Assembly: GCF_900142845.1 (NCBI RefSeq)
Contig: NZ_FSRU01000001.1
Coordinates: forward strand, 1,178,001 to 1,242,000
Origin: Paraburkholderia phenazinium
GTDB lineage: Bacteria; Pseudomonadota; Gammaproteobacteria; Burkholderiales; Burkholderiaceae
Length of the DNA stretch: 64,000 nt
Direction of reading: 5' to 3'
The translations under genes were made by a program, and so were the position numbers. How positions within the stretch are numbered: the stretch's first letter is position 1; the number at the start of each line of letters is the position of its first letter. Under the pieces are notes generated by a model that was given only the letters and a program-made list of their open reading frames with translations, was not told where the DNA came from and did no database searches. Below, one piece after another: positions 1 to 64,000 of the stretch.

Positions 1-1
1 C

Positions 2-178
2 CGTCTGCAGGCCGAGTCGTGCGTGTCGACCTATGTCGTCGAATCGACTTCGGGGCCGCCGCGTAAGTACTACTCATTGACCGGCATCGGCCGTCGCCGA
101 TTGCTGGAAATGCAGGCGGAGTGGCGCAGTTTTGTCGACGAGGTCAACGGCGTGTTGCAGCATCAAATTGAGCAGTAG
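2..178 (+). CDS. PadR-family transcriptional regulator, C-terminal fragment
   Basis: The frame is open from the window edge and ends at TAG 176-178, leaving 58 residues. The segment GPPRKYYSLTGIGRRRL is the typical wing of a PadR winged helix, followed by a C-terminal helix of the kind PadR proteins use for dimerisation. PadR proteins are usually small repressors of a neighbouring transporter or detoxification gene. This one ends 80 bp before the RND efflux operon on the same strand, so local control of the pump is a reasonable inference. The N-terminal recognition helix lies outside the window. Confidence 0.8.
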   Translation, partial: RLQAESCVSTYVVESTSGPPRKYYSLTGIGRRRLLEMQAEWRSFVDEVNGVLQHQIEQ

Positions 179-258
179 GCGGCGATCGGTGGAAGGCCCC
201 GGGGGCATCGGGGTTCGGTCGTTTTCATTCAGTCAAAAAGTAAAAGCAAGCAGGCGAT

Positions 259-1473
259 ATGGCTCTCTTCCAGTGTCTTGATGTGCACGGGCGATGTGCG
301 ACGCGCCCAGGTTTCTGCCTCGGCTCGATGCTCCTTCTGTTGACGCTTGCCGGATGCGCAAAACATCAGGCCGGCGGTGCGGGCGATGCGGCATCGGCAA
401 CCGAAGTCGGTGTGCTGGTCATGGCGCCGCAAAAGATCGTCGAGCGCACCGAGTTGTCCGGACGCCTGTCCGCACTCAATGTCGCCGACGTGCGTCCGCA
501 GATTTCGGGCATCGTGCAAAAGCGGCTGTTTACCGAAGGTGCCGACGTCGCGGCCGGGCAGCCGCTTTACCAGATCGATCCGGCGGTCTACCAGGCCACC
601 TACGATCAGGCCCGCGGCGTGCTGGCGAAGGCTGAAGCGGTGTTGTCGGACGCGAAGGCGAAGTCGAGCCGCTATGCGGAGCTGGTCAAGATCAACGCGG
701 TGAGCAAGCAGGACTACGACGACGCCGTGGCCGCCGTGAACGAAGATCAGGCCGACGTGCTGGCCGATCATGCCTCGCTCGAGTCGGCGCGTATCAATCT
801 GGGCTATACGCGCATCACGAGTCCGATCTCCGGGCAGATCGGCGTGTCGAGCGTGACGGCCGGCGCGCTCGTCACGGCGGAACAAACCACCGCGCTTGCG
901 ACGGTCCAGTCGATTGACCGCATGTATCTCGACGTGACCCGTCCCAGCATCGATTGGTTAAGACTCCGAAAGGCATTCAATGCGGGTCATCTGAAGCGGG
1001 TGGGCGCGCAGGGCGCGGCCGTGCATATCGTGATGGAAGACGGCTCCGATTACGCGCAGCCGGGCACGCTGGCCTTCTCGGACATCACCGTCGATCAGAC
1101 CACCGGATCGGTCACGCTGCGCGTGGTGGTGCCCAATCCCGAGCACGAGCTGCTGCCTGGGATGTTCGTGCGGGCCGATCTGGAAGAGGGGGCCGACGAC
1201 CAGGCCATGCTGGTTCCGCAACTGGCCGTCACCCGTACGCCGGACGGTCAGGCAACGGTCTGGCTGGCCGGCGCCGACGGTAAGGCGCACGCGGCGACCG
1301 TCAAGGCCGAGACGGCCTACGGCGACCGCTGGATCGTTTCGCAGGGCCTGAAGATCGGCGATCGCGTGGTGATCAGCGGCGCCAGCCAGCTTCAGGATGG
1401 AGCACCGGTCACGGTGACCGACACGCATGCCTCCAACGCGCCCGCGGCTAGCGGTGCAGCAGTACACGGTTAA
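259..1473 (+). CDS. RND efflux periplasmic adaptor (membrane fusion lipoprotein)
   Basis: This 404-residue protein is the periplasmic adaptor that links an inner-membrane RND pump to an outer-membrane channel. The N-terminus has a hydrophobic segment ending in a lipobox (LTLAGC, Cys about residue 33), so it should be a lipid-anchored periplasmic protein. Residues about 75-130 hold the first half of the biotinyl-lipoyl domain, followed by a helical hairpin to about residue 180 and the second lipoyl half (SPISGQIGVSSVTAG). The barrel and membrane-proximal domains follow to about residue 370. It is the first gene of an adaptor-pump-channel operon and the pump starts 11 bp after its stop. An internal ATG at 328, just before the hydrophobic stretch, is an alternative start. 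The substrate cannot be read from sequence. Confidence 0.93.
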   Translation: MALFQCLDVHGRCATRPGFCLGSMLLLLTLAGCAKHQAGGAGDAASATEVGVLVMAPQKIVERTELSGRLSALNVADVRPQISGIVQKRLFTEGADVAAGQPLYQIDPAVYQATYDQARGVLAKAEAVLSDAKAKSSRYAELVKINAVSKQDYDDAVAAVNEDQADVLADHASLESARINLGYTRITSPISGQIGVSSVTAGALVTAEQTTALATVQSIDRMYLDVTRPSIDWLRLRKAFNAGHLKRVGAQGAAVHIVMEDGSDYAQPGTLAFSDITVDQTTGSVTLRVVVPNPEHELLPGMFVRADLEEGADDQAMLVPQLAVTRTPDGQATVWLAGADGKAHAATVKAETAYGDRWIVSQGLKIGDRVVISGASQLQDGAPVTVTDTHASNAPAASGAAVHG

Positions 1474-1484
1474 CCGGGGAAGAA

Positions 1485-4400
1485 ATGGCACGTTTTTTCA
1501 TCGATAGGCCGGTACTGGCCTGGGTCATCGCGTTCGTCATCATGATCGCCGGCGTGCTGGCCGTGCGTTCGATGCCGATCGAGCAATACCCGTCGGTCGC
1601 GCCGCCCGTCATCCAGATTGTCGCGACCTACCCGGGGGCTTCGGCCGACACCGTGGCCGCCAACGTCACGCAGGTGATCGAGCAGAGCCTCAGCGGCATC
1701 GATCATCTGCTCTATATGTCGTCGACCAGCAGCAATGCCGGCCAGGCCACCATCACGCTGACGCTCGAACCAGGGGCCAACGCCGACATCGCGCAGATGC
1801 AGGTGCAAAACAAGGTGAGCCAGGTGTCCGCCTTGCTGCCGCTGGTGGTCGAGCAACAGGGCATCAACGTTTCGAAAGCGAGCAGCAGCTTTCTGATGGT
1901 GGTGTCGCTGTCGTCGCGTAGCGGGCGGCTGAACTCGATCGAACTCGGCAATCTGCTGGCGAGCCAGCTTCAGGACCCCATCACCGAAATCAACGGCGTC
2001 GGCGGCGTTAACCTGTTTTCGCCGCAGCACGCGATGCGCATCTGGTTGAACCCGCTCAAGCTGCATAGCTTCGGCTTGACGGCGAGCGACGTGACGACCG
2101 CGATCGCCAACCAGAACGTCGAGACCTCGGTCGGTGAACTGGGCGGGTCGCCGGCCACCGCATCCCAGGCGATCAACGCCACCATCACCGCCTCTAGCCT
2201 GATGCGCAACGCGGAGCAGTTCGGCGACATTCTGCTGCGCGTGAACAGCAACGGTTCCAAGGTACGGCTGAAGGACGTCGCACGCGTCGAGGTGGGCGGC
2301 GATACCTACGACATCGTGTCGCGCATGGGCGGCAGGCCGGCAGCAGCCCTCGCGATCGAGCTGGCCACCGGCGCCAACGCGATGGCCGTGGCGACCGCCG
2401 TGCGTGCACGCGTCGACGAGCTGAAAGCGCAGCTACCCGCCGACGTCGAAGTCGACTACCCGTTCGACACGACGCCGTTCGTGAAAATTTCGATCGTCGA
2501 TGTCATGAAGACGCTGATCGAATCGGTGGTTCTCGTGTTCCTCGTCATGCTGGTTTTTCTGCGCAGCGTGCGCACGACGCTGATTCCGGCCGTGGTGATC
2601 CCGATTGCGCTGCTCGGCACCTGCATCGTGCTATGGGTGGCCGGCATGTCGCTCAACGTACTGTCGATGTTCGCCGTCGTGCTGGCGATCGGCCTGCTGG
2701 TCGACGACGCGATCGTGGTGGTCGAGAACGTCGACCGGATGATGCGGGAAGAAGGATTGAGTCCGCGCGACGCCACCCGCAAGGCGATGAAGCAGATCAC
2801 CGGCGCACTGGTGGGCATCACGACCGTGCTGACCGCGGTGTTTATCCCCATGGCCTTCTTCTCCGGGTCGACCGGCGGCATTTACCGTCAGTTCTCCGTG
2901 ACGATTGTGGCGGCGATGGTGTTGTCGTTGCTGCTGGCGCTCACCTTGACGCCCGCCCTGTGCGCCACCGTGCTCAAACCGGCCCGTAACGACGATGCGG
3001 CCCATACCGGACGTGTGGCCCGCTTCATCGAGCACGGCATCGAGCGTTATCGCGGCTGGCTGGCGGCGTTTCTTGCGCGCCCGGTGCGCTTCGTGGTGCT
3101 TTTCGGTGTGATCGTCGTGGCGCTCGCCTGGCTGATGAGTGGGCTGCCCACCTCGTATCTGCCCGACGAGGATCAAGGCGTGGTGGTGGTGCTGGTGTCG
3201 ACGCCGGTCGGCACGCCGATGTCCGTGACGGACCGGACGGTCAAGCTGGCTGAGGACTACTTCATGCATCATGAGCCGGGCACGGACAAGGTGTTGGCGA
3301 TCGACGGCTTCAGCTTCAATGGACAAGGCCAGAACAATGCGATCCTGTTTGTCAGCCTGAAGGACTGGAGTCAGCGCAGCGGCGCCGATCAGCAGGCGAG
3401 CGCCATCCTGAACCGCGCGAACGCGCATTTCGCTTCGTTGCGCGACGCGCAGGTGTTTGCCGTGAACCTGCCGGCTATCCCGAGTCTGGGCAACCAGAGC
3501 GGTCTCGATTTCGAGGTCGAGGATCGCGCGGGGTTGGGACACGAGCGGCTATTGCAAGCGCGCAATATGCTGATGGGACTCGCCGCGAAAAATGCCACGC
3601 TTGCGCAGACGCATCCGGCCGGACTGGACGACACGCCGCAATTCCATGTCGACATCGATCGCGAGAAGGCCAGCGCGCTCGGCCTGTCGATCGCGGATAT
3701 CAACAACACGCTCGAGATCGCTTTCGGCTCGGCCTACGTGAACAACTACGTCGACACGGGGCGAATCCAGCGTGTGTTCGTGCAGGCCGACGCACCGTAC
3801 CGGATGATGCCGGACGATATCGGCCAATGGTACGTGCGAACGGTCGCGGGGGATGGGCTGGTGTCGACATCCGGTCCCGGCACGGTCAGCTATGACGGGC
3901 AGATGGTGCCGTTCTCCGCCTTCTCGACCACCCGCTGGACATTCGGCTCGCCGCAGATCGAGCGCTACAACCATATGCTGTCGATGGAAATGACCGCGCA
4001 GACAGGCCCGGGCGCGAGTACCGGCGACGCGATGAAGGCGATCGAAAAAATCGCCGCGCAACTGCCCAAAGGCTTCTCCGTGGAATGGACCGGCCAGTCC
4101 TACCAGGAGGTCTTATCCAACTCGCAGTCGCTGTATCTCTACGGCATCTCGATCGTGATTGTGTTCCTGTGCCTCGCCGGCCTCTATGAAAGCTGGAGCA
4201 TGCCGTTCGCGGTGCTGCTGGTGGTGCCGCTGGGGGCTCTGGGGGCCGTGCTGGCCGTGACGCTGCGAGGCATGCCTAACGACATCTATTTCAAGGTGGG
4301 GCTGCTCACGACGATCGGTCTCGCCACCAAGAACGCGATTCTGATCATCGAGTTCGCCAAGGAGTTGCACGAGCAGGGGCGCGACCTGATGGATGCGGCG

Positions 4401-4661
4401 CTCGAAGCGGCGCGCTTGCGGGTCAAGCCGATCCTGATGACGTCGATCGCGTTCGTATTCGGCGTGCTGCCGCTCGTTTTCAGCGACGGCGCCGGTGCCG
4501 AGAGCCGGCGCGCGATCGGCACGGCAGTGGCGGGCGGCATGTTTGGCGCGACGGTGCTGGCGGTCTTTTACGTGCCGCTGTTTTTTATTCTGGTGCGCAA
4601 GCTATTCAAGGCGCGCAAGTTGCATTCCGATACGACTAACCCGGCGGAGTCCGAGCAATGA
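1485..4661 (+). CDS. RND multidrug efflux pump, inner-membrane subunit (HAE1/AcrB-MexF type)
   Basis: The 1058-residue protein has the usual length and layout of HAE1 pumps. There is an N-terminal transmembrane helix (MARFFIDRPVLAWVIAFVIM), a large periplasmic loop, a bundle of helices around residues 340-560, a second periplasmic loop, and a final helix bundle from about residue 885. The motif GLLVDDAIVVVENV in TM4 carries the paired aspartates of proton translocation. Sequence such as SYLPDEDQG matches the start of the second porter loop. It exports hydrophobic compounds from the periplasm or inner leaflet using the proton gradient. Its stop overlaps the ATG of the channel gene (ATGA), so the two are probably translationally coupled. 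Confidence 0.96.
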   Translation: MARFFIDRPVLAWVIAFVIMIAGVLAVRSMPIEQYPSVAPPVIQIVATYPGASADTVAANVTQVIEQSLSGIDHLLYMSSTSSNAGQATITLTLEPGANADIAQMQVQNKVSQVSALLPLVVEQQGINVSKASSSFLMVVSLSSRSGRLNSIELGNLLASQLQDPITEINGVGGVNLFSPQHAMRIWLNPLKLHSFGLTASDVTTAIANQNVETSVGELGGSPATASQAINATITASSLMRNAEQFGDILLRVNSNGSKVRLKDVARVEVGGDTYDIVSRMGGRPAAALAIELATGANAMAVATAVRARVDELKAQLPADVEVDYPFDTTPFVKISIVDVMKTLIESVVLVFLVMLVFLRSVRTTLIPAVVIPIALLGTCIVLWVAGMSLNVLSMFAVVLAIGLLVDDAIVVVENVDRMMREEGLSPRDATRKAMKQITGALVGITTVLTAVFIPMAFFSGSTGGIYRQFSVTIVAAMVLSLLLALTLTPALCATVLKPARNDDAAHTGRVARFIEHGIERYRGWLAAFLARPVRFVVLFGVIVVALAWLMSGLPTSYLPDEDQGVVVVLVSTPVGTPMSVTDRTVKLAEDYFMHHEPGTDKVLAIDGFSFNGQGQNNAILFVSLKDWSQRSGADQQASAILNRANAHFASLRDAQVFAVNLPAIPSLGNQSGLDFEVEDRAGLGHERLLQARNMLMGLAAKNATLAQTHPAGLDDTPQFHVDIDREKASALGLSIADINNTLEIAFGSAYVNNYVDTGRIQRVFVQADAPYRMMPDDIGQWYVRTVAGDGLVSTSGPGTVSYDGQMVPFSAFSTTRWTFGSPQIERYNHMLSMEMTAQTGPGASTGDAMKAIEKIAAQLPKGFSVEWTGQSYQEVLSNSQSLYLYGISIVIVFLCLAGLYESWSMPFAVLLVVPLGALGAVLAVTLRGMPNDIYFKVGLLTTIGLATKNAILIIEFAKELHEQGRDLMDAALEAARLRVKPILMTSIAFVFGVLPLVFSDGAGAESRRAIGTAVAGGMFGATVLAVFYVPLFFILVRKLFKARKLHSDTTNPAESEQ

Positions 4662-6076
4662 AGCGGCGTCTTCTTGGCAGCGTGTTATGCATCATCGGCC
4701 TGTGCTCCTGCACGCTGGAGCCTGACTACAAGCGCCCCGCCTTGCCGGTGGTGTCGGCCTGGTCCGATGCGGCGGGCGTAGCGGGCGCGTCGTCCGCCGC
4801 GGCCGCGGATGCGGCGAATCCTCCGGCGCCGCTCGCGGCCGACGTGGACTGGCGAACCTTTTTCCAGGATCCCACGTTGCAGCAACTGATCGGCCTTGCG
4901 CTCGACAACAATCGCGACCTGCGCGTGGCTGCGCTGAATGTGGCCCAATACGAAGCGCAATACCGCATCGCGCGGTCGGCACTCCTGCCGACCATCGACG
5001 CCACGGGCGCGGTGGACAACACACGCGCGCTCGGCCTCACATCGAAAGAAAGCAGCGTGACGCTGGGCGAGACGTCGTGGGAGCTCGATTTTTTCGGGCG
5101 TCTGCGCAGCCTCAAGCACCAGGCGCTCGAGCAATATCTGGCAACCGACGCTTCGCAAGCCAGCACGCGCATCAGCCTGATTGCGACCGTCGCGACCGAT
5201 TATTTTCAATGGCTGGCCGATCAATCGCTGCTCGAGGTGGCGACGGCGACGGCCGAGGCCGACCGGCAGACGTATGAGGTCAATCTGAAAAGCGAGCAGA
5301 TCGGCAATGCGTCGATGCAGGATGTGCGGCAGGCGGAATCGGAATATGCGAGCGTGCGTTCGAGCCTGATCGCCGACCGCCGCGCGGTGGCGCAGGACCT
5401 CAACAACCTGGTGGCGGTGATCGGCTGTCCTGTTCCCGACGGCCTGCTGAAGAGCGGTGCGCTCGACGCCGCACAACTGCCGCCGGTGAGCGCCGGTGTG
5501 CCCTCCGACCTGTTGACGCGGCGGCCCGACATCCTCGAGGCGGAACATACGTTGAAAGCCGCCAACGCGAACGTGGGGGCGGCCCGCGCGGCCTTTTTCC
5601 CCGCGATCCAGTTGACCGCTTCGGCGGGCACGGCGAGCACCGCGCTGTCCGGGTTGTTCAAGGCGGCGACCGGCGCGTGGACCTTCGCACCCACGGTGAC
5701 GATGCCGATCTTCGACTATGGGAACAATCGAGCCGCGCTCGACGTCGCGAAGATCCAGACGCAGATCGACGTCGCCAATTACGAAAAGGCGATTCAGACG
5801 GCCTTCAAGGAAGTGGCGAACGCGCTTGCCGGACGCACGACGTATGTCGATCAGGTGGCGTCGGACCGCGAATACGTATCGGCGTCGACGCATTACGACG
5901 AGCTGGCGCAGGCGCGCTATCGAGCGGGGACCGACAGTTTCCTGGTCCTGCTCGATGCCGAACGCACGCTTTATACGGCGAGGCAGCAACTGGTCAACGA
6001 CCGCTTCGCGGAACTGAGCAATCTGATTACGCTCTATAAGGCCCTGGGCGGCGGGTGGGCTAGTCCTGCCGCATAG
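4658..6076 (+). CDS. Efflux outer-membrane channel lipoprotein (NodT/OprM family)
   Basis: This 472-residue protein is the TolC-like exit duct of the RND system. The N-terminus (LGSVLCIIGLCSC) is a lipoprotein signal with Cys near residue 18, followed by the typical LEPDYKRP. Two outer-membrane efflux repeats are visible. The first contains DNNRDLRVAALNVAQYEAQY and WELDFFGRLRSLK, and the second contains RRPDILEAEHTLKAANANVG and a helical C-terminus. The start overlaps the pump stop by 4 bp. The 3' end overlaps the convergent rhodanese gene by 17 bp, so no terminator separates them. It completes a self-sufficient tripartite pump. Confidence 0.95.
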   Translation: MKRRLLGSVLCIIGLCSCTLEPDYKRPALPVVSAWSDAAGVAGASSAAAADAANPPAPLAADVDWRTFFQDPTLQQLIGLALDNNRDLRVAALNVAQYEAQYRIARSALLPTIDATGAVDNTRALGLTSKESSVTLGETSWELDFFGRLRSLKHQALEQYLATDASQASTRISLIATVATDYFQWLADQSLLEVATATAEADRQTYEVNLKSEQIGNASMQDVRQAESEYASVRSSLIADRRAVAQDLNNLVAVIGCPVPDGLLKSGALDAAQLPPVSAGVPSDLLTRRPDILEAEHTLKAANANVGAARAAFFPAIQLTASAGTASTALSGLFKAATGAWTFAPTVTMPIFDYGNNRAALDVAKIQTQIDVANYEKAIQTAFKEVANALAGRTTYVDQVASDREYVSASTHYDELAQARYRAGTDSFLVLLDAERTLYTARQQLVNDRFAELSNLITLYKALGGGWASPAA

Positions 6077-6494
6077 GGGCAATCGCTTCGCTGCTGTCAT
6101 TGGCCAATTCGAAGCCTTCGTCCAGCCAGCCGGCGATGCCGCCGATCATCAGCTTGACCGGCCGCCCCAATTGCGCGAGACGGATCGCGCCACGTGTCGC
6201 GCCGTTGCAATGCGGCCCGGCGCAATAGGTGACGAACAGTGTGTCGTCAGGGTAATCCACGAGCTTCGAAGCGACGATCTTGCCGTGCGGCAGATTGATC
6301 GCGCCGGGGATATGTCCTTGCAGATAGAGCGTGGGGCTGCGCACGTCGAGCAGCACGAAACCGGGCGTGCCGCTGGCGTACGCGGCGAACACGTCCGAGC
6401 AATCGGTTTCGAAGCGCAGCGAGGCCTCGAAGTGTGCGAGCGCGCTGGCGCTGTCCGCTGCGGCGAGGGTTGTGACGGCGTTGCTGGACGACAT
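6060..6494 (-). CDS. Rhodanese-like sulfurtransferase
   Basis: This single rhodanese domain has 144 residues. The CH2A-like motif LLDVRSPTLYLQGHIPGAI lies at about residues 48-66 and the active-site loop contains YCAGPHCNGAT, with candidate catalytic Cys91 and a second Cys96. The ATG at 6494 was chosen because an AGGAG stands 8 bp upstream; an upstream in-frame start at 6617 would run into the divergent regulator. Rhodaneses move sulfane sulfur or reduce selenium, arsenic or peroxide species. Its divergent neighbour is an FtrA-like regulator, a pairing I recall from other proteobacteria. The natural substrate is unknown. Confidence 0.88.
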   Translation of the reverse strand: MSSSNAVTTLAAADSASALAHFEASLRFETDCSDVFAAYASGTPGFVLLDVRSPTLYLQGHIPGAINLPHGKIVASKLVDYPDDTLFVTYCAGPHCNGATRGAIRLAQLGRPVKLMIGGIAGWLDEGFELANDSSEAIAPMRQD

Positions 6495-6615
6495 GGCCGG
6501 ACTCCTGAATGAGCGACGAGTGAACGATAGATAAGCGATAGACGAGCCGTCATTGTTGACGACTGCCATTCCGTGCGACAGTGGCGCAATCGTCAATCTC
6601 CGGTAACATCGCGCC

Positions 6616-7584
6616 ATGCAAGATCATCTCGTCGTCGCGCTGGTTTACGACCGGCTCTGCACCTTCGAATTCGGTTGCGTCACCGAACTGTTCGCGCTCG
6701 AGCGGCCCGAACTGGAACTCGACTGGTACCGCTTTGCGGCCTGCGCCGTCGAGCCGGGACCGCTGCGCGCCGCGGGCGGCATCACCGTTGCGGCGCCGTA
6801 CTCGCTGCGGCTGCTCGATCGCGCCGCGACGATCGTCGTGCCAGGCTGGCGCGATGCCGACGAGTTGCCGCCCGCCCCCTTGCTGAAGAAAATCCGCGCC
6901 GCTTACCAGCGTGGCGCACGGCTCTGCTCGATCTGCTCGGGCGTCTTCGTGCTGGCCGCGGCGGGCGTGCTCGACGGCAAAACGGTCACTACGCATTGGC
7001 GCTATGCCGACAAGCTGCAGCAACGCTATCGGCAACTGCGGGTGCAGCCGGACGCGCTGTACGTCGACGAAGGGCAGGTCATGACCTCGGCGGGCTCGGC
7101 GGCCGGCCTCGATATGCTGCTGCATCTGGTGCGGCGCGACTACGGCAGTGCCGTCGCCAACCGGGTGGCCCAGCGGCTGGTGGTGCCGCCGCATCGCGAG
7201 GGCGGTCAGGCGCAGTTCGTGCCGCGGCCCATGTTGCCGGACGAGGGCGGCCGGGTCGCAAGGCTAATGGACTGGATTCGGGCTAACCCTGCCTTGCCGC
7301 ACACCTTGCGCTCGCTAGCCGAACGCGCCGCCATGAGTCCGCGCACGCTGCAGCGCCAGTTTCACGATGCAACAGGAATGGCGCCCTATGAGTGGCTCGT
7401 GCGTGAACGCGTGGCGCTTGCGCGCGAGTTGCTGGAGTCGCAGAACGCGATGTCCATGGCGCGGGTCGCGCAAACGGCCGGGTTCGGCTCGGAAGAGTCG
7501 CTGCGCCGTCACTTCCGCCGCATTGCCTTGACGAGTCCGGGGGCCTACCGCAAGAAGTTTGGCGTGGAGGTGGGGGGAGGGTGA
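6616..7584 (+). CDS. ftrA: FtrA/GlxA-type transcriptional regulator (DJ-1/PfpI domain plus AraC HTH)
   Basis: The protein has 322 residues in two parts. Residues 1-190 form a DJ-1/PfpI-like amidotransferase fold with a nucleophile-elbow-like SICSGVFVLAAAG. Residues 215-320 form an AraC double helix-turn-helix, with LAERAAMSPRTLQRQFHDATG and VAQTAGFGSEESLRRHFRR. Members of this group sense a metabolite through the PfpI domain, or have lost catalysis, and activate an adjacent gene. It is divergent from the rhodanese at 6060-6494, with about 120 bp between their starts, which probably contains the shared promoter. The symbol follows the FtrA-rhodanese association and is tentative. Confidence 0.85.
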   Translation: MQDHLVVALVYDRLCTFEFGCVTELFALERPELELDWYRFAACAVEPGPLRAAGGITVAAPYSLRLLDRAATIVVPGWRDADELPPAPLLKKIRAAYQRGARLCSICSGVFVLAAAGVLDGKTVTTHWRYADKLQQRYRQLRVQPDALYVDEGQVMTSAGSAAGLDMLLHLVRRDYGSAVANRVAQRLVVPPHREGGQAQFVPRPMLPDEGGRVARLMDWIRANPALPHTLRSLAERAAMSPRTLQRQFHDATGMAPYEWLVRERVALARELLESQNAMSMARVAQTAGFGSEESLRRHFRRIALTSPGAYRKKFGVEVGGG

Positions 7585-7717
7585 TTGGGGTTCGCGCAAT
7601 CGTCAATTTTCTGTCAGCATCACTAGCAGCGCCCGAACCTGCGACGATGTCCTCATGGAGCGAGGCGCTGATGCAAGATGCCTGTTGTCGAGTGCGCGAT
7701 TCCCAACCCGTCCACCC

Positions 7718-8632
7718 ATGCGTGCAAACCCTTTCGCCGTTGTTGCTGTTCTCGCCGTGCTAGTGCCGTCGCTCGTTGCCGCTCAGGCATTCGAGAGCGG
7801 TTCGCGCGCCGAGTTGTACCGGCGCTACGTACTCGCCGGCAAGGATGTGCAGTGCCGCACCAACGCCTCGTGCGCGGCGCTGGGCGTCGCGGCGCTCGAT
7901 GCGGGGCGCATCAAGGATGCGCAGTCGCTGGTCGATATGGAATCCATGCTGGCGGATGCCGCCACCTTGCAGGCCGAAGAGGACAACTCGCCGAAGGCGA
8001 TCAACTCGGCGCACGCGCGGGTGGCGATGGCGCTGATCCATCAGGGCGATGTGCAGGCGAGCCTGGGTGCGTTTTCGAACGCCCGTTTGTACTACCGCAC
8101 TGCCGCAAGCAGCGGCAAGGACGCGCCGGACGACGTCATGCTGAGCCGTGTCGTCGCGCTCGCGCAGCAACGTCTTGCAGGGGTCGCGGACAAGCAGGTG
8201 GTGCAGGGCTTGCCTGCCTCCGGCGTGCAGTTTGCGCGCTATCTGAAGCTGGGCGCGTGGAGCAACCTCACGTTGACGCCGCTCAAAGGGCGTCGCGGCG
8301 TGTACCGGCTCCTGGCCGAGTTTCTCTATCCGAGCGTCAGCGGCGACGGCCAGCCGGTGGCCAGTCGCGGGATCCTGCTGGCGAACGTGCGCTTTTATGG
8401 CGCGATCGCGCGGGTCGTCATTTCGGATCAGCCGCAAGGTACGCCGCTCGATGCGACCGCGAAAGTGACCAACCTCGCCGCGTACGATGGACACGCCGAC
8501 AAGTGCCTCGTCGAGTTCAGGCTCGCCGAGCCGGAGACGCTCGATGTGGCGACGCACGGTTCCGCGGCGGCATGCGGATTCGGTCCCAAAGTGACGGCCG
8601 ACGGCCGATATTATCTAAAGACGGGTTCCTGA
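7718..8632 (+). CDS. Secreted protein of unknown function
   Basis: This 304-residue protein belongs to no family I recognise. The ATG at 7718 begins a clear signal peptide (MRANPFAVVAVLAVLVPSLVAAQA), with probable cleavage after residue 22-24. In-frame ORF upstream of that has no signal-like character. The mature part opens with an alpha-helical, Ala-rich half to about residue 155 resembling TPR-like helical pairs, and includes two cysteines (QCRTNASC). The second half looks beta-rich (GRRGVYRLLAEFLYP, GILLANVRFYGAIARVVI) and could be a ligand-binding or assembly domain. It lies 30 bp upstream of the DUF4239 membrane protein gene, with which it may be co-transcribed. Confidence 0.7.
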   Translation: MRANPFAVVAVLAVLVPSLVAAQAFESGSRAELYRRYVLAGKDVQCRTNASCAALGVAALDAGRIKDAQSLVDMESMLADAATLQAEEDNSPKAINSAHARVAMALIHQGDVQASLGAFSNARLYYRTAASSGKDAPDDVMLSRVVALAQQRLAGVADKQVVQGLPASGVQFARYLKLGAWSNLTLTPLKGRRGVYRLLAEFLYPSVSGDGQPVASRGILLANVRFYGAIARVVISDQPQGTPLDATAKVTNLAAYDGHADKCLVEFRLAEPETLDVATHGSAAACGFGPKVTADGRYYLKTGS

Positions 8633-8662
8633 ACCTGGGTCTCTGACTATCGGGGTGAGCGT

Positions 8663-9430
8663 ATGCGCAATGCAATGGACTACCCATCGGTGGTGTTCGT
8701 TTCGACGCTGGTGGCGATGTCTTTGTCGGCATGGATTGGGGCGGGCGTGCTCCGGCGCGTGAAAAGCCTGACGGCGGAATCGCGCGAGGATTTCAATGTG
8801 GTTCAGGCGGCCACGCTGACGCTGCTTGCGCTGATGATCGGCTTCAGTTTTTCGATGGCGGTGGGCCGTTACGATCAGCGCAAGAACTACGAAGAAGAAG
8901 AGGCCAATGCCATCGGCACGGAATATGTGCGGGCCGATCTGCTGCCCTCCGCGGATGCGCAGCAGGTGCGTGCGCTCTTGAGCCGCTATATCGAGCAACG
9001 CGTGTTGTTCTATCAGACGCGCGATGTTCAGGAGCTCGAACGGATCAACGCCACCACCATGCAACTGCAAGCCGGACTCTGGGCTGCGGTTCGCGACGCC
9101 GCCGCGGCCCAGCCGAATCCCGTGACCACGCTGGCGGTGGCCGGCATGAACGAGGTGCTGAACTCGCAGGGCTACACCCAGGCCGCGTGGTGGAACCGCA
9201 TTCCGCTTGCTGCGTGGGGGTTGATGGTGGCGATTGCGGTGTGCTGCAATCTGCTGGTCGGTTACGGCGCGCGCACCGCCAAAGTGAGCCTGACGCTGCT
9301 GGTGGTGTTGCCGGTGGTGGTCGCCACCTCGTTTGCGCTGATCGCGGATATCGACAGCCCGCGTGGCGGCATCATTCGTGTGAGTCCGATCAACCTCGTC
9401 AGCACGGCGCAATCGCTGCGGCCGAGCTAA
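8663..9430 (+). CDS. DUF4239 (bestrophin-like) membrane protein
   Basis: The 255-residue inner-membrane protein has two N-terminal hydrophobic helices (about residues 8-28 and 48-68), a long soluble helical segment (residues 70-180, with YEEEEANAIGTEYVRADLLP), and two C-terminal helices (about 185-235). The pattern and the NAIGTEY segment match DUF4239, which is distantly related to bestrophin-type channels. Function is unproven; ion conductance is only a family-level suggestion. It probably forms a small operon with the secreted protein gene at 7718. A perfect 13-bp hairpin follows the stop and separates it from the convergent gene. Confidence 0.75.
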   Translation: MRNAMDYPSVVFVSTLVAMSLSAWIGAGVLRRVKSLTAESREDFNVVQAATLTLLALMIGFSFSMAVGRYDQRKNYEEEEANAIGTEYVRADLLPSADAQQVRALLSRYIEQRVLFYQTRDVQELERINATTMQLQAGLWAAVRDAAAAQPNPVTTLAVAGMNEVLNSQGYTQAAWWNRIPLAAWGLMVAIAVCCNLLVGYGARTAKVSLTLLVVLPVVVATSFALIADIDSPRGGIIRVSPINLVSTAQSLRPS

Positions 9431-9440
9431 CAGACTTCAT

Positions 9441-9470
9441 GCGACTGCCCGCCGCATGGCGGGCAGTCGC
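9441..9470. terminator. Perfect 13-bp inverted repeat between convergent genes
   Basis: GCGACTGCCCGCC at 9441-9453 pairs perfectly with GGCGGGCAGTCGC at 9458-9470 around a GCAT loop. It sits between the stops of two convergent genes. There is no T-run on either side, so it may slow or stabilise transcripts rather than act as a textbook intrinsic terminator. Confidence 0.6.
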
Positions 9471-9477
9471 GACGAGC

Positions 9478-11697
9478 TTATTTCGGATGCTCGTCCTTAT
9501 GCTCAGCCTCCGGCTTGTGCTGCTGCGCCGGATGCGGCTGTTGCTGCGGGTGAGGGCGCTGCGCCGGCGCCGGATGCGGTGCCGGGTGCGGAGCGGCATG
9601 CTGCTGCTGGGCCGGATGCGGGTTCGCATGTGGAGCCGGTGCGGCTTCCTCGGCGTGCTGCTTCGGCGCCGCTTCTTCCGCGTGCTGTGCTTCGCCGCCG
9701 GGGGCCTGGCCGCGCGGCGCTTCGGCTGCGTGTTGCGCTTCGGGCTGTGCGTGCTCGCCTTCCGGTGCACGCGGCGCCGGCGCAGCGCCTTCAGCCGGCC
9801 GTGCGTCGTGCGCTTGTGCTTGCGGTTGGCCGTCCTCAGCTTCGCCTTGCGGACGGGGCACACCGTTCTCGTGTGCTTCGTTGGCCGGGTTAGCCTCATT
9901 CGTGCGCGGCGGCTGTTCAGCTTCCGGCTTCGGTGCCGCGGCGTTCGGCGCGTGCGCTTGCTGCTCGGCCGGGTTCGGCGCATGAGCCTCAGCTTGCGCG
10001 GCATTGCCGTGTCCCGGCGCGCCCTGCGGACCCACCGGGTGCACCTGCGCCCGGTTGATCACGCGAAAGCCTGCCGGGGCCGCGACCGCACCCGCTTTGC
10101 CCGGATGGGCCGCCGCAGCCGCAGCAAAGGCTGCCGGCGCCGCGGTGCGCACCACCGGGTCACCCGCACCCGGCACCTTGCCGCCACCCGCCGCAAAGCG
10201 TTGGGCGAGCGCGTCGTGATACGCGGCCGGTACGACAGGCGCGCGGGTCGCCACGACCTGGCGCTGTGCGAGCGCCGCCGGTGCGCCGACATGGGCCGGC
10301 CGCAAGGCGCCGGCAAAGCTCTGCTGAACCGGTGCGATGGCCGGCGCGCCGGCGCCGATCTGCGCATGAGCCAACGCCTGCGCATTGAACGGACGTGCCG
10401 CCTGCGCGACGGACTCGCCGCGCACGAAGGCATTCGCCGGCACGGCGGTGATGGCGCCCGGCGCGTTCTGATTGATGTACGTGTTGTGAATGTTGGTGAC
10501 GTTGTTGATGATCGTCGTGTTGTGAACGTTGGTGATGTTCACGTTGTTGATGCGGTTGTAGTACGTCGGGCTGTAGTGATACGCCGGATGCCACGGCTCT
10601 CCCGGTCCGAGTGCGAACCACGCCACGCCTGCGCCGATTGCGCCGCCGATGGCGAGATCCACGCCCCAATGCGCGCCGCCACCGCCACCGCCGCCCACAA
10701 ACGCCACCAGTGCCGGCGCATACACCGGCGGCTGCGTTACCACCACCGGACCCGGCACCCAGGCCCACGAGCGGTCGATATACGCCCAGCGGCCATAGTG
10801 GAAAGGCGCGAAGCCCCACGGCGCATCGTCCACCCATGTCCAGCCCCACGGCGCGACCCAGGCCCAGTGGCCCTCGTGGTACGGCGCCCAGCCGGTCGCG
10901 ACGGTGGTCGGCACCCACACTTCGCCGTAGTTCGGCTCGCTGCGCCACGTGCCGTTGGCGTCGAGGTCCTCATAGCCGGGGATCTCGCGCGACACGTAGC
11001 GGGCGGAGATCGAGTTGTCTTCCGCGCGATCGCGGGTAGCGACCCACTGGTCGAACGCGTCGAGCGCGGGAGCGGAGCCGCCGGTCTGTTGCTGCAGACT
11101 GGTGCCGACAAACTGGATCTGCTGACCTGCGCTCATCTGGAACGAACCGCCGTCGCCATACAGCGTGGCGTTGCCGGCGCGCACCGTGACGGTGGTCGAA
11201 CTGCCGTCGGCCGCCACGTCGACGCGGAACAGGCCAGGCGCGGTGGCGACGAGCGCCACGTTGGGCGTGTCGATTTCGAAGTTCTGGCCGGCGGGCAGCG
11301 CGCGCACATGCGCGGACAGCGTGCCTTGCGTGACCTTCAACTGCGTGATCGTGTCGTTCAGGTTGACGATGTCGAGGGCGGTCTGCTGATCGAGCCGTAA
11401 CGCGGTGGACCCGGCGTGCAGCTCGGCGCGCGCATTGGCGTCGGCCCACAACTGGTCACCCGTCGTGAGCGGCCGGTTCAGCACGGCGTAGGACCAGTCG
11501 GTCAGGCCGGCCGGTTCCAGCGTGACAGTGCCGGCAAAGTAATTCAGACGTGCGACGCGGTCGGGCGGATCGCCGGCTGCGGCAGCGGCGGGGGCGGTGG
11601 GCGACGGCACCTGAGCCAGCCCCGTGAGCGGGATCATGGCAAGAACGGCAGAGACCGAGAGCGCGGTGGCGCGGATGCGGTGGAAGGTTGTTGTCAT
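9478..11697 (-). CDS. FecR-like/DUF6600 secreted protein with long low-complexity tail
   Basis: The protein has 739 residues from ATG 11697, chosen for a GGAG 9 bp upstream; an ATG at 11721 would add 8 residues. It has a signal peptide (ending LTGLAQ). A FecR-like beta domain spans about residues 40-200 (LRLDQQTALDIVNLNDT, FEIDTPNVALVATAPG). A DUF6600 region at about 225-300 is rich in Trp (GHWAWVAPWGWTWVDD, APFHYGRWAYI). A Gly-rich hydrophobic patch and an Asn/Ile/Thr-rich strand (NNVNITNVHNTTIINN) follow. The last about 300 residues are Ala/Pro/His/Glu/Gln-rich low complexity. The layout suggests an exported, possibly surface-associated or matrix protein. No sigma or anti-sigma gene is adjacent, so FecR signalling is not implied. 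Confidence 0.8.
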   Translation of the reverse strand: MTTTFHRIRATALSVSAVLAMIPLTGLAQVPSPTAPAAAAAGDPPDRVARLNYFAGTVTLEPAGLTDWSYAVLNRPLTTGDQLWADANARAELHAGSTALRLDQQTALDIVNLNDTITQLKVTQGTLSAHVRALPAGQNFEIDTPNVALVATAPGLFRVDVAADGSSTTVTVRAGNATLYGDGGSFQMSAGQQIQFVGTSLQQQTGGSAPALDAFDQWVATRDRAEDNSISARYVSREIPGYEDLDANGTWRSEPNYGEVWVPTTVATGWAPYHEGHWAWVAPWGWTWVDDAPWGFAPFHYGRWAYIDRSWAWVPGPVVVTQPPVYAPALVAFVGGGGGGGAHWGVDLAIGGAIGAGVAWFALGPGEPWHPAYHYSPTYYNRINNVNITNVHNTTIINNVTNIHNTYINQNAPGAITAVPANAFVRGESVAQAARPFNAQALAHAQIGAGAPAIAPVQQSFAGALRPAHVGAPAALAQRQVVATRAPVVPAAYHDALAQRFAAGGGKVPGAGDPVVRTAAPAAFAAAAAAHPGKAGAVAAPAGFRVINRAQVHPVGPQGAPGHGNAAQAEAHAPNPAEQQAHAPNAAAPKPEAEQPPRTNEANPANEAHENGVPRPQGEAEDGQPQAQAHDARPAEGAAPAPRAPEGEHAQPEAQHAAEAPRGQAPGGEAQHAEEAAPKQHAEEAAPAPHANPHPAQQQHAAPHPAPHPAPAQRPHPQQQPHPAQQHKPEAEHKDEHPK

Positions 11698-12159
11698 TAT
11701 CGGCTGCTCCGAAGGTTTCATTTTGGTCAGGCCCGAAGGCGGCCCTTATGCATGCGTCCAACTGGCTAACGCCGCGAACGTGGGAGCGGATGACATTCGC
11801 GTTGTAACCGGGACGCGAGTTTGCAACGAAATGTGAGCGCTGCATAGTGGGCTGTGAGCGGGCCGTAAGCGTGACCGCTACGGCAGCACGTTGCGTTCCT
11901 GTAAGGCCCGATCTCGACGCGGGCTGGATTGTAAGGACATGCAATCAATGCGTAATCGGATCGATGCAAAGATGCCTTGTGCGTGGTGTATGGCGTGTGG
12001 CGTCGCGACTCGTCTGGACGCCGCGCGATAGGCGCGTGTTGATGGTATCGTCGTTGCCCTGGCCGCATGGGCCAACAGACATCCGACACATTCATCGACG
12101 TCCTGCGACGCTCATCGAAACGCATCGAAACTCATTGAAACAGGGAAAGGAAACCGGAC
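11698..12159. other. Intergenic region, divergent promoters; no gene seen
   Basis: This 462-bp gap separates the divergent DUF6600 and DUF2252 genes. No convincing ORF with a ribosome site was found on either strand. The only ordered element is a phased 10-bp tandem repeat at its right end, listed separately. Confidence 0.6.
12111..12140 (+). repeat. Three phased 10-bp tandem repeats upstream of DUF2252 gene
   Basis: Units CTCATCGAAA, CGCATCGAAA and CTCATTGAAA follow one another without gaps and end 19 bp before the start codon at 12160. The period equals one helical turn, which would place a bound protein on one DNA face. A role in transcription or in leader-RNA control is inference. Confidence 0.5.
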
Positions 12160-13392
12160 ATGATCGACATCGCCACGGAGATTGCAAGCTTCAACACGGG
12201 ACGGGAACCCGAGCGGCTGGCGATGAAATACCAGCTTATGCGGACCTCGCCGTTCGTCTTTCTGCGCGGCACGTGCCATCTCTTCTACCATCGGCTGCCG
12301 CACGGCAGCGTGCTGGAAGCCGCGCCGCCGGTGTGGATCTGCGGCGACCTGCACCTGGAGAACTTCGGCAGCTACAAGGCCGATAACGGTCTCGTCTATT
12401 TCGACATGAACGACTTCGACGAAGCCTGTCTCGCGCCGAGCCTGTTCGAACTGATTCGCTTGTTGACCAGTGTGCTGGTGGGCGCCGCCGATCTGCATGT
12501 GAGCCGCGCCGAAGCGCTAGCGCTGTGTCACACCGCAGTCGATGCGTACGCCGCTGCATTGAGTGTCGGCAAGGCGCGCTGGATCGAAGAGGAAACCTCG
12601 CAGGGCATGGTGCGCGATCTGTTCGATGCATTGCGCAAGAGTTCGCGTGTCGACCTGTTGAACCGGCGCACGGAGTTGAAGGGCAAGAAGCGCGTGCTGC
12701 GGGTCGACGGGAAAAAGGCGCTGCCGGTCAGCGACAAGGCCCGCGCCGAGGTCACGGCGTTCATGGACGAATTCGCGAGCCATCAGGACAGCCCGGAGTT
12801 TTACCGCGTCATCGACGTGGCCCGCCGCATCGCCGGCACGGGCAGTCTCGGCGTCGACCGCTATGTGATGCTGGTGGAGGGCAAGGGCTCGCCCGACGGC
12901 AACTATCTGCTCGACCTGAAGCAGGCGCTGCCATCGTCGGTGTCGCCGCGTGTCAAGACGAAGCAGCCCGGATGGGGCACCGAAGCCGAGCGCGTGGTGG
13001 CGATCCAGCGGCGCTCCCAGGCGGTCTCGCAGGCCTTTCTGCATGCTGTCGCGTTCAGGCAGCAGCCGTATGTCCTGCGCAGCCTGCAGCCTTCGGAAGA
13101 CCGCGTCGCGTTGAGCGACTGGGACGGCAAGCTGCCGCGGCTCGAAGCGGTCGTCAACAACATGGCGGAATTGAGCGCGTGGGCGCAGTTGCGCAGCGGC
13201 GGCCGCCAGGGTTCGGCGATTGCGGACGAACTGATTGCGTTCGGCTGTCGCAAGGACTGGCAGATGCCGCTAGTGGAACTGGCGGTGCAATGCGAGGCGC
13301 AGGTGATCGACGACTGGAAGGCGTATTGCGCGGCGTACGACAGCGGCGCGTTCGGCACATTGGGCGCGGCCGCGAAGACGCAGAAGGCGTAG
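12160..13392 (+). CDS. DUF2252 protein (kinase-fold-like), short paralogue
   Basis: The 410-residue protein carries the DUF2252 core: FLRGTCHLFYHRL near residue 33, ICGDLHLENFG near 65-75 and VYFDMNDFDEA near 80-90. The pair GDLHxxNF and DxNDFDxA resembles the catalytic HGDxHxxN and metal-binding D(F)D motifs of aminoglycoside/choline kinase-like phosphotransferases. An ATP-dependent small-molecule kinase is therefore plausible but undemonstrated. AAAGGA about 9 bp upstream supports the ATG. It appears monocistronic and convergent with the desaturase-family gene. A second, longer DUF2252 gene lies at 58427-59836. Confidence 0.85.
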   Translation: MIDIATEIASFNTGREPERLAMKYQLMRTSPFVFLRGTCHLFYHRLPHGSVLEAAPPVWICGDLHLENFGSYKADNGLVYFDMNDFDEACLAPSLFELIRLLTSVLVGAADLHVSRAEALALCHTAVDAYAAALSVGKARWIEEETSQGMVRDLFDALRKSSRVDLLNRRTELKGKKRVLRVDGKKALPVSDKARAEVTAFMDEFASHQDSPEFYRVIDVARRIAGTGSLGVDRYVMLVEGKGSPDGNYLLDLKQALPSSVSPRVKTKQPGWGTEAERVVAIQRRSQAVSQAFLHAVAFRQQPYVLRSLQPSEDRVALSDWDGKLPRLEAVVNNMAELSAWAQLRSGGRQGSAIADELIAFGCRKDWQMPLVELAVQCEAQVIDDWKAYCAAYDSGAFGTLGAAAKTQKA

Positions 13393-13416
13393 GCGTAAGA
13401 GACGGCGAGGATGAAG

Positions 13417-13444
13417 CGCGCGGGACGGCAGGCCGCCCCGCGCG
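13417..13444. terminator. GC-rich hairpin between convergent genes
   Basis: CGCGCGGG at 13417-13424 and CCCGCGCG at 13437-13444 form an 8-bp stem with a 12-nt loop in the gap between the DUF2252 gene and the convergent desaturase-family gene. No T-run follows, so termination is only likely from position. Confidence 0.4.
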
Positions 13445-13450
13445 AACAGA

Positions 13451-14467
13451 TCAGTTTGCGGCGTCAGTGGTGCCCGGCGCATAAGCACGCCGGCCGGTCA
13501 GGCGCGCGACAATGCGCGCAAGCGCCAGCCATTGTTGCGCGAGCAGGCCCTGGCCGTAGGAACGGCCGTCGCCATGCGGTGCCGGCAGTTGATCGCGAAT
13601 GCCGGTCGGCTCGACCGTGCGGTTCCACGAAGCGGTACGGAACAGCATGTCCCACCACGGAAACAGCACGCCGAAGTTGCAGCCGTACTTCGTGCCTTCA
13701 TGGCCGTAGCCCACCGCGTGGTGACGGCGATGAAAGATCGGGCTGACGATGAGGCGCTCGAGCAGCCAGCCATACGGCAAGCGTGCATTGACGTGCTGGA
13801 TGCTCTGCATGAAGTTGCTGACGGCGACCAGCACGACGAACTGGTTCGGCTGCACGCCGATAAACAGCGAGATTGCCGCAAAAAACGCCGCCTGAATGAT
13901 GTCGTCGAGAAAGTGGTTGCGGTCGTCGTTCCACAACGACATCTGCTGCTGGCTGTGATGCACCGCGTGCAATTCCCACCACACGCCGAACCGATGCTGC
14001 CAGCGGTGATACCAGTAGCCGGCGAAATCGAGTATGACTAGGTAGATCAGGAACGACACGATCGGCTGATCGGTGACGCCTGGCCACAGGCTGTCGATAT
14101 CGATGTTCGGGACGTTGTAGATCGAGATCAGGCTCTGCCAGTGATCGAACAGCGGCTGGAGCATGAAAAAGAACGCAATATTGATGATGCCCAGCTTGGC
14201 GATCCAGGTGTAGATCACGTCGGCGCGCAGCGCCTTGCGGTCCTGCCACTGTTCGATAGGGCGCAACGCTTCGAGCGGCCGCAACGCCAGATAGGTGACG
14301 ACGATCTCAAGCGCGCCGATGATCACCCAGTAGAGCGCGTCATAGGTGTCTTCGTCGTAACCCATCAGGCCGAAGCGATAGAAAAACGGCTGCACTACGT
14401 CGACATACAGCAGCGTCTGCAGCGCCGACACCATGTTGTCGAGTTGCGCGACGATTTCATGGAACAT
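13451..14467 (-). CDS. Sterol desaturase/fatty acid hydroxylase family membrane protein
   Basis: This di-iron membrane oxygenase-type protein has about 338 residues from ATG 14467. A TTG at 14506 would add 13 residues but has no ribosome site, whereas GGGGA lies about 6 bp before 14467. The histidine boxes are complete: HRWQH (HxxxH), HAVHH (HxxHH) and HRRHH (HxxHH), plus a distal WNDDRNH. At least four hydrophobic helices surround them. Enzymes of this superfamily hydroxylate or desaturate sterols, fatty acids or carotenoids; the bacterial substrate here is not identifiable. It lies just downstream of the beta-propeller gene on the same strand and may share its transcript. Confidence 0.85.
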   Translation of the reverse strand: MFHEIVAQLDNMVSALQTLLYVDVVQPFFYRFGLMGYDEDTYDALYWVIIGALEIVVTYLALRPLEALRPIEQWQDRKALRADVIYTWIAKLGIINIAFFFMLQPLFDHWQSLISIYNVPNIDIDSLWPGVTDQPIVSFLIYLVILDFAGYWYHRWQHRFGVWWELHAVHHSQQQMSLWNDDRNHFLDDIIQAAFFAAISLFIGVQPNQFVVLVAVSNFMQSIQHVNARLPYGWLLERLIVSPIFHRRHHAVGYGHEGTKYGCNFGVLFPWWDMLFRTASWNRTVEPTGIRDQLPAPHGDGRSYGQGLLAQQWLALARIVARLTGRRAYAPGTTDAAN

Positions 14468-14518
14468 CAGAATCCCCGTGAATAGCGAGTCATGCAAGGC
14501 TTGCAACAGCCAGGCGGT

Positions 14519-15532
14519 TTAGTCTGGGTTCGGCGCAATGACCGGCGCACGGTTGTCGAAATAGATGCCGTGCGGCGAACGGCCCACCGCAATGGTGTCG
14601 ATCAGCTTGCGCGTCGTCAGGTCGATGACGCCGACGTGCTTCGCAAAGCGGAACCCCACCCATAGATAGCGCTTGTCCGGAGTAAGTTCCATGTCGTCCG
14701 GTCCGGGCATCAGGCCGGTGATGTCGCCGACGTTGGTGAGCGTGGTGTAGTCGATGATGCTGATGGTGCTTTCGACCCGATTCGAGACCACCACATGCTT
14801 GCCGTCGTCGAGATTGCGGAAGTTGTGCGCGCCGCGGCCCGTATGGATCTTCTTGACGATCTGCTGCTTGCGCCAGTCGACCACGGCCACGTCGTCTTCA
14901 CCCGTCATGCCGACCAGCAGGTACTTGTCGCCAGGCGTCATCCACAGGCCTGCCGGTTCGTTGCCTACGTGCATTTTCCACAGCACGGTCTGGGTGGGCA
15001 GGTCGATCGCGGCGAGCTCGCCGGAGTCCTGCAGCGTCATGAACACGGTACGGTTGTCGGAGCCGAACGTCATGTGGCTGGGCGTCTTCGCAAGCGGGAT
15101 GTGCTTGACGAGCGTCATGTTGGTGCCGTCATAGTGGTAGATGTCGGCGCGGTCCATACGCAGCGCCGCGGTGACAAACCACTTGTGATCCGGCGAGAAA
15201 CCGAGTTGGTACGGGTCTTCAATCCCGTCGACGGTGCGCTGCACTTCGCCCGTATGCGGGTCGATGAACATCAGGTTGTTCGAGACCGAGTCCGCGACAA
15301 TTAGCGACTTGCCATCCGGCGTGATCATCAGGTGATGCGGCTCTTTGCCGGTCGGCTCGGTGCCGACGACCTTATGGGTGGCTTCGTCGATCAGCGAGAG
15401 TTCGGACTCGCCCGAGTCCAGCACGATGACGCGGTCGGCGGCGTAAGCGGTGTTCAGGTGGCCGATCAGGGAGAAGACGGCCGCGGCGGCCAGGGTTGCT
15501 CTCGAAAGGAATGTAACCGGCGAGTAAGGCAT
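14519..15532 (-). CDS. YVTN-family beta-propeller protein, exported
   Basis: The product has 337 residues from ATG 15532, which starts a clean signal peptide (MPYSPVTFLSRATLAAAAVF, cleavage near NTAYA-AD). The mature part is a seven-bladed propeller of about 42-residue repeats, each with LxxIDxxTxxVxxxxxxGxxPH-like sequence: TGKEPHHLMITPDGKSLIV, GLMPGPDDMELTPDKRYLW and VGRSPHGIYF. Such proteins act as periplasmic scaffolds or as parts of quinoprotein-linked systems. No active-site residues are obvious and no cytochrome gene is adjacent. An upstream in-frame ATG at 15583 is possible but gives a longer, less typical signal. It may be co-transcribed with the downstream desaturase-family gene. 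Confidence 0.85.
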   Translation of the reverse strand: MPYSPVTFLSRATLAAAAVFSLIGHLNTAYAADRVIVLDSGESELSLIDEATHKVVGTEPTGKEPHHLMITPDGKSLIVADSVSNNLMFIDPHTGEVQRTVDGIEDPYQLGFSPDHKWFVTAALRMDRADIYHYDGTNMTLVKHIPLAKTPSHMTFGSDNRTVFMTLQDSGELAAIDLPTQTVLWKMHVGNEPAGLWMTPGDKYLLVGMTGEDDVAVVDWRKQQIVKKIHTGRGAHNFRNLDDGKHVVVSNRVESTISIIDYTTLTNVGDITGLMPGPDDMELTPDKRYLWVGFRFAKHVGVIDLTTRKLIDTIAVGRSPHGIYFDNRAPVIAPNPD

Positions 15533-15735
15533 TCTGTAAAGTATCCGAAGGTGTAAAGCGACACCGAAAAGCTGTGCCTTCATGGAAGTGCAGCGGAGCT
15601 GCAGTTCATTAACGCTTCGCGCGCGGGTTTCGATGACGCACGCTCGCGGCAAATGTGAGAAATTAGCACGCATGGGCCGATTCAAAACGCCCGGATACGT
15701 TCTTTTACTCTCCGGGCGAACCGCGCGAGGCATGG

Positions 15736-17025
15736 ATGGACGAACGGGTTCGCGACAAAACCGCTCCCGCAACGGTCACAGGGCGTACCGCGCTTGCGAT
15801 CCGGGAGGTGCTGGAAGGCCGCCGCCGCGGCGCCGCGATGGTGTTGCCGTTCGCGGGACCGGCCGTGGTGGTTTCGGTCGCGTATATGGACCCGGGCAAC
15901 TTCGCCACCAACATCCAGGCGGGTGCCCGCTACGGCTACGCGCTACTGTGGGTGGTCCTGCTCGCCAATGTGGTGGCGATGCTGTTTCAGGCGCTCTCCG
16001 CCAGACTGGGCATCGTCACGGGGCGCAATCTCGCCGAATTGTGCCGCGACAATTTTCCCGCGCCGCTGGTCTACGCGATGTGGGCGGTGAGCGAAATCGC
16101 CGCCATGGCCACGGACCTGGCTGAGTTTCTGGGCGGCGCAATCGGCCTCGCGTTGCTGTTTCATATGCCGTTGCTGGCCGGCATGATCGTCACCGCTATC
16201 GTCACGTATGGGCTGCTGCTGTTCGAGAAGGCCGGCTTCCGGCCCCTTGAACTGGCCATCGGCGCGCTGGTCGGCATCATCGGCCTCTCATATCTGGCGG
16301 AACTCTTCATCACGCCGGTGGCCTGGCCCAGCGTCTTCGGCCATCTCTTCACGCCGCAGTTGCCGGATGCGGACGCGGTGACGATTGCGGTCGGCATCAT
16401 CGGCGCCACCGTCATGCCGCACGCGCTCTTTCTGCATTCGGGTCTCACGCAAAACCGCACCGTTGCCAGAAACGAAGGCGAGCGGGTCAAGCTGCTGCGG
16501 TTCTCCAATATCGAGGTGGTGATCGCCCTCAGCATTGCGGGTCTGATCAATATGGCCATGGTCATCATGGCGTCGGGCGCGTTTCACGCAGGTCACCCGG
16601 AAGTGGCCGAAATCGAAACCGCGTATCACACGCTCGCGCCGCTGCTCGGCATCGGCGCGGCGGGGATTTTTCTGCTGTCGCTGATTGCCTCGGGCATTTC
16701 GAGTTCCGTGGTCGGGACCATGGCGGGCCAGATGATCATGCAGGGCTTCGTCGGTTTTCAGATTCCGTTGTGGTTGCGACGCCTCATTACGATGCTGCCG
16801 TCGTTCGTGGTGGTCGCATTGGGGGTCAATGCGACGCATGCGCTCGTGCTCAGCCAGGTGGTGCTGAGTTTTGCGCTTCCGGTGCCGATGGCGGCTCTGG
16901 TATGGTTCACCTGCCGCGAGAAGGTGATGGGTCGGTATCGCAACGGCCCGCTGATGATCGTGGCGGCCTGCGCCTCGGCGGTGGCCGTGCTGGCGTTGAA
17001 CGTCGTGCTGCTGCTGCAAACCTGA
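15736..17025 (+). CDS. mntH: Nramp-family divalent metal transporter
   Basis: This 429-residue protein has about 11 hydrophobic helices. The TM1 metal-binding signature YMDPGN is at residues 50-55 (Asp52, Asn55) and the TM6 motif MPHALFLHSG starts at residue 227, both essential in Nramp proteins. It should import Mn2+ or Fe2+ with protons across the inner membrane. The start is divergent from the beta-propeller gene (about 200 bp between them). No MntR-type site or manganese riboswitch was recognised upstream. Within this family a clade imports Mg2+ or Al3+, but the intact DPGN/MPH motifs favour Mn/Fe transport. Confidence 0.92.
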   Translation: MDERVRDKTAPATVTGRTALAIREVLEGRRRGAAMVLPFAGPAVVVSVAYMDPGNFATNIQAGARYGYALLWVVLLANVVAMLFQALSARLGIVTGRNLAELCRDNFPAPLVYAMWAVSEIAAMATDLAEFLGGAIGLALLFHMPLLAGMIVTAIVTYGLLLFEKAGFRPLELAIGALVGIIGLSYLAELFITPVAWPSVFGHLFTPQLPDADAVTIAVGIIGATVMPHALFLHSGLTQNRTVARNEGERVKLLRFSNIEVVIALSIAGLINMAMVIMASGAFHAGHPEVAEIETAYHTLAPLLGIGAAGIFLLSLIASGISSSVVGTMAGQMIMQGFVGFQIPLWLRRLITMLPSFVVVALGVNATHALVLSQVVLSFALPVPMAALVWFTCREKVMGRYRNGPLMIVAACASAVAVLALNVVLLLQT

Positions 17026-17063
17026 CAGCGGAACCGCAAACACGAACCGCAAACCTTAACCGC

Positions 17064-17555
17064 ATGAAGTTGAACTCAGACGTGATCACGCGCGCGGCGA
17101 CGTCCGCGGATGTCGGGGGTGTCACCGACGTATTTCTCAGGGCCCGCAAGGAATTGATGCCGTTTGCGCCGCTCCAGCACACGGATTACGCCGTGTGCTG
17201 CTGGATCGCCGACTGGTTGATCCCAACCGGCCGCGTGACGGTCGCGGTGGCCGGGCAGGGGTTGATCGTCGGCATGGCGGCGACCTCCGAAGCGGACGGT
17301 GTGCTGTGGCTCGATCAACTCTATGTTTTCCCCTCCAGGGTGGGCCAAGGTATTGGCACGCGTCTGCTGAGCGAAGTGTTGTCGAACGCGCACTTGCCGG
17401 TCCATCTGCATTGTTTCGCGGAGAACATAAGGGCTCGTGCGTTTTACGAGCGGCACGGGTTCGTGGCGATTGCCTTTGGCGACGGCAGCGATAACCAGGA
17501 AGGCTGTCCCGACGTGGTGTATGCGTTACAGCCGCGCGAGGTCAGGACCGATTGA
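17064..17555 (+). CDS. GNAT-family N-acetyltransferase
   Basis: The protein has 163 residues. The acetyl-CoA binding motif A is visible as LDQLYVFPSRVGQGIGTRLL (about residues 86-105), with the V-x-x-x-x-x-x-G-I-G loop. The C-terminal ENIRARAFYERHGF is the typical motif B. These enzymes transfer acetyl from acetyl-CoA to an amine, and the acceptor is not inferable. It starts 38 bp after the Nramp stop on the same strand and may be read through from it. The ATG at 17064 has only a weak ribosome site. Confidence 0.85.
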   Translation: MKLNSDVITRAATSADVGGVTDVFLRARKELMPFAPLQHTDYAVCCWIADWLIPTGRVTVAVAGQGLIVGMAATSEADGVLWLDQLYVFPSRVGQGIGTRLLSEVLSNAHLPVHLHCFAENIRARAFYERHGFVAIAFGDGSDNQEGCPDVVYALQPREVRTD

Positions 17556-17739
17556 GCCGCACGCGGGACGCATGAATTTTCACGTGCCTGTCACGCTGGC
17601 GACTTCTTCATATGGTTCTCTGCACGGCAGTCCTGAAACAGATGACACCGTCACAAAGCACGGTCACAATCGGCTGTCCGCCGTTCCCAAACGCCGCTTG
17701 TCCGGGCTGTCCTTCTCCCGCAATACGACGACTATTTCT

Positions 17740-18489
17740 ATGCCATCCAGAGGTCACCGCGTTTCGTGCATCATTTGTGCTTATAACGAGGCCCCGCGTA
17801 TCGCTGCTGTTCTGGCGGTGGCGTCGGTTCATCCCCTGCTGGGCGAGGTCATTGTCGTGGACGACGGTTCGACCGACGGCACCGCCGACATCGTGCGGCG
17901 CTTCCCCTCGGTACGCCTGATCGAATGCGCGGAGAACGGCGGCAAGAGCGCGGCGATGGCCGTTGGCATCGCCGCCGCCGAACACGAATGGCTCATGTTG
18001 CTCGACGCCGATCTCAAAGGGCTGGCGCCCGACCACATCACGGCGCTTGCCGCTCCCGTGCTGAGCGGCCGCGCCGACGTCAGCATGAGTCTGCGGCAAA
18101 ACAGCCTGTTGATTTTCCGCTTTATCGGCCTCGATTTCGTCTCGGGCGAGCGCGTCGTCAGAAAGCAGTTGCTGGACGAAGCGCTCAAGGAGATTCACGG
18201 CTTGCCGCGCTTCGGCATCGAGGTGTTCATGAACCGGCGCATCATCGCGCGCCGGCTTTCGATTGCGGTCACGCATTGGCCGCATGTCACGCAAGCCCGC
18301 AAGACAGAAAAGCTCGGCTACTGGAAGGGCGTGCGCGCGGAATGGCGCATGATCGCCGACCTGCTGAAGGTCACGTATCCGCTTGCGCTGATTTCGCAGA
18401 CGCTGCAGCTATTCGCATTGCGGGTCGATCATCCGGGCCGTGCGCGACTCTCGGTACGGATCAGGAAGCCGCGCGATACGGCCGCTTGA
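17740..18489 (+). CDS. Family 2 glycosyltransferase
   Basis: The product has 249 residues from ATG 17740, chosen because the GT-A fold begins immediately (VSCIICAYNEAPRI). An in-frame ATG at 17571 would add 56 residues without recognisable domain content. The nucleotide-binding motif VVDDGSTDGT and the metal-binding LLDADL (DxD-like) are present near residues 41 and 87. A C-terminal amphipathic helix follows. It probably transfers a sugar to a lipid or polysaccharide acceptor on the cytoplasmic face. The convergent neighbour encodes a flippase/synthase-like membrane protein, so a lipid-linked product is plausible but not shown. Confidence 0.82.
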   Translation: MPSRGHRVSCIICAYNEAPRIAAVLAVASVHPLLGEVIVVDDGSTDGTADIVRRFPSVRLIECAENGGKSAAMAVGIAAAEHEWLMLLDADLKGLAPDHITALAAPVLSGRADVSMSLRQNSLLIFRFIGLDFVSGERVVRKQLLDEALKEIHGLPRFGIEVFMNRRIIARRLSIAVTHWPHVTQARKTEKLGYWKGVRAEWRMIADLLKVTYPLALISQTLQLFALRVDHPGRARLSVRIRKPRDTAA

Positions 18490-18546
18490 TTGCCCGTGGT
18501 CCCGCACCGCGCGAATCGCAGGGTGAGCTGGGAGCGTGGTACGAAA

Positions 18547-18577
18547 TGAGGTCTGCCGGATGAGCGGTAAGACCTCA
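18547..18577. terminator. Inverted repeat at convergent gene ends
   Basis: TGAGGTCT at 18547-18554 pairs with AGACCTCA at 18570-18577 (8 bp, 15-nt loop) between the glycosyltransferase and the convergent membrane-protein gene, overlapping the latter's stop. No T-run follows; its function is assigned by position only. Confidence 0.35.
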
Positions 18578-19582
18578 CTGCGCCACGGTCGAAACAGGGC
18601 GGCGCCGCCAGGCCAGCGCAATGAAACCCAGCGCACCGAGCAGCAACGGGCAATAGAGCGTCGCAAAGCGCCATAGCACCAACGCGGTGGCCATCGCCGC
18701 GCGCGGAACCCACGGCGCGAACGCGGCCGCCAACGCCAGATCTCCGCCGCCACCGCCGGCCGGCACGCCTGTCCAGAGCGCCGCGTGCAAGACGACGGCC
18801 TGCACGGCGAGCACAAAGCCAAGCGGCAAGCGGTAGCCGAGTTCATGCAGGATGAACCACAGCGCGCTATAACGCAGCAGCCATTGCAGCGTGGTCAGCA
18901 GCAGCAGGGCGGCGAGCCGCCCGCGGCCGCCGGTGAGCAGCAGCACCCATTGCTGGCGCACGCTTTGGCGAAACCGGGTCCAGCGGGCGCGCCGCGCACG
19001 CAGCCAGACTATGCGGCGTCCGGCTGCGTCCAGCGCCGCCGCGGCAGGACGCCGGCACAGCCACAGCACACCCGCGAGGAGCGCGAGGCCTGCCAGGGTG
19101 CCGACGATCGCAGGCAACGGAAAGTTCGGCGTCACCTGGGTGAGCGGACCGAGCGCGAGCAGAAACGAGATCGGCACGGCGATGGCGAAGAAGGTCAGAT
19201 CGAGCGCCTGATCGGCGCCGACCACCGTCGTGGCGAGCGCCCACGACGCGCCCGCCCGCTGCAGCAAACCCATGTTGACGCCATAGCCCGCCGCGCCCAG
19301 TGGCGAGACGAGAAATGCGAAATCGGTGACGACGGTTACGGTGAAGGTGCGCGCGAAGCGCAGCTTGAGTCCGAGCGCCGTTTGCATCAGGTGCAGCTTG
19401 CCGGCCTTCGCTGCGGCGCTTAGCGCGGCACTCGCAGCCAGCACCGCGAAGATCTGCACGGAGACGCTGCGCAGTCCGGCCAGCACCGCGTGTGCGCCCA
19501 GGATGAAAGGCGCGCCCATCGCCAGTCCCACGCCGAGCACAGCCAGCAGCGTCGCCGCATGGCGCACGGGGAGGCGGGTCAT
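18575..19582 (-). CDS. Lysylphosphatidylglycerol synthase TM-region-like (UPF0104) membrane protein
   Basis: The 335-residue protein from ATG 19582 consists of about eight hydrophobic helices separated by short basic loops. The segments FLVSPLGAAGYGVNMGLLQR and GADQALDLTFF match the conserved core of the LPG_synthase_TM/UPF0104 family, where such proteins act as lipid flippases or glycolipid export helpers. There is no cytoplasmic aminoacyl-transfer domain, so it is not a full MprF. It faces the GT2 gene at 17740-18489; the pair could make and translocate a glycolipid. A TTG six codons upstream is a weaker start. Confidence 0.75.
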   Translation of the reverse strand: MTRLPVRHAATLLAVLGVGLAMGAPFILGAHAVLAGLRSVSVQIFAVLAASAALSAAAKAGKLHLMQTALGLKLRFARTFTVTVVTDFAFLVSPLGAAGYGVNMGLLQRAGASWALATTVVGADQALDLTFFAIAVPISFLLALGPLTQVTPNFPLPAIVGTLAGLALLAGVLWLCRRPAAAALDAAGRRIVWLRARRARWTRFRQSVRQQWVLLLTGGRGRLAALLLLTTLQWLLRYSALWFILHELGYRLPLGFVLAVQAVVLHAALWTGVPAGGGGGDLALAAAFAPWVPRAAMATALVLWRFATLYCPLLLGALGFIALAWRRRPVSTVAQ

Positions 19583-19796
19583 GTGTTGGGCACGCTCCAA
19601 GTTGTCTTGACGGGAGTGGGTTCGTTGGGGGACGTGAGATCGCGGTTATCGGCCGGCTGCTCCGCGAATGCGAACAGTGAATGCTAGATTGCCTGGATGA
19701 ATCTTTTAAGTCAACGACCGCACAGGCGCAAGCGCGCGCCGCCTGCGCCCGTTTTCCGCATTGCGTAGGGCTGCTGCGACGCACTCGCTTGCTTGC

Positions 19797-20312
19797 TCAC
19801 TCGCTTGCGATCGAAGGCGGCGCGTGTTCGTCCATCGAATTGACCGCGACACGTTGCTCGCCTGCCTGCATGGACTGCAGCGGAAGCGCAACGAACACGC
19901 TGATGCGGCGCAGGATCTGCCGGAACACCTGCTCGAATACGCGCTTCTGTTCGGCCTCGTCGCCGGCTGCTTCCAGCGGGTCCGCGAAATTCCACTGGCA
20001 AAAAACCGGCTTGCCCGGGAAAGCCGGCGCGTGCGCCTCGCCGGCTTCTTCGCACATGGCGATCACCACATTCATCACCGGGGCGTCCGCCGTCGTATAG
20101 ACGTTCCAGCTTTTGGGCCTGACTTTGCCGAGGTCGCCCATGGTGGGGCGCAGTTGCGCGAGCGTGAGCGGGTGCACGTCTGCCGCGGGTTCAATGCCGG
20201 CGCTGAACGCTTCGAAGCGCTCGGCGCCCAGTTCGCGAAGCAACGCTTCGGCCATGACGCTGCGCGCCGAATTGGCGCGACACAGGAACAGCACATTGCA
20301 CTTCCGGCTCAT
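19797..20312 (-). CDS. arsC: Arsenate reductase, low-molecular-weight phosphatase type
   Basis: The 171-residue protein has the LMW tyrosine-phosphatase P-loop CRANSARS at residues 11-18 (nucleophile Cys11, Arg17), followed by MAEALLRELG and AFSAGIEPA. Thioredoxin- or mycothiol-linked ArsC enzymes reduce arsenate to arsenite. The C-terminal part includes a Cys in AMCEEAGEAHAP and one in KPVFCQWNF that could serve as resolving cysteines; the usual CX6C arrangement is not exact. The C-terminal 35 residues extend past the usual domain. No arsR or arsB is adjacent, so phosphatase activity on another substrate remains possible. Confidence 0.8.
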   Translation of the reverse strand: MSRKCNVLFLCRANSARSVMAEALLRELGAERFEAFSAGIEPAADVHPLTLAQLRPTMGDLGKVRPKSWNVYTTADAPVMNVVIAMCEEAGEAHAPAFPGKPVFCQWNFADPLEAAGDEAEQKRVFEQVFRQILRRISVFVALPLQSMQAGEQRVAVNSMDEHAPPSIASE

Positions 20313-20380
20313 TGAACCACCCCGTAATATTCTGGTGACAAACTTTGTTGAGAATTCTCCGAGAAGAGTTTTGCGTGCCG

Positions 20381-20689
20381 ATGACAGACATCGCGCCGCG
20401 CGACACGTTTAGAACAAAACTATCGTCTGAGGGCCGTTTGAATCACTCTGCCAAATCGATCTCCGTGCATTCGCCGATGCATCGAACCGTAGAAGAGCTG
20501 TCGTTTGCGTTTGTTGTCCTGTTGAACCAGCCGCTTGCCAGAACGGAGGCGGCAAATCGTTTCGAGCGCTTGTGGAACGAAACGAACGAAGCCGCAAGTG
20601 CGAGCCTCGGCACCGAGCATGCCGTCAGCTACATTGCGTTGCTCAAAGATATGGATGCGCGATGGCGCTGTCTCAGGGTGTTGAACTAG
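20381..20689 (+). CDS. Small protein of unknown function divergent from arsC
   Basis: An open frame of 102 residues begins at ATG 20381, 68 bp from the divergent arsC start. The second half is convincingly protein-like (FAFVVLLNQPLARTEAANRF), with helix-forming periodicity. The first 30 residues are nondescript, and a later start at ATG 20477 is possible. No family was recognised and no strong ribosome site was seen. It is kept because its base composition and codon use look coding and no longer ORF competes here. Confidence 0.4.
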   Translation: MTDIAPRDTFRTKLSSEGRLNHSAKSISVHSPMHRTVEELSFAFVVLLNQPLARTEAANRFERLWNETNEAASASLGTEHAVSYIALLKDMDARWRCLRVLN

Positions 20690-20759
20690 CGTACGACGAA
20701 CACGATGAGAGACCCGTCCGAGCCGGAATGAGGGATGAGGTTAACGGCACGATTGAATA

Positions 20760-20783
20760 AAACTTTAGGAGAAACTTTAGAGA
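20760..20783 (+). repeat. Tandem 12-bp repeat upstream of chemosensory operon
   Basis: AAACTTTAGGAG is followed directly by AAACTTTAGAGA, so AAACTTTAG occurs twice with a 12-bp period, about 210-230 bp before the kinase gene. It could be a tandem activator site. Confidence 0.4.
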
Positions 20784-20854
20784 AATATCGTGCATTCGGA
20801 ATGCGCAACAATTACTTTCTATTTATTGCGGATTCCTCAGTTGATTTGATCGGG

Positions 20855-20880
20855 GACCGATCGTTGGTCATCGATCGGTC
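20855..20880. promoter_or_regulatory. Perfect 9-bp inverted repeat, candidate operator
   Basis: GACCGATCG at 20855-20863 and CGATCGGTC at 20872-20880 are separated by 8 bp, 110 bp upstream of the kinase start. The symmetry fits a dimeric repressor or activator site. The regulator is unknown. Confidence 0.5.
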
Positions 20881-20990
20881 ACATACCATCCCGGATAATC
20901 GTGGCGCTCGACGAAACCGACCAACATCACAAGGTCGAGCCGCTCTCATGAAGAGCAGGCCACGCACGTTACACCCGGGGAATTGCATAC

Positions 20991-23372
20991 ATGACTATCC
21001 GTCATCGCATCACGCTATTGGTCATCCTGATGTTCGTCGCACTGTCCGCGATTGGCGGCTATGCGGTCTACCAGACCCGGCACAGCGCCGCCGAGGTCAA
21101 GCAGGTGACGGAAGGGGTGGTGCCTAGCGCGCTCGCTTCGGCCGATCTGGTTTCGCAGGTCAAGGACGTGCAACTGGCCATCATGACGCTGGTCTACGCG
21201 CCGGACGGCAATGTGGTCGCGCAGGCACAGGACGAACTCAAGGCCAAGAAAGCGGCGCTGCAGCAGGCTCTCGCGCTGCAGGCACGTGACGCGGCGAGCC
21301 AGGCCCAGAAGGGTCTCGTCTCCCAGGCCGCCGACAGCATCGAAAACTACTTCTCGGCCATCGACGATACGGCCAAGATGAAGGCCGCCGGCAAGAACGA
21401 ACTGGCGCAAGCGTATCTGTTCGCGAACGTGGCGCAGTATCGCGACGAGCTCGAAGGCATTGTCGAGACGCTGCGTATCGAAAAGAATCGCGAGAAGGAT
21501 GAGGCGATCACCACGCTGAACGGCACGCTTTCGACCACCACCACCGCGATTGCCATCGTCACCGGTATTGCGATCATCCTGTTGACCTCGATAGGCTCGC
21601 TGCTGTACCGCCAGATCACGCGTCCGCTGACCCGCATGCAGGCCATGATGAGCGAGATCGCTTCGAGCCAGGACTTTACGCGCCGGGTGCCGGTGGGCCG
21701 GATGGACGAAATCGGCCATTCGATCGTGGCGTTCAACGGCATGATCGAAAAGATTCAGGAAAGCTCGCTCCAGCTCAAGCAGAAGACCGCCGATATTCAG
21801 GCGATGTTGCAGAACATGCAGCAGGGTATCCTGACGGTGATCGAAGGCGCGGTGATTCATTCGGAGTACTCGGCGTATCTGGAAGCCATCTTCGAAACCC
21901 GTGACATTGCCGGCCGCAGTCTGATGGATCTGGTATTCGCGGATACGGACCTCGGCGCGGACGTGTTGTCGCAAGTCGACGCGGCGAGTTACGCCTGCCT
22001 CGGCGAAGACGCCATCAACTTCGCGTTCAACGAGCATCTGCTGGTTACGGAAATCTCCAAACGCATGCCGGACGGCCGCGTGAAGATTCTCGACCTGAAC
22101 TGGTCGGCGATTACCGACGATAGCGATACGATCGTGCGCCTGATGCTGTGCGTGCGCGACGTGACCGAACTGCGCAAGCTGGCCGCCGAAGCGGGCGAGC
22201 AGAAGCGCAGGCTGGAAATGATCGGCGAGATTCTCGCGGTGAGCGAAGAGAAGTTCCACCACTTCATCGAGAGCTCGGCTGGTTTTATCAACGAGAACGA
22301 GCGCATCATCCGCCAGCATTCGCAGGCCGACCGCGAAGCGATCTCCGAATTGTTCCGCAACATGCACACCATCAAGGGCAATGCGCGGACCTATAACCTG
22401 CAGCACCTGACCAACATCGTGCACGAGACGGAGCAGCGTTACCACGAACTGCGTCACGCGGAAGCCGACGAGGTATGGGACCAGGACAGCCTGATGCAGG
22501 AACTGGCGCGCGTGCGTGCCGCAGTGGAAAGCTACGCGACGATCAACGAAGTCAGCCTCGGACGCAAGGGCGCGAGCCGCCGCGAAAGCGCGGAGCGCTA
22601 CCTGATGGTCGACATCGCGCATATCCAGGAGAGCTTGCGTCTGATCGAAACGGCCAGGTCCGACGATCTGCACGCGCTGCAGTCGATGCGCGAGAACGTG
22701 CGGCAAACCTTGCGCGTGCTGGGGACGGAAACGGTGGGCGAAGCGCTGTCCGGTGTACTCGAATCGCTGCCGTCGCTGGCTCAGGAGCTGGGTAAGGAAG
22801 CGCCGCGCGTCCGTATCGACGACAACGGTTACCGCCTGCGCCGCGAGGCCGGCAGCGCGTTGAAGAACGTGTTCATGCATCTGCTGCGCAACTCCGTCGA
22901 CCACGGTCTCGAAGCCGCCGACGTGCGTAGCGCGCAAGGCAAGCCGGCCGCGGGTGCGATCGATATCGAAGTGGGCGTCGACGAAGGCGCGCTGCAGATC
23001 ACGCTCAGCGACGATGGCCGCGGTCTCGCGCTGAAGCGGATCCGCGGCATGGCGATCGAGAAGGGCTGGATTGAAGCGGACCAGCATCTGAGCGACGAGG
23101 ATATCGCCGAGCTGATTTTCCGTCCGGGTTTCTCCACGGCCGATCAGGTTACCGAAGTATCGGGGCGCGGTGTGGGCATGGACGCGGTGCGCGATTTCCT
23201 CCGGCGTGAGCATGGCAGCATCGCGCTGCGCTTTACCGACCATCACGAGGGCGCGGATTTCCGTCAGTTCCAGACCATCGTGAATCTGCCGGAAAAACTC
23301 GCGGTGGACACGCTCGGCACGCCGGCGCGCGGCGAGGCGGACGAGCTGCCGCTCGATACGCTGGCTGATTAA
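20991..23372 (+). CDS. Membrane-bound CheA-like histidine kinase without CheW domain
   Basis: The protein has 793 residues. TM1 is at about 8-28, then a periplasmic four-helix-type sensor to about 180, TM2 about 183-205, HAMP about 205-260, a PAS-like domain about 270-395, a short coiled coil, an Hpt domain with MHTIKGNARTY (phosphoacceptor His459), and a CheA-type ATPase at about 625-760 (HLLRNSVDHGLE, DDGRGL, FRPGFSTADQ, GRGVGMDAV). The C-terminal CheW-like P5 domain of CheA is missing; the chain ends about 30 residues after the ATPase. It should trans-autophosphorylate His459 and pass phosphate to the CheY at 25724. It merges the receptor and kinase roles that chemotaxis splits between MCP and CheA. 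It is the first gene of a five-gene same-strand cluster. Confidence 0.9.
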   Translation: MTIRHRITLLVILMFVALSAIGGYAVYQTRHSAAEVKQVTEGVVPSALASADLVSQVKDVQLAIMTLVYAPDGNVVAQAQDELKAKKAALQQALALQARDAASQAQKGLVSQAADSIENYFSAIDDTAKMKAAGKNELAQAYLFANVAQYRDELEGIVETLRIEKNREKDEAITTLNGTLSTTTTAIAIVTGIAIILLTSIGSLLYRQITRPLTRMQAMMSEIASSQDFTRRVPVGRMDEIGHSIVAFNGMIEKIQESSLQLKQKTADIQAMLQNMQQGILTVIEGAVIHSEYSAYLEAIFETRDIAGRSLMDLVFADTDLGADVLSQVDAASYACLGEDAINFAFNEHLLVTEISKRMPDGRVKILDLNWSAITDDSDTIVRLMLCVRDVTELRKLAAEAGEQKRRLEMIGEILAVSEEKFHHFIESSAGFINENERIIRQHSQADREAISELFRNMHTIKGNARTYNLQHLTNIVHETEQRYHELRHAEADEVWDQDSLMQELARVRAAVESYATINEVSLGRKGASRRESAERYLMVDIAHIQESLRLIETARSDDLHALQSMRENVRQTLRVLGTETVGEALSGVLESLPSLAQELGKEAPRVRIDDNGYRLRREAGSALKNVFMHLLRNSVDHGLEAADVRSAQGKPAAGAIDIEVGVDEGALQITLSDDGRGLALKRIRGMAIEKGWIEADQHLSDEDIAELIFRPGFSTADQVTEVSGRGVGMDAVRDFLRREHGSIALRFTDHHEGADFRQFQTIVNLPEKLAVDTLGTPARGEADELPLDTLAD

Positions 23373-23446
23373 GCCGCTCAATGGTCTGCTAACTGAGCGA
23401 CCAACTACGCGCTCATCGCTGCGATGGGCTCTCGGAAGGATGGGTT

Positions 23447-24169
23447 GTGATTCAACAGTATCTTTTAGGCGCATTGGCAGGCGGCGTCGTCACTGCCCTT
23501 GTGGCGCTGGCGGCGCACCGGCTGGCTAGCGCACGGGCAATGCGCCGGCTGCGTTCCGAAGCGGAGCGGCAGGTGCACACGCTGACGCAGGCAGGCGACG
23601 CGCAAAGCGAGCTGATCGGTTTGCACGAGCAGCAGACACAGGCGCTGGAAGCCTCGATCGCGCAGTTGCGTACGGAACTGACGCAGCAGTCGGCGAGCGC
23701 CGACGAAGTGCGCGCAGAACTGAAGGCGGCCCTGGAGGGTAAGGACCAGCTTGCTCACAAGGCCACTCAACTAGCCGCCGAAGCCGCACGTCTGAAAGGT
23801 CTCGCCGGTACGTTCGAGCGCTGGCACGAGCAGATGATTTCGTTGATGACGCAAAACCAGGACATGCACGCGAAGAATCGCGAGCTGTCGTCGATTGTCC
23901 GCCATGTGGTCATCGTTTCGCTGAATGCCTCGATCGAAGCGGCGCGCGCCGGCACGGCGGGGCGTGGCTTTGCGGTGGTGGCGAGCGAGGTGCGGGCGCT
24001 GGCGGCGCGCTCCGAAGAACTGTCGAAAAGCTACCGCGATAGTCTGCATCGCAACGACCTGACGACCACGGCGACCTTCCAGGACATCCAGGCGGGCGGC
24101 AAGATGATTACCGCTTCGCTCTCCAGCGTCGAGTCGTTGGCTAACCAGTTTCAATCCACGCTTCATTAG
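23447..24169 (+). CDS. MCP-like signalling hairpin with membrane anchor, no ligand domain
   Basis: The protein has 240 residues from GTG 23447, with AAGGA 7 bp upstream. A single N-terminal hydrophobic helix (about 4-22) anchors it, with no periplasmic domain. A long coiled coil (about 30-150) leads into a chemoreceptor-type tip, ASIEAARAGTAGRGFAVVA and SEVRALAARS (about 160-190), then a return helix. The tip is the conserved protein-interaction subdomain of methyl-accepting proteins, but the helices are short and no clear methylation sites or CheR tether are present. It lies 74 bp after the kinase gene and shortly before the CheX-like genes. It may be an accessory scaffold or sensor coupling for the kinase. 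Confidence 0.85.
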   Translation: MIQQYLLGALAGGVVTALVALAAHRLASARAMRRLRSEAERQVHTLTQAGDAQSELIGLHEQQTQALEASIAQLRTELTQQSASADEVRAELKAALEGKDQLAHKATQLAAEAARLKGLAGTFERWHEQMISLMTQNQDMHAKNRELSSIVRHVVIVSLNASIEAARAGTAGRGFAVVASEVRALAARSEELSKSYRDSLHRNDLTTTATFQDIQAGGKMITASLSSVESLANQFQSTLH

Positions 24170-24177
24170 GCATCGAC

Positions 24178-24717
24178 GTGATCAGTGCGCATGCGAAGGA
24201 CAGCATCGAACGCATCGTTTTCAAGGCGGCTAAGTCGCGTCTGACGATGGATGCGGGCGACGTCTGCGAGATCGTGCCGGCCGGCGCGCATGGCGCGCAC
24301 AGTCTGCCCGATGCGAACCTGGTGGTGCTGACGATCTCGGGCATTGCATTCCGGCTGCTCCTGATCGTTCATTTCGACGAGGACGAGCGTACGCATCAGT
24401 ACTTCGTCAAGGAAGAGTCCGAACGCGCGTTTCTCGAAGTCTTTCTGGAGATATGCAACCTGTGCTGTGGCGCGGTGAACCAGGAACTACTGAATTATTT
24501 TCCGGATCTGGGCATGTCGACGCCCTATGTGCTGAGCGCGCGTTGCATGCCCTACCTGGAGGCGCTCAAGCCGGAGTTTCTGGCCTCGTATGCGGTCACG
24601 ATCAACAATGCTGTCGGTTTAGGGGCAACGGTCTGCGTGTGCGCGCATGCGCCGATCGACTTTGTTGCCGACGTAAGCGCAGTCGAAGATACCAGCGGTG
24701 AACTCGAGCTGTTTTGA
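24178..24717 (+). CDS. CheX/CheC-like phosphatase-type protein
   Basis: The protein has 179 residues from GTG 24178. The CheX/CheC signature is readable: Glu91-x-x-Asn94 in LEICNLCCG, followed by Gly98 and by GMSTP at about 112-116. In CheX, the Glu/Asn pair inserts into the receiver active site and hydrolyses phospho-aspartate. The sequence predicts a cytosolic alpha/beta protein. It ends in GELELF, shared almost exactly with the next protein's end (GELDLF). It begins 8 bp after the MCP-like stop, in the same operon as a CheY, its expected substrate. The N-terminal 40 residues have no clear match. Confidence 0.8.
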   Translation: MISAHAKDSIERIVFKAAKSRLTMDAGDVCEIVPAGAHGAHSLPDANLVVLTISGIAFRLLLIVHFDEDERTHQYFVKEESERAFLEVFLEICNLCCGAVNQELLNYFPDLGMSTPYVLSARCMPYLEALKPEFLASYAVTINNAVGLGATVCVCAHAPIDFVADVSAVEDTSGELELF

Positions 24718-24742
24718 ATGGTGCAGGAAGCAGGGAAGCGAG

Positions 24743-25702
24743 ATGAACGAGAACAAGCCAGTCAGCAAGGTGTTGGTCCTTGAGGATTGTCCGGCGCACG
24801 TCGAAGCGATAAGGCAGTTCTGCGACGAGAACAACCTGATTGGCGTGAAGGTGGCCAAAAGCCGGCTCGCGTCGGCATTGCGCTCGAACTTCGATCTGGG
24901 GGCGATCTTCGTTTCCGGGAGCTACGGCGGATCGAGCGAAGAGAGCGCCGCGATTGCGCGCAAGATTCACGCGGCGCGGCCTGAGTTGCCGATCATCATG
25001 CGACGCGGCACGGACGCTGGGCCCGGCGACGTGCCGGCGGCGCTGGATGCGGTGGTGTGCGGCAGCTACGTGGCGAGCGATATGGCGTCGCTGCGCAAGC
25101 TGATCGACGAATATATTTTCAACCGCGAGTATCCGAATGCGCTGGTGCGCGGCATTGCGGAGCTGACGAGTGCGGTGCTGGCGAGTCTCTTCAGCGACAT
25201 GGACGTCGCGGTGGATGCGCCCTGTATTGTGCGCGACCGCATTATCTTCGGCGAAGTGTTCAGCCTGATTCCGCTGGAGAGCACCTGGTGCCGCGGCTAC
25301 ATGATGATCCAGGCGGAAGAGGAGCCGATTCTCGATCTGCTCAACCGGCGTGAGACGTCCCAGGGTGCGGCCGATTTCCGCGATCTGAACAGTCTGCTCG
25401 GCGAGTTGACCAATCTGATCTGGGGCGCCTTCAAGAATCGCTACGTGGGCGACGCGGACGGCTTGTCGCATAGTCAGGTGCAGGTGCCGCTCCTGATCAA
25501 CCATAAGCAGAAGTACATCTCATTCGGTTCGGAGAGCCCGCATTTGTGCTTTACGTACCGGTTGAAGGATGAGCAGTCGGGGCGCACGGTGACGCTGCAT
25601 CAGCGTTTTGCCTTCAGCCTGAGCTGGTCGCCGGAAGACTTTCAGGAATTCGAACAAGCTGCCGGCGCGACGATAGGCGCGGGCGAGCTCGATTTATTTT
25701 GA
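24743..25702 (+). CDS. Pseudo-receiver fused to CheX-like domain
   Basis: The protein has 319 residues from ATG 24743. Residues 8-125 look like a response-regulator receiver (KVLVLEDCPAHVEAI, paired acids Glu14/Asp15). The phosphoacceptor position falls in AIFVSGSYG, with no Asp, and the usual Lys is not evident, so it is probably not phosphorylated. Residues 135-300 form a CheX-like domain with Glu221-x-x-Asn224 in LLGELTNLIWG. The last six residues are GELDLF. It lies between the first CheX-like gene and CheY on the same strand. A phosphatase or phosphate-buffering role on CheY is the leading idea, with the pseudo-receiver as a possible docking domain. Confidence 0.78.
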   Translation: MNENKPVSKVLVLEDCPAHVEAIRQFCDENNLIGVKVAKSRLASALRSNFDLGAIFVSGSYGGSSEESAAIARKIHAARPELPIIMRRGTDAGPGDVPAALDAVVCGSYVASDMASLRKLIDEYIFNREYPNALVRGIAELTSAVLASLFSDMDVAVDAPCIVRDRIIFGEVFSLIPLESTWCRGYMMIQAEEEPILDLLNRRETSQGAADFRDLNSLLGELTNLIWGAFKNRYVGDADGLSHSQVQVPLLINHKQKYISFGSESPHLCFTYRLKDEQSGRTVTLHQRFAFSLSWSPEDFQEFEQAAGATIGAGELDLF

Positions 25703-25723
25703 CTGATGCCATAGGAAACAGAC

Positions 25724-26089
25724 ATGTCGAAAATTCTGGTTGTGGATGACTCGAGCACGGTGCGCGACGAAGTGGCCGGCTTCCTGAGAAAGAACGGGCT
25801 GGACGTGGATACGGCCGTGGACGGCAAGGACGGCCTCACCAAGCTCAAGGGCAGCCCGGGCATCAAGCTCGTGATCAGCGACGTCAACATGCCGAATATG
25901 GACGGCCTGACGATGGTCGAGAAGATCCGCGGCGAACTGGGCAACAGCACGGTCAATGTGATCATGCTGACCACCGAGAGCAGCCCGGCCATGAAGGAAC
26001 GCGGCAAGGCCGCCGGCGTCAAGGGCTGGATCGTCAAGCCGTTCAAGGGTGAGGCGGTGCTGGAGACGTTCCGCAAGCTGGCGGGCTGA
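25724..26089 (+). CDS. CheY-like single-domain response regulator
   Basis: This 121-residue receiver domain has no output domain. All phosphorylation residues are present: Asp8/Asp9, phosphoacceptor Asp53 in VISDVNMPNMDG, Thr83-84 (MLTTE) and Lys105 in IVKPF. It should receive phosphate from the kinase at 20991 and act through protein contacts, as CheY does at the flagellar motor; the real target is unknown. It is the last gene of the cluster, 21 bp after the preceding stop, with a small hairpin downstream. It could drive motility, pili, secretion or adhesion. Confidence 0.93.
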   Translation: MSKILVVDDSSTVRDEVAGFLRKNGLDVDTAVDGKDGLTKLKGSPGIKLVISDVNMPNMDGLTMVEKIRGELGNSTVNVIMLTTESSPAMKERGKAAGVKGWIVKPFKGEAVLETFRKLAG

Positions 26090-26115
26090 TTGCGGCGGTT
26101 GGAGTGATTCGGCGC

Positions 26116-26136
26116 ATGCACGTAAAATCCGTGCAT
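26116..26136. terminator. Short hairpin after the CheY gene
   Basis: ATGCACG at 26116-26122 pairs with CGTGCAT at 26130-26136 around a TAAAATC loop, 27 bp after the operon's last stop. No T-run follows the stem, so it is a weak terminator candidate. Confidence 0.35.
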
Positions 26137-26158
26137 TCTGAATCGAGGAACCCATTCC

Positions 26159-26545
26159 ATGGTGCCGGGCGCGGATAACCGGGTGGTGGGCAGCACGCGC
26201 TTCTGGAAAATCGACCGCGGCAATCGCAAGCTCGAAATCGGTCATACGGGGCTGTCCGCCTCGGTGCAGCGCTCAGGCGTGAATACCGAGGCCAAATTCC
26301 TGCTGCTGGGCCACGCGTTCGGGGTCATGGACTGCGTGCGCGTGCAATTCACGACCGACGAACTGAACCACAAGTCCCGTGCGGCCATCCTGAGGATTGG
26401 CGCAAAGCAGGAGGGTATCGTGCGTCACGAACGCATCATGCCGGACGGGCGTAAGCGAAATTCCGTGCGCTTCAGTATCATTGACGCCGAGTGGCCCGAG
26501 GTGCGCGCCGGCTTGGAGCAGAAGATGGCGCGCCCGGAGGGCTGA
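26159..26545 (+). CDS. N-terminally truncated GNAT acetyltransferase-like protein
   Basis: The 128-residue protein matches only the C-terminal two-thirds of a GNAT group that is normally about 190-210 residues. VVGSTRFWKIDRGNRKLEIG corresponds to the central strands, VNTEAKFLLLGHAFG to the motif A/B region and AAILRIGAKQEGIVRHERIM to the C-terminal strand. The usual acetyl-CoA pyrophosphate loop is poorly conserved (SVQRSGVNTEAK). The first about 70 residues are absent, and upstream sequence in the same frame does not supply them. GAGGAA upstream of ATG 26159 suggests it could still be translated. It is either a minimal domain or a decaying gene. Confidence 0.6.
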   Translation: MVPGADNRVVGSTRFWKIDRGNRKLEIGHTGLSASVQRSGVNTEAKFLLLGHAFGVMDCVRVQFTTDELNHKSRAAILRIGAKQEGIVRHERIMPDGRKRNSVRFSIIDAEWPEVRAGLEQKMARPEG

Positions 26546-26619
26546 AAAGCCGCTGCGAGCGATAATCCGCCACCCCCGCATGACCTGCACGCGGCTGCGA
26601 TAAAAACCGGAGAACCCAT

Positions 26620-27162
26620 TTGACATCCGAGCCAATGATCGAGACATGGCTGGCCGAGGAGGCAGAAGTGCGCAGCCGGCTGGAGGCGGGGCCTGGCCCC
26701 GGGCTGGCGAGCCCCGGCCAGTTGGCCGGCAAGACGGGGCTTGAAGTCTTGCAGGCCATGCTGCGCGGCGAAATCCCGTATGCCGCGATTGCGAAGACGC
26801 TCGACTTCACGCTGATGGAGGTCAGCGAAGGCGTGGCCGTGTTTCAGGGCACCCCGCTCGCGCAGCACCTGAACCCGCTCGGCACGATTCACGGCGGCTG
26901 GTTCGCGACGCTGCTCGATTCGGCGCTCGGCTGTTCCGTGCATACCATGATGCCGCCGGGCCGCGGCTACACCACGGCCGAACTCAGCGTGAACTATGTG
27001 AAGGCGCTCACGCCCCGCGTGGCGCGCGTGCGCGCGCAGGGCAAGGTGATTCATTGCGGCCGCCAGCTGGCGACTGCCGAGGCTCGTCTCGTCGGCCCCG
27101 ACGGCACCTTGTATGCCCACGCCACGACCACCTGTCTCGTGTTCGAGATTCCTCAACGATAA
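26620..27162 (+). CDS. PaaI-family hotdog thioesterase
   Basis: The 180-residue protein begins at TTG 26620, preferred because GGAG lies 8 bp upstream; ATG 26635 is the alternative. The hotdog core is at about 60-175 with the active-site signature [19 protein letters not shown] (His91, Gly92, Gly93, Asp100). Such enzymes hydrolyse acyl-CoA thioesters, often aromatic or medium-chain. An N-terminal extension of about 40 residues, Gly/Pro-rich, is longer than in classical PaaI. It is upstream of an ABC exporter pair on the same strand, with about 180 bp between, so it is probably a separate unit. Confidence 0.87.
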
Positions 27163-27344
27163 TCCAGCGCGCTGCGAGGCGCGTTTGCCTGCCGTCGGCC
27201 GGGCCGCTGTGTTCCTATGCGGTGCAGCCCGGACGTTCAGCGGATTCCATTTACTTTGCGAGGGTCATCATCGATTCTGGATCACCCCTCCGGGCTGCGG
27301 CCCGGCATACCCAACCGGCGTCCGCCTCTGCACCCGTGTCCTCC

Positions 27345-28271
27345 ATGCAGCCTATCGTCTCCGTCACGAATCTCTCCAAAACCTACGCTTCCGGCTTTCA
27401 TGCGCTGAAAAACATCAATCTGTCGATCCGTCGCGGTGAGATTTTCGCGCTGCTGGGACCGAACGGCGCCGGCAAGACGACGCTCATCAGCATCATCTGC
27501 GGGATCGTGAAGGCGACCGAAGGCGCGGTGCTGGTGGATGGCCGCGATATCGCCACCGAATACCGCGCCGCGCGTTCGCTGATCGGACTGGTGCCGCAGG
27601 AACTGACCACCGACTCCTTCGAAACGGTCTGGGCCACGGTGTCGTTCAGCCGTGGACTGTTCGGCAAGCCGGCGAATCCCGCCTACATCGAGAAGGTCCT
27701 CAAGGATCTCTCACTGTGGGACAAGCGCAACAACAAGATCATCACGCTCTCGGGCGGCATGAAGCGGCGCGTTCTGATCGCCAAGGCGCTCTCGCACGAA
27801 CCCCGCGTGCTGTTTCTCGACGAACCCACCGCCGGGGTCGACGTCGAACTGCGGCGCGACATGTGGCAACTGGTGCGCTCGCTGAGCGAAAGCGGCGTGA
27901 CCATCATCCTCACCACGCACTATATCGACGAAGCCGAGGAGATGGCCGACCGGATCGGCGTGATCAACGGCGGCGAGATCATGCTGGTCGAAGAGAAGGC
28001 CGAGTTGATGCGCAAGCTCGGCAAGAAGCAACTGACGCTGCAACTCGAAAGCCCGCTGCAAGAGATACCGGCGACGCTCGCGGACTATCGTCTCGCGCTC
28101 TCGGGCGACGGCAACGAGTTGATCTATACCTACGACACGGAACGCGAGCGCAACAGCATCATCGCCTTGCTGAAGGCGCTGGAAGACGCAGGCATTCGCT
28201 TCAAGGATCTGCAGACCACGCAGAGTTCGCTTGAAGACATCTTTGTCAGCCTGCTAAGAGGTGACCAATGA
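27345..28271 (+). CDS. ABC transporter ATP-binding protein (ABC-2/DrrA type)
   Basis: The product has 308 residues from ATG 27345. The Walker [10 protein letters not shown] is at about 38-46, the Q-loop in GLVPQEL, the signature LSGGMKRRV, the Walker [13 protein letters not shown] and the H-loop [13 protein letters not shown]-terminal extension of about 80 residues, typical of DrrA-like exporters, follows. It powers an ABC-2 permease for export across the inner membrane. Its stop overlaps the permease start by 4 bp (ATGA), which indicates translational coupling. The substrate is unknown. Confidence 0.93.
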
Positions 28272-29029
28272 ACATTCACGCTATCAAGGCCATCTACAAG
28301 TTCGAGATGGCGCGCACCTGGCGCACGCTGATGCAAAGCATCATCGCGCCGGTGATCTCCACCTCGCTGTATTTCGTGGTGTTCGGCGCGGCCATCGGCT
28401 CGCGCATCAAGGAAGTGGATGGCATCAGTTATGGCGCGTTCATCGTGCCGGGTCTGATCATGCTGTCGCTGTTGTCGCAGAGCATCTCGAACGCGTCGTT
28501 CGGGATTTACTTTCCAAGGTTCACCGGCACGATCTACGAGTTGTTGTCGGCACCGGTCTCCTACCTGGAGATCGTGGTGAGCTATGTCGGTGCGGCCGCA
28601 ACCAAATCGATCCTGCTCGGACTGATCATTCTCGCCACCGCGGGCCTGTTCGTGCCGCTGCAGGTGCAGCATCCGTTCTGGATGGTGCTGTTCCTGGTGC
28701 TCACGGCGGTGACCTTCAGCCTGTTCGGTTTCATCATCGGCATCTGGGCGGACAGTTTCGAGAAGCTGCAACTCGTGCCGCTGCTGATCATTACGCCGCT
28801 GACGTTTCTCGGCGGGAGCTTTTACGCCGTCAATATGCTGCCGCCGTTCTGGAAGATCGTGACCTTGTTCAATCCGATCGTCTATCTGGTGAGCGGCTTT
28901 CGCTGGAGCTTTTACGGCATGGCGGATGTGGACGTCGCCGTGAGCCTCGGCATGACCGCGCTGTTTCTGGCGATCTTCCTCGCAATCGTGGCGTGGATCT
29001 TCAAGACGGGTTACCGGTTGAAGACGTAG
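28268..29029 (+). CDS. ABC-2 type exporter permease
   Basis: The 253-residue membrane protein has six hydrophobic segments and a cytoplasmic N-terminal helix ([15 protein letters not shown]). It contains the ABC-2 hallmark pattern around [13 protein letters not shown] near residue 200 and [20 protein letters not shown] near residue 22-41. It forms the transmembrane channel for the ATPase encoded just upstream. Related pairs export drugs, polysaccharides or lipids. No adjacent biosynthetic gene identifies the cargo. Confidence 0.92.
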
Positions 29030-29115
29030 CCTTGCCTTGCCCGGCCGGCGGACCGGATGCGGCGCAACGTGAGACACTTTGGGCACTCTTAACACGATAG
29101 AAAGAGGTCCCGCCC

Positions 29116-30528
29116 ATGTCCGTTGACGCCTCCCTGATCGACCGCTCCGCTCACGAAATCGTCGGCCTGCTGCAACGCGAAGAGGTCACGCCCCACGATC
29201 TGCTCGACACGCTGGCGTGGCGCGTCGAGCAGGTCGAGCCGCGCGTCAACGCGCTGCCCACGCTCTGCTGGGAGCGGGCGCATGCTCATGCCGACGCATT
29301 GCTCAAGCGCCCGGTCGCCGAGCGCGGCGTGCTGTGCGGGCTGCCGGTGCCGATCAAGGACCTGACCGACGTGGCCGGGGTTCGCACCACCCGCGGCTCG
29401 ACGGTTTACGCCGAGCGGATACCCGAACGCTCCGACGCCGCCGTGACCCTGCTCGAAGCACGCGGCGGAGTCGTCTACGCGAAATCCAATACGCCCGAAT
29501 TCGGCTCGGGCGGTCATACCTACAACAGCGTGCTCGGCATCACGCGCAATCCATGGGACCTGTCGCGCTCGGCAGGCGGCTCGTCCGGTGGGGCAGCGGC
29601 CGCGCTGGCCTCGCGGACCGCGTGGGTGGCTCACGGCTCGGACCTGGCCGGCTCGCTGCGCACGCCCTCGGCGTTCTGCGGTGTGGTCGGCTTGCGGCCT
29701 ACGCCGGGCCGGGTGGCCACCGGGCCGGCCGCCAACCCGTTCGACACGCTCGCGGTCAACGGACCCATGGCGCGCAACGTGACCGACACGGCACTGCTGC
29801 TCGACGCGATGTGCGGCGAGCTTCCCGGTGCGCCGCTGGCGCTCGCCGAGCCCACGCGGCGTTTTCTCGACTGCGCGTTGCAACCGCAGCGTCCTGTGCG
29901 CATCGCGTTTAGCGAGGGGCTTGGCATTGCGAAGCCCGAGGCGGAGATTCTCGCGGTCTGTCGCAAGACCATGGACCGCCTGAGCGCGGCGGGTATCGGC
30001 GTGGATACGCCGGACATCGATCTGAGCGCTGCGCACAAGGCATTTCACGTGCTGCGCGGCGTCTCGTATGCGATGAACTACGAAGAGGTCCTCGCGCAGC
30101 ATCGCGACATGATCAACCCGGACGTCATCTGGAACATCGAGTTCGGTCTGCAGCTTGAAGGGCGCGCGGTGTCTGCGGCCTATCGGACGCGCGGCGAGCT
30201 GTTCAACCGCACCGCGGCGCTGCTGGAACGCTATGACGTGCTGATCTGTCCGGCGACGATCGTGCCGCCGTTCCCCGTCGAAGAGCAATACGTCAAGGAA
30301 GCGGCAGGGCGGCAGTTCGACACCTATATCGACTGGCTCGCCATTACCTACGGCCTGACGATGCTCGGCGTGCCCGTGATGGCGATTCCGTGCGGGATGA
30401 CCGCGAGCGGTTTGCCGGTGGGCATCCAGATTGCCGGCAAGCCGCGTGGCGAGGCTGCGTTGATATCGGCCGCGCGAGCGATCGAAGAGATCATCGGCAC
30501 GTGGACGACAGGTCAGCCTGCGCTTTGA
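29116..30528 (+). CDS. Amidase-signature family hydrolase
   Basis: The 470-residue enzyme has the complete Ser-cisSer-Lys triad of the amidase-signature family: Lys81 in LPVPIKDLTDVAG, cis-Ser156 in AGGSSGGAAAALA, and nucleophile Ser180 in GSDLAGSLRTPSAF, spaced as in FAAH and GatA. It hydrolyses an amide to the carboxylic acid and ammonia in the cytoplasm; no signal peptide is visible. AGAGGT precedes ATG 29116. The genes that follow on the same strand encode a phosphotransacylase, an AspT-type transporter and a DUF3830 protein, which could act on its product. No gatB/gatC is adjacent, so it is not a tRNA amidotransferase. Confidence 0.92.
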   Translation: MSVDASLIDRSAHEIVGLLQREEVTPHDLLDTLAWRVEQVEPRVNALPTLCWERAHAHADALLKRPVAERGVLCGLPVPIKDLTDVAGVRTTRGSTVYAERIPERSDAAVTLLEARGGVVYAKSNTPEFGSGGHTYNSVLGITRNPWDLSRSAGGSSGGAAAALASRTAWVAHGSDLAGSLRTPSAFCGVVGLRPTPGRVATGPAANPFDTLAVNGPMARNVTDTALLLDAMCGELPGAPLALAEPTRRFLDCALQPQRPVRIAFSEGLGIAKPEAEILAVCRKTMDRLSAAGIGVDTPDIDLSAAHKAFHVLRGVSYAMNYEEVLAQHRDMINPDVIWNIEFGLQLEGRAVSAAYRTRGELFNRTAALLERYDVLICPATIVPPFPVEEQYVKEAAGRQFDTYIDWLAITYGLTMLGVPVMAIPCGMTASGLPVGIQIAGKPRGEAALISAARAIEEIIGTWTTGQPAL

Positions 30529-30744
30529 CCGCCAGGTGTGCGACGGCCGATGGGGGCACCCGGCGCGAATCGCCGCGTGCCGGCCTACCATGCTTGCTGC
30601 ATGCTTCGGCGGCAGTTATTGAAAACATCAATCGGACAGACTAGAGTTGTTCGGTCAGTCTTTGGCGAGGTCGCCCGAACCGGCCGGTGAGCGCGGGCGA
30701 AGCAAAGGCGCGTCCATGCGCGAAGCCCCCTGGAGTCACAGACG

Positions 30745-31686
30745 ATGGAACAGAAGCACGAGAAGTACCAGCGCCTGATTGCGGCGTGTCAGGCGCTCGA
30801 ACCGATGCCATGCGCGGTCGTCCATCCTTGCGATGAGAGCGCCTTGCGCGGCGCGGTGGATGCCGCAAAGCAGGGCCTGCTCCGTCCCATTCTCGTTGGC
30901 CCCGAGCAGAAAATCCGCGCCGTTGCGGCGCATTGCGAGCTCGACATCTCGGGTTACTCGATCGTCGACACCGCGCACAGCCACGCCTCGGCCGAGGCCG
31001 CGGTACGGCTTGCGCGCGAGAGCGCGGTCAGCGTGTTGATGAAGGGCAGCCTGCATACCGACGAATTGATGGGCGCTGTGGTCCATCGCGACGGCGGGCT
31101 GCGCACGGAACGGCGCATCAGCCACTGCTTCGTGATGGACGTGCCGGCGCTGAAGCAGCCGCTGATCATCAGCGATGCGGCTGTCAACATTGTCCCGACC
31201 TTGCTGGACAAGATGCACATCATCCAGAACGCGATCGATCTGGCCCATGCGCTGGGCTGCGCGTTGCCGAAGGTGGCGATACTTTCGGCAATCGAAACAG
31301 TCAACCCCAGTATGCCTACAACGGTTGAAGCCGGCGCGCTGTGCAAGATGGCCGATCGCGGACAGATCACCGGTGGACTGCTCGACGGGCCGCTCGCGCT
31401 CGACAATGCCATCGATCTGGCGGCTGCCAGGATCAAGCATATCGATTCGCCGGTAGCGGGCCAGGCCGACATTCTGATCGCGCCCGATCTCGAAGCGGGC
31501 AACATGCTCGCCAAGAGCCTGACCTTTCTGGCCGGCGCCGACGCGGCGGGGATCGTGCTGGGCGCGCGTCTGCCGATCGTCCTGACCAGCCGCGCCGACT
31601 CCTTGACCGCACGCCTCGCGTCCTGTGCGGTCGCCGCGTTGTTCGCGCAGTGGAAGCGGGAGCAGCCTGCCAAAGCGCTCGTCTGA
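30745..31686 (+). CDS. Phosphate acetyl/butyryltransferase (Pta/Ptb family)
   Basis: The 313-residue protein covers the whole PTA_PTB fold. Recognisable segments are PCAVVHPCDESALRGAVDAA (N-terminal lobe), SVLMKGSLHTDELMGAV, and QADILIAPDLEAGNMLAKSL (catalytic, with FLAGADAAGIVLGA after it). It interconverts acyl-CoA and acyl phosphate and normally feeds an acetate or butyrate kinase. No kinase gene is in this window, and the CBS/DRTGG domains of long Pta enzymes are absent. A GGAG about 12 bp before ATG 30745 supports the start. It lies between amidase and transporter genes, suggesting processing of a short acyl group, which is inference. Confidence 0.88.
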   Translation: MEQKHEKYQRLIAACQALEPMPCAVVHPCDESALRGAVDAAKQGLLRPILVGPEQKIRAVAAHCELDISGYSIVDTAHSHASAEAAVRLARESAVSVLMKGSLHTDELMGAVVHRDGGLRTERRISHCFVMDVPALKQPLIISDAAVNIVPTLLDKMHIIQNAIDLAHALGCALPKVAILSAIETVNPSMPTTVEAGALCKMADRGQITGGLLDGPLALDNAIDLAAARIKHIDSPVAGQADILIAPDLEAGNMLAKSLTFLAGADAAGIVLGARLPIVLTSRADSLTARLASCAVAALFAQWKREQPAKALV

Positions 31687-31806
31687 CGCGCAAGGTTGCG
31701 TTATTTTCAATCAGGGCTGCCAGGCGTTGCCGAGCGGCGCATGCCCGACTGAACCGGGTACTGAAGCAGACGCCAAACCAGGTATTGAACCGAGGCCGAG
31801 GCCATC

Positions 31807-33399
31807 ATGGAGTTCGTCAAGACATTGCTTGAGCAGCAGCCGATGTTCGCCCTGTTCCTCACAATTGCGATCGGCTATGGCGTGGGAGAAATCAACATCA
31901 AGGGATTTTCTCTCGGCGTGGGAGCGGTTTTGTTCGTCGCGCTGGCGATTGGCTGGTTTGCACCCAGGTCGGCACCCGCGGCCATGATCGGCACGTTGGG
32001 CCTCGCGCTCTTCCTGTATGCGGTGGGGGCGCAGTACGGCAAGCAGTTCTTTCTCGGCTTCACCAGCGCCTATGGACGAAGGGCGAACCTGATCGCGCTG
32101 GTCGGCGTGTTGTTGTCCGGCGTGACGAGCCTCGTCTGCATGAGGGTCTATCAACTCAATCCCGGCCACGCGCTCGGGTTGTTCGCGGGTTCGGGCACGA
32201 GCACGGCCACGCTGCAGGCGGCCATTGCCGAACTCGGCAACGACGATCCCGCGGTGGGCTATTCGGTCGCCTATCCGTTCGGCGTGGCCGGGCCGATCGT
32301 GTTGCTGTACATCGCGTTTGCTATTTTCAAGCCGAAGATCGTCGCGCCTTCGGGCGGCGGCATGGAGATACTGGAGGTCTCGCTGGGCAATCCGCAATTC
32401 GCGGGCAAGACGGTGGCCGAACTGATGAGCGGTCTGCCGGGCGACGTGCAGGTCGTGGCGCGGCGGCGCGCGCATCACAACGAACCCGCCACGCCCGATC
32501 TGGTGCTGGCCGAGCATGACATCCTGCTGATGGTCGGCCCGAACCGCGCGACGCTCGATCTTGCGGGCAAGCGTCTCGGCGAGCCGGAGCCGGGCCGGAT
32601 GCTCAAAGACCGCAAGCATCTCGACTACCTGAGGGTATTCGCTTCGCGACCGGCGATTGTGGGCCGGACGCTCGGCGAACTCGGCCTGCCGGGCGACAAC
32701 GCCGCGGTCGTCGCCCATGTGCGCCGTGGCGACACCGATCTGCTGGCACGCTCGGACCTCGTGCTCGAGTTTGGCGACCGCGTGGGACTGCTCGCGAACC
32801 CCGCGGATTTCGCGGCGTTGCGCAAGTTCTTCGGCAATTCGATCAAGGGGACCGCGGAGTTCAGCTATATCTCGATCGGTATCGGCATGGCGCTCGGCTT
32901 CCTGCTCGGCGCGCTCAGCATTCCGCTACCGGGAATCGGCAAGGTCGGGCTAGGATTATCTGGAGTGCTGATCGTCGCGTTGATTCTCGGCAAATTGCGC
33001 CGCACCGCAGGCCTGAACTGGACCATTCCGCTCTCCGCCAATCTCGTGCTGCGCAATCTGGGGCTGACGGTGTTTCTGGCCCAGGTCGGCATGACCTCGG
33101 GTCCGCGGTTTGCCGCCACCGTCTCGGAGACGGGGCTGCTGATGCTGGGGCTCGGCGCCGTGGTGCTGCTCGCGCTTGCCGTCCCGGTGATTCTGCTGGG
33201 GATGTTCGTCTGCCGCATGTCGTTCGATCAGGTGGCGGGCATAGTCGCCGGCGCCTGCGGCAATCCGGCCATTCTGGCGTACGCCAACAAGCTGGCGCCG
33301 ACGGACGAGCCCGATATCGGCTACGCGATGATTTTTCCGGGGATGACGATCGTCAAGATCCTGTTCGTCGACATCGTGCCGGTTTTCTTGCAGCATTGA
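31807..33399 (+). CDS. AspT/YidE-type aspartate:alanine exchanger family transporter
   Basis: This 530-residue inner-membrane protein has two copies of the AspT membrane domain: residues about 1-170 with GLFAGSGTSTATLQAAI, and 345-530 with AGIVAGACGNPAILAYANK. They flank two TrkA-C-like cytoplasmic domains (about 185-345, with DILLMVG and FGDRVGLL). The internal duplication and GxGT/GxCG repeats define the family, whose best-known member exchanges aspartate for alanine. The substrate here is probably an organic anion or amino acid. It is downstream of the phosphotransacylase gene by 120 bp and upstream of the DUF3830 gene. Confidence 0.88.
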   Translation: MEFVKTLLEQQPMFALFLTIAIGYGVGEINIKGFSLGVGAVLFVALAIGWFAPRSAPAAMIGTLGLALFLYAVGAQYGKQFFLGFTSAYGRRANLIALVGVLLSGVTSLVCMRVYQLNPGHALGLFAGSGTSTATLQAAIAELGNDDPAVGYSVAYPFGVAGPIVLLYIAFAIFKPKIVAPSGGGMEILEVSLGNPQFAGKTVAELMSGLPGDVQVVARRRAHHNEPATPDLVLAEHDILLMVGPNRATLDLAGKRLGEPEPGRMLKDRKHLDYLRVFASRPAIVGRTLGELGLPGDNAAVVAHVRRGDTDLLARSDLVLEFGDRVGLLANPADFAALRKFFGNSIKGTAEFSYISIGIGMALGFLLGALSIPLPGIGKVGLGLSGVLIVALILGKLRRTAGLNWTIPLSANLVLRNLGLTVFLAQVGMTSGPRFAATVSETGLLMLGLGAVVLLALAVPVILLGMFVCRMSFDQVAGIVAGACGNPAILAYANKLAPTDEPDIGYAMIFPGMTIVKILFVDIVPVFLQH

Positions 33400-33543
33400 G
33401 AGGGGCGGTCGCTGTTGCTGCCGCTGCTGACCAACTGGCCTGACCGGTGCTGCCGAAACTGTCTCTGTCGGCTAGCGCCCCGCGCCCACAAAATGACGGC
33501 TGGCCGACCATCCCGTTCAACCTGATCAAGCGGACAGACTGCA

Positions 33544-33969
33544 ATGACACGACTTCGAATCACCTCCTGCGGCCACGAATTTATCGCCGAGACCCACCCG
33601 GACGCACCGCAGACGGTGGCCGCCTTCCTGAAACTGCTGCCATATCGCCAGAAGCTGATCCACGTCCGCTGGAGCGGCGAAGGCTGCTGGGTGCCGCTCG
33701 GCGACTTCAAGCTGGAAAACGACGGCCAGGCCGTGGGTTTCGAGAACCATACGAGCCACCCGTCGGTCGGCGACATTCTGTTTTACCCCGGCGGCTACAG
33801 CGAAACGGAGATCATCCTCGCCTATGGCTCGTGCTGCTTCGCCAGCAAGATGGGGCAACTGGCCGGCAATCACTTCCTGACGGTCGTCGAAGGCAAGGAA
33901 CACCTGCGCGAACTCGGTACCAAGGTGCTGTGGGAAGGCGCGCAAGACGTGCTGTTCGAACGGGTCTAA
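33544..33969 (+). CDS. DUF3830 (cyclophilin-like fold) protein
   Basis: This 141-residue single-domain protein has the DUF3830 pattern TAxxFLKLLPYRQKLIHVRWSGE, PSVGDILFYPGG and GSCCFASKMGQLAGNHF. The fold is a small cyclophilin-like beta barrel whose biochemical role is not established. I recall genes of this family sitting next to amidases, racemases and solute transporters, and here it follows an amidase and a transporter. It is probably cytoplasmic. ATG 33544 has only a weak ribosome site. A ligand-binding or accessory role for the local amide/acid pathway is inference. Confidence 0.82.
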   Translation: MTRLRITSCGHEFIAETHPDAPQTVAAFLKLLPYRQKLIHVRWSGEGCWVPLGDFKLENDGQAVGFENHTSHPSVGDILFYPGGYSETEIILAYGSCCFASKMGQLAGNHFLTVVEGKEHLRELGTKVLWEGAQDVLFERV

Positions 33970-34112
33970 TCACGGCCTATTTGTCTGAGGTAAGCCTCCC
34001 GGTGCGGGGCGCAAGCCGGGCGTGATACGCTGATGAAGCAGGTGATCGAGCGAGCCCCGGCCGGGTCGGCGGGGTCATTTTTCTCCTCCTTCATGGCGGT
34101 AGGCCCCGATTC

Positions 34113-35351
34113 ATGCCCGATACCCAACTCCGTCCGCTGCGCGCCTTTGCCGAGAGCCTTCGTCTGGACCAGGTCAATCTGACCGAGCGATGGATGCGGG
34201 CGGTGTTCCACGACACCGAACTGAGCGACGCCGACCGGCTGACCTACGAGCAGCTCTCCGACCATATTCCGGCCATCCTCGAGGAAATCTGCGGCGCGCT
34301 GGAGGAGCAGGACCTCGATCAGGTCGAGCCGGCCATCGAGCGTAACGCGCGCAAGCACGGCAAGCTGCGCTGGCGGCAAGGCTACCGGATCGACGAACTG
34401 GTGCGCGAACTCGATCTGTTCCGCCAGATGCTGGCCGGCCAGATTGTCCAGTTCAGCGAATCGCGGCCGTTTTTCACCCGGCGTCACGAGGAACGGGCCC
34501 GGCACTTCATCGACGAGGCAGTCAGCTTTGTCACGCTTACCTCGATTCGGGAAGTGCTCACCGAACGCGACCGGAAAATCGACGAATACACCGGCCGGCT
34601 GGAGCGCGCCAATCACGAACTCACCTTGAAGCAGAGGCTGGTGGGCGATCTGTACGAGTCGCGCATGCAGATCACGCGCAGCGTCGTGCACGATCTGCGC
34701 AACTTCCTGAATGTCTTTTCGATGGCGCTGCAACTGATGTCGCGCGCGCCGGCGAAGGTCGAAGCGGCGCTCGCGCTGGCGAACCGTCAGGCAGCGGACA
34801 TGAAGGCGTTGGTGGACGAACTGGTCGAATATTCAGTGGTGCTTGGCGATAATCATCAAGCGGCTGTGGAGTGTTTCGACTTGCGCGGCCTGTTCGACGA
34901 ACTGGTGGCTTCGTGCAGTCCCGCGGTCGAAGCCAAGGGTTTGCGCCTGACGGCTGCCTTCGACGATACATTGAGCACGATCGTGTCGAACCGGCTCAAG
35001 CTGAAGCAGGTGGCGCTCAACCTGCTGACCAACGCCGCGAAATATACCAAGGTGGGCCAGGTCGAACTGGCGATGACGGCGGCCGGCGAGGATCAATGGC
35101 GGTTGCGGGTGTCGGATACCGGCGTGGGAATCGGCGCATCGGATCGCGAACGGGTGTTCAAGGAATTCGAGCGGGCGACCGGCGACGATATTCCGGGCGC
35201 GGGTCTGGGGCTCGCGATTGTCCGTGAGTTGACGCGGGTGCTGGGCGGACAGATCCGCTTCGACTCGAATGAGGGCGAGGGGACGAGTTTTGAAATTACG
35301 TTTCCGGTGAGGCTCGAGGCGCGCGAGGGAGGGGAAGGGGGGCCTGCGTGA
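34113..35351 (+). CDS. Soluble sensor histidine kinase with RsbRD-like N-terminus
   Basis: The 412-residue protein has no transmembrane helix. Residues 10-145 are helical and resemble the RsbRD N-terminal sensory region (RWRQGYRIDELVRELDLFRQ). A coiled coil at about 145-185 precedes a HisKA-like dimerisation helix with VVHDLRNFLNVFS (phosphoacceptor His193). The ATPase follows at about 235-400, with N-box LLTNAAKY, DTGVGIG (G1) and GAGLGLAIVRELTRVLGG (G2). It should respond to a cytoplasmic signal. No response-regulator gene is adjacent, making it an orphan kinase. An intrinsic terminator follows at 35429-35458. Confidence 0.9.
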   Translation: MPDTQLRPLRAFAESLRLDQVNLTERWMRAVFHDTELSDADRLTYEQLSDHIPAILEEICGALEEQDLDQVEPAIERNARKHGKLRWRQGYRIDELVRELDLFRQMLAGQIVQFSESRPFFTRRHEERARHFIDEAVSFVTLTSIREVLTERDRKIDEYTGRLERANHELTLKQRLVGDLYESRMQITRSVVHDLRNFLNVFSMALQLMSRAPAKVEAALALANRQAADMKALVDELVEYSVVLGDNHQAAVECFDLRGLFDELVASCSPAVEAKGLRLTAAFDDTLSTIVSNRLKLKQVALNLLTNAAKYTKVGQVELAMTAAGEDQWRLRVSDTGVGIGASDRERVFKEFERATGDDIPGAGLGLAIVRELTRVLGGQIRFDSNEGEGTSFEITFPVRLEAREGGEGGPA

Positions 35352-35428
35352 GCGGTTCGGTATGCTTGATAAGTTTTCGTGTTGTTGCTCTGCCGTTTTT
35401 GATTGCCTGCCGGTTGCGCGTCATGGAG

Positions 35429-35458
35429 CCCTACGTCTTTGCCGACGTGGGGTTTTTT
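35429..35458 (+). terminator. Intrinsic terminator after the orphan histidine kinase gene
   Basis: CCCTACGTC (35429-35437) pairs with GACGTGGGG (35444-35452) through one G-U pair and a TTTGCC loop, and is followed by six T residues. Confidence 0.8.
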
Positions 35459-35995
35459 CTTTGGCCGACCTGATATGACCCGGCCCGGCGGGTAGTACCG
35501 GGGTATCACCTTATCACCTTCCCTTCTGACGATGATGTTGGCTGTGGGATGGGTGCTGTGTGTGCTGGGTTTGCTGTGTGGCACGCGTACGCGTTGGCCG
35601 TTTGGCCAGGCTGAAATCCTGGGCCGCGCCCGATAGACTGGAATCGGGCTGCAACTTTCGGGTTCTGGTTCTTGCGCCGGGACGGACGGCGATCGCGCCG
35701 GGATTCTCGCGGTAGTTTCCCTGGATCCTTGTGGCACTTCGATCTAATTTCGGAGTTTTCGTATGTCCTATTTGTGAAATTTAGCGTAAAAGAGATAAAT
35801 TTATCTTTGTGAGGATATTTTGTCTTGATCAATCGTGTCTGCTGATTCGGTCCGTGGCGTAGAAACAGTATCGGCATCGCCAACGGTGCGTGGCGATTCT
35901 TAAGTGGTTAAAAATTTCTGCAGATAATTTCGGAATCCATAAGAAATGCGACTGCTATGCGAGTTGCATTGTTCATAAGAGGAAGGGAGGAAATC
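35459..35995. promoter_or_regulatory. AT-rich leader of the autotransporter gene
   Basis: This 537-bp region has no credible gene. From about 35740 it becomes clearly AT-rich compared with the rest of the window. It includes the perfect palindrome at 35794-35805 and overlapping AAATTTA/TAAATTT arms (35777-35802). It ends with a strong GGAGG ribosome site just before the TTG start. Such AT-rich adhesin leaders are often H-NS-like silencing targets, which is inference here. Confidence 0.55.
35794..35805. promoter_or_regulatory. Perfect 12-bp palindrome GATAAATTTATC
   Basis: The 12-bp sequence equals its own reverse complement and lies about 190 bp upstream of the adhesin start in AT-rich DNA. 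It is a candidate operator; no matching regulator could be named. Confidence 0.45.
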
Positions 35996-38900
35996 TTGAA
36001 TAAATATCGTAAGACCGTGTGGAACGCTTCGCCGGGTACCTCTGTGGTTGCCCCAGAGAAAACCCGTCGGCATGACAAAAGGTCACGCCGCAAGGTGCGC
36101 AGCGTGGCCAGGCTCGCTGCTGCCGTGGCGTCAGGCTGGTCGCTACAGATCGCTGTGCTTCCTGCGCTGTTCGCCGGTACGGCGGTTTTTGCGAACGAGG
36201 CTCAGGCGAATCCCGACGATTCACTTGCGCTTGGCAACGGCGCACAGGCAAGTGGCGCCGGTGCAGTCGCTGTCGGTTATATGGCGTCGGCGACGGACTT
36301 TGCGGCGCTGGCCGCCGGTACCCGAGCCGTCGCGGACAGTTCAGGCTCGACGGCGGTTGGAACGGACGCTGCGGCGCTGTCGACGAACGCAACCGTACTC
36401 GGTTCCGGCGCATCGACCGCCGACAATTCGGCGAATGCCATGGCGATGGGTCACAACGCCGCCGCTGCCGCCCCAAACACGCTGGCTATCGGTACGAGCA
36501 GCACGGCCGCCGGCGATAGCTCGGTTGCTTTCGGGTATGGCGCTTATACGTCGTCGGGCGCGTCCGGTTCGATGGCGCTCGGCACGAACGCGGTGGTCAA
36601 CGCCCCGGATGCCGTTGCCTTGGGCGCGAATACGTGGGTCAACGCCCCAGGGGCGGTTGCACTCGGCGCGAACGCATCGGTCAGCGCGCCGGGGTCCGTT
36701 GCGCTTGGTGCGAATACGTCGGCGAGCGCTGCGGGTTCCGTTGCACTCGGTAACGGCTCGCTTGCCGATCGCGTGAATGCCGTCTCAATAGGTACGAGCT
36801 CGCAGCAGCGTCAGATTGTCAACGTGGCAGCGGGTACGCAGAATACCGACGCGGTCAACGTCGGCCAGCTCAAGGGTGTCACCACGGCAATCGGCGGCGG
36901 TGCGGCCGTCAACCCGGACGGCACGCTTCAGCAACCCGCGTTCGCGGTGAACGGCCGCACTTATGCGGACATCTCCGCGGCGCTCGCGGCGGCCGGTAGC
37001 GCTTCGGATGACACGGTGCGGTACGACTCGGCGCTGCACAAAGTCGTGACGCTAGGCGGTGCCGGCGCCAAGACACCGGTGTTGCTGACCAACGTGGCAG
37101 CGGGTGCAAAGAACACGGATGCGGTGAATGCCGGTCAGTTGAAGAGTCTGGGGGCTAGCCTGGACACTGGCGGCAATGTCCTGAATAGTTTTGCTGCTTA
37201 CGACACTGTGGTGCAAGATTCCATCACGCTCAAGGGAGCCGCCGGCACGAAGATAACCGGTCTCGCGGCGGGCAGCCTGGGAGCAGGGAGCACGGATGCC
37301 GTCAACGGTTCGCAGTTGTACCAGACGAACCAGGATGTGGCGAATCTGGCAGGGGTGGCGGCGACTACGCGGGGTAACGTCGCGAACGTGACCAACGCGA
37401 TGAATAGCATCGTCAACGGTGGTGGGGTCAAGTATTTACATGCGAATTCCACGCTGGCCGATTCGTCGGCGACAGGCTTGAACGCGGTTGCCATCGGCGG
37501 TAACGCCAGTGCAACGGCAACCAGCTCGGTGGCCATCGGAAGCGGTGCGCTGGCGGATCGGGTCAATGCCATCTCTGTTGGCAGCAGCTCACAGCAGCGT
37601 CAGATCATCAACGTGGCAGCCGGCACGCAGGATACCGACGTGGTGAACGTCAGCCAGTTGAAGAACCTTGGAGCCCAGATGGACTCCAGCGGCAATCTGA
37701 TGAACAGTTTCGTTACGTACGACGACTTGTCGAATAGCACCGTGACATTGGGCGGTACCGCAGCAAAGGTTCCGGTCACGCTCACGAACGTGGCTTCCGG
37801 CGCGGTGAACGCGCGCAGCGCGGACGCCGTGAACGGCTCGCAGTTGTACGCGCATGCTGCCAGCACGGCGGCGGCTTTGGGTGGCGGCTCGAAAGTGAAC
37901 GCAGACGGCACGTTGAGCGCGCCTGCCTACAGCATTGGCGGCAACACTTATGGCGACGTGGGCGCAGCACTCGCGGCTACCGTGATGTACGACTCCAGCG
38001 AGCACGGCAGTGTGACGCTAGGCCATGCCGGTACGCCTGTGCGGATCGCCAACGTCGCAGCAGGGACGCTGGCGGCCGACAGTTCCGATGCGGTCAATGG
38101 CACCCAGTTGTACGCCACCAACCAGAGTGTCGACCAGAACACCAGCAACATCACCCAAAACACGAACGACATCGCAAAGAACGCCGGCGATATCACCCAC
38201 CTCGATACGCGTGTCACGACGGTCGAAGGTTCGGTCACTAACCTGACCAGCCAGATCAACACGGGGACAGTGGGTCTGCTGCAACAGGATCCAACCTCGC
38301 GCAATCTGAGCGTGGGCAAGGAGACGGACGGCGCCCAGGTCGACTTGACGGGGACAGCCGGCGCGCGTGAATTGCTAGGCGTCGCCGCGGGCACGACCGA
38401 TGGCTCCGCGGTCAACATGGGCCAACTCAAGCCGGTCGTCTCGGCGTTGGGCGGCGGCGCGCAGATCAATGCGGACGGTTCCGTGACGGGGCCCACTTAC
38501 CACATGCAGGGCGGCACGCAAACCACAGTAGGCGACGCCCTTGGCTCGCTCGACAACGGTCTGACGACCCTGCAGCAGAACATCGCCGCGGGCAACATCG
38601 GTCTCGTCACACAGGACGCGACGAGTCGAATCATCAATGTGGGCGGGGCGACCGACGGCACGCTGATCAATCTGGCCGGCACCGCGGGTAACCGCGTCGT
38701 GACCGGCGTAGCGCCCGGAGCGGTCAATGCCGCCAGCACGGACGCCGTTAACGGCTCGCAACTGTATGCGCATGCCGCGAGCACGGCGGTGGCGCTCGGT
38801 GGCGGCTCGACCGTGAACGCCGACGGCACGATTACGGCGCCGAGCTATAGCGTCGGCGGAACGAGCGTGAACAGTGTGGGCGGTGCGCTTGGCAATCTGG

Positions 38901-39667
38901 ATGGCCGCGTCACGCAGAACACTTCGGACATCGCGAGCCTGCAAACCACAGTCGGCTCCATCAGCGGAACCGTGGCGAACGCGGTGCAGTACGACAGTTC
39001 CGCCCACAACTCGGTCACGCTGGGCGGCTCGGCCAGCGCGCCGGCGGTGAAGCTAACCAACCTGCAGGCCGGGACCTTGTCGGCGACCAGCACGGATGCT
39101 GTCACCGGCGCGCAACTCTGGACCACGAACCAGCAGGTCAACGATCTCACGCAAGCGGTGCAGAACGTGCAAACGACCGGCAACACCGGTATCTCGACCA
39201 ATACCGACGGCACCCCGGCGGCGGCAACCGGTAAGGACTCGATGGCGATTGGCGGCGGTGCAACGGCAAGCGGCGCGAACTCGGTTGCCATCGGCCAGGG
39301 TTCGGTGGCCGATCAGCCGAACACGGTGTCGGTGGGGGCGCCCGGCAACGAGCGGCGCCTCACCAACGTCGCGAACGGCGTGGCGCCGACTGACGCCGTC
39401 AACATGGGGCAATTCCAGTCGGGCATGAGCGATCTGGCGCGCAACGCCTACAGCGGGACCGCATCGGCCATTGCGCTGACCATGATCCCGGATGTCGATG
39501 CGAACAAGAATCTCGCCATCGGCGTGGGTACGTCGGGATACAAGGGCTATCAGGCGATGGCGGTGGGATTGTCGGCGCGCGTCACGCAGAACCTGAAGGT
39601 CAAGCTCGGCGCCGGTATCAGTTCGGCCACGACGACGGTCGGTGCCGGTGCGGCGTATCAGTGGTAG
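35996..39667 (+). CDS. Trimeric autotransporter adhesin (YadA-like, type Vc)
   Basis: The product has 1223 residues. TTG 35996 was chosen over ATG 35957 because it places the ESPR motif (MNKYRKTVWN) at the very N-terminus and has GGAGG 6 bp upstream. A hydrophobic signal core follows (about residues 45-72). The head (about 75-275) consists of 14-residue YadA repeats such as APGSVALGANTSASAAG. Necks and stalk repeats recur as NVAAGTQNTDAVNVGQL and STDAVNGSQLY, with coiled-coil stretches (NQNTSNITQNTNDI-like). The C-terminal about 75 residues form the four-strand membrane anchor, ending in Trp (GAGAAYQW). It should trimerise in the outer membrane and mediate adhesion or autoaggregation. Confidence 0.93.
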   Translation: MNKYRKTVWNASPGTSVVAPEKTRRHDKRSRRKVRSVARLAAAVASGWSLQIAVLPALFAGTAVFANEAQANPDDSLALGNGAQASGAGAVAVGYMASATDFAALAAGTRAVADSSGSTAVGTDAAALSTNATVLGSGASTADNSANAMAMGHNAAAAAPNTLAIGTSSTAAGDSSVAFGYGAYTSSGASGSMALGTNAVVNAPDAVALGANTWVNAPGAVALGANASVSAPGSVALGANTSASAAGSVALGNGSLADRVNAVSIGTSSQQRQIVNVAAGTQNTDAVNVGQLKGVTTAIGGGAAVNPDGTLQQPAFAVNGRTYADISAALAAAGSASDDTVRYDSALHKVVTLGGAGAKTPVLLTNVAAGAKNTDAVNAGQLKSLGASLDTGGNVLNSFAAYDTVVQDSITLKGAAGTKITGLAAGSLGAGSTDAVNGSQLYQTNQDVANLAGVAATTRGNVANVTNAMNSIVNGGGVKYLHANSTLADSSATGLNAVAIGGNASATATSSVAIGSGALADRVNAISVGSSSQQRQIINVAAGTQDTDVVNVSQLKNLGAQMDSSGNLMNSFVTYDDLSNSTVTLGGTAAKVPVTLTNVASGAVNARSADAVNGSQLYAHAASTAAALGGGSKVNADGTLSAPAYSIGGNTYGDVGAALAATVMYDSSEHGSVTLGHAGTPVRIANVAAGTLAADSSDAVNGTQLYATNQSVDQNTSNITQNTNDIAKNAGDITHLDTRVTTVEGSVTNLTSQINTGTVGLLQQDPTSRNLSVGKETDGAQVDLTGTAGARELLGVAAGTTDGSAVNMGQLKPVVSALGGGAQINADGSVTGPTYHMQGGTQTTVGDALGSLDNGLTTLQQNIAAGNIGLVTQDATSRIINVGGATDGTLINLAGTAGNRVVTGVAPGAVNAASTDAVNGSQLYAHAASTAVALGGGSTVNADGTITAPSYSVGGTSVNSVGGALGNLDGRVTQNTSDIASLQTTVGSISGTVANAVQYDSSAHNSVTLGGSASAPAVKLTNLQAGTLSATSTDAVTGAQLWTTNQQVNDLTQAVQNVQTTGNTGISTNTDGTPAAATGKDSMAIGGGATASGANSVAIGQGSVADQPNTVSVGAPGNERRLTNVANGVAPTDAVNMGQFQSGMSDLARNAYSGTASAIALTMIPDVDANKNLAIGVGTSGYKGYQAMAVGLSARVTQNLKVKLGAGISSATTTVGAGAAYQW

Positions 39668-39727
39668 CGCATTGAGCGACACGTCAGGCGCCGGTCTGCG
39701 CGCCCGACGCTGAATGGCGAAGGCTTA

Positions 39728-39765
39728 AGCGCCACCCCACACGCGTTCTCCAGTGGGGTGGCGCT
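39728..39765. terminator. Perfect 13-bp hairpin between convergent adhesin and transporter genes
   Basis: AGCGCCACCCCAC at 39728-39740 pairs with GTGGGGTGGCGCT at 39753-39765 around a 12-nt loop. It lies between convergent stops at 39667 and 39779. Neither side has a T-run; it may act in both directions as a barrier. Confidence 0.6.
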
Positions 39766-39778
39766 CTAGCCGCCGCGA

Positions 39779-39907
39779 TCAACCAAACAGCTTCACCGCT
39801 TGCAGCAGCGTATTCACCACGCCCCACGCAAGCGGGATCAGCACATACAACCAGAAGACGGCAAGTTTGGCCGTGGAGGTAGGCTGGTGATTTTGAATCG
39901 TGCTCAT
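39779..39907 (-). CDS. 42-residue membrane protein, putative MFS transporter small subunit
   Basis: The open frame runs from ATG 39907 to the stop at 39779, with GGGAGA about 5 bp upstream. The product begins MSTIQNHQPTSTAK and has one hydrophobic helix (LAVFWLYVLIPLAWGVVNTL) and a short tail VKLFG. Small single-helix proteins of this type are found directly after oxalate/formate-type MFS genes and have been named MFS transporter small subunits. Here the start lies 12 bp after the stop of the MFS gene at 39920-41323. It probably stabilises or regulates that transporter, by analogy. Confidence 0.75.
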   Translation of the reverse strand: MSTIQNHQPTSTAKLAVFWLYVLIPLAWGVVNTLLQAVKLFG

Positions 39908-39919
39908 ATCGATCTCCCT

Positions 39920-41323
39920 TTATTGGCCGCTCTTGAGCTGCGCATCGCTCATGTGGTGTTTCTCGTGCACCCCTTTGACCAGCAGATTGCAGACAAAGCC
40001 GACGACCAGCAGGACCACCATGATATGCACGGTCATCGTGTACGCATCCGCTTTGGCTACGCCATGCGCCACTTCATAGGCACGGATGTAGTTCACCAGC
40101 ACGGGGCCGGCTACGCCCGCGGCCGCCCATGCCGTCAGCAGACGGCCGTGAATGCCGCCGACGAAAGCCGTGCCGAACATATCCGCCAGGTAGGCAGGTA
40201 CCGTCGCGAAGCCGCCGCCGTACATCGACAGGATCACGCAGTAGGCGAGCACGAACAGCGCAATCTGCCCCGAGGCGGCGAAGCCCGGCACGAGGTAGTA
40301 CAGCACGGCGCCGAGCGCGAAGAAGATGAAATAGGTGTTCTTGCGGCCAATCCAGTCGGACGCGGAGGCCCACACAAAGCGTCCGCCCATGTTGAAGAGC
40401 GACAGCAGTCCGACGAAGCCCGCGGCCGCCGCGGCCGTCACTGTGTTCTTGAAGCTCTCCTGAATCATCACCGAGGCCTGGCCGAGAATGCCGATGCCCG
40501 CCGTCACGTTGAGAAACAGCACGAGCCAGATCAGATAGAACTGCGGGGTCTTCAACGCCTCGTCGATATGCACGTGATTGCGCGAGATCATCTTCTTCTG
40601 GGTGGCGACGGGCGGTGTCCAGCCGTCCGGTTTCCAGTCGGCGGGCGGTACGCGGATGGCGAGCGCGCCGATCGACATGGAGATGAAATACGCAATGCCC
40701 AGTACTACGAAGGTTTCGGCCACACCGTTGCTGGTCGCGTTGCGGAAGTGATTCATCAGCGCGACGGACAGCGGGGCGGCAATCATCGCACCGCCGCCGA
40801 AGCCCATGATCGCCATGCCGGTCGCCATGCCGCGACGGTCGGGGAACCAGCGGATCAGCGTCGAAACCGGCGACACATAACCGAGCCCCAGGCCAATGCC
40901 GCCGATCACGCCATAGCCGAGATACAGCAACGCGATCTGATGCATCCAGACCCCGAGCGCCGCGACCAGAAAGCCGCCGCCGAAGCAGCATGCGGCGGTA
41001 AACATCGTGCGGCGCGGTCCCACCCGTTCGAGCCACTTGCCCGCGAATGCCGCCGACAAACCGAGGCACACGATCGCCAGCGAAAAGATCCAGCCGAGCG
41101 TGGTGAGCGACCAGTCGTCCGGCGCGGATTGCGTGATGCCGATCACCTTCGTGAGCGGCCCGTTGAACACCGAGAACGCGTACGCCTGGCCGATACACAG
41201 ATGCACGGCGAGCGCGGCGGGCGGCACCATCCAGCGCGAGAAGCCCGGGCCTGCCACGGTGGCCTGTTTGGAAAAGAATGGGGCAGAGCCTGACTTCCCC
41301 CTCGGCTCGGTAATGCTGCTCAT
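39920..41323 (-). CDS. OxlT-family MFS antiporter (oxalate/formate type)
   Basis: The product has 467 residues from ATG 41323, chosen for GGAG 8 bp upstream; an upstream in-frame start at 41377 has none. Twelve hydrophobic helices are visible. Family motifs include WFPDRRGMATGMAIMGFGGG after TM4-5, GLGLGYVSP and SDWIGRKNTYF in the central loop region. It starts with a longer cytoplasmic segment than classic OxlT. The family exchanges dicarboxylates such as oxalate for monocarboxylates. It is followed by a 42-residue putative partner. The neighbouring frc locus supports an organic-acid substrate, but the TM-pore residues were not aligned, so oxalate is not certain. Confidence 0.85.
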   Translation of the reverse strand: MSSITEPRGKSGSAPFFSKQATVAGPGFSRWMVPPAALAVHLCIGQAYAFSVFNGPLTKVIGITQSAPDDWSLTTLGWIFSLAIVCLGLSAAFAGKWLERVGPRRTMFTAACCFGGGFLVAALGVWMHQIALLYLGYGVIGGIGLGLGYVSPVSTLIRWFPDRRGMATGMAIMGFGGGAMIAAPLSVALMNHFRNATSNGVAETFVVLGIAYFISMSIGALAIRVPPADWKPDGWTPPVATQKKMISRNHVHIDEALKTPQFYLIWLVLFLNVTAGIGILGQASVMIQESFKNTVTAAAAAGFVGLLSLFNMGGRFVWASASDWIGRKNTYFIFFALGAVLYYLVPGFAASGQIALFVLAYCVILSMYGGGFATVPAYLADMFGTAFVGGIHGRLLTAWAAAGVAGPVLVNYIRAYEVAHGVAKADAYTMTVHIMVVLLVVGFVCNLLVKGVHEKHHMSDAQLKSGQ

Positions 41324-41729
41324 GATCAGTCTCCGTTTGCGTGTCTTGTTTGGTTTGTTATCGGCGCTTGCTGCCAACGCTTGAGCGTCGCAGCGTGACG
41401 GGCATGCTCCGCCTCGTCGCGCGATATATGCTTCCGGGTTTCATATTGGACCGAGAAGCACACGCAGAACAGGTGGTAGTCACACCGTCTACCAAACGAT
41501 ATGTTGTGCCTCATGCATTAGCAATATGAGATAGGAGTGCATAAGGTGTTCGCCTGGTATTGGACTGGAGTTCGAGAGGCGGCCGGCGTCGCCCCGTTTT
41601 GCAGCGCGCAAAAAAGCAGAATGCCGCGCAGGGCGGCATGGCGGGAGCTCAGTCAGCGAGCGGGAGAAGGGGACGACGTGTCCTCGGACACCGTCTCGCC
41701 GCCGCGCAATTCTGCGCCGCAGCATGGAG
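41324..41729. other. Intergenic region between two same-strand transporter genes
   Basis: This 406-bp region is upstream of the OxlT-family gene and downstream of the MHS transporter gene. I found no credible ORF, no terminator with a T-run, and no good copy of either regulon motif described for this locus. A weak GATATAT match at about 41422 is not sufficient for a site call. Confidence 0.5.
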
Positions 41730-43049
41730 TCAGGAAACGTTGCGGCCGGTTTTCATGCGCGCGGCGACCAGCAGCGAGATCAGGCAACCGACGCCGAGAT
41801 AAGCCGCCACCGGATGCCACGATCCGTCCGCGAGGTTGACCAGCCCGACGGCGATAAACGGCGTGAAGCCGCCGCCGACCACGCTCGCCACCTGGTAGCC
41901 GACGCCCGCGCCCGAGTAGCGGTACTCGGTGCCGAACAGTTCGGTGAACATCGGCTGCTGCACGCTCACCACCATGTCGTGCGCAACGTTGGCCAGCATC
42001 ACCGCGAAGATCACGATCCACACCGTGGCGCGCGCCTCGAGTGCGAGGAAGAACGGCACCGCGCTTAGCATGCCGACCAGCGCGCCGACCATGTAGACGC
42101 GCCGGCGGCCGAAGCGATCGGCGGCCATCGCGAAGCACGGGATCGTCACGCAACTGAGCGCGCCGACCAGCAAGCCGATGTTCAGGAAGAAGGTGCGCGG
42201 CATGCCCAGGTTGGCGGTCGAATAGTTCAGCGCGAAAGCGGTCACGATATACATCGTGAAGAGCTCGGCGAGGCGTAGCGCGATGATCAGCAGGAACGCC
42301 TTGGGGTGCGTGAGCAACGCCTCGACGATCGGCAGCCGCGGCCGGGTCGTACCTTTTTCGACGACCTTCTCGACGAACTCCTTCGACTCTTCCATGTTCG
42401 AGCGGATCCACAGCGCGATCAGCACCAGCACCACGCTGAACAGGAACGGCAGACGCCAGCCCCACGCGAGGAAGGTGGCGTTGTCCATCGAGTGGCTGAT
42501 GATCGACACGAGCCCGGTGGCGAGCACGAGGCCAACCCCGTAGCCCACCTGCACGCCGCTGCTGTAGAACGCCTTCTTTTTCTCGGGCGCGCTTTCGACG
42601 GCCATCAGCGCCGCGCCGCCCCATTCGCCGCCGACCGCAAAGCCCTGAATCGCCCGCAGCGTCACGAGCAACACCGGCGCCCACCAGCCGATGCTGAGAA
42701 ACGACGGCAGCAGCCCGATCGCGGCCGTCGACAGGCCCATCATCATGACGGTCAGCACCAGCATGCGCTTGCGGCCGAGCCGGTCGCCGTAGTGGCCGAA
42801 GATGAAGCCGCCGAGCGGCCTGAACAGGAAGCCGACACCGAATGTCGCGAATGCCGCGAGTGTGCCCATTGCCGGGCTAACGTGCGGAAAGAACTGGCTG
42901 TTGAAGACGAGGGCGGCGACGATGCCGTACAGGAGGAAGTCGTACCAGTCGACCACTGCGCCGACAAAACTGCCGAGGGCTGCGCGGCGGGCCCGGCTTC
43001 CGTTGATGGTCCCGTCGGCTCGGGCCGCTGTCGATACTGCTAGGGTCAT
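41730..43049 (-). CDS. MFS transporter, metabolite:H+ symporter (MHS) family
   Basis: The 439-residue protein has 12 hydrophobic helices. MHS signatures are AALGSFVGAVVDWYDFLLYG at about 24-43, FLFRPLGGFIFGHYGDRLGR with the G-D-R-x-G-R motif, and QGFAVGGEWGGAALMAVES near TM4. AAGGAG lies upstream of ATG 43049. Members such as ShiA, KgtP and ProP import small organic acids or osmolytes with protons. A copy of the GntR-locus motif lies 353 bp upstream, so it may belong to the same catabolic regulon. The substrate is probably a carboxylate, by context only. Confidence 0.9.
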   Translation of the reverse strand: MTLAVSTAARADGTINGSRARRAALGSFVGAVVDWYDFLLYGIVAALVFNSQFFPHVSPAMGTLAAFATFGVGFLFRPLGGFIFGHYGDRLGRKRMLVLTVMMMGLSTAAIGLLPSFLSIGWWAPVLLVTLRAIQGFAVGGEWGGAALMAVESAPEKKKAFYSSGVQVGYGVGLVLATGLVSIISHSMDNATFLAWGWRLPFLFSVVLVLIALWIRSNMEESKEFVEKVVEKGTTRPRLPIVEALLTHPKAFLLIIALRLAELFTMYIVTAFALNYSTANLGMPRTFFLNIGLLVGALSCVTIPCFAMAADRFGRRRVYMVGALVGMLSAVPFFLALEARATVWIVIFAVMLANVAHDMVVSVQQPMFTELFGTEYRYSGAGVGYQVASVVGGGFTPFIAVGLVNLADGSWHPVAAYLGVGCLISLLVAARMKTGRNVS

Positions 43050-43489
43050 GACGTGTCTCCTTCCTGATATCTGAACTGCAGACGAGGGGTCGCGCTGAAG
43101 GCGGTGCCCGATACCAGGTGGCCGCCGCTGTGCGTGATCTGCTGCAAGAGTCCCCGAAGAATAGTGAGGCGCGGCGCCGTCGACAATCCATGGTTAGGGC
43201 AAATTGCGCGATTGGCGCACGGAGATGCGCGCATAGCGCGCGTTTTCCGCGTTAACACCGAGGCGCCTGTAAGCGGCAGAGTCCGCTTACAGCGCAGCAG
43301 TGAGCACATGCTTACCGCCCTGGCTACGTGGTATTTGCTTGTGTCTGCACTGTCGGGCGGCCGCCATGGTACCTTGATGTTGCTGTCGAAGAGCATAGCG
43401 AGTTGATATACTACATACGAAATATTGATATTTGCGGCAACGCAGCATATGATTGACCGATCTACGGATTCAATCATTCGGAGTTGCAA
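43050..43489. promoter_or_regulatory. Divergent promoter region between MHS transporter and gntR
   Basis: The right half of this 440-bp region is AT-rich and contains the GntR-locus motif and a second palindrome (43402-43433). No convincing gene was seen in the left half. Confidence 0.55.
43402..43433. promoter_or_regulatory. GntR-locus operator motif copy 1 plus AAATAT-TG-ATATTT palindrome
   Basis: Read on the minus strand, 43418-43402 is GTATGTAGTATATCAAC, matching 15 of 17 positions of the motif at 44646-44662. Two bases further on, AAATAT (43420-43425) and ATATTT (43428-43433) form a perfect inverted repeat. It lies upstream of the gntR gene, which suggests autoregulation. Confidence 0.6.
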
Positions 43490-43756
43490 ATGGAGTGCGT
43501 TCCTCTTGCCCTGCTCGCCATAGCCGTCGTAGGTTTGGGGGCAGCCGCCACGGTGTTGTTGACCCGGTGGATTCCGCAGCCGGTTGCCGAACTGGCAGCA
43601 CAACATGGCCGTTTCGCCGGCCTGGGCGAATGGGACAGCGCGGCCGCGGCGCCTTGTGGTGTCCATCCGGGCGCCACTGCGGGCGCAAACCCGGGCAGCC
43701 AGGCGGGTGCACGTGTTCAACAAGAGGCGATGAATGTCGTCAGAACTTCAAACTGA
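43490..43756 (+). CDS. Possible 88-residue leader protein ahead of gntR
   Basis: An ATG at 43490 with GGAG 6 bp upstream opens 88 codons. The first 30 residues form a plausible membrane helix (ECVPLALLAIAVVGLGAAAT), but the rest is a low-complexity Ala/Gly/Gln tail. The end overlaps the gntR start by 23 bp. It has no recognised family and could be a chance reading frame; the good ribosome site and the position just after an operator are the only support. Confidence 0.3.
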   Translation: MECVPLALLAIAVVGLGAAATVLLTRWIPQPVAELAAQHGRFAGLGEWDSAAAAPCGVHPGATAGANPGSQAGARVQQEAMNVVRTSN

Positions 43757-44453
43757 AGCAGTGGCTACCCCATTGACCCTGACCTTGCAGCCGATCGGCG
43801 CGAGCGCGAGCCTGCGCGACCAGGCTTATGCAATGCTGCGCCAGGCTATCGCCGACGCGGATATCTACCAGTCGCGCGACGAGATTCGCCTCGACGAGCG
43901 GGTGCTGAGCGAGTCGCTCGGCGTCAGCCGCACGCCGGTGCGCGAAGCGATGACGCTGCTGGAACAGGAAGGCTTTCTGCGCATGGTGCCGCGCCGCGGC
44001 ATCTACATCGTGCGTAAGAGCAAGCGCGAAATTGTCGAGATGATCCAGATGTGGGCCGCGCTCGAAAGCATGGCCGCACGTCTTGCCACGCTGCACGCCA
44101 CGGACGAGGAAATCGCCGGGCTGCGCCACATGTTCGACAATTTCCAGGACACGACGCCCGCTGAGCACATTGCGGAGTACTCGGACGCGAACATCGCGTT
44201 CCATCAGGCGATTGTCGAGTTGTCGAAGTCGCAGATCATCCTCGATACGATCAAGAACATCTTCATCCATGTGCGGGCCATCCGCCGGATGACGATCTCG
44301 CAAAGCGACCGCGCGTCGCGCTCGATTGTCGACCACCTGCGCATCATCGAGGCACTCGAGAAGCGCGACACCGAACTGGCCGAGCGGCTCACACGCCAGC
44401 ACTCGCTGGATCTCGCGACCTTTGTCGAAGCGAATTGCGACTTCCTGGATTGA
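43734..44453 (+). CDS. GntR-family transcriptional regulator, FCD (FadR-C) type
   Basis: The 239-residue protein has a GntR winged helix at about 25-95 (LSESLGVSRTPVREAMTLLEQEGF, MVPRRGIYIVRKSK) and an all-helical FCD ligand domain at about 105-235. The FCD metal/ligand residues are partly visible: DANIAFHQAI (Asp, His) and a later SIVDHLRIIEAL (His). FCD regulators bind organic acids and usually repress the adjacent catabolic genes. It is upstream of the ThDP/frc operon and close to three copies of a TATATCA-containing motif, its likely operator. An intrinsic terminator follows its stop. Confidence 0.92.
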   Translation: MSSELQTEAVATPLTLTLQPIGASASLRDQAYAMLRQAIADADIYQSRDEIRLDERVLSESLGVSRTPVREAMTLLEQEGFLRMVPRRGIYIVRKSKREIVEMIQMWAALESMAARLATLHATDEEIAGLRHMFDNFQDTTPAEHIAEYSDANIAFHQAIVELSKSQIILDTIKNIFIHVRAIRRMTISQSDRASRSIVDHLRIIEALEKRDTELAERLTRQHSLDLATFVEANCDFLD

Positions 44454-44496
44454 GCTGCTGACGGCTTCTCTCCGACACTGACGTCGATGCGCAAAC

Positions 44497-44529
44497 AAGG
44501 CCAGTGGTGGCGACACCGCTGGCCTTTTT
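44497..44529 (+). terminator. Intrinsic terminator after gntR
   Basis: AAGGCCAGTGGTG (44497-44509) pairs with CACCGCTGGCCTT (44514-44526) with one G-U pair and a four-base loop, followed by a run of T to 44529. Confidence 0.85.
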
Positions 44530-44640
44530 GCATGGACGCGCGGTGCGGAACGCCTGGTATTCCTTAGCGTTTTTTCTCTATCTACGGTCACGCCACCGCT
44601 TGCCGCGGTGCGCAACAAGTCTTCCTTGACGTTGTTAAAA

Positions 44641-44662
44641 ATATAGTATGTGATATATCAAC
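44641..44662 (+). promoter_or_regulatory. GntR-locus operator motif copy 2
   Basis: The core GTATGTGATATATCAAC is at 44646-44662. Its inner TGATATATCA (44651-44660) is a perfect palindrome. The site is 265 bp upstream of the ThDP-enzyme gene. Confidence 0.65.
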
Positions 44663-44808
44663 ACAAACGGACTTGTATCGTTCATCGGTGTTTTCCCTTG
44701 ATCAACCATGCCATTGGGCGGGATTTCGCCCCAAAACCGGCTCCTGGCAAGCGTCAGGAACACGAATCTCAAGTTAATCCTCACACGGAATTTGTCCTTG
44801 ATTGAATC

Positions 44809-44828
44809 TGATATATCACATACCGTAT
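44809..44828 (-). promoter_or_regulatory. GntR-locus operator motif copy 3
   Basis: Read on the minus strand it matches copy 2 at 18 of 20 positions and contains the identical 15-base core GTATGTGATATATCA. It lies about 100 bp upstream of the ThDP-enzyme start, where a repressor would cover the promoter. Confidence 0.68.
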
Positions 44829-44926
44829 GGAGCAGAGCCTGCCAGACTCCCCAGTAGGGCGTCATTGAAGCGGCCGCGTCCGTCGAGCAACGTTGAACAA
44901 CCGATTGACCAGGACAGGAGACGACC

Positions 44927-46690
44927 ATGTCTGCAGTTGTTTCATCCCTCAACCCCGCCACGGGCAGCACGACGGCCGACGACACGCTCAAGCAGAAGAC
45001 CCGCAATGCCGGTGTCGTCTCGGGCGGTCACCTGGTCGCGAGGGCGCTGAAAAACGAAGGGGTCGATACGATCTTCACGCTGTGCGGCGGCCACATCATC
45101 GACATCTACGATGGCTGTGTCGACGAGGGGATTCGCATTATCGACGTGCGTCACGAGCAGGTCGCGGCGCATGCGGCGGATGGTTATGCGCGGCAAACCG
45201 GCAAGCTGGGCTGTGTGGTGACGACAGCAGGACCCGGTTGCATGAACGCCGTCACCGGCATCGCCACGGCGTTTCGTTCGGAAAGCCCGGTCCTGCATAT
45301 CGGCGGTCAAGGCGCGCTGACGCAGCACAAGATGGGCTCGCTGCAGGATTTGCCGCATGTGGACATCATGGCGCCTATCACCAAGTTTGCCGCCAGCGTG
45401 CCGAGCACCGAGCGGGTAGCGGACATGATTTCGATGGCGGTGCGCGAATGCTACAACGGCGCGCCAGGTCCTGCGTACCTCGAGATTCCGCGCGACGTGC
45501 TCGATCGCGAAGTCGAGTTGACGCGGGCCGTCGTGCCGCAACCGGGTCACTATCGCGCGTCGACGAAATCGATCGGCGACCCGCGCGACATCGAGAGGCT
45601 GGCCGATCTTCTCGTCGCCTCAGAACGTCCGGCGATCCTGTACGGCCAGCAGGTCTGGACGGCACGCGGCCATGAAGAAGCGGTGGCGCTGCTGCGCGGA
45701 CTCGATATCCCCGGTTACTTCAACGGTGCGAGCCGCGGCTTGCTGCCGCCGGGCGATCCGCATCATTTCGACCGTACCCGTTCACAGGCATTTGCGAATG
45801 CAGATGTCCTGATCGTCGTTGGGACTCCTTTCGATTTCAGAATGGGCTACGGCAAACGCATCAGCAAGGAACTGAAGCTGGTGCAGATCGACATGGACTA
45901 TCGCACGGTGGGCAAGAACCGCGACATCGATCTCGGTCTCGTCGGCGATCCCGGTGCGATTCTCGCTGCGGTGCTGCAAGCGGCGAGCGGCCGCCTGAAG
46001 GACGACAAGCGCCAGGCGCGCCGCAAGTGGATGGCGCAGTTGCAAGACGCCGAAGCCGCCGCAACGGAAAAATTGATGCCGTTGTTCAGGTCGGCCAACA
46101 CGCCGATCCATCCCTATCGCGTCGCCTACGAACTGAACGAGTTCCTTTCCGACGATACCGTGTACATCGGCGACGGCGGCGACGTGGTGACGATCTCTGC
46201 GCAGGCGGTGCGGCCGCGCCGTCCGGGGCAATGGATGGATCCTGGCGCGCTCGGTTCGCTGGGCGTCGGCACCGGCTTTGCACTCGCCGCGAAGCTCGCG
46301 CATCCGCACAAGGAAGTGCTCTGCTACTACGGCGACGGTTCGTTCGGCATGACCGCCTTCGACATGGAGACGGCCAATCGCTTCGGTGCGCCGTACCTTG
46401 CCGTGATCGGCAACAACTCGGCAATGAACCAGATTCGCTACGGCCAGCTTGCGAAGTACGGCGAGGAGCGCGGCAACGTCGGCAATCTCCTGAGCGACGT
46501 GCCGTTCAGCAAGTTTGCGGAGATGCTGGGCGGCTATGGCGAAGAGGTACGCGATCCGGCGTCCATCGCGGGTGCGTTGCAACGCGCCCGTGAGGCGATT
46601 CATCGTAGCGGACGCTCGGCGGTGGTGAACATCTGGGTCGACCCGCGCGAATACGCGCCGGGCACCAAAAACCAGACCATGTACAAGTAA
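44927..46690 (+). CDS. ThDP-dependent enzyme, oxalyl-CoA decarboxylase / 2-hydroxyacyl-CoA lyase type
   Basis: The protein has 587 residues in three ThDP domains. The N-terminal PYR domain has [11 protein letters not shown] and [16 protein letters not shown] (catalytic Glu77). The central domain includes PAILYGQQV and [18 protein letters not shown]. The C-terminal PP domain has [12 protein letters not shown] (Gly469-Asp470-Gly471) followed by NN at 496-497, the Mg-ThDP motif. Because frc is next, oxalyl-CoA decarboxylase is the default guess. However, oxalyl-CoA decarboxylases as I recall them carry a VGIPITNLA-like motif where this protein has GGHIIDIYD, so a 2-hydroxyacyl-CoA lyase or carboligase is equally possible. 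Either way it would yield formyl-CoA. AGGAG 7 bp upstream fixes the start. Confidence 0.8.
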
Positions 46691-46719
46691 AGCAGCCGGA
46701 TCTAAAGGAGAAACAGGAC

Positions 46720-47967
46720 ATGGGAAAAGCACTCGACGGCGTACGCATCCTCGATTTCACGCATGTGCAATCGGGTCCGACGTGCACGCAATTGCTGGCG
46801 TGGTTCGGCGCCGATGTGATCAAGGTGGAGCGGGCCGGCGCAGGGGACATCACGCGCGAGCAACTGCGCGACATCCCCGATGCGGACAGCCTCTACTTCA
46901 CGATGCTCAATCACAACAAGCGCTCGGTTACGCTCGACACGAAGAATCCGGAAGGCAAGCAGGTGCTCGAAGCGCTGATCCAGAAATGCGATGTGCTGGT
47001 GGAGAACTTTGCACCGGGCGCGCTGGACCGGATGGGCTTTACCTGGGAGCGCATCCAGGAGCTCAACCCCCGCATGATCGTGGCATCCGTCAAGGGCTTC
47101 GGTCCGGGCCCCTATGAAGACTGCAAGGTGTACGAGAACGTCGCGCAATGCGCCGGCGGGGCGGCATCGACGACGGGTTTCGACGACGGTCCGCCGGTCG
47201 TGACGGGCGCGCAGATCGGCGATAGCGGCACCGGCTTGCATCTGGCGCTGGGGATCGTGACGGCGCTCTATCAACGCACCCAGACCGGCCGTGGCCAGAA
47301 GGTGCTGGCAGCGATGCAGGACGGCGTGCTGAACCTGTGCCGGGTGAAATTGCGCGATCAGCAGCGCCTGGATCGCACCGGTGTCATGAAGGAGTACCCA
47401 CAATATCCGAACGGCACCTTTGGCGAAGCGGTGCCGCGCGCCGGCAATGCGTCGGGCGGCGGGCAACCTGGCTGGATCCTGAAGTGCAAGGGCTGGGAGA
47501 CGGACCCGAACGCCTACATCTATTTCATTGCCCAGGCGCCGGTGTGGACGAAGATCTGCAACGTGATCGGCAGGGAAGAATGGACCACCGATCCCGATTA
47601 CGCAACACCTGCCGCACGCTTGCCGCGGCTGAAAGAAATTTTCGCGGAGATCGAGCGCTGGACCATGACGCGGACCAAGTTCGAGGCCATGCAGATCCTC
47701 AATCAATACGATATTCCGTGCGGCCCGATCCTGTCGATGAAGGAACTGGCCGAAGAGCCGTCGCTGCGCAAGACGGGAACGATCGTCGAGGTGGATCACC
47801 CGGTGCGCGGCAAGTATCTGACGGTCGGCAATCCTATCAAACTGTCGGACAGTCCGACGGACGTCCAACGCTCGCCGCTGCTAGGCGAACACACCGACGA
47901 AGTGATGGCCGAACTCGGCTATTCGCACGACCAGATCAGCGCGTTGCGCGCGGCCGGTGCGATCTGA
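46720..47967 (+). CDS. frc: Formyl-CoA transferase (type III CoA transferase)
   Basis: The 415-residue protein resembles Oxalobacter Frc over its whole length: [49 protein letters not shown] and [19 protein letters not shown]. The catalytic Asp168 lies in AQIGDSGTG, and a glycine loop GGGQPGW closes the active site. It moves CoA from formyl-CoA to oxalate or another carboxylate, releasing formate. It lacks an insertion of about 13 residues that Oxalobacter Frc has just before the glycine loop. The gene is 29 bp downstream of the ThDP-enzyme gene, with AAAGGAG before the ATG. Substrate preference beyond formyl-CoA cannot be settled by reading. Confidence 0.9.
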
Positions 47968-47998
47968 GGGCTGCGCGGTCTACACGAGGGAGCAGGAT

Positions 47999-48820
47999 AT
48001 GGATATATGGATGCGCTTCATGTCGGGCGATGGCGGCATTGTGTTCGGCCGTGTCGAAGGCGGTTATCTGCACGAGTACGCAAGCCTCGATCAGCGGGTG
48101 CCGACCGGCGAGGTGCTGTCGACGCGCGCGCTGACGCCGCTCGCACCGTGCGCGCCGGGAAAGATCGTCGCGCTGTGGAACAACTATCACGCGCTGGCCG
48201 CGAAACTCGACAAGCCGGTGCCGGCGCATCCGCTGTTCCTGCTCAAGTCCGCGGGCTCGGTAATCGGTGACGGCGCAACCATCCGGCGGCCGGCGAGCTA
48301 CGCGGGCAAGATCGTCTACGAGGGCGAACTTGGCATCGTCATCGGACGACGCTGTCGCGACGCGGATCTGGCTGAGGCGGCTGCGTCGATCTTCGGCTAC
48401 ACGATCGTCAACGACATCACCGCAGCCGACCTGCTCAACGAAAATCCGCATTTTCCACAATGGTGCCGGGCCAAGGGCTTCGACACGTTTTGCGGTCTCG
48501 GACCGGCCATTGTCTCGGGTTTCGACTGGCAGGCGGGCCGCGTGGTCACCACGCTCGACGGCGTGGAGCGGCAGAACTACCCGTTGGCCGACATGGTGTT
48601 TTCGCCGGCGCAACAGGTCAGTTTGATTTCGCAGGATCTCACGCTGGAGCCGGGTGACGTGATTGCTTGCGGCACCTCGCTAGGTGTCGGTTCGATCAAG
48701 GACGGCGCGACGGTGGCGGTCACGATCGCGGGCATCGGTACCTTGAGCAATACTCTGGCCGCGAGGCAGGACACCGGTGATGCCACTGCTGCCGCGCGCG
48801 CAGCAGCAAACGCCGCCTGA
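47999..48820 (+). CDS. Fumarylacetoacetate hydrolase (FAH) family protein
   Basis: The product has 273 residues from ATG 47999, with GGGAG close upstream. The FAH fold is clear: HPLFLLKSAGSVIGDGATI, the metal-binding segment IVYEGELGIVIG, FGYTIVNDITAADL and GFDTFCGLGP. The family includes acylpyruvate hydrolases, oxaloacetate decarboxylases and enoyl isomerases that use Mg2+. It is the third gene of the ThDP/frc operon, 31 bp after frc. A substrate that gives oxalate, oxaloacetate or a 2-hydroxyacid would fit the neighbours. Usual family length is 210-290 residues, so it is complete. The exact reaction is not inferable. Confidence 0.85.
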   Translation: MDIWMRFMSGDGGIVFGRVEGGYLHEYASLDQRVPTGEVLSTRALTPLAPCAPGKIVALWNNYHALAAKLDKPVPAHPLFLLKSAGSVIGDGATIRRPASYAGKIVYEGELGIVIGRRCRDADLAEAAASIFGYTIVNDITAADLLNENPHFPQWCRAKGFDTFCGLGPAIVSGFDWQAGRVVTTLDGVERQNYPLADMVFSPAQQVSLISQDLTLEPGDVIACGTSLGVGSIKDGATVAVTIAGIGTLSNTLAARQDTGDATAAARAAANAA

Positions 48821-48856
48821 GTGAGACCGCAGCACAGCAAGCACGAGGGGACGCAG

Positions 48857-49864
48857 ATGCCGGAGTTACGAGGCGATACCGTATGGGTGGCAGTCAGCTT
48901 CCTGCTCTCCATTCTGCTGGCTGCGGTGCTGGCAGGCGTCGCACAACTGGCTGGCGTGTCCCGTTGCGAACACGAAAGTCAGCTTAAGCCATGGCGCGCC
49001 ATGGTCGCGACGGCCATGTTGGCCGGCGTGCTCGCCGCGGGCATTGGCATGGCTGCCGAGGGTGTCGTGGCCGCGGTCGCAGGCGCGGCGCTCGGCGCGC
49101 GCTTTGTCCGACTGCATGACTTTAGCGCGAGGCCGCAGCGGGTTGCGTTGCTCGGCGGCGGCGTTGGCCTCGCTGCAATGTCAGGTGGATTCGAGCGCTA
49201 TCTGTCTTCGGCATCTTGCGGAGAATGGGCGTGTATCGAGGTGTATGGCGCGGTGTTTATCGGCGCATTGATCTTTGCCGTCTCGGCGATGCTCTGGTGT
49301 ATGTCGCGCGGCTGGCTGGTTGCGCAGGCAGGTGTGCATCCAGGTACAGACGTGGTCAATCTGATGGCGCTCCTGCTCTGTGTCTGGATGGGCTACGGCT
49401 TCGTGACCGCGCAAGCGCAACCGTTTGGACTCGCCGTGCTGCTGGCGATGAGCTTGCTCTCAACCGCGCTGGGCGCGCATCTGATGATGAATGCGGGCAC
49501 CGGCCGCGGACGTTATGCGTTCGCGTCAGGGTGGGTTGGTCAGCGTTCGACGGTTCGCTGCGGCGTCGTGCAGCGGCGCAGTGTCATCGATGTACTGGAA
49601 GGCTTCGAATGGCCCGACGATCATATGCCTGCGCTGTTGGACGACGACTTCGCGCAATCGTGGGCGCTGCTTGACGATCCGCATGCTGTGGTCGAGACGC
49701 TGCGCGTCGGCGCTTGCCGGCGTGAGCGCAGTGTCGGTCACGCGTTAGCGCGGGGCGATCGCGGTCGCTATCGCTTGCGCTGCCGGCAAAGTCATCGCGG
49801 GGCACGCCATGGCGCGATGCGTCAACTGAAGCGCAGCGAGCCGGAAGACGAGTCGGAAGCGTAA
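48857..49864 (+). CDS. Membrane protein resembling the N-terminal part of transhydrogenase PntB
   Basis: The product has 335 residues from ATG 48857, with GAGGGG 6 bp upstream. About seven hydrophobic segments fill residues 1-220. GVGLAAMSGGFERYL and IEVYGAVFIGALIFAVSAM line up with the PntB membrane region (VGLAAVLVGFNSYL and EVFLGIFIGAVTF), and VNLMALLLCVWMGYG continues the match. The remaining about 110 residues are hydrophilic, with no Rossmann NADP-binding domain such as true PntB (about 460 residues) has. No pntA is adjacent. It is the fourth gene after frc. It cannot be a normal transhydrogenase; a degenerate or re-purposed membrane domain is the best description. Confidence 0.6.
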   Translation: MPELRGDTVWVAVSFLLSILLAAVLAGVAQLAGVSRCEHESQLKPWRAMVATAMLAGVLAAGIGMAAEGVVAAVAGAALGARFVRLHDFSARPQRVALLGGGVGLAAMSGGFERYLSSASCGEWACIEVYGAVFIGALIFAVSAMLWCMSRGWLVAQAGVHPGTDVVNLMALLLCVWMGYGFVTAQAQPFGLAVLLAMSLLSTALGAHLMMNAGTGRGRYAFASGWVGQRSTVRCGVVQRRSVIDVLEGFEWPDDHMPALLDDDFAQSWALLDDPHAVVETLRVGACRRERSVGHALARGDRGRYRLRCRQSHRGARHGAMRQLKRSEPEDESEA

Positions 49865-49924
49865 TGACCCGGCCAGCAACATGGCCGGGCGAAGGGAGAA
49901 ACCCGGATCGGAGCTTGAGTCGCG

Positions 49925-50236
49925 TCAGAAGCCGTCGCCCAAGGACGCGAACTCGCTGAAGTACTGGGTCTTCTTGCGCAGGATGAGTTGGGCAAGAAAT
50001 TCAGCGTCATAAGCTTTGTGAAGATGGGCGTGATGCCGCTCGATGTAGGCGGTGATACGCGCGCTTTCACTGTTGAATTCATTGAGCGCGTTAAGCGTGT
50101 CGCGATCCCAGCGAAACCGCAGGCCAAGGTCGCTGAAGGCTGCGTTGTAGGCGCTCAGATGAGCATCGTCGGGACTGTCTTGAGAAACGCGGGCGGCATG
50201 CGTGCCGGCATGCGGGACAAACGAGGCGTGATTCAT
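49925..50236 (-). CDS. 103-residue protein of unknown function in the oxalate-type locus
   Basis: ATG 50236 has AGGAG 8 bp upstream. The product is soluble and mainly helical, with a charged C-terminal half (RFRWDRDTLNALNEFNSESA, ITAYIERHHAHLHKAYD, AEFLAQLILRKKTQYFSEF). No family was recognised. The His-rich HHAHLHKAYD could bind metal. A copy of the LysR-locus motif lies 67 bp upstream, which puts it in the same probable regulon as the oxlT-like and reductase genes. It ends convergent to the PntB-like gene, 60 bp away. Confidence 0.7.
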   Translation of the reverse strand: MNHASFVPHAGTHAARVSQDSPDDAHLSAYNAAFSDLGLRFRWDRDTLNALNEFNSESARITAYIERHHAHLHKAYDAEFLAQLILRKKTQYFSEFASLGDGF

Positions 50237-50302
50237 GATCGGACTCCTATGCAAGTGAGTGAGATGACTCGACTGAAGCATAGGACCGGCGATGGATTCG
50301 CA

Positions 50303-50315
50303 ATAGTTAAAGTTT
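50303..50315 (+). promoter_or_regulatory. LysR-locus motif copy A
   Basis: ATAGTTAAAGTTT lies 67 bp upstream of the leftward 103-residue protein gene. It is identical over 13 bp to copy B at 55684 and matches copy C at 12 of 13 positions. Confidence 0.65.
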
Positions 50316-50332
50316 TATTGGAAATCCATAGC

Positions 50333-51280
50333 TCATTGCTTATGCACGCTCAACTCCTTGGCCCGCGTAATTTTCTCGATGAGAGGCGCGCCTTCCTCCA
50401 TCAGGAAACGCTTGAACGCCACCGCGACAGGCGGCAAGCGTTTGTTGCGCCGATGCACGACGTACCAGTTGAGCATCACCGGGAAGGTTTCGACATCGAG
50501 CACGACGAGGTTACCCACCTGCAATTCGAGGCTGATGGTGTGCGCGGACAGAAACGCGATGCCCATGCCGGCAATCACGGCCTGCTTGATCGTCTCGGTG
50601 CTTCTGATCTCCATGGCGATCTTGAGGTTGGTGAGCCGGCCGGCAAAGCCTTCCTCCATCGAATTCCACGTATCCGAACCGCGCTCGCGAACGATAAACG
50701 CTTCGTTCGCCAACTGGCTCATCTTGATGTTGCGCTTGTGCGCGAGCGGATGGCTCGGCGCGGCGACGATCACATAGGGATGCGGGGCAAACGGCTCGTT
50801 GGTCGCGTCCGTTTCGTGCGGCGGCCGCACCATGACCGCGAGGTCGGTCTGGTTGGTGGCAAGTTGATGCAACAGTTCCTCGCGGTTATGCACCGCCAGG
50901 TTGAGCACGACGCCCGCATAGCGGCGCGTGAATTCGGCCAGCAGGCGCGGAAAGAAGTAGTCGCCCGCGCTGATGACGGCGACATTCAGCTTGCCCCCGG
51001 AGACGCCCTTCAACTGACTCATCGCTTCGTCGACTTCGTGGAACTGCTGGATGATCGCGCGACTGTAGTGAAGCATCTCGGTGCCGGCAGGCGTCAGGTA
51101 GATTTTCTTGCCCAACTGCTCGAAGAGCGGCAGCCCGGCATGCTCCTCGAGCTGACGCACCTGAGTGGAGACGGCCGGCTGCGTCAGATGCAGCTCCTCG
51201 GCTGCGCGCGAGAAGCTCAGGTGGCGCGCCACCGTCTCGAAGACCTTCAATTGCCGCAGTGTTGCGTTTCTCATCGTCAT
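50333..51280 (-). CDS. LysR-family transcriptional regulator (CbbR-like)
   Basis: The 315-residue protein has an N-terminal LysR helix-turn-helix (TLRQLKVFETVARHLSFSRA, AEELHLTQPAVSTQVRQLEE) and a two-lobed effector domain at about 95-300 (GGKLNVAVISAGDYFFPRLL). The closest group by eye is CbbR, which controls Calvin-cycle genes; here it sits in an oxalate-type locus. A second ATG two codons in (51274) is equally good. It is divergent from the OxlT-like gene across a 366-bp region holding a motif copy about 40 bp from its own start. It probably regulates oxlT, the 103-residue protein gene and the reductase gene. The effector is unknown. Confidence 0.92.
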   Translation of the reverse strand: MTMRNATLRQLKVFETVARHLSFSRAAEELHLTQPAVSTQVRQLEEHAGLPLFEQLGKKIYLTPAGTEMLHYSRAIIQQFHEVDEAMSQLKGVSGGKLNVAVISAGDYFFPRLLAEFTRRYAGVVLNLAVHNREELLHQLATNQTDLAVMVRPPHETDATNEPFAPHPYVIVAAPSHPLAHKRNIKMSQLANEAFIVRERGSDTWNSMEEGFAGRLTNLKIAMEIRSTETIKQAVIAGMGIAFLSAHTISLELQVGNLVVLDVETFPVMLNWYVVHRRNKRLPPVAVAFKRFLMEEGAPLIEKITRAKELSVHKQ

Positions 51281-51310
51281 GGCCGATGTATAAACGAATG
51301 TGAATCAACA

Positions 51311-51338
51311 TAATAACAAACTTTAATTATTCGTAATT
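51311..51338 (-). promoter_or_regulatory. LysR-locus motif copy C with overlapping AATTA-N4-TAATT palindrome
   Basis: On the minus strand, 51330-51318 reads ATAATTAAAGTTT. The palindrome AATTA (51325-51329) TTCG TAATT (51334-51338) overlaps it. Its orientation relative to the rightward oxlT-like gene is the same as that of copies A and B relative to their leftward genes. Confidence 0.65.
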
Positions 51339-51533
51339 CAGCAATGACCCTAGCATGGATTCAGATAAAGAAGCGGATTGGACAGGAGCGGCTCTCGGGT
51401 TAACGTGGATTGGCAAGCGCAGCAAGGCGATGGCCGGAAAGGGTTAACGCCATTGATGCACAGGAAGACCGATTTATCTAACTAATAATTCCGATTTCCG
51501 CGTCGCCCGATTTAAATGGCTGGAATGGGCGGC

Positions 51534-51550
51534 GTAAATATTAAATTTAC
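51534..51550. promoter_or_regulatory. Inverted repeat GTAAAT-N5-ATTTAC upstream of oxlT-like gene
   Basis: Perfect 6-bp arms at 51534-51539 and 51545-51550 lie about 100 bp before the transporter start. It could be a second regulator site or the promoter-proximal half-site for LysR. Confidence 0.5.
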
Positions 51551-51646
51551 CCGATGGCGGTTTTTTCGGGGCGCAACCATAAGGTGGGCTGCATACAGCA
51601 CGGCGAAAAGGCCGGCTGCTCTAAATAGATAGCGGAGACAAGGCAC

Positions 51647-52975
51647 ATGGACGATATCACTCAGCGCACGCCGGCCCACGCAGCCGGCGTGAACCGGTGG
51701 TGCCAGCTCGTCATCGGCATGCTATGCATGGCGCTGGTGGCGAATCTGCAATACGCGTGGACGCTCTTCGTGACACCGATGAGCACGCGGCATCACTGGA
51801 GCGACGCATCCATTCAGCTGGCGTTCTCGATCTTCATTCTGACCGAGACGTGGCTTGTGCCGATTGAGGGCTGGCTGGTCGATAAATTCGGTCCGCGTCC
51901 GGTGGTGGCAGGGGGCGCCGTGTGCGCCGGGCTTGCGTGGGTGATCGATTCGTATGCGACATCCTTGCCGCATCTCTATGTGGCGGCTGTCGTCGGCGGG
52001 ATCGGTGCGGGTTGTGTGTACGGCACGTGTGTCGGCAATGCGCTGAAGTGGTTTCCCGACCGGCGCGGTCTTGCAGCAGGGTTGACCGCCGCGGGCTTCG
52101 GCGCCGGCGCAGCGGTGACCGTGATTCCGATTGCCGGCATGATCGTGCGCTCGGGCTACGAGCAGGCGTTCTTCTTTTTCGGCATCCTGCAGGGCGTCTG
52201 CATGCTTGGGCTCGCGATGCTGTTGAAAAAGCCCGATGCGCGTCAGGCGAAGGCGCCGAACAAAAAATTCATCGTCACCAAGGTCGACTACACGCCGGGT
52301 CAAATGATCAAGACGCCGTTGTTCTGGGTGATCTACGTTTCGTTCGTTGCCGTAGCGGCGGGCGGCCTGATGGCCACTGCCCAGCTTGGCCCGATCGCCA
52401 AGGATTGGGGGCTCGCCCGAATTCCCATGAGCTTCTTCGGTTTGACCGTGCCGCTGCTGACGGCGACGCTGTCCATCGACAATATCTGTAACGGCTTCAC
52501 GCGGCCACTATGCGGCTTTATCTCCGACAAGATAGGCCGCGAAAACACCATGTTCGTGATCTTCATCGGCGAAGGGCTTGCGTTGCTCGGCCTCATGGAA
52601 TACGGCAGCAACCCGTATGCGTTCATGACCTTCGCAGCCCTGATCTTTTTGTTTTGGGGCGAAATCTTCTCGATCTTTCCCGCAATCTGCGCGGATACCT
52701 TCGGCAGCAAGTATGCAGCGGCCAACGCGGGAACACTGTACACGGCGAAAGGAACCGCTTCGTTGCTCGTGCCGCTCGCCTCGGTGCTGTCCGCAACCGG
52801 CGGCTGGAGTCTGGTCTTTACCGTCTCCGCCGTCGTGACGATCGCGGCGGCCATCGCGGCGAAGTTCATTCTCGCGCCGATGCGCGCGCGCTGGATCGGT
52901 TTGCGCAATCAGCCCGCCGTCGTCGCCAATAGTCAAACACGGCTCAATCACTGGCCGGAGCAGACCGGTGAGTAA
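51647..52975 (+). CDS. oxlT: OxlT-like oxalate/formate antiporter (MFS)
   Basis: This 442-residue protein is closer to classic OxlT than the one at 39920. NLQYAWTLFVTPM matches OxlT's GVQYSWTLYANPV in TM1, VDKFGPRPVVAGGAV matches VDKFGPRIPLMFGGAM, and ALKWFPDRRGLAAGLTAAGFG matches the loop after TM4. TM11 contains YTAKGTAS where OxlT has WAAKATAS, including the lysine reported as essential for oxalate binding. Twelve helices are visible. It would exchange oxalate for formate across the inner membrane, generating proton-motive force together with decarboxylation. It is divergent from the lysR gene and 30 bp upstream of the aldehyde dehydrogenase gene. Confidence 0.87.
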   Translation: MDDITQRTPAHAAGVNRWCQLVIGMLCMALVANLQYAWTLFVTPMSTRHHWSDASIQLAFSIFILTETWLVPIEGWLVDKFGPRPVVAGGAVCAGLAWVIDSYATSLPHLYVAAVVGGIGAGCVYGTCVGNALKWFPDRRGLAAGLTAAGFGAGAAVTVIPIAGMIVRSGYEQAFFFFGILQGVCMLGLAMLLKKPDARQAKAPNKKFIVTKVDYTPGQMIKTPLFWVIYVSFVAVAAGGLMATAQLGPIAKDWGLARIPMSFFGLTVPLLTATLSIDNICNGFTRPLCGFISDKIGRENTMFVIFIGEGLALLGLMEYGSNPYAFMTFAALIFLFWGEIFSIFPAICADTFGSKYAAANAGTLYTAKGTASLLVPLASVLSATGGWSLVFTVSAVVTIAAAIAAKFILAPMRARWIGLRNQPAVVANSQTRLNHWPEQTGE

Positions 52976-53005
52976 CGCAATACCCCCAAAGCAAGGAGCA
53001 CCACG

Positions 53006-54457
53006 ATGGACTCTGAACTCGACCTCAGGCGCTATGACCTTCTGATCGACGGCAAACGCGTACCGCCCAGCGGCGGCGAATACTCGGTTGACATCAACCC
53101 CGCCACCGAAGAGCCGATCGCGCTCGTCGCGCAAGGTAGTGCCGCCGATGTCGACACGGCAGTGCGTGCCGCCCGTGCCGCGCTGAAGGTGTGGAATGCG
53201 CTGCGCGCGTCGGAACGGGGCCGCATTCTCGGCCGCTTCGCGGAATTGTTGCGCACGCATCAAGATGAACTGGCGACGCTTGAAAGTCTCGATGCAGGCA
53301 AGCCGATTGCCGCCGTGCAACGTCAGGATTTACCCGCTGCAATCGACACGCTCGCCTACTACGCCGGCTGGTGCGACAAGATCACCGGGCAGGTGGTGCC
53401 GGTGCGCCCCGACGCCTTGACGTACACGATCCGTGAGCCGGTCGGTGTGGTCGCGGCAATCGTGCCGTGGAATTTTCCGTTGATGATCGGCATGTGGAAA
53501 ATTGCGCCCGCACTTGCATGCGGCTGCACGATGATCGTCAAGCCCGCCGAGATCACGCCGCTGACGGCATTGCGGGTGGGCGAGCTCGCGCTGGAGGCAG
53601 GCGTGCCGCCCGGCGTGCTGAATATCGTCACAGGCAAGGGGCGCGTGGTCGGCGATGCACTGGTCGCGCATCCGGGTGTCGACAAGGTGACGTTCACCGG
53701 GTCGCCTTCGGTAGGGCGCGGCATTCTGCAGGGCGCTGCGGTCAACTTCAAGCGCGTGACGCTGGAGCTAGGCGGCAAGTCGGCCAACGTGATTTTCCCC
53801 GATGCGAATCTGGACAGTGCCGTGCGTGCGGCGGCATCGGGCATTTTCTTCAACACGGGACAGGTGTGCTCGGCGGGCTCGCGCATTCTGGCGCATCGCG
53901 ACATCTATGACGAAGTGGTCGAACGGTTGGCGGCGCGTGCGAAATCGATCAAGGTTGGCGATCCTGCCGCGCGCGAAACCTCGATGGGGCCGGTTGTTTC
54001 GGCTGCGCAGATGAAGACGGTGCTCGACTATGTGGACATAGGTAAGGAAGAAGGCGCAACACTGGTGACCGGCGGCGCGCGTCTGGGCCAGCGTGGTTTC
54101 TACGTCGAGCCGACCGTGTTTGCGAATGTGGAACACGAGATGCGGATCTCGCAGGAGGAGATCTTTGGACCAGTGGCCAGCGTGATCCGCTTCGATGATG
54201 AGGCCGATGCGATACGGATTGCTAACGGTACGCTCTATAGCCTGGCTGCAGGCGTGTGGAGTGCGGATATCGGACGTGTGCACCGGGTGGCGCATGCGCT
54301 CAAGGCGGGTACGGTGTGGATCAATACGTATGGCTACACCGATGTGCGCCTACCTTGGGGCGGAGCGGGCGATTCGGGATTCGGCCGTGAACACGGCGAT
54401 GTGGCCATCGAAAACTTCACGGAACCCAAGGCGGTGTGGCTGTCGATCGATCAATGA
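53006..54457 (+). CDS. NAD(P)-dependent aldehyde dehydrogenase
   Basis: This complete 483-residue ALDH has Asn156 in VPWNFPLM, general base Glu254 in LELGGKSANV and catalytic Cys288 in NTGQVCSAGSR. The cofactor-binding FTGSPSVGRGI is at about 230-240 and the C-terminal EEIFGPV and GFGREHG are in place. It oxidises an aldehyde to the acid; the substrate could be the aldehyde released by the ThDP enzyme if that enzyme acts as a 2-hydroxyacyl-CoA lyase. It is in an apparent operon with the oxlT-like gene (30 bp gap) and is followed by a strong bidirectional terminator. Confidence 0.93.
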   Translation: MDSELDLRRYDLLIDGKRVPPSGGEYSVDINPATEEPIALVAQGSAADVDTAVRAARAALKVWNALRASERGRILGRFAELLRTHQDELATLESLDAGKPIAAVQRQDLPAAIDTLAYYAGWCDKITGQVVPVRPDALTYTIREPVGVVAAIVPWNFPLMIGMWKIAPALACGCTMIVKPAEITPLTALRVGELALEAGVPPGVLNIVTGKGRVVGDALVAHPGVDKVTFTGSPSVGRGILQGAAVNFKRVTLELGGKSANVIFPDANLDSAVRAAASGIFFNTGQVCSAGSRILAHRDIYDEVVERLAARAKSIKVGDPAARETSMGPVVSAAQMKTVLDYVDIGKEEGATLVTGGARLGQRGFYVEPTVFANVEHEMRISQEEIFGPVASVIRFDDEADAIRIANGTLYSLAAGVWSADIGRVHRVAHALKAGTVWINTYGYTDVRLPWGGAGDSGFGREHGDVAIENFTEPKAVWLSIDQ

Positions 54458-54473
54458 GGTTTGGGTAAGCGGT

Positions 54474-54506
54474 AAAGAAATCGAGCCCGTTGGGCTCGAT
54501 TTCTTT
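54474..54506. terminator. Bidirectional intrinsic terminator
   Basis: A perfect 15-bp inverted repeat, AAAGAAATCGAGCCC (54474-54488) and GGGCTCGATTTCTTT (54492-54506), has a GTT loop and T-rich 3' arms on both strands. It separates the aldehyde dehydrogenase gene from the convergent reductase gene. Confidence 0.9.
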
Positions 54507-54557
54507 CGCGGCAGGTCCGTTCTTCGTGGAGAAAGCGGACCGCCCGAGCGTCGCGAA

Positions 54558-55535
54558 TCATCCGCCCTGTAACGCAATGCGTTCGCGCAATTTGACCAGC
54601 GCCAGCACGACGTCGATTGTCGGCGTGGGCTCGCCGACGAGCCGGCCCATTTCCTGCACGACCGTGAGCAACGGGTCGATTTCCATGGGCCGGCGGTTTT
54701 CCAGATCGACCAGTGTCGAAGTCTTGTGTGCGCCCACCGCACCCGCGCCGTCGATGCGCTTCTCGACGTCGACGCGAAAATGCACGCCGAAGTGATCCGC
54801 GATCTGCTTCGCCTCGAGCATCATCGTGCGCGACACGGCACGCGTGCCGGGGTCGCTCGTGAGGACGTCGAGCGTGGCGTGGGTCAGGGCGCTGATCGGG
54901 TTGAAGCACAGATTGCCCCACAGCTTGAGCCAGATTTCATCGCGGATGTTCTCGCGAATCGGCGCATCGAAACCGGCCGCCTGCATGATCTCGTGAAGCT
55001 GCTGGATACGTGGCGTGCGCTCGCCGCTGGGCTCGCCAATGGGGAATTTCTTGCCGTACACATGCTTGATCAGACCCGGCTCGACGATCTCCGCTGCGGG
55101 ATATAGCACGCAGCCTATCGCGCGTTCAGGACCGAGCCGCGTCCATTGCGAGCCGTCCGGGTCGATACTGGACAGACGTGTGCCCGCGAATTTGCCGCCG
55201 TGCTGATAGAAGTACCAGTAAGGGATACCGTTGACGCCAGTGACGATCGCCGTGTGTTTGCCGAGCAACGGCTGCATCGACTCGACCACACCAGGCAATG
55301 AGTGGGCCTTGAGCGTCACGATGACGTAGTCCTGCACGCCGAGTTCACGGGGATCCGACGTACAGCGCACGCGTGCGCTGAGTTCCTCGCCATCCATCAG
55401 CACGCGTGCGCCGTGTTCGCGCATCGCGGCAAGATGAGGACCGCGTGCCACGAAGCTCACGTCGGCGCCTGCCCGCGCCAGTTGCACACCCATCAACCCG
55501 CCGATTGCCCCTGCGCCGAAGATACAGATCTTCAT
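54558..55535 (-). CDS. Ketopantoate reductase-like (ApbA/PanE family) enzyme
   Basis: The 325-residue protein starts with the nucleotide-binding GAGAIGGLMG (residues 7-16), followed by a Rossmann domain. The C-terminal helical domain has the ApbA/PanE sequence IWLKLWGNLCFNPISALT, including the conserved Lys and Asn. PanE reduces ketopantoate to pantoate for CoA synthesis, but many catabolic-locus paralogues reduce other 2-ketoacids. Copy B of the LysR-locus motif lies 149 bp upstream. That links it to the oxalate-type regulon, and a role in 2-oxo/2-hydroxyacid interconversion or in CoA supply is possible. It is convergent with the aldehyde dehydrogenase gene. Confidence 0.87.
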   Translation of the reverse strand: MKICIFGAGAIGGLMGVQLARAGADVSFVARGPHLAAMREHGARVLMDGEELSARVRCTSDPRELGVQDYVIVTLKAHSLPGVVESMQPLLGKHTAIVTGVNGIPYWYFYQHGGKFAGTRLSSIDPDGSQWTRLGPERAIGCVLYPAAEIVEPGLIKHVYGKKFPIGEPSGERTPRIQQLHEIMQAAGFDAPIRENIRDEIWLKLWGNLCFNPISALTHATLDVLTSDPGTRAVSRTMMLEAKQIADHFGVHFRVDVEKRIDGAGAVGAHKTSTLVDLENRRPMEIDPLLTVVQEMGRLVGEPTPTIDVVLALVKLRERIALQGG

Positions 55536-56096
55536 GATTTATCGCCTCAGTCACAATGAAAAACCGCTTGCCCGTCAGCGCGCGAGGCGCGGCCGCGTGG
55601 GCTGGGCCAGCGATGAGGCCGGCGCAGCAGGACGCGGCCGGAGAGGGCCACGGTTCGAGCATAAGGTGAGGCTACGATTGGGGATAGTTAAAGTTTCTGT
55701 GGCGATGCATTAGCGATGGGTTATGGATCGTCGAGGTGAATGCGAACTGGACGGCCAGTGGAAAAGCGGCAACGCCAGCGCGGCCAGCTCCCAGGCGCAT
55801 ACACGGCAGTGGCTTACTTAGGAAATCTGAGGAAAGCTCGGAAAACCGGAGCCCACCCGGCGCGGCAAAGCGTCGCGTCGGTGCTCAGGCTCAAGTCGCT
55901 TAGACAGGACTAGTCCTATTTTTTCATTCCACCTCCTTCAGTAAACTGCTGTTTCCTGTTGCCGGGCTGTGCAGTCCGATGTCGTAGTCTTTCCAGGGGC
56001 TGCTCACCCATCTCTTCTGCGCCGTTGCCAAGTGTCATCGCACTACCACGTATGCCCGCAGCCTTCTTTCTGTTTCGACTGCGAGAGTTCTACGTC
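55536..56096. promoter_or_regulatory. Intergenic region with LysR-locus motif; otherwise nothing recognised
   Basis: This 561-bp region between the leftward reductase gene and the rightward M23 peptidase gene holds motif copy B at 55684. In-frame codons upstream of the chosen peptidase start (from 55959) lack signal or domain features. Nothing else is evident. Confidence 0.5.
55684..55696 (+). promoter_or_regulatory. LysR-locus motif copy B
   Basis: ATAGTTAAAGTTT is identical to copy A, with partial further similarity downstream (TGG, AT, CAT blocks). It lies 149 bp upstream of the leftward reductase gene. Confidence 0.62.
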
Positions 56097-57338
56097 ATGT
56101 GGCAGTACCTACGTAACATCCTCGCGCGCGAGCAGCTCACTTCCACTGATTCGAGCCGTCAGGCTCAGCTCAAACGCAAATCCTCGAAGGGTGTTGCCGC
56201 CAGTGCGGCCTTGCTGAGCAGCGCGATCGCCGCGTTGGGCACACCGGTCGCATCAGGTGTCGCGGCGAATCCGCTCAGCCGGCCTGTAGCGGGCAGCGCG
56301 AGCGGACTCGCAGTGGAGTGGGCCATGCTGGGCGCGCAACACCCTGTGTCCGGCGCCGCGAACCTGCGTGAATGGTTCGGGCGAGTCGGCGTAAGCGCGG
56401 GCAGCGACGTCGCTAGCGTCAAGCTGGCCGACCAGCGCGTCACGAATGGCGCTCGTTCCACACTGTCGGGCGCCGCGCCGTTGAACATGCCGGCCGCTGG
56501 GAGCGGTGTCTATGCCGGTCCGATCAAGCGTGAGTCGCGCATGACGTGGACGCCCGTAGGGTTGCCCGCGGACCTCGCGGCGCAACTTGCCCGCATTCTC
56601 GCGGGGCAACTGGACACCACACGGCCAGCTCAAGCCGACGATTACTACCGCATCGTCTACGAATCCGTCGCGAGCAATCAGGGCGTTACGCGCAGGCGCG
56701 TAACGGCGCTCGAAATGCGATTCGCGGGTCGCACTTATCGGGCGGTGTGGTTCGTAGCACGCGGGCAGGCCACCGGAGACTATTACTCGTTCGATGGCCA
56801 GCGTCTGGCTGCTGAGCCATTTGCCATGCCGTTGAATTACGTTCGCGTGAGTTCGCCGTTCGGTTACCGGATTCATCCCGTGACCGGAGAGCGCGTGCTG
56901 CATACCGGCGTGGATCTCACCGCCGCCCGGGGAACGCCGGTTGTTGCCGCCGCGGCAGGGACGGTGCAGTTCGTCGGTGTCGATAGTGGCTATGGCAAGC
57001 ATGTCGTCGTGCGTCACGCGCGCGGCTACACCACTTGCTACGCGCATCTGTCGGCGTTCGCCAGTCGTTTGCGGGTCGGCACGCAGGTCAGCGAGGGACA
57101 GCCATTGGGCGCGGTCGGACAGACAGGCGTTGCGACCGGACCGCATCTGCATTTCGAAGTACGCCTGAACAATCAGCCGACTGACCCACTCAAATTGACG
57201 AACCGCTTCAGCGCGGTGCCGCTGACTGCCAGCCAGCGTGCTGCGTTCGATCATGTGGCGAGCGTCGCACGTAATCAGCTAGCGGGATTGTCTGCCGATA
57301 TCCGTACAGTATCGAACGCACCGGTCGCCGCGCACTGA
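56097..57338 (+). CDS. M23-family metallopeptidase (LytM/peptidoglycan endopeptidase)
   Basis: The product has 413 residues from ATG 56097; upstream in-frame starts at 56052 and 55959 are possible. A short cytoplasmic start (MWQYLRNILAREQL) is followed by a hydrophobic Ala-rich segment (about 30-55) that would anchor it in the inner membrane. A variable region lies at about 60-235. The M23 domain at about 250-370 has the metal ligands HTGVDL and HLHFEV, with YGKHVVVRHARGYTTCYAHL between. The zinc ligands are intact, so it should cleave peptidoglycan cross-links in the periplasm. It stands alone, followed by a hairpin. Confidence 0.85.
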   Translation: MWQYLRNILAREQLTSTDSSRQAQLKRKSSKGVAASAALLSSAIAALGTPVASGVAANPLSRPVAGSASGLAVEWAMLGAQHPVSGAANLREWFGRVGVSAGSDVASVKLADQRVTNGARSTLSGAAPLNMPAAGSGVYAGPIKRESRMTWTPVGLPADLAAQLARILAGQLDTTRPAQADDYYRIVYESVASNQGVTRRRVTALEMRFAGRTYRAVWFVARGQATGDYYSFDGQRLAAEPFAMPLNYVRVSSPFGYRIHPVTGERVLHTGVDLTAARGTPVVAAAAGTVQFVGVDSGYGKHVVVRHARGYTTCYAHLSAFASRLRVGTQVSEGQPLGAVGQTGVATGPHLHFEVRLNNQPTDPLKLTNRFSAVPLTASQRAAFDHVASVARNQLAGLSADIRTVSNAPVAAH

Positions 57339-57346
57339 GTCTTTAC

Positions 57347-57376
57347 GGCCTCGGCAAAGCAAAACACGCCGAGGCC
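57347..57376. terminator. Hairpin after the M23 peptidase gene
   Basis: GGCCTCGGC (57347-57355) pairs perfectly with GCCGAGGCC (57368-57376) around a 12-nt loop, 9 bp after the stop. No T-run follows, so it is a probable but atypical terminator. Confidence 0.55.
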
Positions 57377-57489
57377 ACGTCACGACACACCATGGCGCGC
57401 CATGCGCAGCATGCCGGATCAATGAGGACGACTCATTGGCCTCCACGCATGGCATAATTTGTCAGCTTTCATTTTTCTGACTACGCCGC

Positions 57490-57864
57490 ATGTTGCGTCG
57501 CCATCTGCAGAAGATCGGCTCGATCCTCGGATTGCTTGCGATCCTGATGGCGACTCTCGCACCCACGGTTTCGCAGGCGCTGAGCGCGCACAACAGACTC
57601 GACGCGGCGCTTGCCGCGCGTTGTTCGGCGACCGCGGGCGCGACGGATGTGGGGCGCGCTGCACCGCAGCCGCTCATCTTCCATTGGCAGGCCTGCGGTT
57701 ATTGCAGTCTGCTCGCGCAGGTCCCCGTCGTGCCGCCGGCCAACTTCGCATTCGCCACGCAAGCGCCGTTTGCGCACAGTGCCATCGTGCGCGTGACTGC
57801 GAGCACGCTGTCCATCTTTCCCGTCACCTCGGCGCAGCCTCGTGCGCCGCCTGTCGTTCCCTGA
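57490..57864 (+). CDS. DUF2946 protein, exported, with CxxC motif
   Basis: This 124-residue protein has a signal-anchor-like N-terminus (GSILGLLAILMATLAPTVSQ). The DUF2946 hallmark is HWQACGYCSLL, with His65, Cys69 and Cys72. A second, weaker hydrophobic stretch and a Pro-rich tail follow. DUF2946 genes are often found near TonB-dependent receptors and copper-related genes, and a TonB system lies 2 kb downstream here. Metal binding by the His/CxxC cluster is a reasonable suggestion, not shown. It is followed by a 58-residue membrane protein gene on the same strand. Confidence 0.75.
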   Translation: MLRRHLQKIGSILGLLAILMATLAPTVSQALSAHNRLDAALAARCSATAGATDVGRAAPQPLIFHWQACGYCSLLAQVPVVPPANFAFATQAPFAHSAIVRVTASTLSIFPVTSAQPRAPPVVP

Positions 57865-57995
57865 TCCTTTTCGGTCTTGCAGTTGCAACGGTTCCGCTGA
57901 TTCGCCCTGCGTTCTCATAACGCAAACGCGGACGCGCTGCGGCATGCGTTACGCATTTAGCGACGGTCCACGCCGTCTTTATCATGGAGGTCACG

Positions 57996-58172
57996 ATGAA
58001 ACGAGGTCAACGCCTGCGCCGCTGGCTCGTGCGTCACCGGATGCATCTGAACCTGGCGGCGCTGTTTGTTTGCGGTTTATGGGCTGGCGGGCTCGCATGG
58101 ATGACACGTCCCGATGACATTGGCATGACATCGGTCGCGTCGCCGATCTGCTGCTTCCGCGCGGTGAAGTAG
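57996..58172 (+). CDS. 58-residue membrane protein with C-terminal Cys-Cys
   Basis: ATG 57996 has GGAGG 5 bp upstream; an in-frame ATG at 57984 has no such site. The product has a basic N-terminus (MKRGQRLRRWLVRHRMHLN), one transmembrane helix (LAALFVCGLWAGGLAW) and a short outside tail ending PICCFRAVK. No family was recognised. The paired cysteines beyond the membrane could bind metal or form disulfides. It may belong with the DUF2946 gene upstream. Confidence 0.6.
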   Translation: MKRGQRLRRWLVRHRMHLNLAALFVCGLWAGGLAWMTRPDDIGMTSVASPICCFRAVK

Positions 58173-58426
58173 CGGCGCGGGAAGATAAGGGACGCTCGCG
58201 CCGGGGCGGCGCACGCCCCTTTGCCGTATCTGGGGGCTCGGCACTTGCGCCCGCGTTCACCAGAGGATTTAATACGGCAACGCGATGGCGCTTGCCAGCG
58301 TGGTAGTAAGGCGGTCTTCGAAGAACAACGAACAAGTGCAATCCGGCGCGCGCCCAGGTGGGGCGCATCGGCACGGTAGCGGCGCGGCGAGGCCGGCTAC
58401 GGCGAGTCACCCAAAACGGAGAGAGC

Positions 58427-59836
58427 ATGAAAGCCAGCACCATCGCGGAGCGGGAAGCCATCGGCCGGGCAGCTCGCGAGCATTCAAAGCGTTCGAGTCA
58501 TCGCGCGCTGGGCGAGATCCACCGCAATCCGATCGATCTGCTCAAGCAAAGCAGCGAGGGGCGGGTTCAGAAGCTGGTGCCGTTGCGCTACGGCCGCATG
58601 TCCGTGTCGCCGTTCACGTTCTTTCGCGGCAGCGCGATCATCCAGGCTCACGATCTGAGCCGGGTGCCCGATACCGGCATCGTGATGCCGATCTGCGGCG
58701 ACGGTCATCTGATGAACTTCGGCGGCTTTGCGACGCCCGAACGGCAACTGATATTCGATCTGAACGACTTCGACGAAGTGGCGCTCGGGCCGTTCGAGTG
58801 GGACCTCAAGCGCCTGACGGCCAGTCTCGTGGTGGCGGCGCGCCATATGCGCCTGAGCCGGAGCTTCGCCGGCGAGCTGGTGATGACGGCGGTGAGCGAG
58901 TACCGGGACCGCATGACGCAGTATGCGCAATGCGGGGCGCTGGAGCTGTGGTACGACCGCATTACGTTCGAACGGATGGCCGAGACGGCGTTGACGCCGG
59001 AGCGTCGCCGCACGGTCAGACGCGGCATGGAGAAGGCGGCGGGGCGCACCCAGGAGAGCATGCTCGACAAGATGTGCGAACACGACGGCGACCAACTGAT
59101 CATTCGCGATGCGCCACCCGGACTCTTTCATGTGCATGGCGCCAATACGATGTTCGAGGCCGAAGACGACTGGTTCACGCTCGGCGACTGGCGCAAGCTG
59201 ATCGGCCCGATGTACGGCGAATACCTGAAAACGCTGACCCATGACCGGCGCGAACTGCTCAGCCATTTTTCGATGCAGGACCTGGTGTTCAAGGTGGTCG
59301 GCGTCGGCAGCGTGGGCACGCGCTGTCTGGTGTTGCTCAGCACCGATCACATGGGCAAGCCGCTGTTTCTGCAGATCAAGGAGGCGCGCCAGTCGGTGAT
59401 CTCGCAGTACTTCAAAGGCCAGACCTTGCATCACGATGGCGAACGCGTCGTGCGCGGGCAGCGGGTGCTGCAGGCGGCGAGCGACATTTTCCTCGGCTGG
59501 GCAACCGGTCCGTCGGGCCGGCATTTCTATTTCCGCCAACTGCGCGACATGAAGCTCTCGGCGAACATCGAACTGTTCGATAACGACCTGCTGCTGGGTT
59601 ACGCCAAGCTGTGCGGCTGGGTCATGGCGCGCGCCCATGCCAAGGCGAGCGGCAAGGCGATCGAGATCAGTGCGTATATCGGCCGCGGCGATCAGTTCGG
59701 CGAGGCGCTGACCGAGTATGCGCACGGTTGTGCGGACCAGGTCGAGAAAGACTACGAGGCGTTTATGAAAGCCTGCCGCAGCGGCGAGCTCGAGGCGCGT
59801 AGCGATGAGGACATGGCGGCGGACTTCCGTATGTAG
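58427..59836 (+). CDS. DUF2252 protein (kinase-fold-like), long paralogue
   Basis: The product has 469 residues from ATG 58427, with GGAGAG directly upstream. The DUF2252 motifs are PFTFFRGSAI near residue 63, ICGDGHLMNFGGF near 90 and LIFDLNDFDEVALGPFEWD near 108. The GDxHxxNF/DxNDFDE pair resembles the catalytic and metal-binding motifs of choline/aminoglycoside kinase-like enzymes. A C-terminal part has VMARAHAKASGKA, with a conserved RAHA. It is about 60 residues longer than the paralogue at 12160. It appears monocistronic and convergent with tonB. Its substrate is unknown. Confidence 0.87.
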   Translation: MKASTIAEREAIGRAAREHSKRSSHRALGEIHRNPIDLLKQSSEGRVQKLVPLRYGRMSVSPFTFFRGSAIIQAHDLSRVPDTGIVMPICGDGHLMNFGGFATPERQLIFDLNDFDEVALGPFEWDLKRLTASLVVAARHMRLSRSFAGELVMTAVSEYRDRMTQYAQCGALELWYDRITFERMAETALTPERRRTVRRGMEKAAGRTQESMLDKMCEHDGDQLIIRDAPPGLFHVHGANTMFEAEDDWFTLGDWRKLIGPMYGEYLKTLTHDRRELLSHFSMQDLVFKVVGVGSVGTRCLVLLSTDHMGKPLFLQIKEARQSVISQYFKGQTLHHDGERVVRGQRVLQAASDIFLGWATGPSGRHFYFRQLRDMKLSANIELFDNDLLLGYAKLCGWVMARAHAKASGKAIEISAYIGRGDQFGEALTEYAHGCADQVEKDYEAFMKACRSGELEARSDEDMAADFRM

Positions 59837-59852
59837 TCCTGTTCAACTCAGA

Positions 59853-60647
59853 TCAGCTTACCGAGAAATGCACCCGCACGTCCTGATCGCTTTCAACCGG
59901 ATGGCCGTTCTCCATGGCCGGGTAGAAACGCCAGCGGTGCAAGGTCTCCAGCAGGATCTGGTTGAGTCGCGGATTTTGCGTCGGCTTGATCAGTTCGACG
60001 TCGAAGGTGCCGTCTGCGTGTACCTTGAAGCGCGCGACGGCCGTGAGCTGATAGCCCTGTTCGCGCAGGTCGTCGGGCAAAACCGGCACCGGTTGCGAGA
60101 CCAGGCGTGCCTGGGTGCTGCCGGCTGAGGCAGGTGGCGCCGAGGAGACCGTGCCGTTCGATGGCGTTGCTGTCGCGCTCGATGCGGTCTGTGTGGCGGC
60201 GGGCGCTTGCGCTGGCCCTTGTTCTTGCGATTGCGCTGCAGGTGCCACAGGTTGATCGTGCGTGGCCGGTTTTGTGGGTGAGCGCGCCTCTTCGCGCGGC
60301 GGCGTTGTGGGGGCTTGACTGCTGCGCGACGGGACCGCGTGCGTAAGCGGCTGTTGCTGCGCTTGCACCTGGCTCGACGCGCGCTTCGCAGCCTGGGGCG
60401 GCGGTGCCGCTGTTAGGTGCGCGGCCGGGGCAATGGCTGCCAGTGCTGGTGCCGGCGTTGGCGCGAGTTCAACCAGACGCATTTCCATCGTCGTCGGCGC
60501 GTGCTGCGGCGGCTCACCGCTCGACAACCACCCCACGGAACGCGCCAGCAGTGCCAGGCACAGTACCGCAGCCAGCACGAACGTCATCGAGAACCGTACG
60601 CGCTCGCGGTCGACGAACCCCAGCAGCCGTTGCACGCCGCTACTCAC
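59853..60647 (-). CDS. tonB: TonB-type energy transducer
   Basis: The product has 264 residues from GTG 60647, which overlaps the exbD stop by 8 bp, giving translational coupling; ATG 60587 is a possible internal start. A short cytoplasmic N-terminus (VQRLLGFVDRERVRF) precedes the membrane helix (MTFVLAAVLCLALLARSVG). A Pro/Ala/Gln/Thr-rich periplasmic spacer (about 45-165) and a C-terminal TonB domain follow (LTAVARFKVHADGTFDVELI, TLHRWRFYPAMENG). It transmits proton-motive force from ExbBD to the outer-membrane receptor. The low-complexity spacer is shorter than in enterobacterial TonB. Confidence 0.88.
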   Translation of the reverse strand: MSSGVQRLLGFVDRERVRFSMTFVLAAVLCLALLARSVGWLSSGEPPQHAPTTMEMRLVELAPTPAPALAAIAPAAHLTAAPPPQAAKRASSQVQAQQQPLTHAVPSRSSQAPTTPPREEARSPTKPATHDQPVAPAAQSQEQGPAQAPAATQTASSATATPSNGTVSSAPPASAGSTQARLVSQPVPVLPDDLREQGYQLTAVARFKVHADGTFDVELIKPTQNPRLNQILLETLHRWRFYPAMENGHPVESDQDVRVHFSVS

Positions 60648-61038
60648 GATGCACGGCGACCAGAAAGTGTTCGGCCCCGGCCGCGCGTGCGGCCAGCATG
60701 GCCTGCACGACGACGCCATGCGAAGCATGATCGTCGGCGGCGACCACCACATTGGCGTCGGGGCGCAGCAGCCGTGCGATCGTCGGCGTCACCTGATCGA
60801 GCCGCACGGCCTGCTGATTGATAAACACCTGATTGGCTTCGTTCACCGAAAGCGTCAGCGGCTTGTCCTGCGACAACTGCTGCGCGTGTCCTTGCGGCAG
60901 ATTGATCCGTACCGCGTCGAGACGCTGCATCGCCAGCGAGGTCAGCATGAAGGTCGCCAGCAGAAAGAACATCACATCGATCATTGGGATGATCTCGATG
61001 CGGCCGCGCTTCGAGCGGCGTGAGCGCCGCAGTTTCAT
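60640..61038 (-). CDS. exbD: ExbD/TolR biopolymer transport protein
   Basis: The 132-residue protein has a basic N-terminus (KLRRSRRSKRGRIEI) followed by one transmembrane helix (PMIDVMFFLLATFMLT). The helix contains the essential Asp in MIDVMF, the proton-conducting residue of ExbD and TolR. A small periplasmic domain follows (LPQGHAQQLSQDKPLTLSVN, VVVAADDHASHGVVVQAMLA). The start overlaps the exbB stop by 4 bp and the stop overlaps the tonB start. The adjacent receptor and tonB genes favour ExbD over TolR. Confidence 0.92.
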   Translation of the reverse strand: MKLRRSRRSKRGRIEIIPMIDVMFFLLATFMLTSLAMQRLDAVRINLPQGHAQQLSQDKPLTLSVNEANQVFINQQAVRLDQVTPTIARLLRPDANVVVAADDHASHGVVVQAMLAARAAGAEHFLVAVHRE

Positions 61039-61658
61039 GACGACAGTCCGGCGGTTTCGCTCGCGAGGCGCAGTTCGCAGAGGGCTTCATTGGCGAACGA
61101 TTCGAGGTCGTCCATCAACCGGTCGATGCGGCGCGAAAAGAAGTTGAACGCAAACAGCGCGACGAGGGCAATGACCAGACCGATCGCAGTGGCGATCAGC
61201 GCCTGTGCGACGCCGCCCGTGACGCCCGACGGATTGACGAGGCCATCGCCGCCGATCAGCTTGAACGAATGCATCATGCCGACGATCGTGCCTAGCAGTC
61301 CCAGCAACGGCGCCGCCGTCACGATGGTTTCGAGCAGCCAGAGGCCACGGCTCATGTCGCGTTCGATCTGCGCCGCGGCGGCTTCGACCCGCGTTTCGAT
61401 GCGCCACAGCGGCGCGCGCGCGTCGCCGAGCAGACGGCCAATCCGGCTAAAGGCATGCTGTTGCGGCAAGCCGTTGGAAAGCTGCGCGAGTCCGGCCAAC
61501 CCCGCCACTTCCGTTGCTTGCGGCATCCGCGCGAACCGCCAGAACGCATAGGCCCGGTCGAGCGTGATGGCGAGCGCAACGATCGCCAGCACGGTCAGCG
61601 GATAGATCACCCAGCCGCCGAGACGCGCGGCCTCGGCGAGATTGGTCCAGTCGTTCAT
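61035..61658 (-). CDS. exbB: ExbB/TolQ/MotA-family proton channel protein
   Basis: The product has 207 residues from ATG 61658, with AGGAG 7 bp upstream. Three hydrophobic helices are visible: GGWVIYPLTVLAIVALAITL near residues 14-33, LETIVTAAPLLGLLGTIVGM, and GVAQALIATAIGLVIALVAL. The MotA/TolQ/ExbB signature around GLLGTIVGMMHSF is intact. It forms the pentameric stator with ExbD. Its gene lies 39 bp downstream of the receptor stop and is translationally coupled to exbD. Confidence 0.92.
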   Translation of the reverse strand: MNDWTNLAEAARLGGWVIYPLTVLAIVALAITLDRAYAFWRFARMPQATEVAGLAGLAQLSNGLPQQHAFSRIGRLLGDARAPLWRIETRVEAAAAQIERDMSRGLWLLETIVTAAPLLGLLGTIVGMMHSFKLIGGDGLVNPSGVTGGVAQALIATAIGLVIALVALFAFNFFSRRIDRLMDDLESFANEALCELRLASETAGLSS

Positions 61659-61697
61659 GCTCAAACTCCTCGTATTGCCTGGCCGTCGCCGACGCGA

Positions 61698-63902
61698 TCA
61701 GAACCGCTTGGTGATACCGGCGTAGATGGCGCGCTGCGGACCGTATTGCGGCGCTTCGACGCCGATGCCCGAACCGTCGCGCAGTTCATACACGCTATTG
61801 ATCGCATTGATCAGCACGACACGGGCTTCGAATTTGCCGACGATCGGTTCGTTGAAATGCTGGATTACGGCGAGATTGAGTTGCCCGTACCACGGCAGCT
61901 TGTCGGTGTTCGCAAAGCCGCTGCGCAGGCCGCTGCCGACGAGCGCATCGGCCGTGAAAGTGGTCTTGCCCAGGTCGTAGGCGCCGCCGAGCGAAACGGT
62001 CACGCGCTGGTCGTGATCCAGATACACCCAGTTGTTGGCGATGTACGCAAGCTCCGCCGCGCTGAAGTTGAACTGCGCCGAGTCGACGTCCTTACCCTGC
62101 GCCTTGCTGTACGCGACATTCAGATACGCGGATACGTTGCCCTGTTTGTAGTTGGTGGTGAATTCGAGTCCGTAGACGCGGCCGTACTGGTAATTGAACG
62201 GCGTGTAGATCAGCGCGGTGCCGAACTGACCTTCGTCGAGCAGGTTCCTCGCGATCTTGTAGTACGCGTCGAGCCCGACGGTCAGCGCAGGCGTGAGGCG
62301 CTGCGTCACGCCAATGTCGAAATAGTCGCTGCGCTCGGGCTGCACCGGGCTGTCCTGGGTGACTTCGCTCTGGTTGGTGGTGCCGTTAAAGCGCGTGACC
62401 GTCGAAGCCGAGACCAGTTCGAAATCCGGCGGCGTGAAGTAGCGCGAGTAGCCGGCGTGCAGCGTGGTGGCGTTGGTCGGCGTGAACACGAGACCGATGC
62501 GCGGGCTCAACTGGCTCGCATGCACGTATTCGTCCATGCCGTCGTAACGCAGACCGTAGTTCAGCGTCAGCTTGTTATTGAGCTTCCACTCGTCCTGCAG
62601 GTACGCGCTATACAGATAGCCGGTGCTCGCGCCCGAGTCGTTGATCGTGAAGGGGACGTCGGAGAGCTGGTTGCCGTTGGCGTCGGCCGGGAACACGGAG
62701 ACGCTGTCGTTGAAGACGGCGCGTTCCTGCTCGAGCCACACGCCGGCGCGCAGTGTGTGCGCGTCGTTGAGCCGGAACGTCGTATCGGCCTGCGCGCCTT
62801 CTGCCTGGTTGCTGCGGAAGTCGCTCGACGCCACGCCGTTGAACATCAGATCGCCGATCGGGTCGGGATTGAACTGGGTCCGCGTATAGCGCGTGAACAG
62901 CGACACCTGGTAGTCGAGCGCACCGCCATTGGTGCCCTGCAACGCCAGCACGGCGAAGTTGTTCAACTCCGATTGCGTTTCGTTGAGGTTGGCGGAATTG
63001 AACGTCGTCTGGCCGGCGAGCGCGAAATTGGTCGGCAATCCCGGCGTATTCGGCAGTTCGAACTGATTGGCCGCGGTGCCCGCCATCAAGGTCACGCGCG
63101 TGAGCGGGTTGATGATGTACGACAGATAGCCGAAGCCGTTGCCCTGGCGCGTGTGGTCGTGCAATGGACTGCCGTCCGAGGTCGGCGCCTCGATGCCGAG
63201 GTTGTTCACGCCCAGCGTGCCGGTAAAGAAATAGCTTAGCGGTCCTTGCGAGCCGTAGACGTCGGCACTGCTCTGCAGCGTCTGATGACTGCCGCCGTAC
63301 ACGTCGACCGCGCCGCCGTTACCGAGGTCGCCTGATTTCGTCGTGATGTCGACAATCCCGGCGGTTTTATAGCCATATTGCGCGGGTAACGCGCCGGTGA
63401 TCAGGTTGACCTGATCGATGATGTGCGTGTCGAGCGACTGCCCAAAGCCGCTGATCGGCTCGGGAATGATGATGCCGTTGATGCGGTATTGCAGGTCGGC
63501 GTGGTCGCCACGCACGTGGAGCTGACCGTACGAATCGTTGGCGACGCCCGGCGCCTGCAGCAGGACCTGGTTGATCGGCGTGTTATCGCCTTGCGGCAAG
63601 GCCTGAATGTCCGCTTGCGTGAAACGGTAGACGCTCGCGCCGACGTCCGGCTGCAGGCCGTTACGCGCCACGTTGAGGCGTTGCGCCTGAACGTTGACGT
63701 CGATCGTGCTGTCTTTTTGCGGCGCTGCGCTCAGCGTTTGAGGCGTGCTGCCGTCGGCGCTTGCGCTTTCAGCCGCAGTCCCCTGGGTATCGGCGACGCT
63801 GCCTGTCGCGGGAGCACCCGCGGTGGCGGCGAGGACATGCAGGGAAGCCGTCTGCGCGAACAACAGCAACGCGGCACGCGAAATCAGTGTGTGATGTTTC
63901 AT
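61698..63902 (-). CDS. TonB-dependent outer-membrane receptor
   Basis: The product has 734 residues from ATG 63902; an upstream in-frame start at 63938 is possible. A signal peptide (MKHHTLISRAALLLFAQTAS, cleavage near VLAATA) is followed by a TonB-box-like region (IDVNVQAQ) and the plug domain (QLHVRGDHADLQYRINGIII). The 22-strand barrel ends with Phe (GITKRF). It imports a scarce substrate (siderophore, cofactor or other) using its own ExbB-ExbD-TonB, encoded directly downstream. No Fur box, FecI/FecR pair or riboswitch was recognised in the short upstream sequence. The barrel looks more like a carbohydrate/organic-ligand or generic receptor than a classical siderophore one, with low certainty. 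Confidence 0.9.
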   Translation of the reverse strand: MKHHTLISRAALLLFAQTASLHVLAATAGAPATGSVADTQGTAAESASADGSTPQTLSAAPQKDSTIDVNVQAQRLNVARNGLQPDVGASVYRFTQADIQALPQGDNTPINQVLLQAPGVANDSYGQLHVRGDHADLQYRINGIIIPEPISGFGQSLDTHIIDQVNLITGALPAQYGYKTAGIVDITTKSGDLGNGGAVDVYGGSHQTLQSSADVYGSQGPLSYFFTGTLGVNNLGIEAPTSDGSPLHDHTRQGNGFGYLSYIINPLTRVTLMAGTAANQFELPNTPGLPTNFALAGQTTFNSANLNETQSELNNFAVLALQGTNGGALDYQVSLFTRYTRTQFNPDPIGDLMFNGVASSDFRSNQAEGAQADTTFRLNDAHTLRAGVWLEQERAVFNDSVSVFPADANGNQLSDVPFTINDSGASTGYLYSAYLQDEWKLNNKLTLNYGLRYDGMDEYVHASQLSPRIGLVFTPTNATTLHAGYSRYFTPPDFELVSASTVTRFNGTTNQSEVTQDSPVQPERSDYFDIGVTQRLTPALTVGLDAYYKIARNLLDEGQFGTALIYTPFNYQYGRVYGLEFTTNYKQGNVSAYLNVAYSKAQGKDVDSAQFNFSAAELAYIANNWVYLDHDQRVTVSLGGAYDLGKTTFTADALVGSGLRSGFANTDKLPWYGQLNLAVIQHFNEPIVGKFEARVVLINAINSVYELRDGSGIGVEAPQYGPQRAIYAGITKRF

Positions 63903-64000
63903 GTTCTTGTTGTGCGGTGGAAGATACTCTTGTCGCACCGGGCTATCTGGCGCCGCATTGCCTGGCAGGCGAGCCCGATCTGCGAATTGTGGGATGTTAT
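63903..64000. promoter_or_regulatory. Upstream region of the TonB-dependent receptor gene (truncated by window)
   Basis: These 98 bp precede the receptor start on the minus strand. No ribosome site stronger than AAGAA and no inverted repeat typical of Fur was found. The real promoter may lie beyond the window edge. Confidence 0.35.

Follow-up and report, generated by a model that had tools for sequence, protein, structure and literature searches.

A conserved receptor-kinase without a CheW domain encoded with a short MCP, two predicted CheX phosphatases and CheY in Paraburkholderia phenazinium

Five chemosensory genes and their conserved features

The window that we analysed is a stretch of 64,000 nt from Paraburkholderia phenazinium (GCF_900142845.1, NZ_FSRU01000001.1, positions 1,178,001-1,242,000, forward strand). 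Between positions 20991 and 26089 its plus strand carries five genes that encode, in order, a receptor-kinase, a short MCP, chx1, rchx, and CheY (Table 1). The initial annotation had described a membrane kinase, an MCP hairpin, two CheX-like proteins, and a CheY here, with no gene for CheW, CheR or CheB, and our analysis confirmed this description: none of the three genes lies in the unit, and a domain scan of the five genes and nine neighbours found no CheW adaptor.

Table 1 Features of the operon and its upstream region (window positions).
Feature	Position	Strand	Basis or remark
PhoB-box-like direct repeat GTCAT N6 GTCAC	20867-20882	+	23/23 genus sequences within one mismatch
GATAAT, -10-like hexamer	20894-20899	+	11 nt after the repeat; whole promoter element 20867..20899
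Receptor-kinase: 4HB_MCP-HAMP-PAS-Hpt-P3-like-CheA-type ATPase, no CheW domain	20991..23372	+	Domain scan
His459, phospho-accepting Hpt residue	22365..22367	+	Alignment to CheA P1; kept 69/69
Membrane-anchored short MCP signalling hairpin	23447..24169	+	Domain scan, alignment
chx1, predicted CheX-fold protein 1 (ExxN motif E91-N94; C-terminal GELELF)	24178..24717	+	
GELELF codons and stop, chx1	24697..24717	+	Only 2 matches genome-wide, this being one
rchx, predicted pseudo-receiver-CheX protein (ExxN motif E221-N224; C-terminal GELDLF)	24743..25702	+	
GELDLF codons and stop, rchx	25682..25702	+	The other of the 2 genome-wide matches
CheY, single receiver domain	25724..26089	+	

The kinase has the sensor, HAMP, PAS, Hpt, and CheA ATPase domains that had been ascribed to it, the sensor being of the 4HB type, and two hydrophobic segments at about residues 7-25 and 187-205. 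Aligned to E. coli CheA (6s1k_A, 2.1e-55), the family profile covers P1, P3, and P4; the match from residue 282 on takes in the P3 dimerisation domain, which Pfam alone did not pick up. The kinase has an Hpt domain (P1) with the phospho-His, a P3, and a CheA-type HATPase (P4). A domain scan covering 57 of 67 kinase sequences (the 67 include that of the window) detected Hpt and HATPase in 57/57 and a CheW domain (P5) at E<=0.001 in 0/57, indicating that the lack of this domain, pointed out before for the single protein, holds family-wide. H459, D674, D675, and G676 are conserved in 69/69 kinases, window included; the sensor part differs between kinases (4HB, HAMP, GAF, 7TM or PAS) while the kinase core is constant. 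CheY has the Asp pair, the phospho-Asp, the Thr, and the Lys of a receiver, with D8, D9, D53, and T83 conserved in 64/64 sequences, window included, and the KPF lysine kept; it carries a Trp at what we take to be the position of E. coli Tyr106.

Structure models predict a CheX fold for both chx1 and rchx. Sequence comparison is less telling, since chx1 matches CheX weakly and the profile-profile comparison of chx1 with rchx gives a probability of only 79 across 67 columns; on the strength of the model, chx1 is assigned the CheX fold. The ExxN residues are invariant in 48 chx1 sequences (E91 and N94) and in 41 rchx sequences (E221 and N224), and we predict that both proteins are CheY~P phosphatases. 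The earlier description of two CheX-like proteins stands as regards the fold, but the second, whose reading frame is open from position 24698, also bears an N-terminal pseudo-receiver that had been overlooked. Likewise missed was a C-terminal peptide, GEL[ED]LF-COOH, common to chx1 and rchx. In its strict form this tail ends 62/75 chx1 and 74/81 rchx proteins as against 0/2875 other ORFs, and in a relaxed form 74/75 and 80/81 as against 1/2875.

Distribution and upstream region

Within the genus the kinase is present in 22 of 23 congeners, and mcp, chx1, and cheY follow it in order at all 22 of these loci. The gene rchx is found at 13 of them and is absent from the locus in the other 9; since one of the two CheX proteins can be missing and carries a pseudo-receiver, the proposal that termination is over-represented in this system is too simple. 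A wider set of loci was drawn from an rchx scan as the best 80 of 295 stretches, and protein matches as the best 120 of 7657 proteins; loci lacking a family, and ORFs with stops or beyond the length or score limits, were dropped before counting. All five genes occur at 65 of these best 80 loci, chx1 at 75 and cheY at 75, and the gene order of the window recurs exactly at 46. The loci range from Comamonadaceae to Methylococcales, and the five-gene set is conserved but patchy, scattered in flagellated beta- and gammaproteobacteria. Class-wide, rchx is rare (4 of 369 genomes), so most flagellated members manage without it. Pairwise distances correlate among chx1, rchx, and cheY (rho 0.76-0.81), between these and mcp (rho 0.58-0.65), and in comparisons involving the kinase (rho 0.29-0.53), as would be expected of genes inherited together. 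Clustering the neighbours of the best 80 of 295 loci revealed no sixth conserved partner, no cluster being present in more than 9 loci.

Upstream of the kinase lies a direct repeat that resembles a PhoB box. This genome has two pstS genes: the same arrangement of repeat and -10 element precedes one, and no such repeat lies upstream of the other. On its own, the repeat pattern has an expected count of 0.77 per window, and this window contains one further occurrence. Among the wider loci (best 80 of 295), 15 have a Pho-like repeat, 4 of them in Paraburkholderia and two at odd distances (+4 and -266), compared with 20 of 4000 random stretches; 65 have none, and 5 loci offered less than 150 nt upstream. 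A sigma-28 pattern was not found in the 23 upstream stretches from the genus. The operon would probably be turned on by PhoB at low phosphate in Burkholderiaceae. The accessible part of a Herbaspirillum phosphate transcriptome study reports that chemotaxis genes respond to phosphate, and does not name this operon (PMC8222739).

Flagella, the CheW array, and possible functions

Of the genomes behind the 80 loci, 24 were included in the searches for FliM, CheW, CheR, and PilT. FliM and CheW were both present in 50/50 carriers tested. FliM occurs in 51/51 genomes with the operon or a remnant of it, as against 190/369 for the class, a comparison that ignores kinship; CheW occurs in 51/52 genomes, the exception being the single congener without the operon, which has neither FliM nor CheW. 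CheR is encoded elsewhere in every carrier tested, and the window's genome has its best FliM, CheW, and CheR matches on contig 2, whereas the operon sits on contig 1. With CheW and CheR encoded elsewhere in every carrier tested, the system may depend on the main array, and the identical pattern of FliM and CheW means that co-occurrence cannot separate flagellar output from array dependence. PilT exceeded the cut-off in 26/52 genomes overall and in 0/24 genus genomes, one of which (G004) has a PilT-like match of 284 bits, below the cut-off of 319. Type IV pili, which the initial annotation had listed among the possible outputs, were therefore set aside as the common target.

We consider it somewhat more probable than its alternatives taken together that the operon encodes a chemosensory system free of the CheW domain, in which CheY~P signals to motility and two CheX phosphatases terminate the signal. 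CheY~P, formed by phosphotransfer from the kinase, would act most likely on motility, probably flagellar, and the two CheX proteins would strip the phosphate through their ExxN motifs. Both may be docked by the common tail onto one partner, which we would guess to be CheY, the kinase or the MCP hairpin, and the pseudo-receiver of rchx probably senses, or competes for, Hpt or CheY. The short MCP could serve as a membrane scaffold for kinase, CheY, and CheX, perhaps bordering the ordinary CheW array.

The short MCP has a hydrophobic segment at about residues 5-23, and a domain scan found no sensor domain in it. The residues of the hairpin tip, L159-G169, are kept in 68-71 of 71 sequences with the exception of the variable S162; this, along with the distribution of CheW, would fit an accessory of the main array, whose short MCP joins CheW/CheA arrays by its tip while the kinase, CheY, and CheX tune phosphate flow in the main pathway. 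We regard such a role as unlikely, however. The TN of the QTN that usually precedes the tip is lost in the alignment; the trimer-contact position, which presumably corresponds to Tsr F373, is R, K, Q or N in 66/71; the kinase has no P5 with which to bind CheW; and its own CheY and CheX are encoded alongside at most of the best 80 of 295 loci. Given CheW in all 50 carriers tested and the retention of most of the tip residues that face CheW and CheA, the kinase may, but need not, stand in for the receptor array as suggested earlier.

Nor is it probable, in our estimate, that the output is surface attachment, biofilm or c-di-GMP rather than the flagellar switch, with CheY as an adaptor for another target. 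The solved structure nearest to the operon's CheY in the PDB is 4hnr, V. cholerae CheY4, which is not known to bind FliM; a protein of the DUF3369-GGDEF-EAL type (L101 member) is encoded nearby at 8 of the best 80 of 295 loci, and at a Methylococcales locus the operon is followed by genes for a STAS protein and another MCP. Against this, no such c-di-GMP neighbour was found at the other 72 of these best 80 loci, some of which are incomplete, and FliM accompanies the operon or its remnant in 51/51 genomes, as against 190/369 for the class. That this is merely an ordinary or decaying CheA operon in which the CheW domain was lost by chance is highly improbable: the kinase half is gone at one locus (G271, L076) and one B. 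multivorans kinase is divided between two frames, but the conservation of gene order, catalytic residues, and tail across families, and the lack of CheW in every kinase scanned, already contradict it.

Comparison with known chemosensory systems

Fusion of the sensor to a kinase without CheW suggests a separate route for signals into motility. By a slight margin over an even chance, we judge that the operon represents a separate CheW-free chemosensory class, whose receptor-kinases, membrane-bound or cytosolic, would be interchangeable and work with a constant module (short MCP, CheX, pseudo-receiver-CheX, and CheY) assembled via a dedicated C-terminal docking tail. If so, a sensor can be connected directly to CheA and have dedicated phosphatases and a docking tail, and the catalogue of motility-signalling systems in beta- and gammaproteobacteria would change; a testable question is then the role of an MCP tip whose kinase has no CheW domain. 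Coupling through CheW is regarded as defining chemosensory kinases and is used for counting them, and surveys so defined would overlook this kinase family. In the accessible part of one such survey HATPase plus CheW is the criterion for CheA, and 100% of CheAs have the CheW domain (PMC10782961); the operon's kinases therefore fall outside it, in keeping with the proposal that the arrangement differs from the described classes.

We found no description of this operon in the open-access literature. In the part of PMC5789663 available, cheX is mentioned solely in a rhizobial operon, and V. cholerae MotV/MotW, as far as the available text goes, are unrelated, except that a gene of the CheX family was hit in a suppressor strain (PMC8789113). 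The Flm pathway of Comamonas testosteroni is likewise a second betaproteobacterial chemosensory pathway without CheR or CheB, but was rejected as a match because it is of the Tfp class with a CheW-like FlmC, and the portion of that paper available names no CheX (PMC6391922).

Canonical chemosensory systems (the F classes, Tfp, and ACF) have in common with the operon the CheA-type P1/P3/P4, the MCP tip, CheY, and a CheX-type phosphatase. They differ from it in that its kinase has no CheW domain, its unit has no CheW, CheR or CheB (an F, Tfp or ACF system has the CheW adaptor encoded with the kinase, whereas here CheW is encoded elsewhere), its sensor is fused to the kinase, and its MCP is cut down to an anchored hairpin. 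Compared with the CheX/CheC/FliY phosphatases, such as CheX of T. maritima and B. burgdorferi, the operon has one CheX fused to a pseudo-receiver and the GEL[ED]LF tail on both. In two-component sensor histidine kinases, a sensor, HAMP, PAS, and kinase in one membrane protein signal to a response regulator. The operon's kinase likewise unites sensor, HAMP, PAS, and kinase in a single membrane protein, but unlike two-component kinases it has CheA-type P1/P3/P4 with a separate Hpt, and is encoded with a single-domain CheY and predicted CheX phosphatases.

Make-up and distribution of the operon

An ORF check of the window found the five genes proposed in the initial annotation present as described, encoding a kinase (kin), a short MCP hairpin protein (mcp), two CheX-like proteins (chx1 and rchx) and CheY (cheY), and a Pfam scan bore out the further claim that the kinase has no CheW domain. 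By hydropathy, the kinase has two membrane segments and the MCP protein one. Because the gaps between successive genes are only 74, 8, about 25 and 21 bases (with the rchx start taken as 24743), the five genes likely form a single operon. The nine ORFs around it encode an Nramp protein, a glycosyltransferase, LPG_synthase_TM, an LMW phosphatase, an acetyltransferase, a thioesterase, two ABC transporter parts and an amidase. The source genome (8.53 Mb, three contigs) has nine matches to CheW, four to CheR and one to FliM, the best of each on contig 2 and the operon on contig 1.

Features of the operon and of related loci
Feature	Location	Domains or remarks
Operon	window, 20991..26089 (+)	
kin (gene 1)		Pfam 4HB_MCP_1, HAMP, PAS (sub-threshold), Hpt, HATPase_c
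mcp (gene 2)		Pfam MCPsignal
chx1 (gene 3)		Pfam CheX, sub-threshold only
rchx (gene 4)		Pfam CheX
cheY (gene 5)		Pfam Response_reg
Reduced operon, genome G271	L076:8718-11019	kinase 300 aa
STAS protein and fuller MCP after the operon, Methylococcales MAG	L075:3970-5460 and L075:7581-8396	
Divergent rchx paralogue	L096:9521	
Other ORF with relaxed tail	L096:5709-6194	SGDLEFF

A full-length kinase occurs in 22 of 23 congeners (other genomes of the genus), the exception being G008, a genome of 5.2 Mb. All 22 congener loci keep the order kin-mcp-chx1-cheY, 13 of them with rchx placed between chx1 and cheY, the other nine lacking it at this locus; close matches to the flanking genes tried are confined to the two nearest relatives. 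Within the best 120 of 7657 proteins, the named relatives are mostly from Paraburkholderia, plus Caballeronia, Trinickia and Burkholderia sp. An rchx profile run against one genome per species gave 295 encoding stretches, the best 80 of which served as wider loci and include Comamonadaceae, Aquabacterium, Rhodoferax, Herbaspirillum, Pandoraea, Methylococcales, Oleiphilus, Dechloromonas, Propionivibrio, Pseudomonas MAGs, HdN1, Paraburkholderia and others. The five-gene set singled out by the initial annotation recurs among them, all five families lying at most 7 kb from rchx in 65 of the 80 loci and in the exact order of the window in 46; elsewhere kin follows cheY or is divergent, rchx stands alone in four loci, and several incomplete loci stop at a contig edge. 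The distribution is patchy: rchx was found in 4/369 genomes of a sample of the class (Gammaproteobacteria in GTDB) and in 5/398 of a phylum sample, all five belonging to that class. In Burkholderia and Caballeronia the operon is also carried by large secondary replicons (six plasmid-collection records). A proteobacterial-type operon also occurs in a MAG labelled Akkermansia muciniphila (L091), a bin that is probably mislabelled or mixed.

The kinase and the MCP hairpin protein

Across the loci compared, the kinase core from PAS to ATPase is constant and the input part variable, being 4HB-HAMP in the window, 4HB-HAMP-GAF in G278, PAS_3 in a Methylococcales MAG and, by a weak match, 7TM in Leptothrix. 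All 57 kinases scanned (E<=0.001) have Hpt and HATPase domains, 36 have HAMP, 32 4HB, seven GAF, six 7TMR-DISM and none a CheW domain; the catalytic residues are conserved in the family alignment. The core matched in 31 of 33 genomes examined (not in G008 or G271), 24 having one kinase, six having two (G278, G407, G409, G411, G414 and G429) and G427 having a single kinase split over two frames. In the two-kinase genomes the sensors, where seen, are unlike each other, which hints at several inputs to one output.

The MCP tip, L159-G169, is conserved in 68-71 of 71 sequences, S162 excepted, and W126, N137, N203, T207, Q212 and Q215, on both sides of the tip, in 70-71; judged by eye, these six are found in this family only. 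The short MCP of the Methylococcales MAG has an acidic C-terminal tail, FELDF.

Kinase matches fall in two reading frames in Burkholderia multivorans WS-FJ9 (L146), through sequencing error or decay. In G271 the kinase is cut to its 4HB-HAMP half, mcp and chx1 (ending GDLELF) are still there, and ORFs that by eye are transposase-like lie close by; this operon looks like a remnant.

The CheX proteins and their shared tail

Modelling predicts a CheX fold for chx1 and, for rchx, a receiver fold N-terminal to a CheX fold. With positions assigned by eye, the rchx receiver has Arg at the switch-Thr position in 41/41 sequences and a hydrophobic residue at the usual phospho-Asp position, and the KPF Lys is absent. 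The tail GE[LIM][ED][LMF]F ends 62/75 chx1 and 74/81 rchx proteins versus 0/2875 other ORFs (at least 100 aa), and a relaxed form 74/75 and 80/81 versus 1/2875; that one ORF, close to the operon, may be no real gene. A codon search of the whole source genome returned exactly two matches, chx1 and rchx, and across 12 genomes 27 versus one with the reversed pattern. Position or profile assigns 24 of the 27 to the C-termini of chx1, rchx or a divergent rchx paralogue; the other three, all in G278, are no such ends, and one of them has TGG instead of a stop. The divergent second pseudo-receiver-CheX paralogue, with a similar tail, lies outside the operon in G272 (L161/L170), G414 (L186) and L096. 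Pairwise distances of chx1, rchx and cheY correlate (rho 0.76-0.81), which shows co-inheritance and is not proof of contact.

Regulation, output and relation to CheA

The repeat GTCAY N6 GTMAY precedes the kinase in all 23 sequences of the genus (16 exactly, seven with one mismatch), with a GATAAT-like hexamer mostly 10-11 nt past it, a layout like that of PhoB promoters. One pstS of the source genome has GTCAC N6 GTCAT, 10 nt and TATCCT; in the stretch examined for the second, no repeat of this kind was seen. The repeat occurs in 15/80 wider loci (four of the 15 Paraburkholderia) versus 20/4000 random stretches, a set that includes non-intergenic DNA. Given its presence throughout the genus and in that minority of wider loci, PhoB control is plausible in Burkholderiaceae and some Oxalobacteraceae and would not be general. 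Nine loci, mainly Aquabacterium-like, have a protein of about 390 aa upstream (L079, L080, L082, L084, L089, L092, L098, L103, L141), the L079 member of which gives no match in a Pfam scan; five of the nine add a small gene, the L080 member being periplasmic-binding-protein-like (sub-threshold PBP_like_2, E 0.0077). Encoded near the operon in 8/80 loci is a protein cluster whose L101 member is DUF3369-GGDEF-EAL (L101, L108, L118, L121, L122, L126, L136, L145).

The initial annotation had suggested control of motility, pili or adhesion. We compared 52 genomes: 50 that carry kinase and/or rchx (23 from the genus, G046, G272, G278 and 24 more), G271 with its remnant, and G008. FliM was found in 51, all but G008, versus 190/369 in the class sample, as raw genome counts that ignore relatedness; CheW follows the same pattern (51/52), flagella and CheW being inseparable by these counts, and CheR is in all 52. 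PilT was above cut-off in 26/52 genomes and in 0/24 of the genus. The FliM counts thus favour a role linked to motility, and the PilT counts argue against pilus retraction; co-occurrence is not proof that CheY binds FliM. Motility as the output is a reasoned guess, and the predicted chemistry is well supported by sequence.

Within the open full-text PMC literature reached by our searches, we found no recognisable description of this five-gene set, and a full-text phrase search for a kinase lacking the CheW domain returned no open PMC paper; since the searches covered open papers, novelty is provisional. The operon exists, is conserved and, within the scope of these searches, has not been described before. 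One survey reports CheW in all the CheAs that it covered (PMC10782961). The core profile of the kinase aligns with E. coli CheA over P1, P3 and P4. The operon is a variant of chemosensory signalling whose receptor-kinase has no CheW domain.
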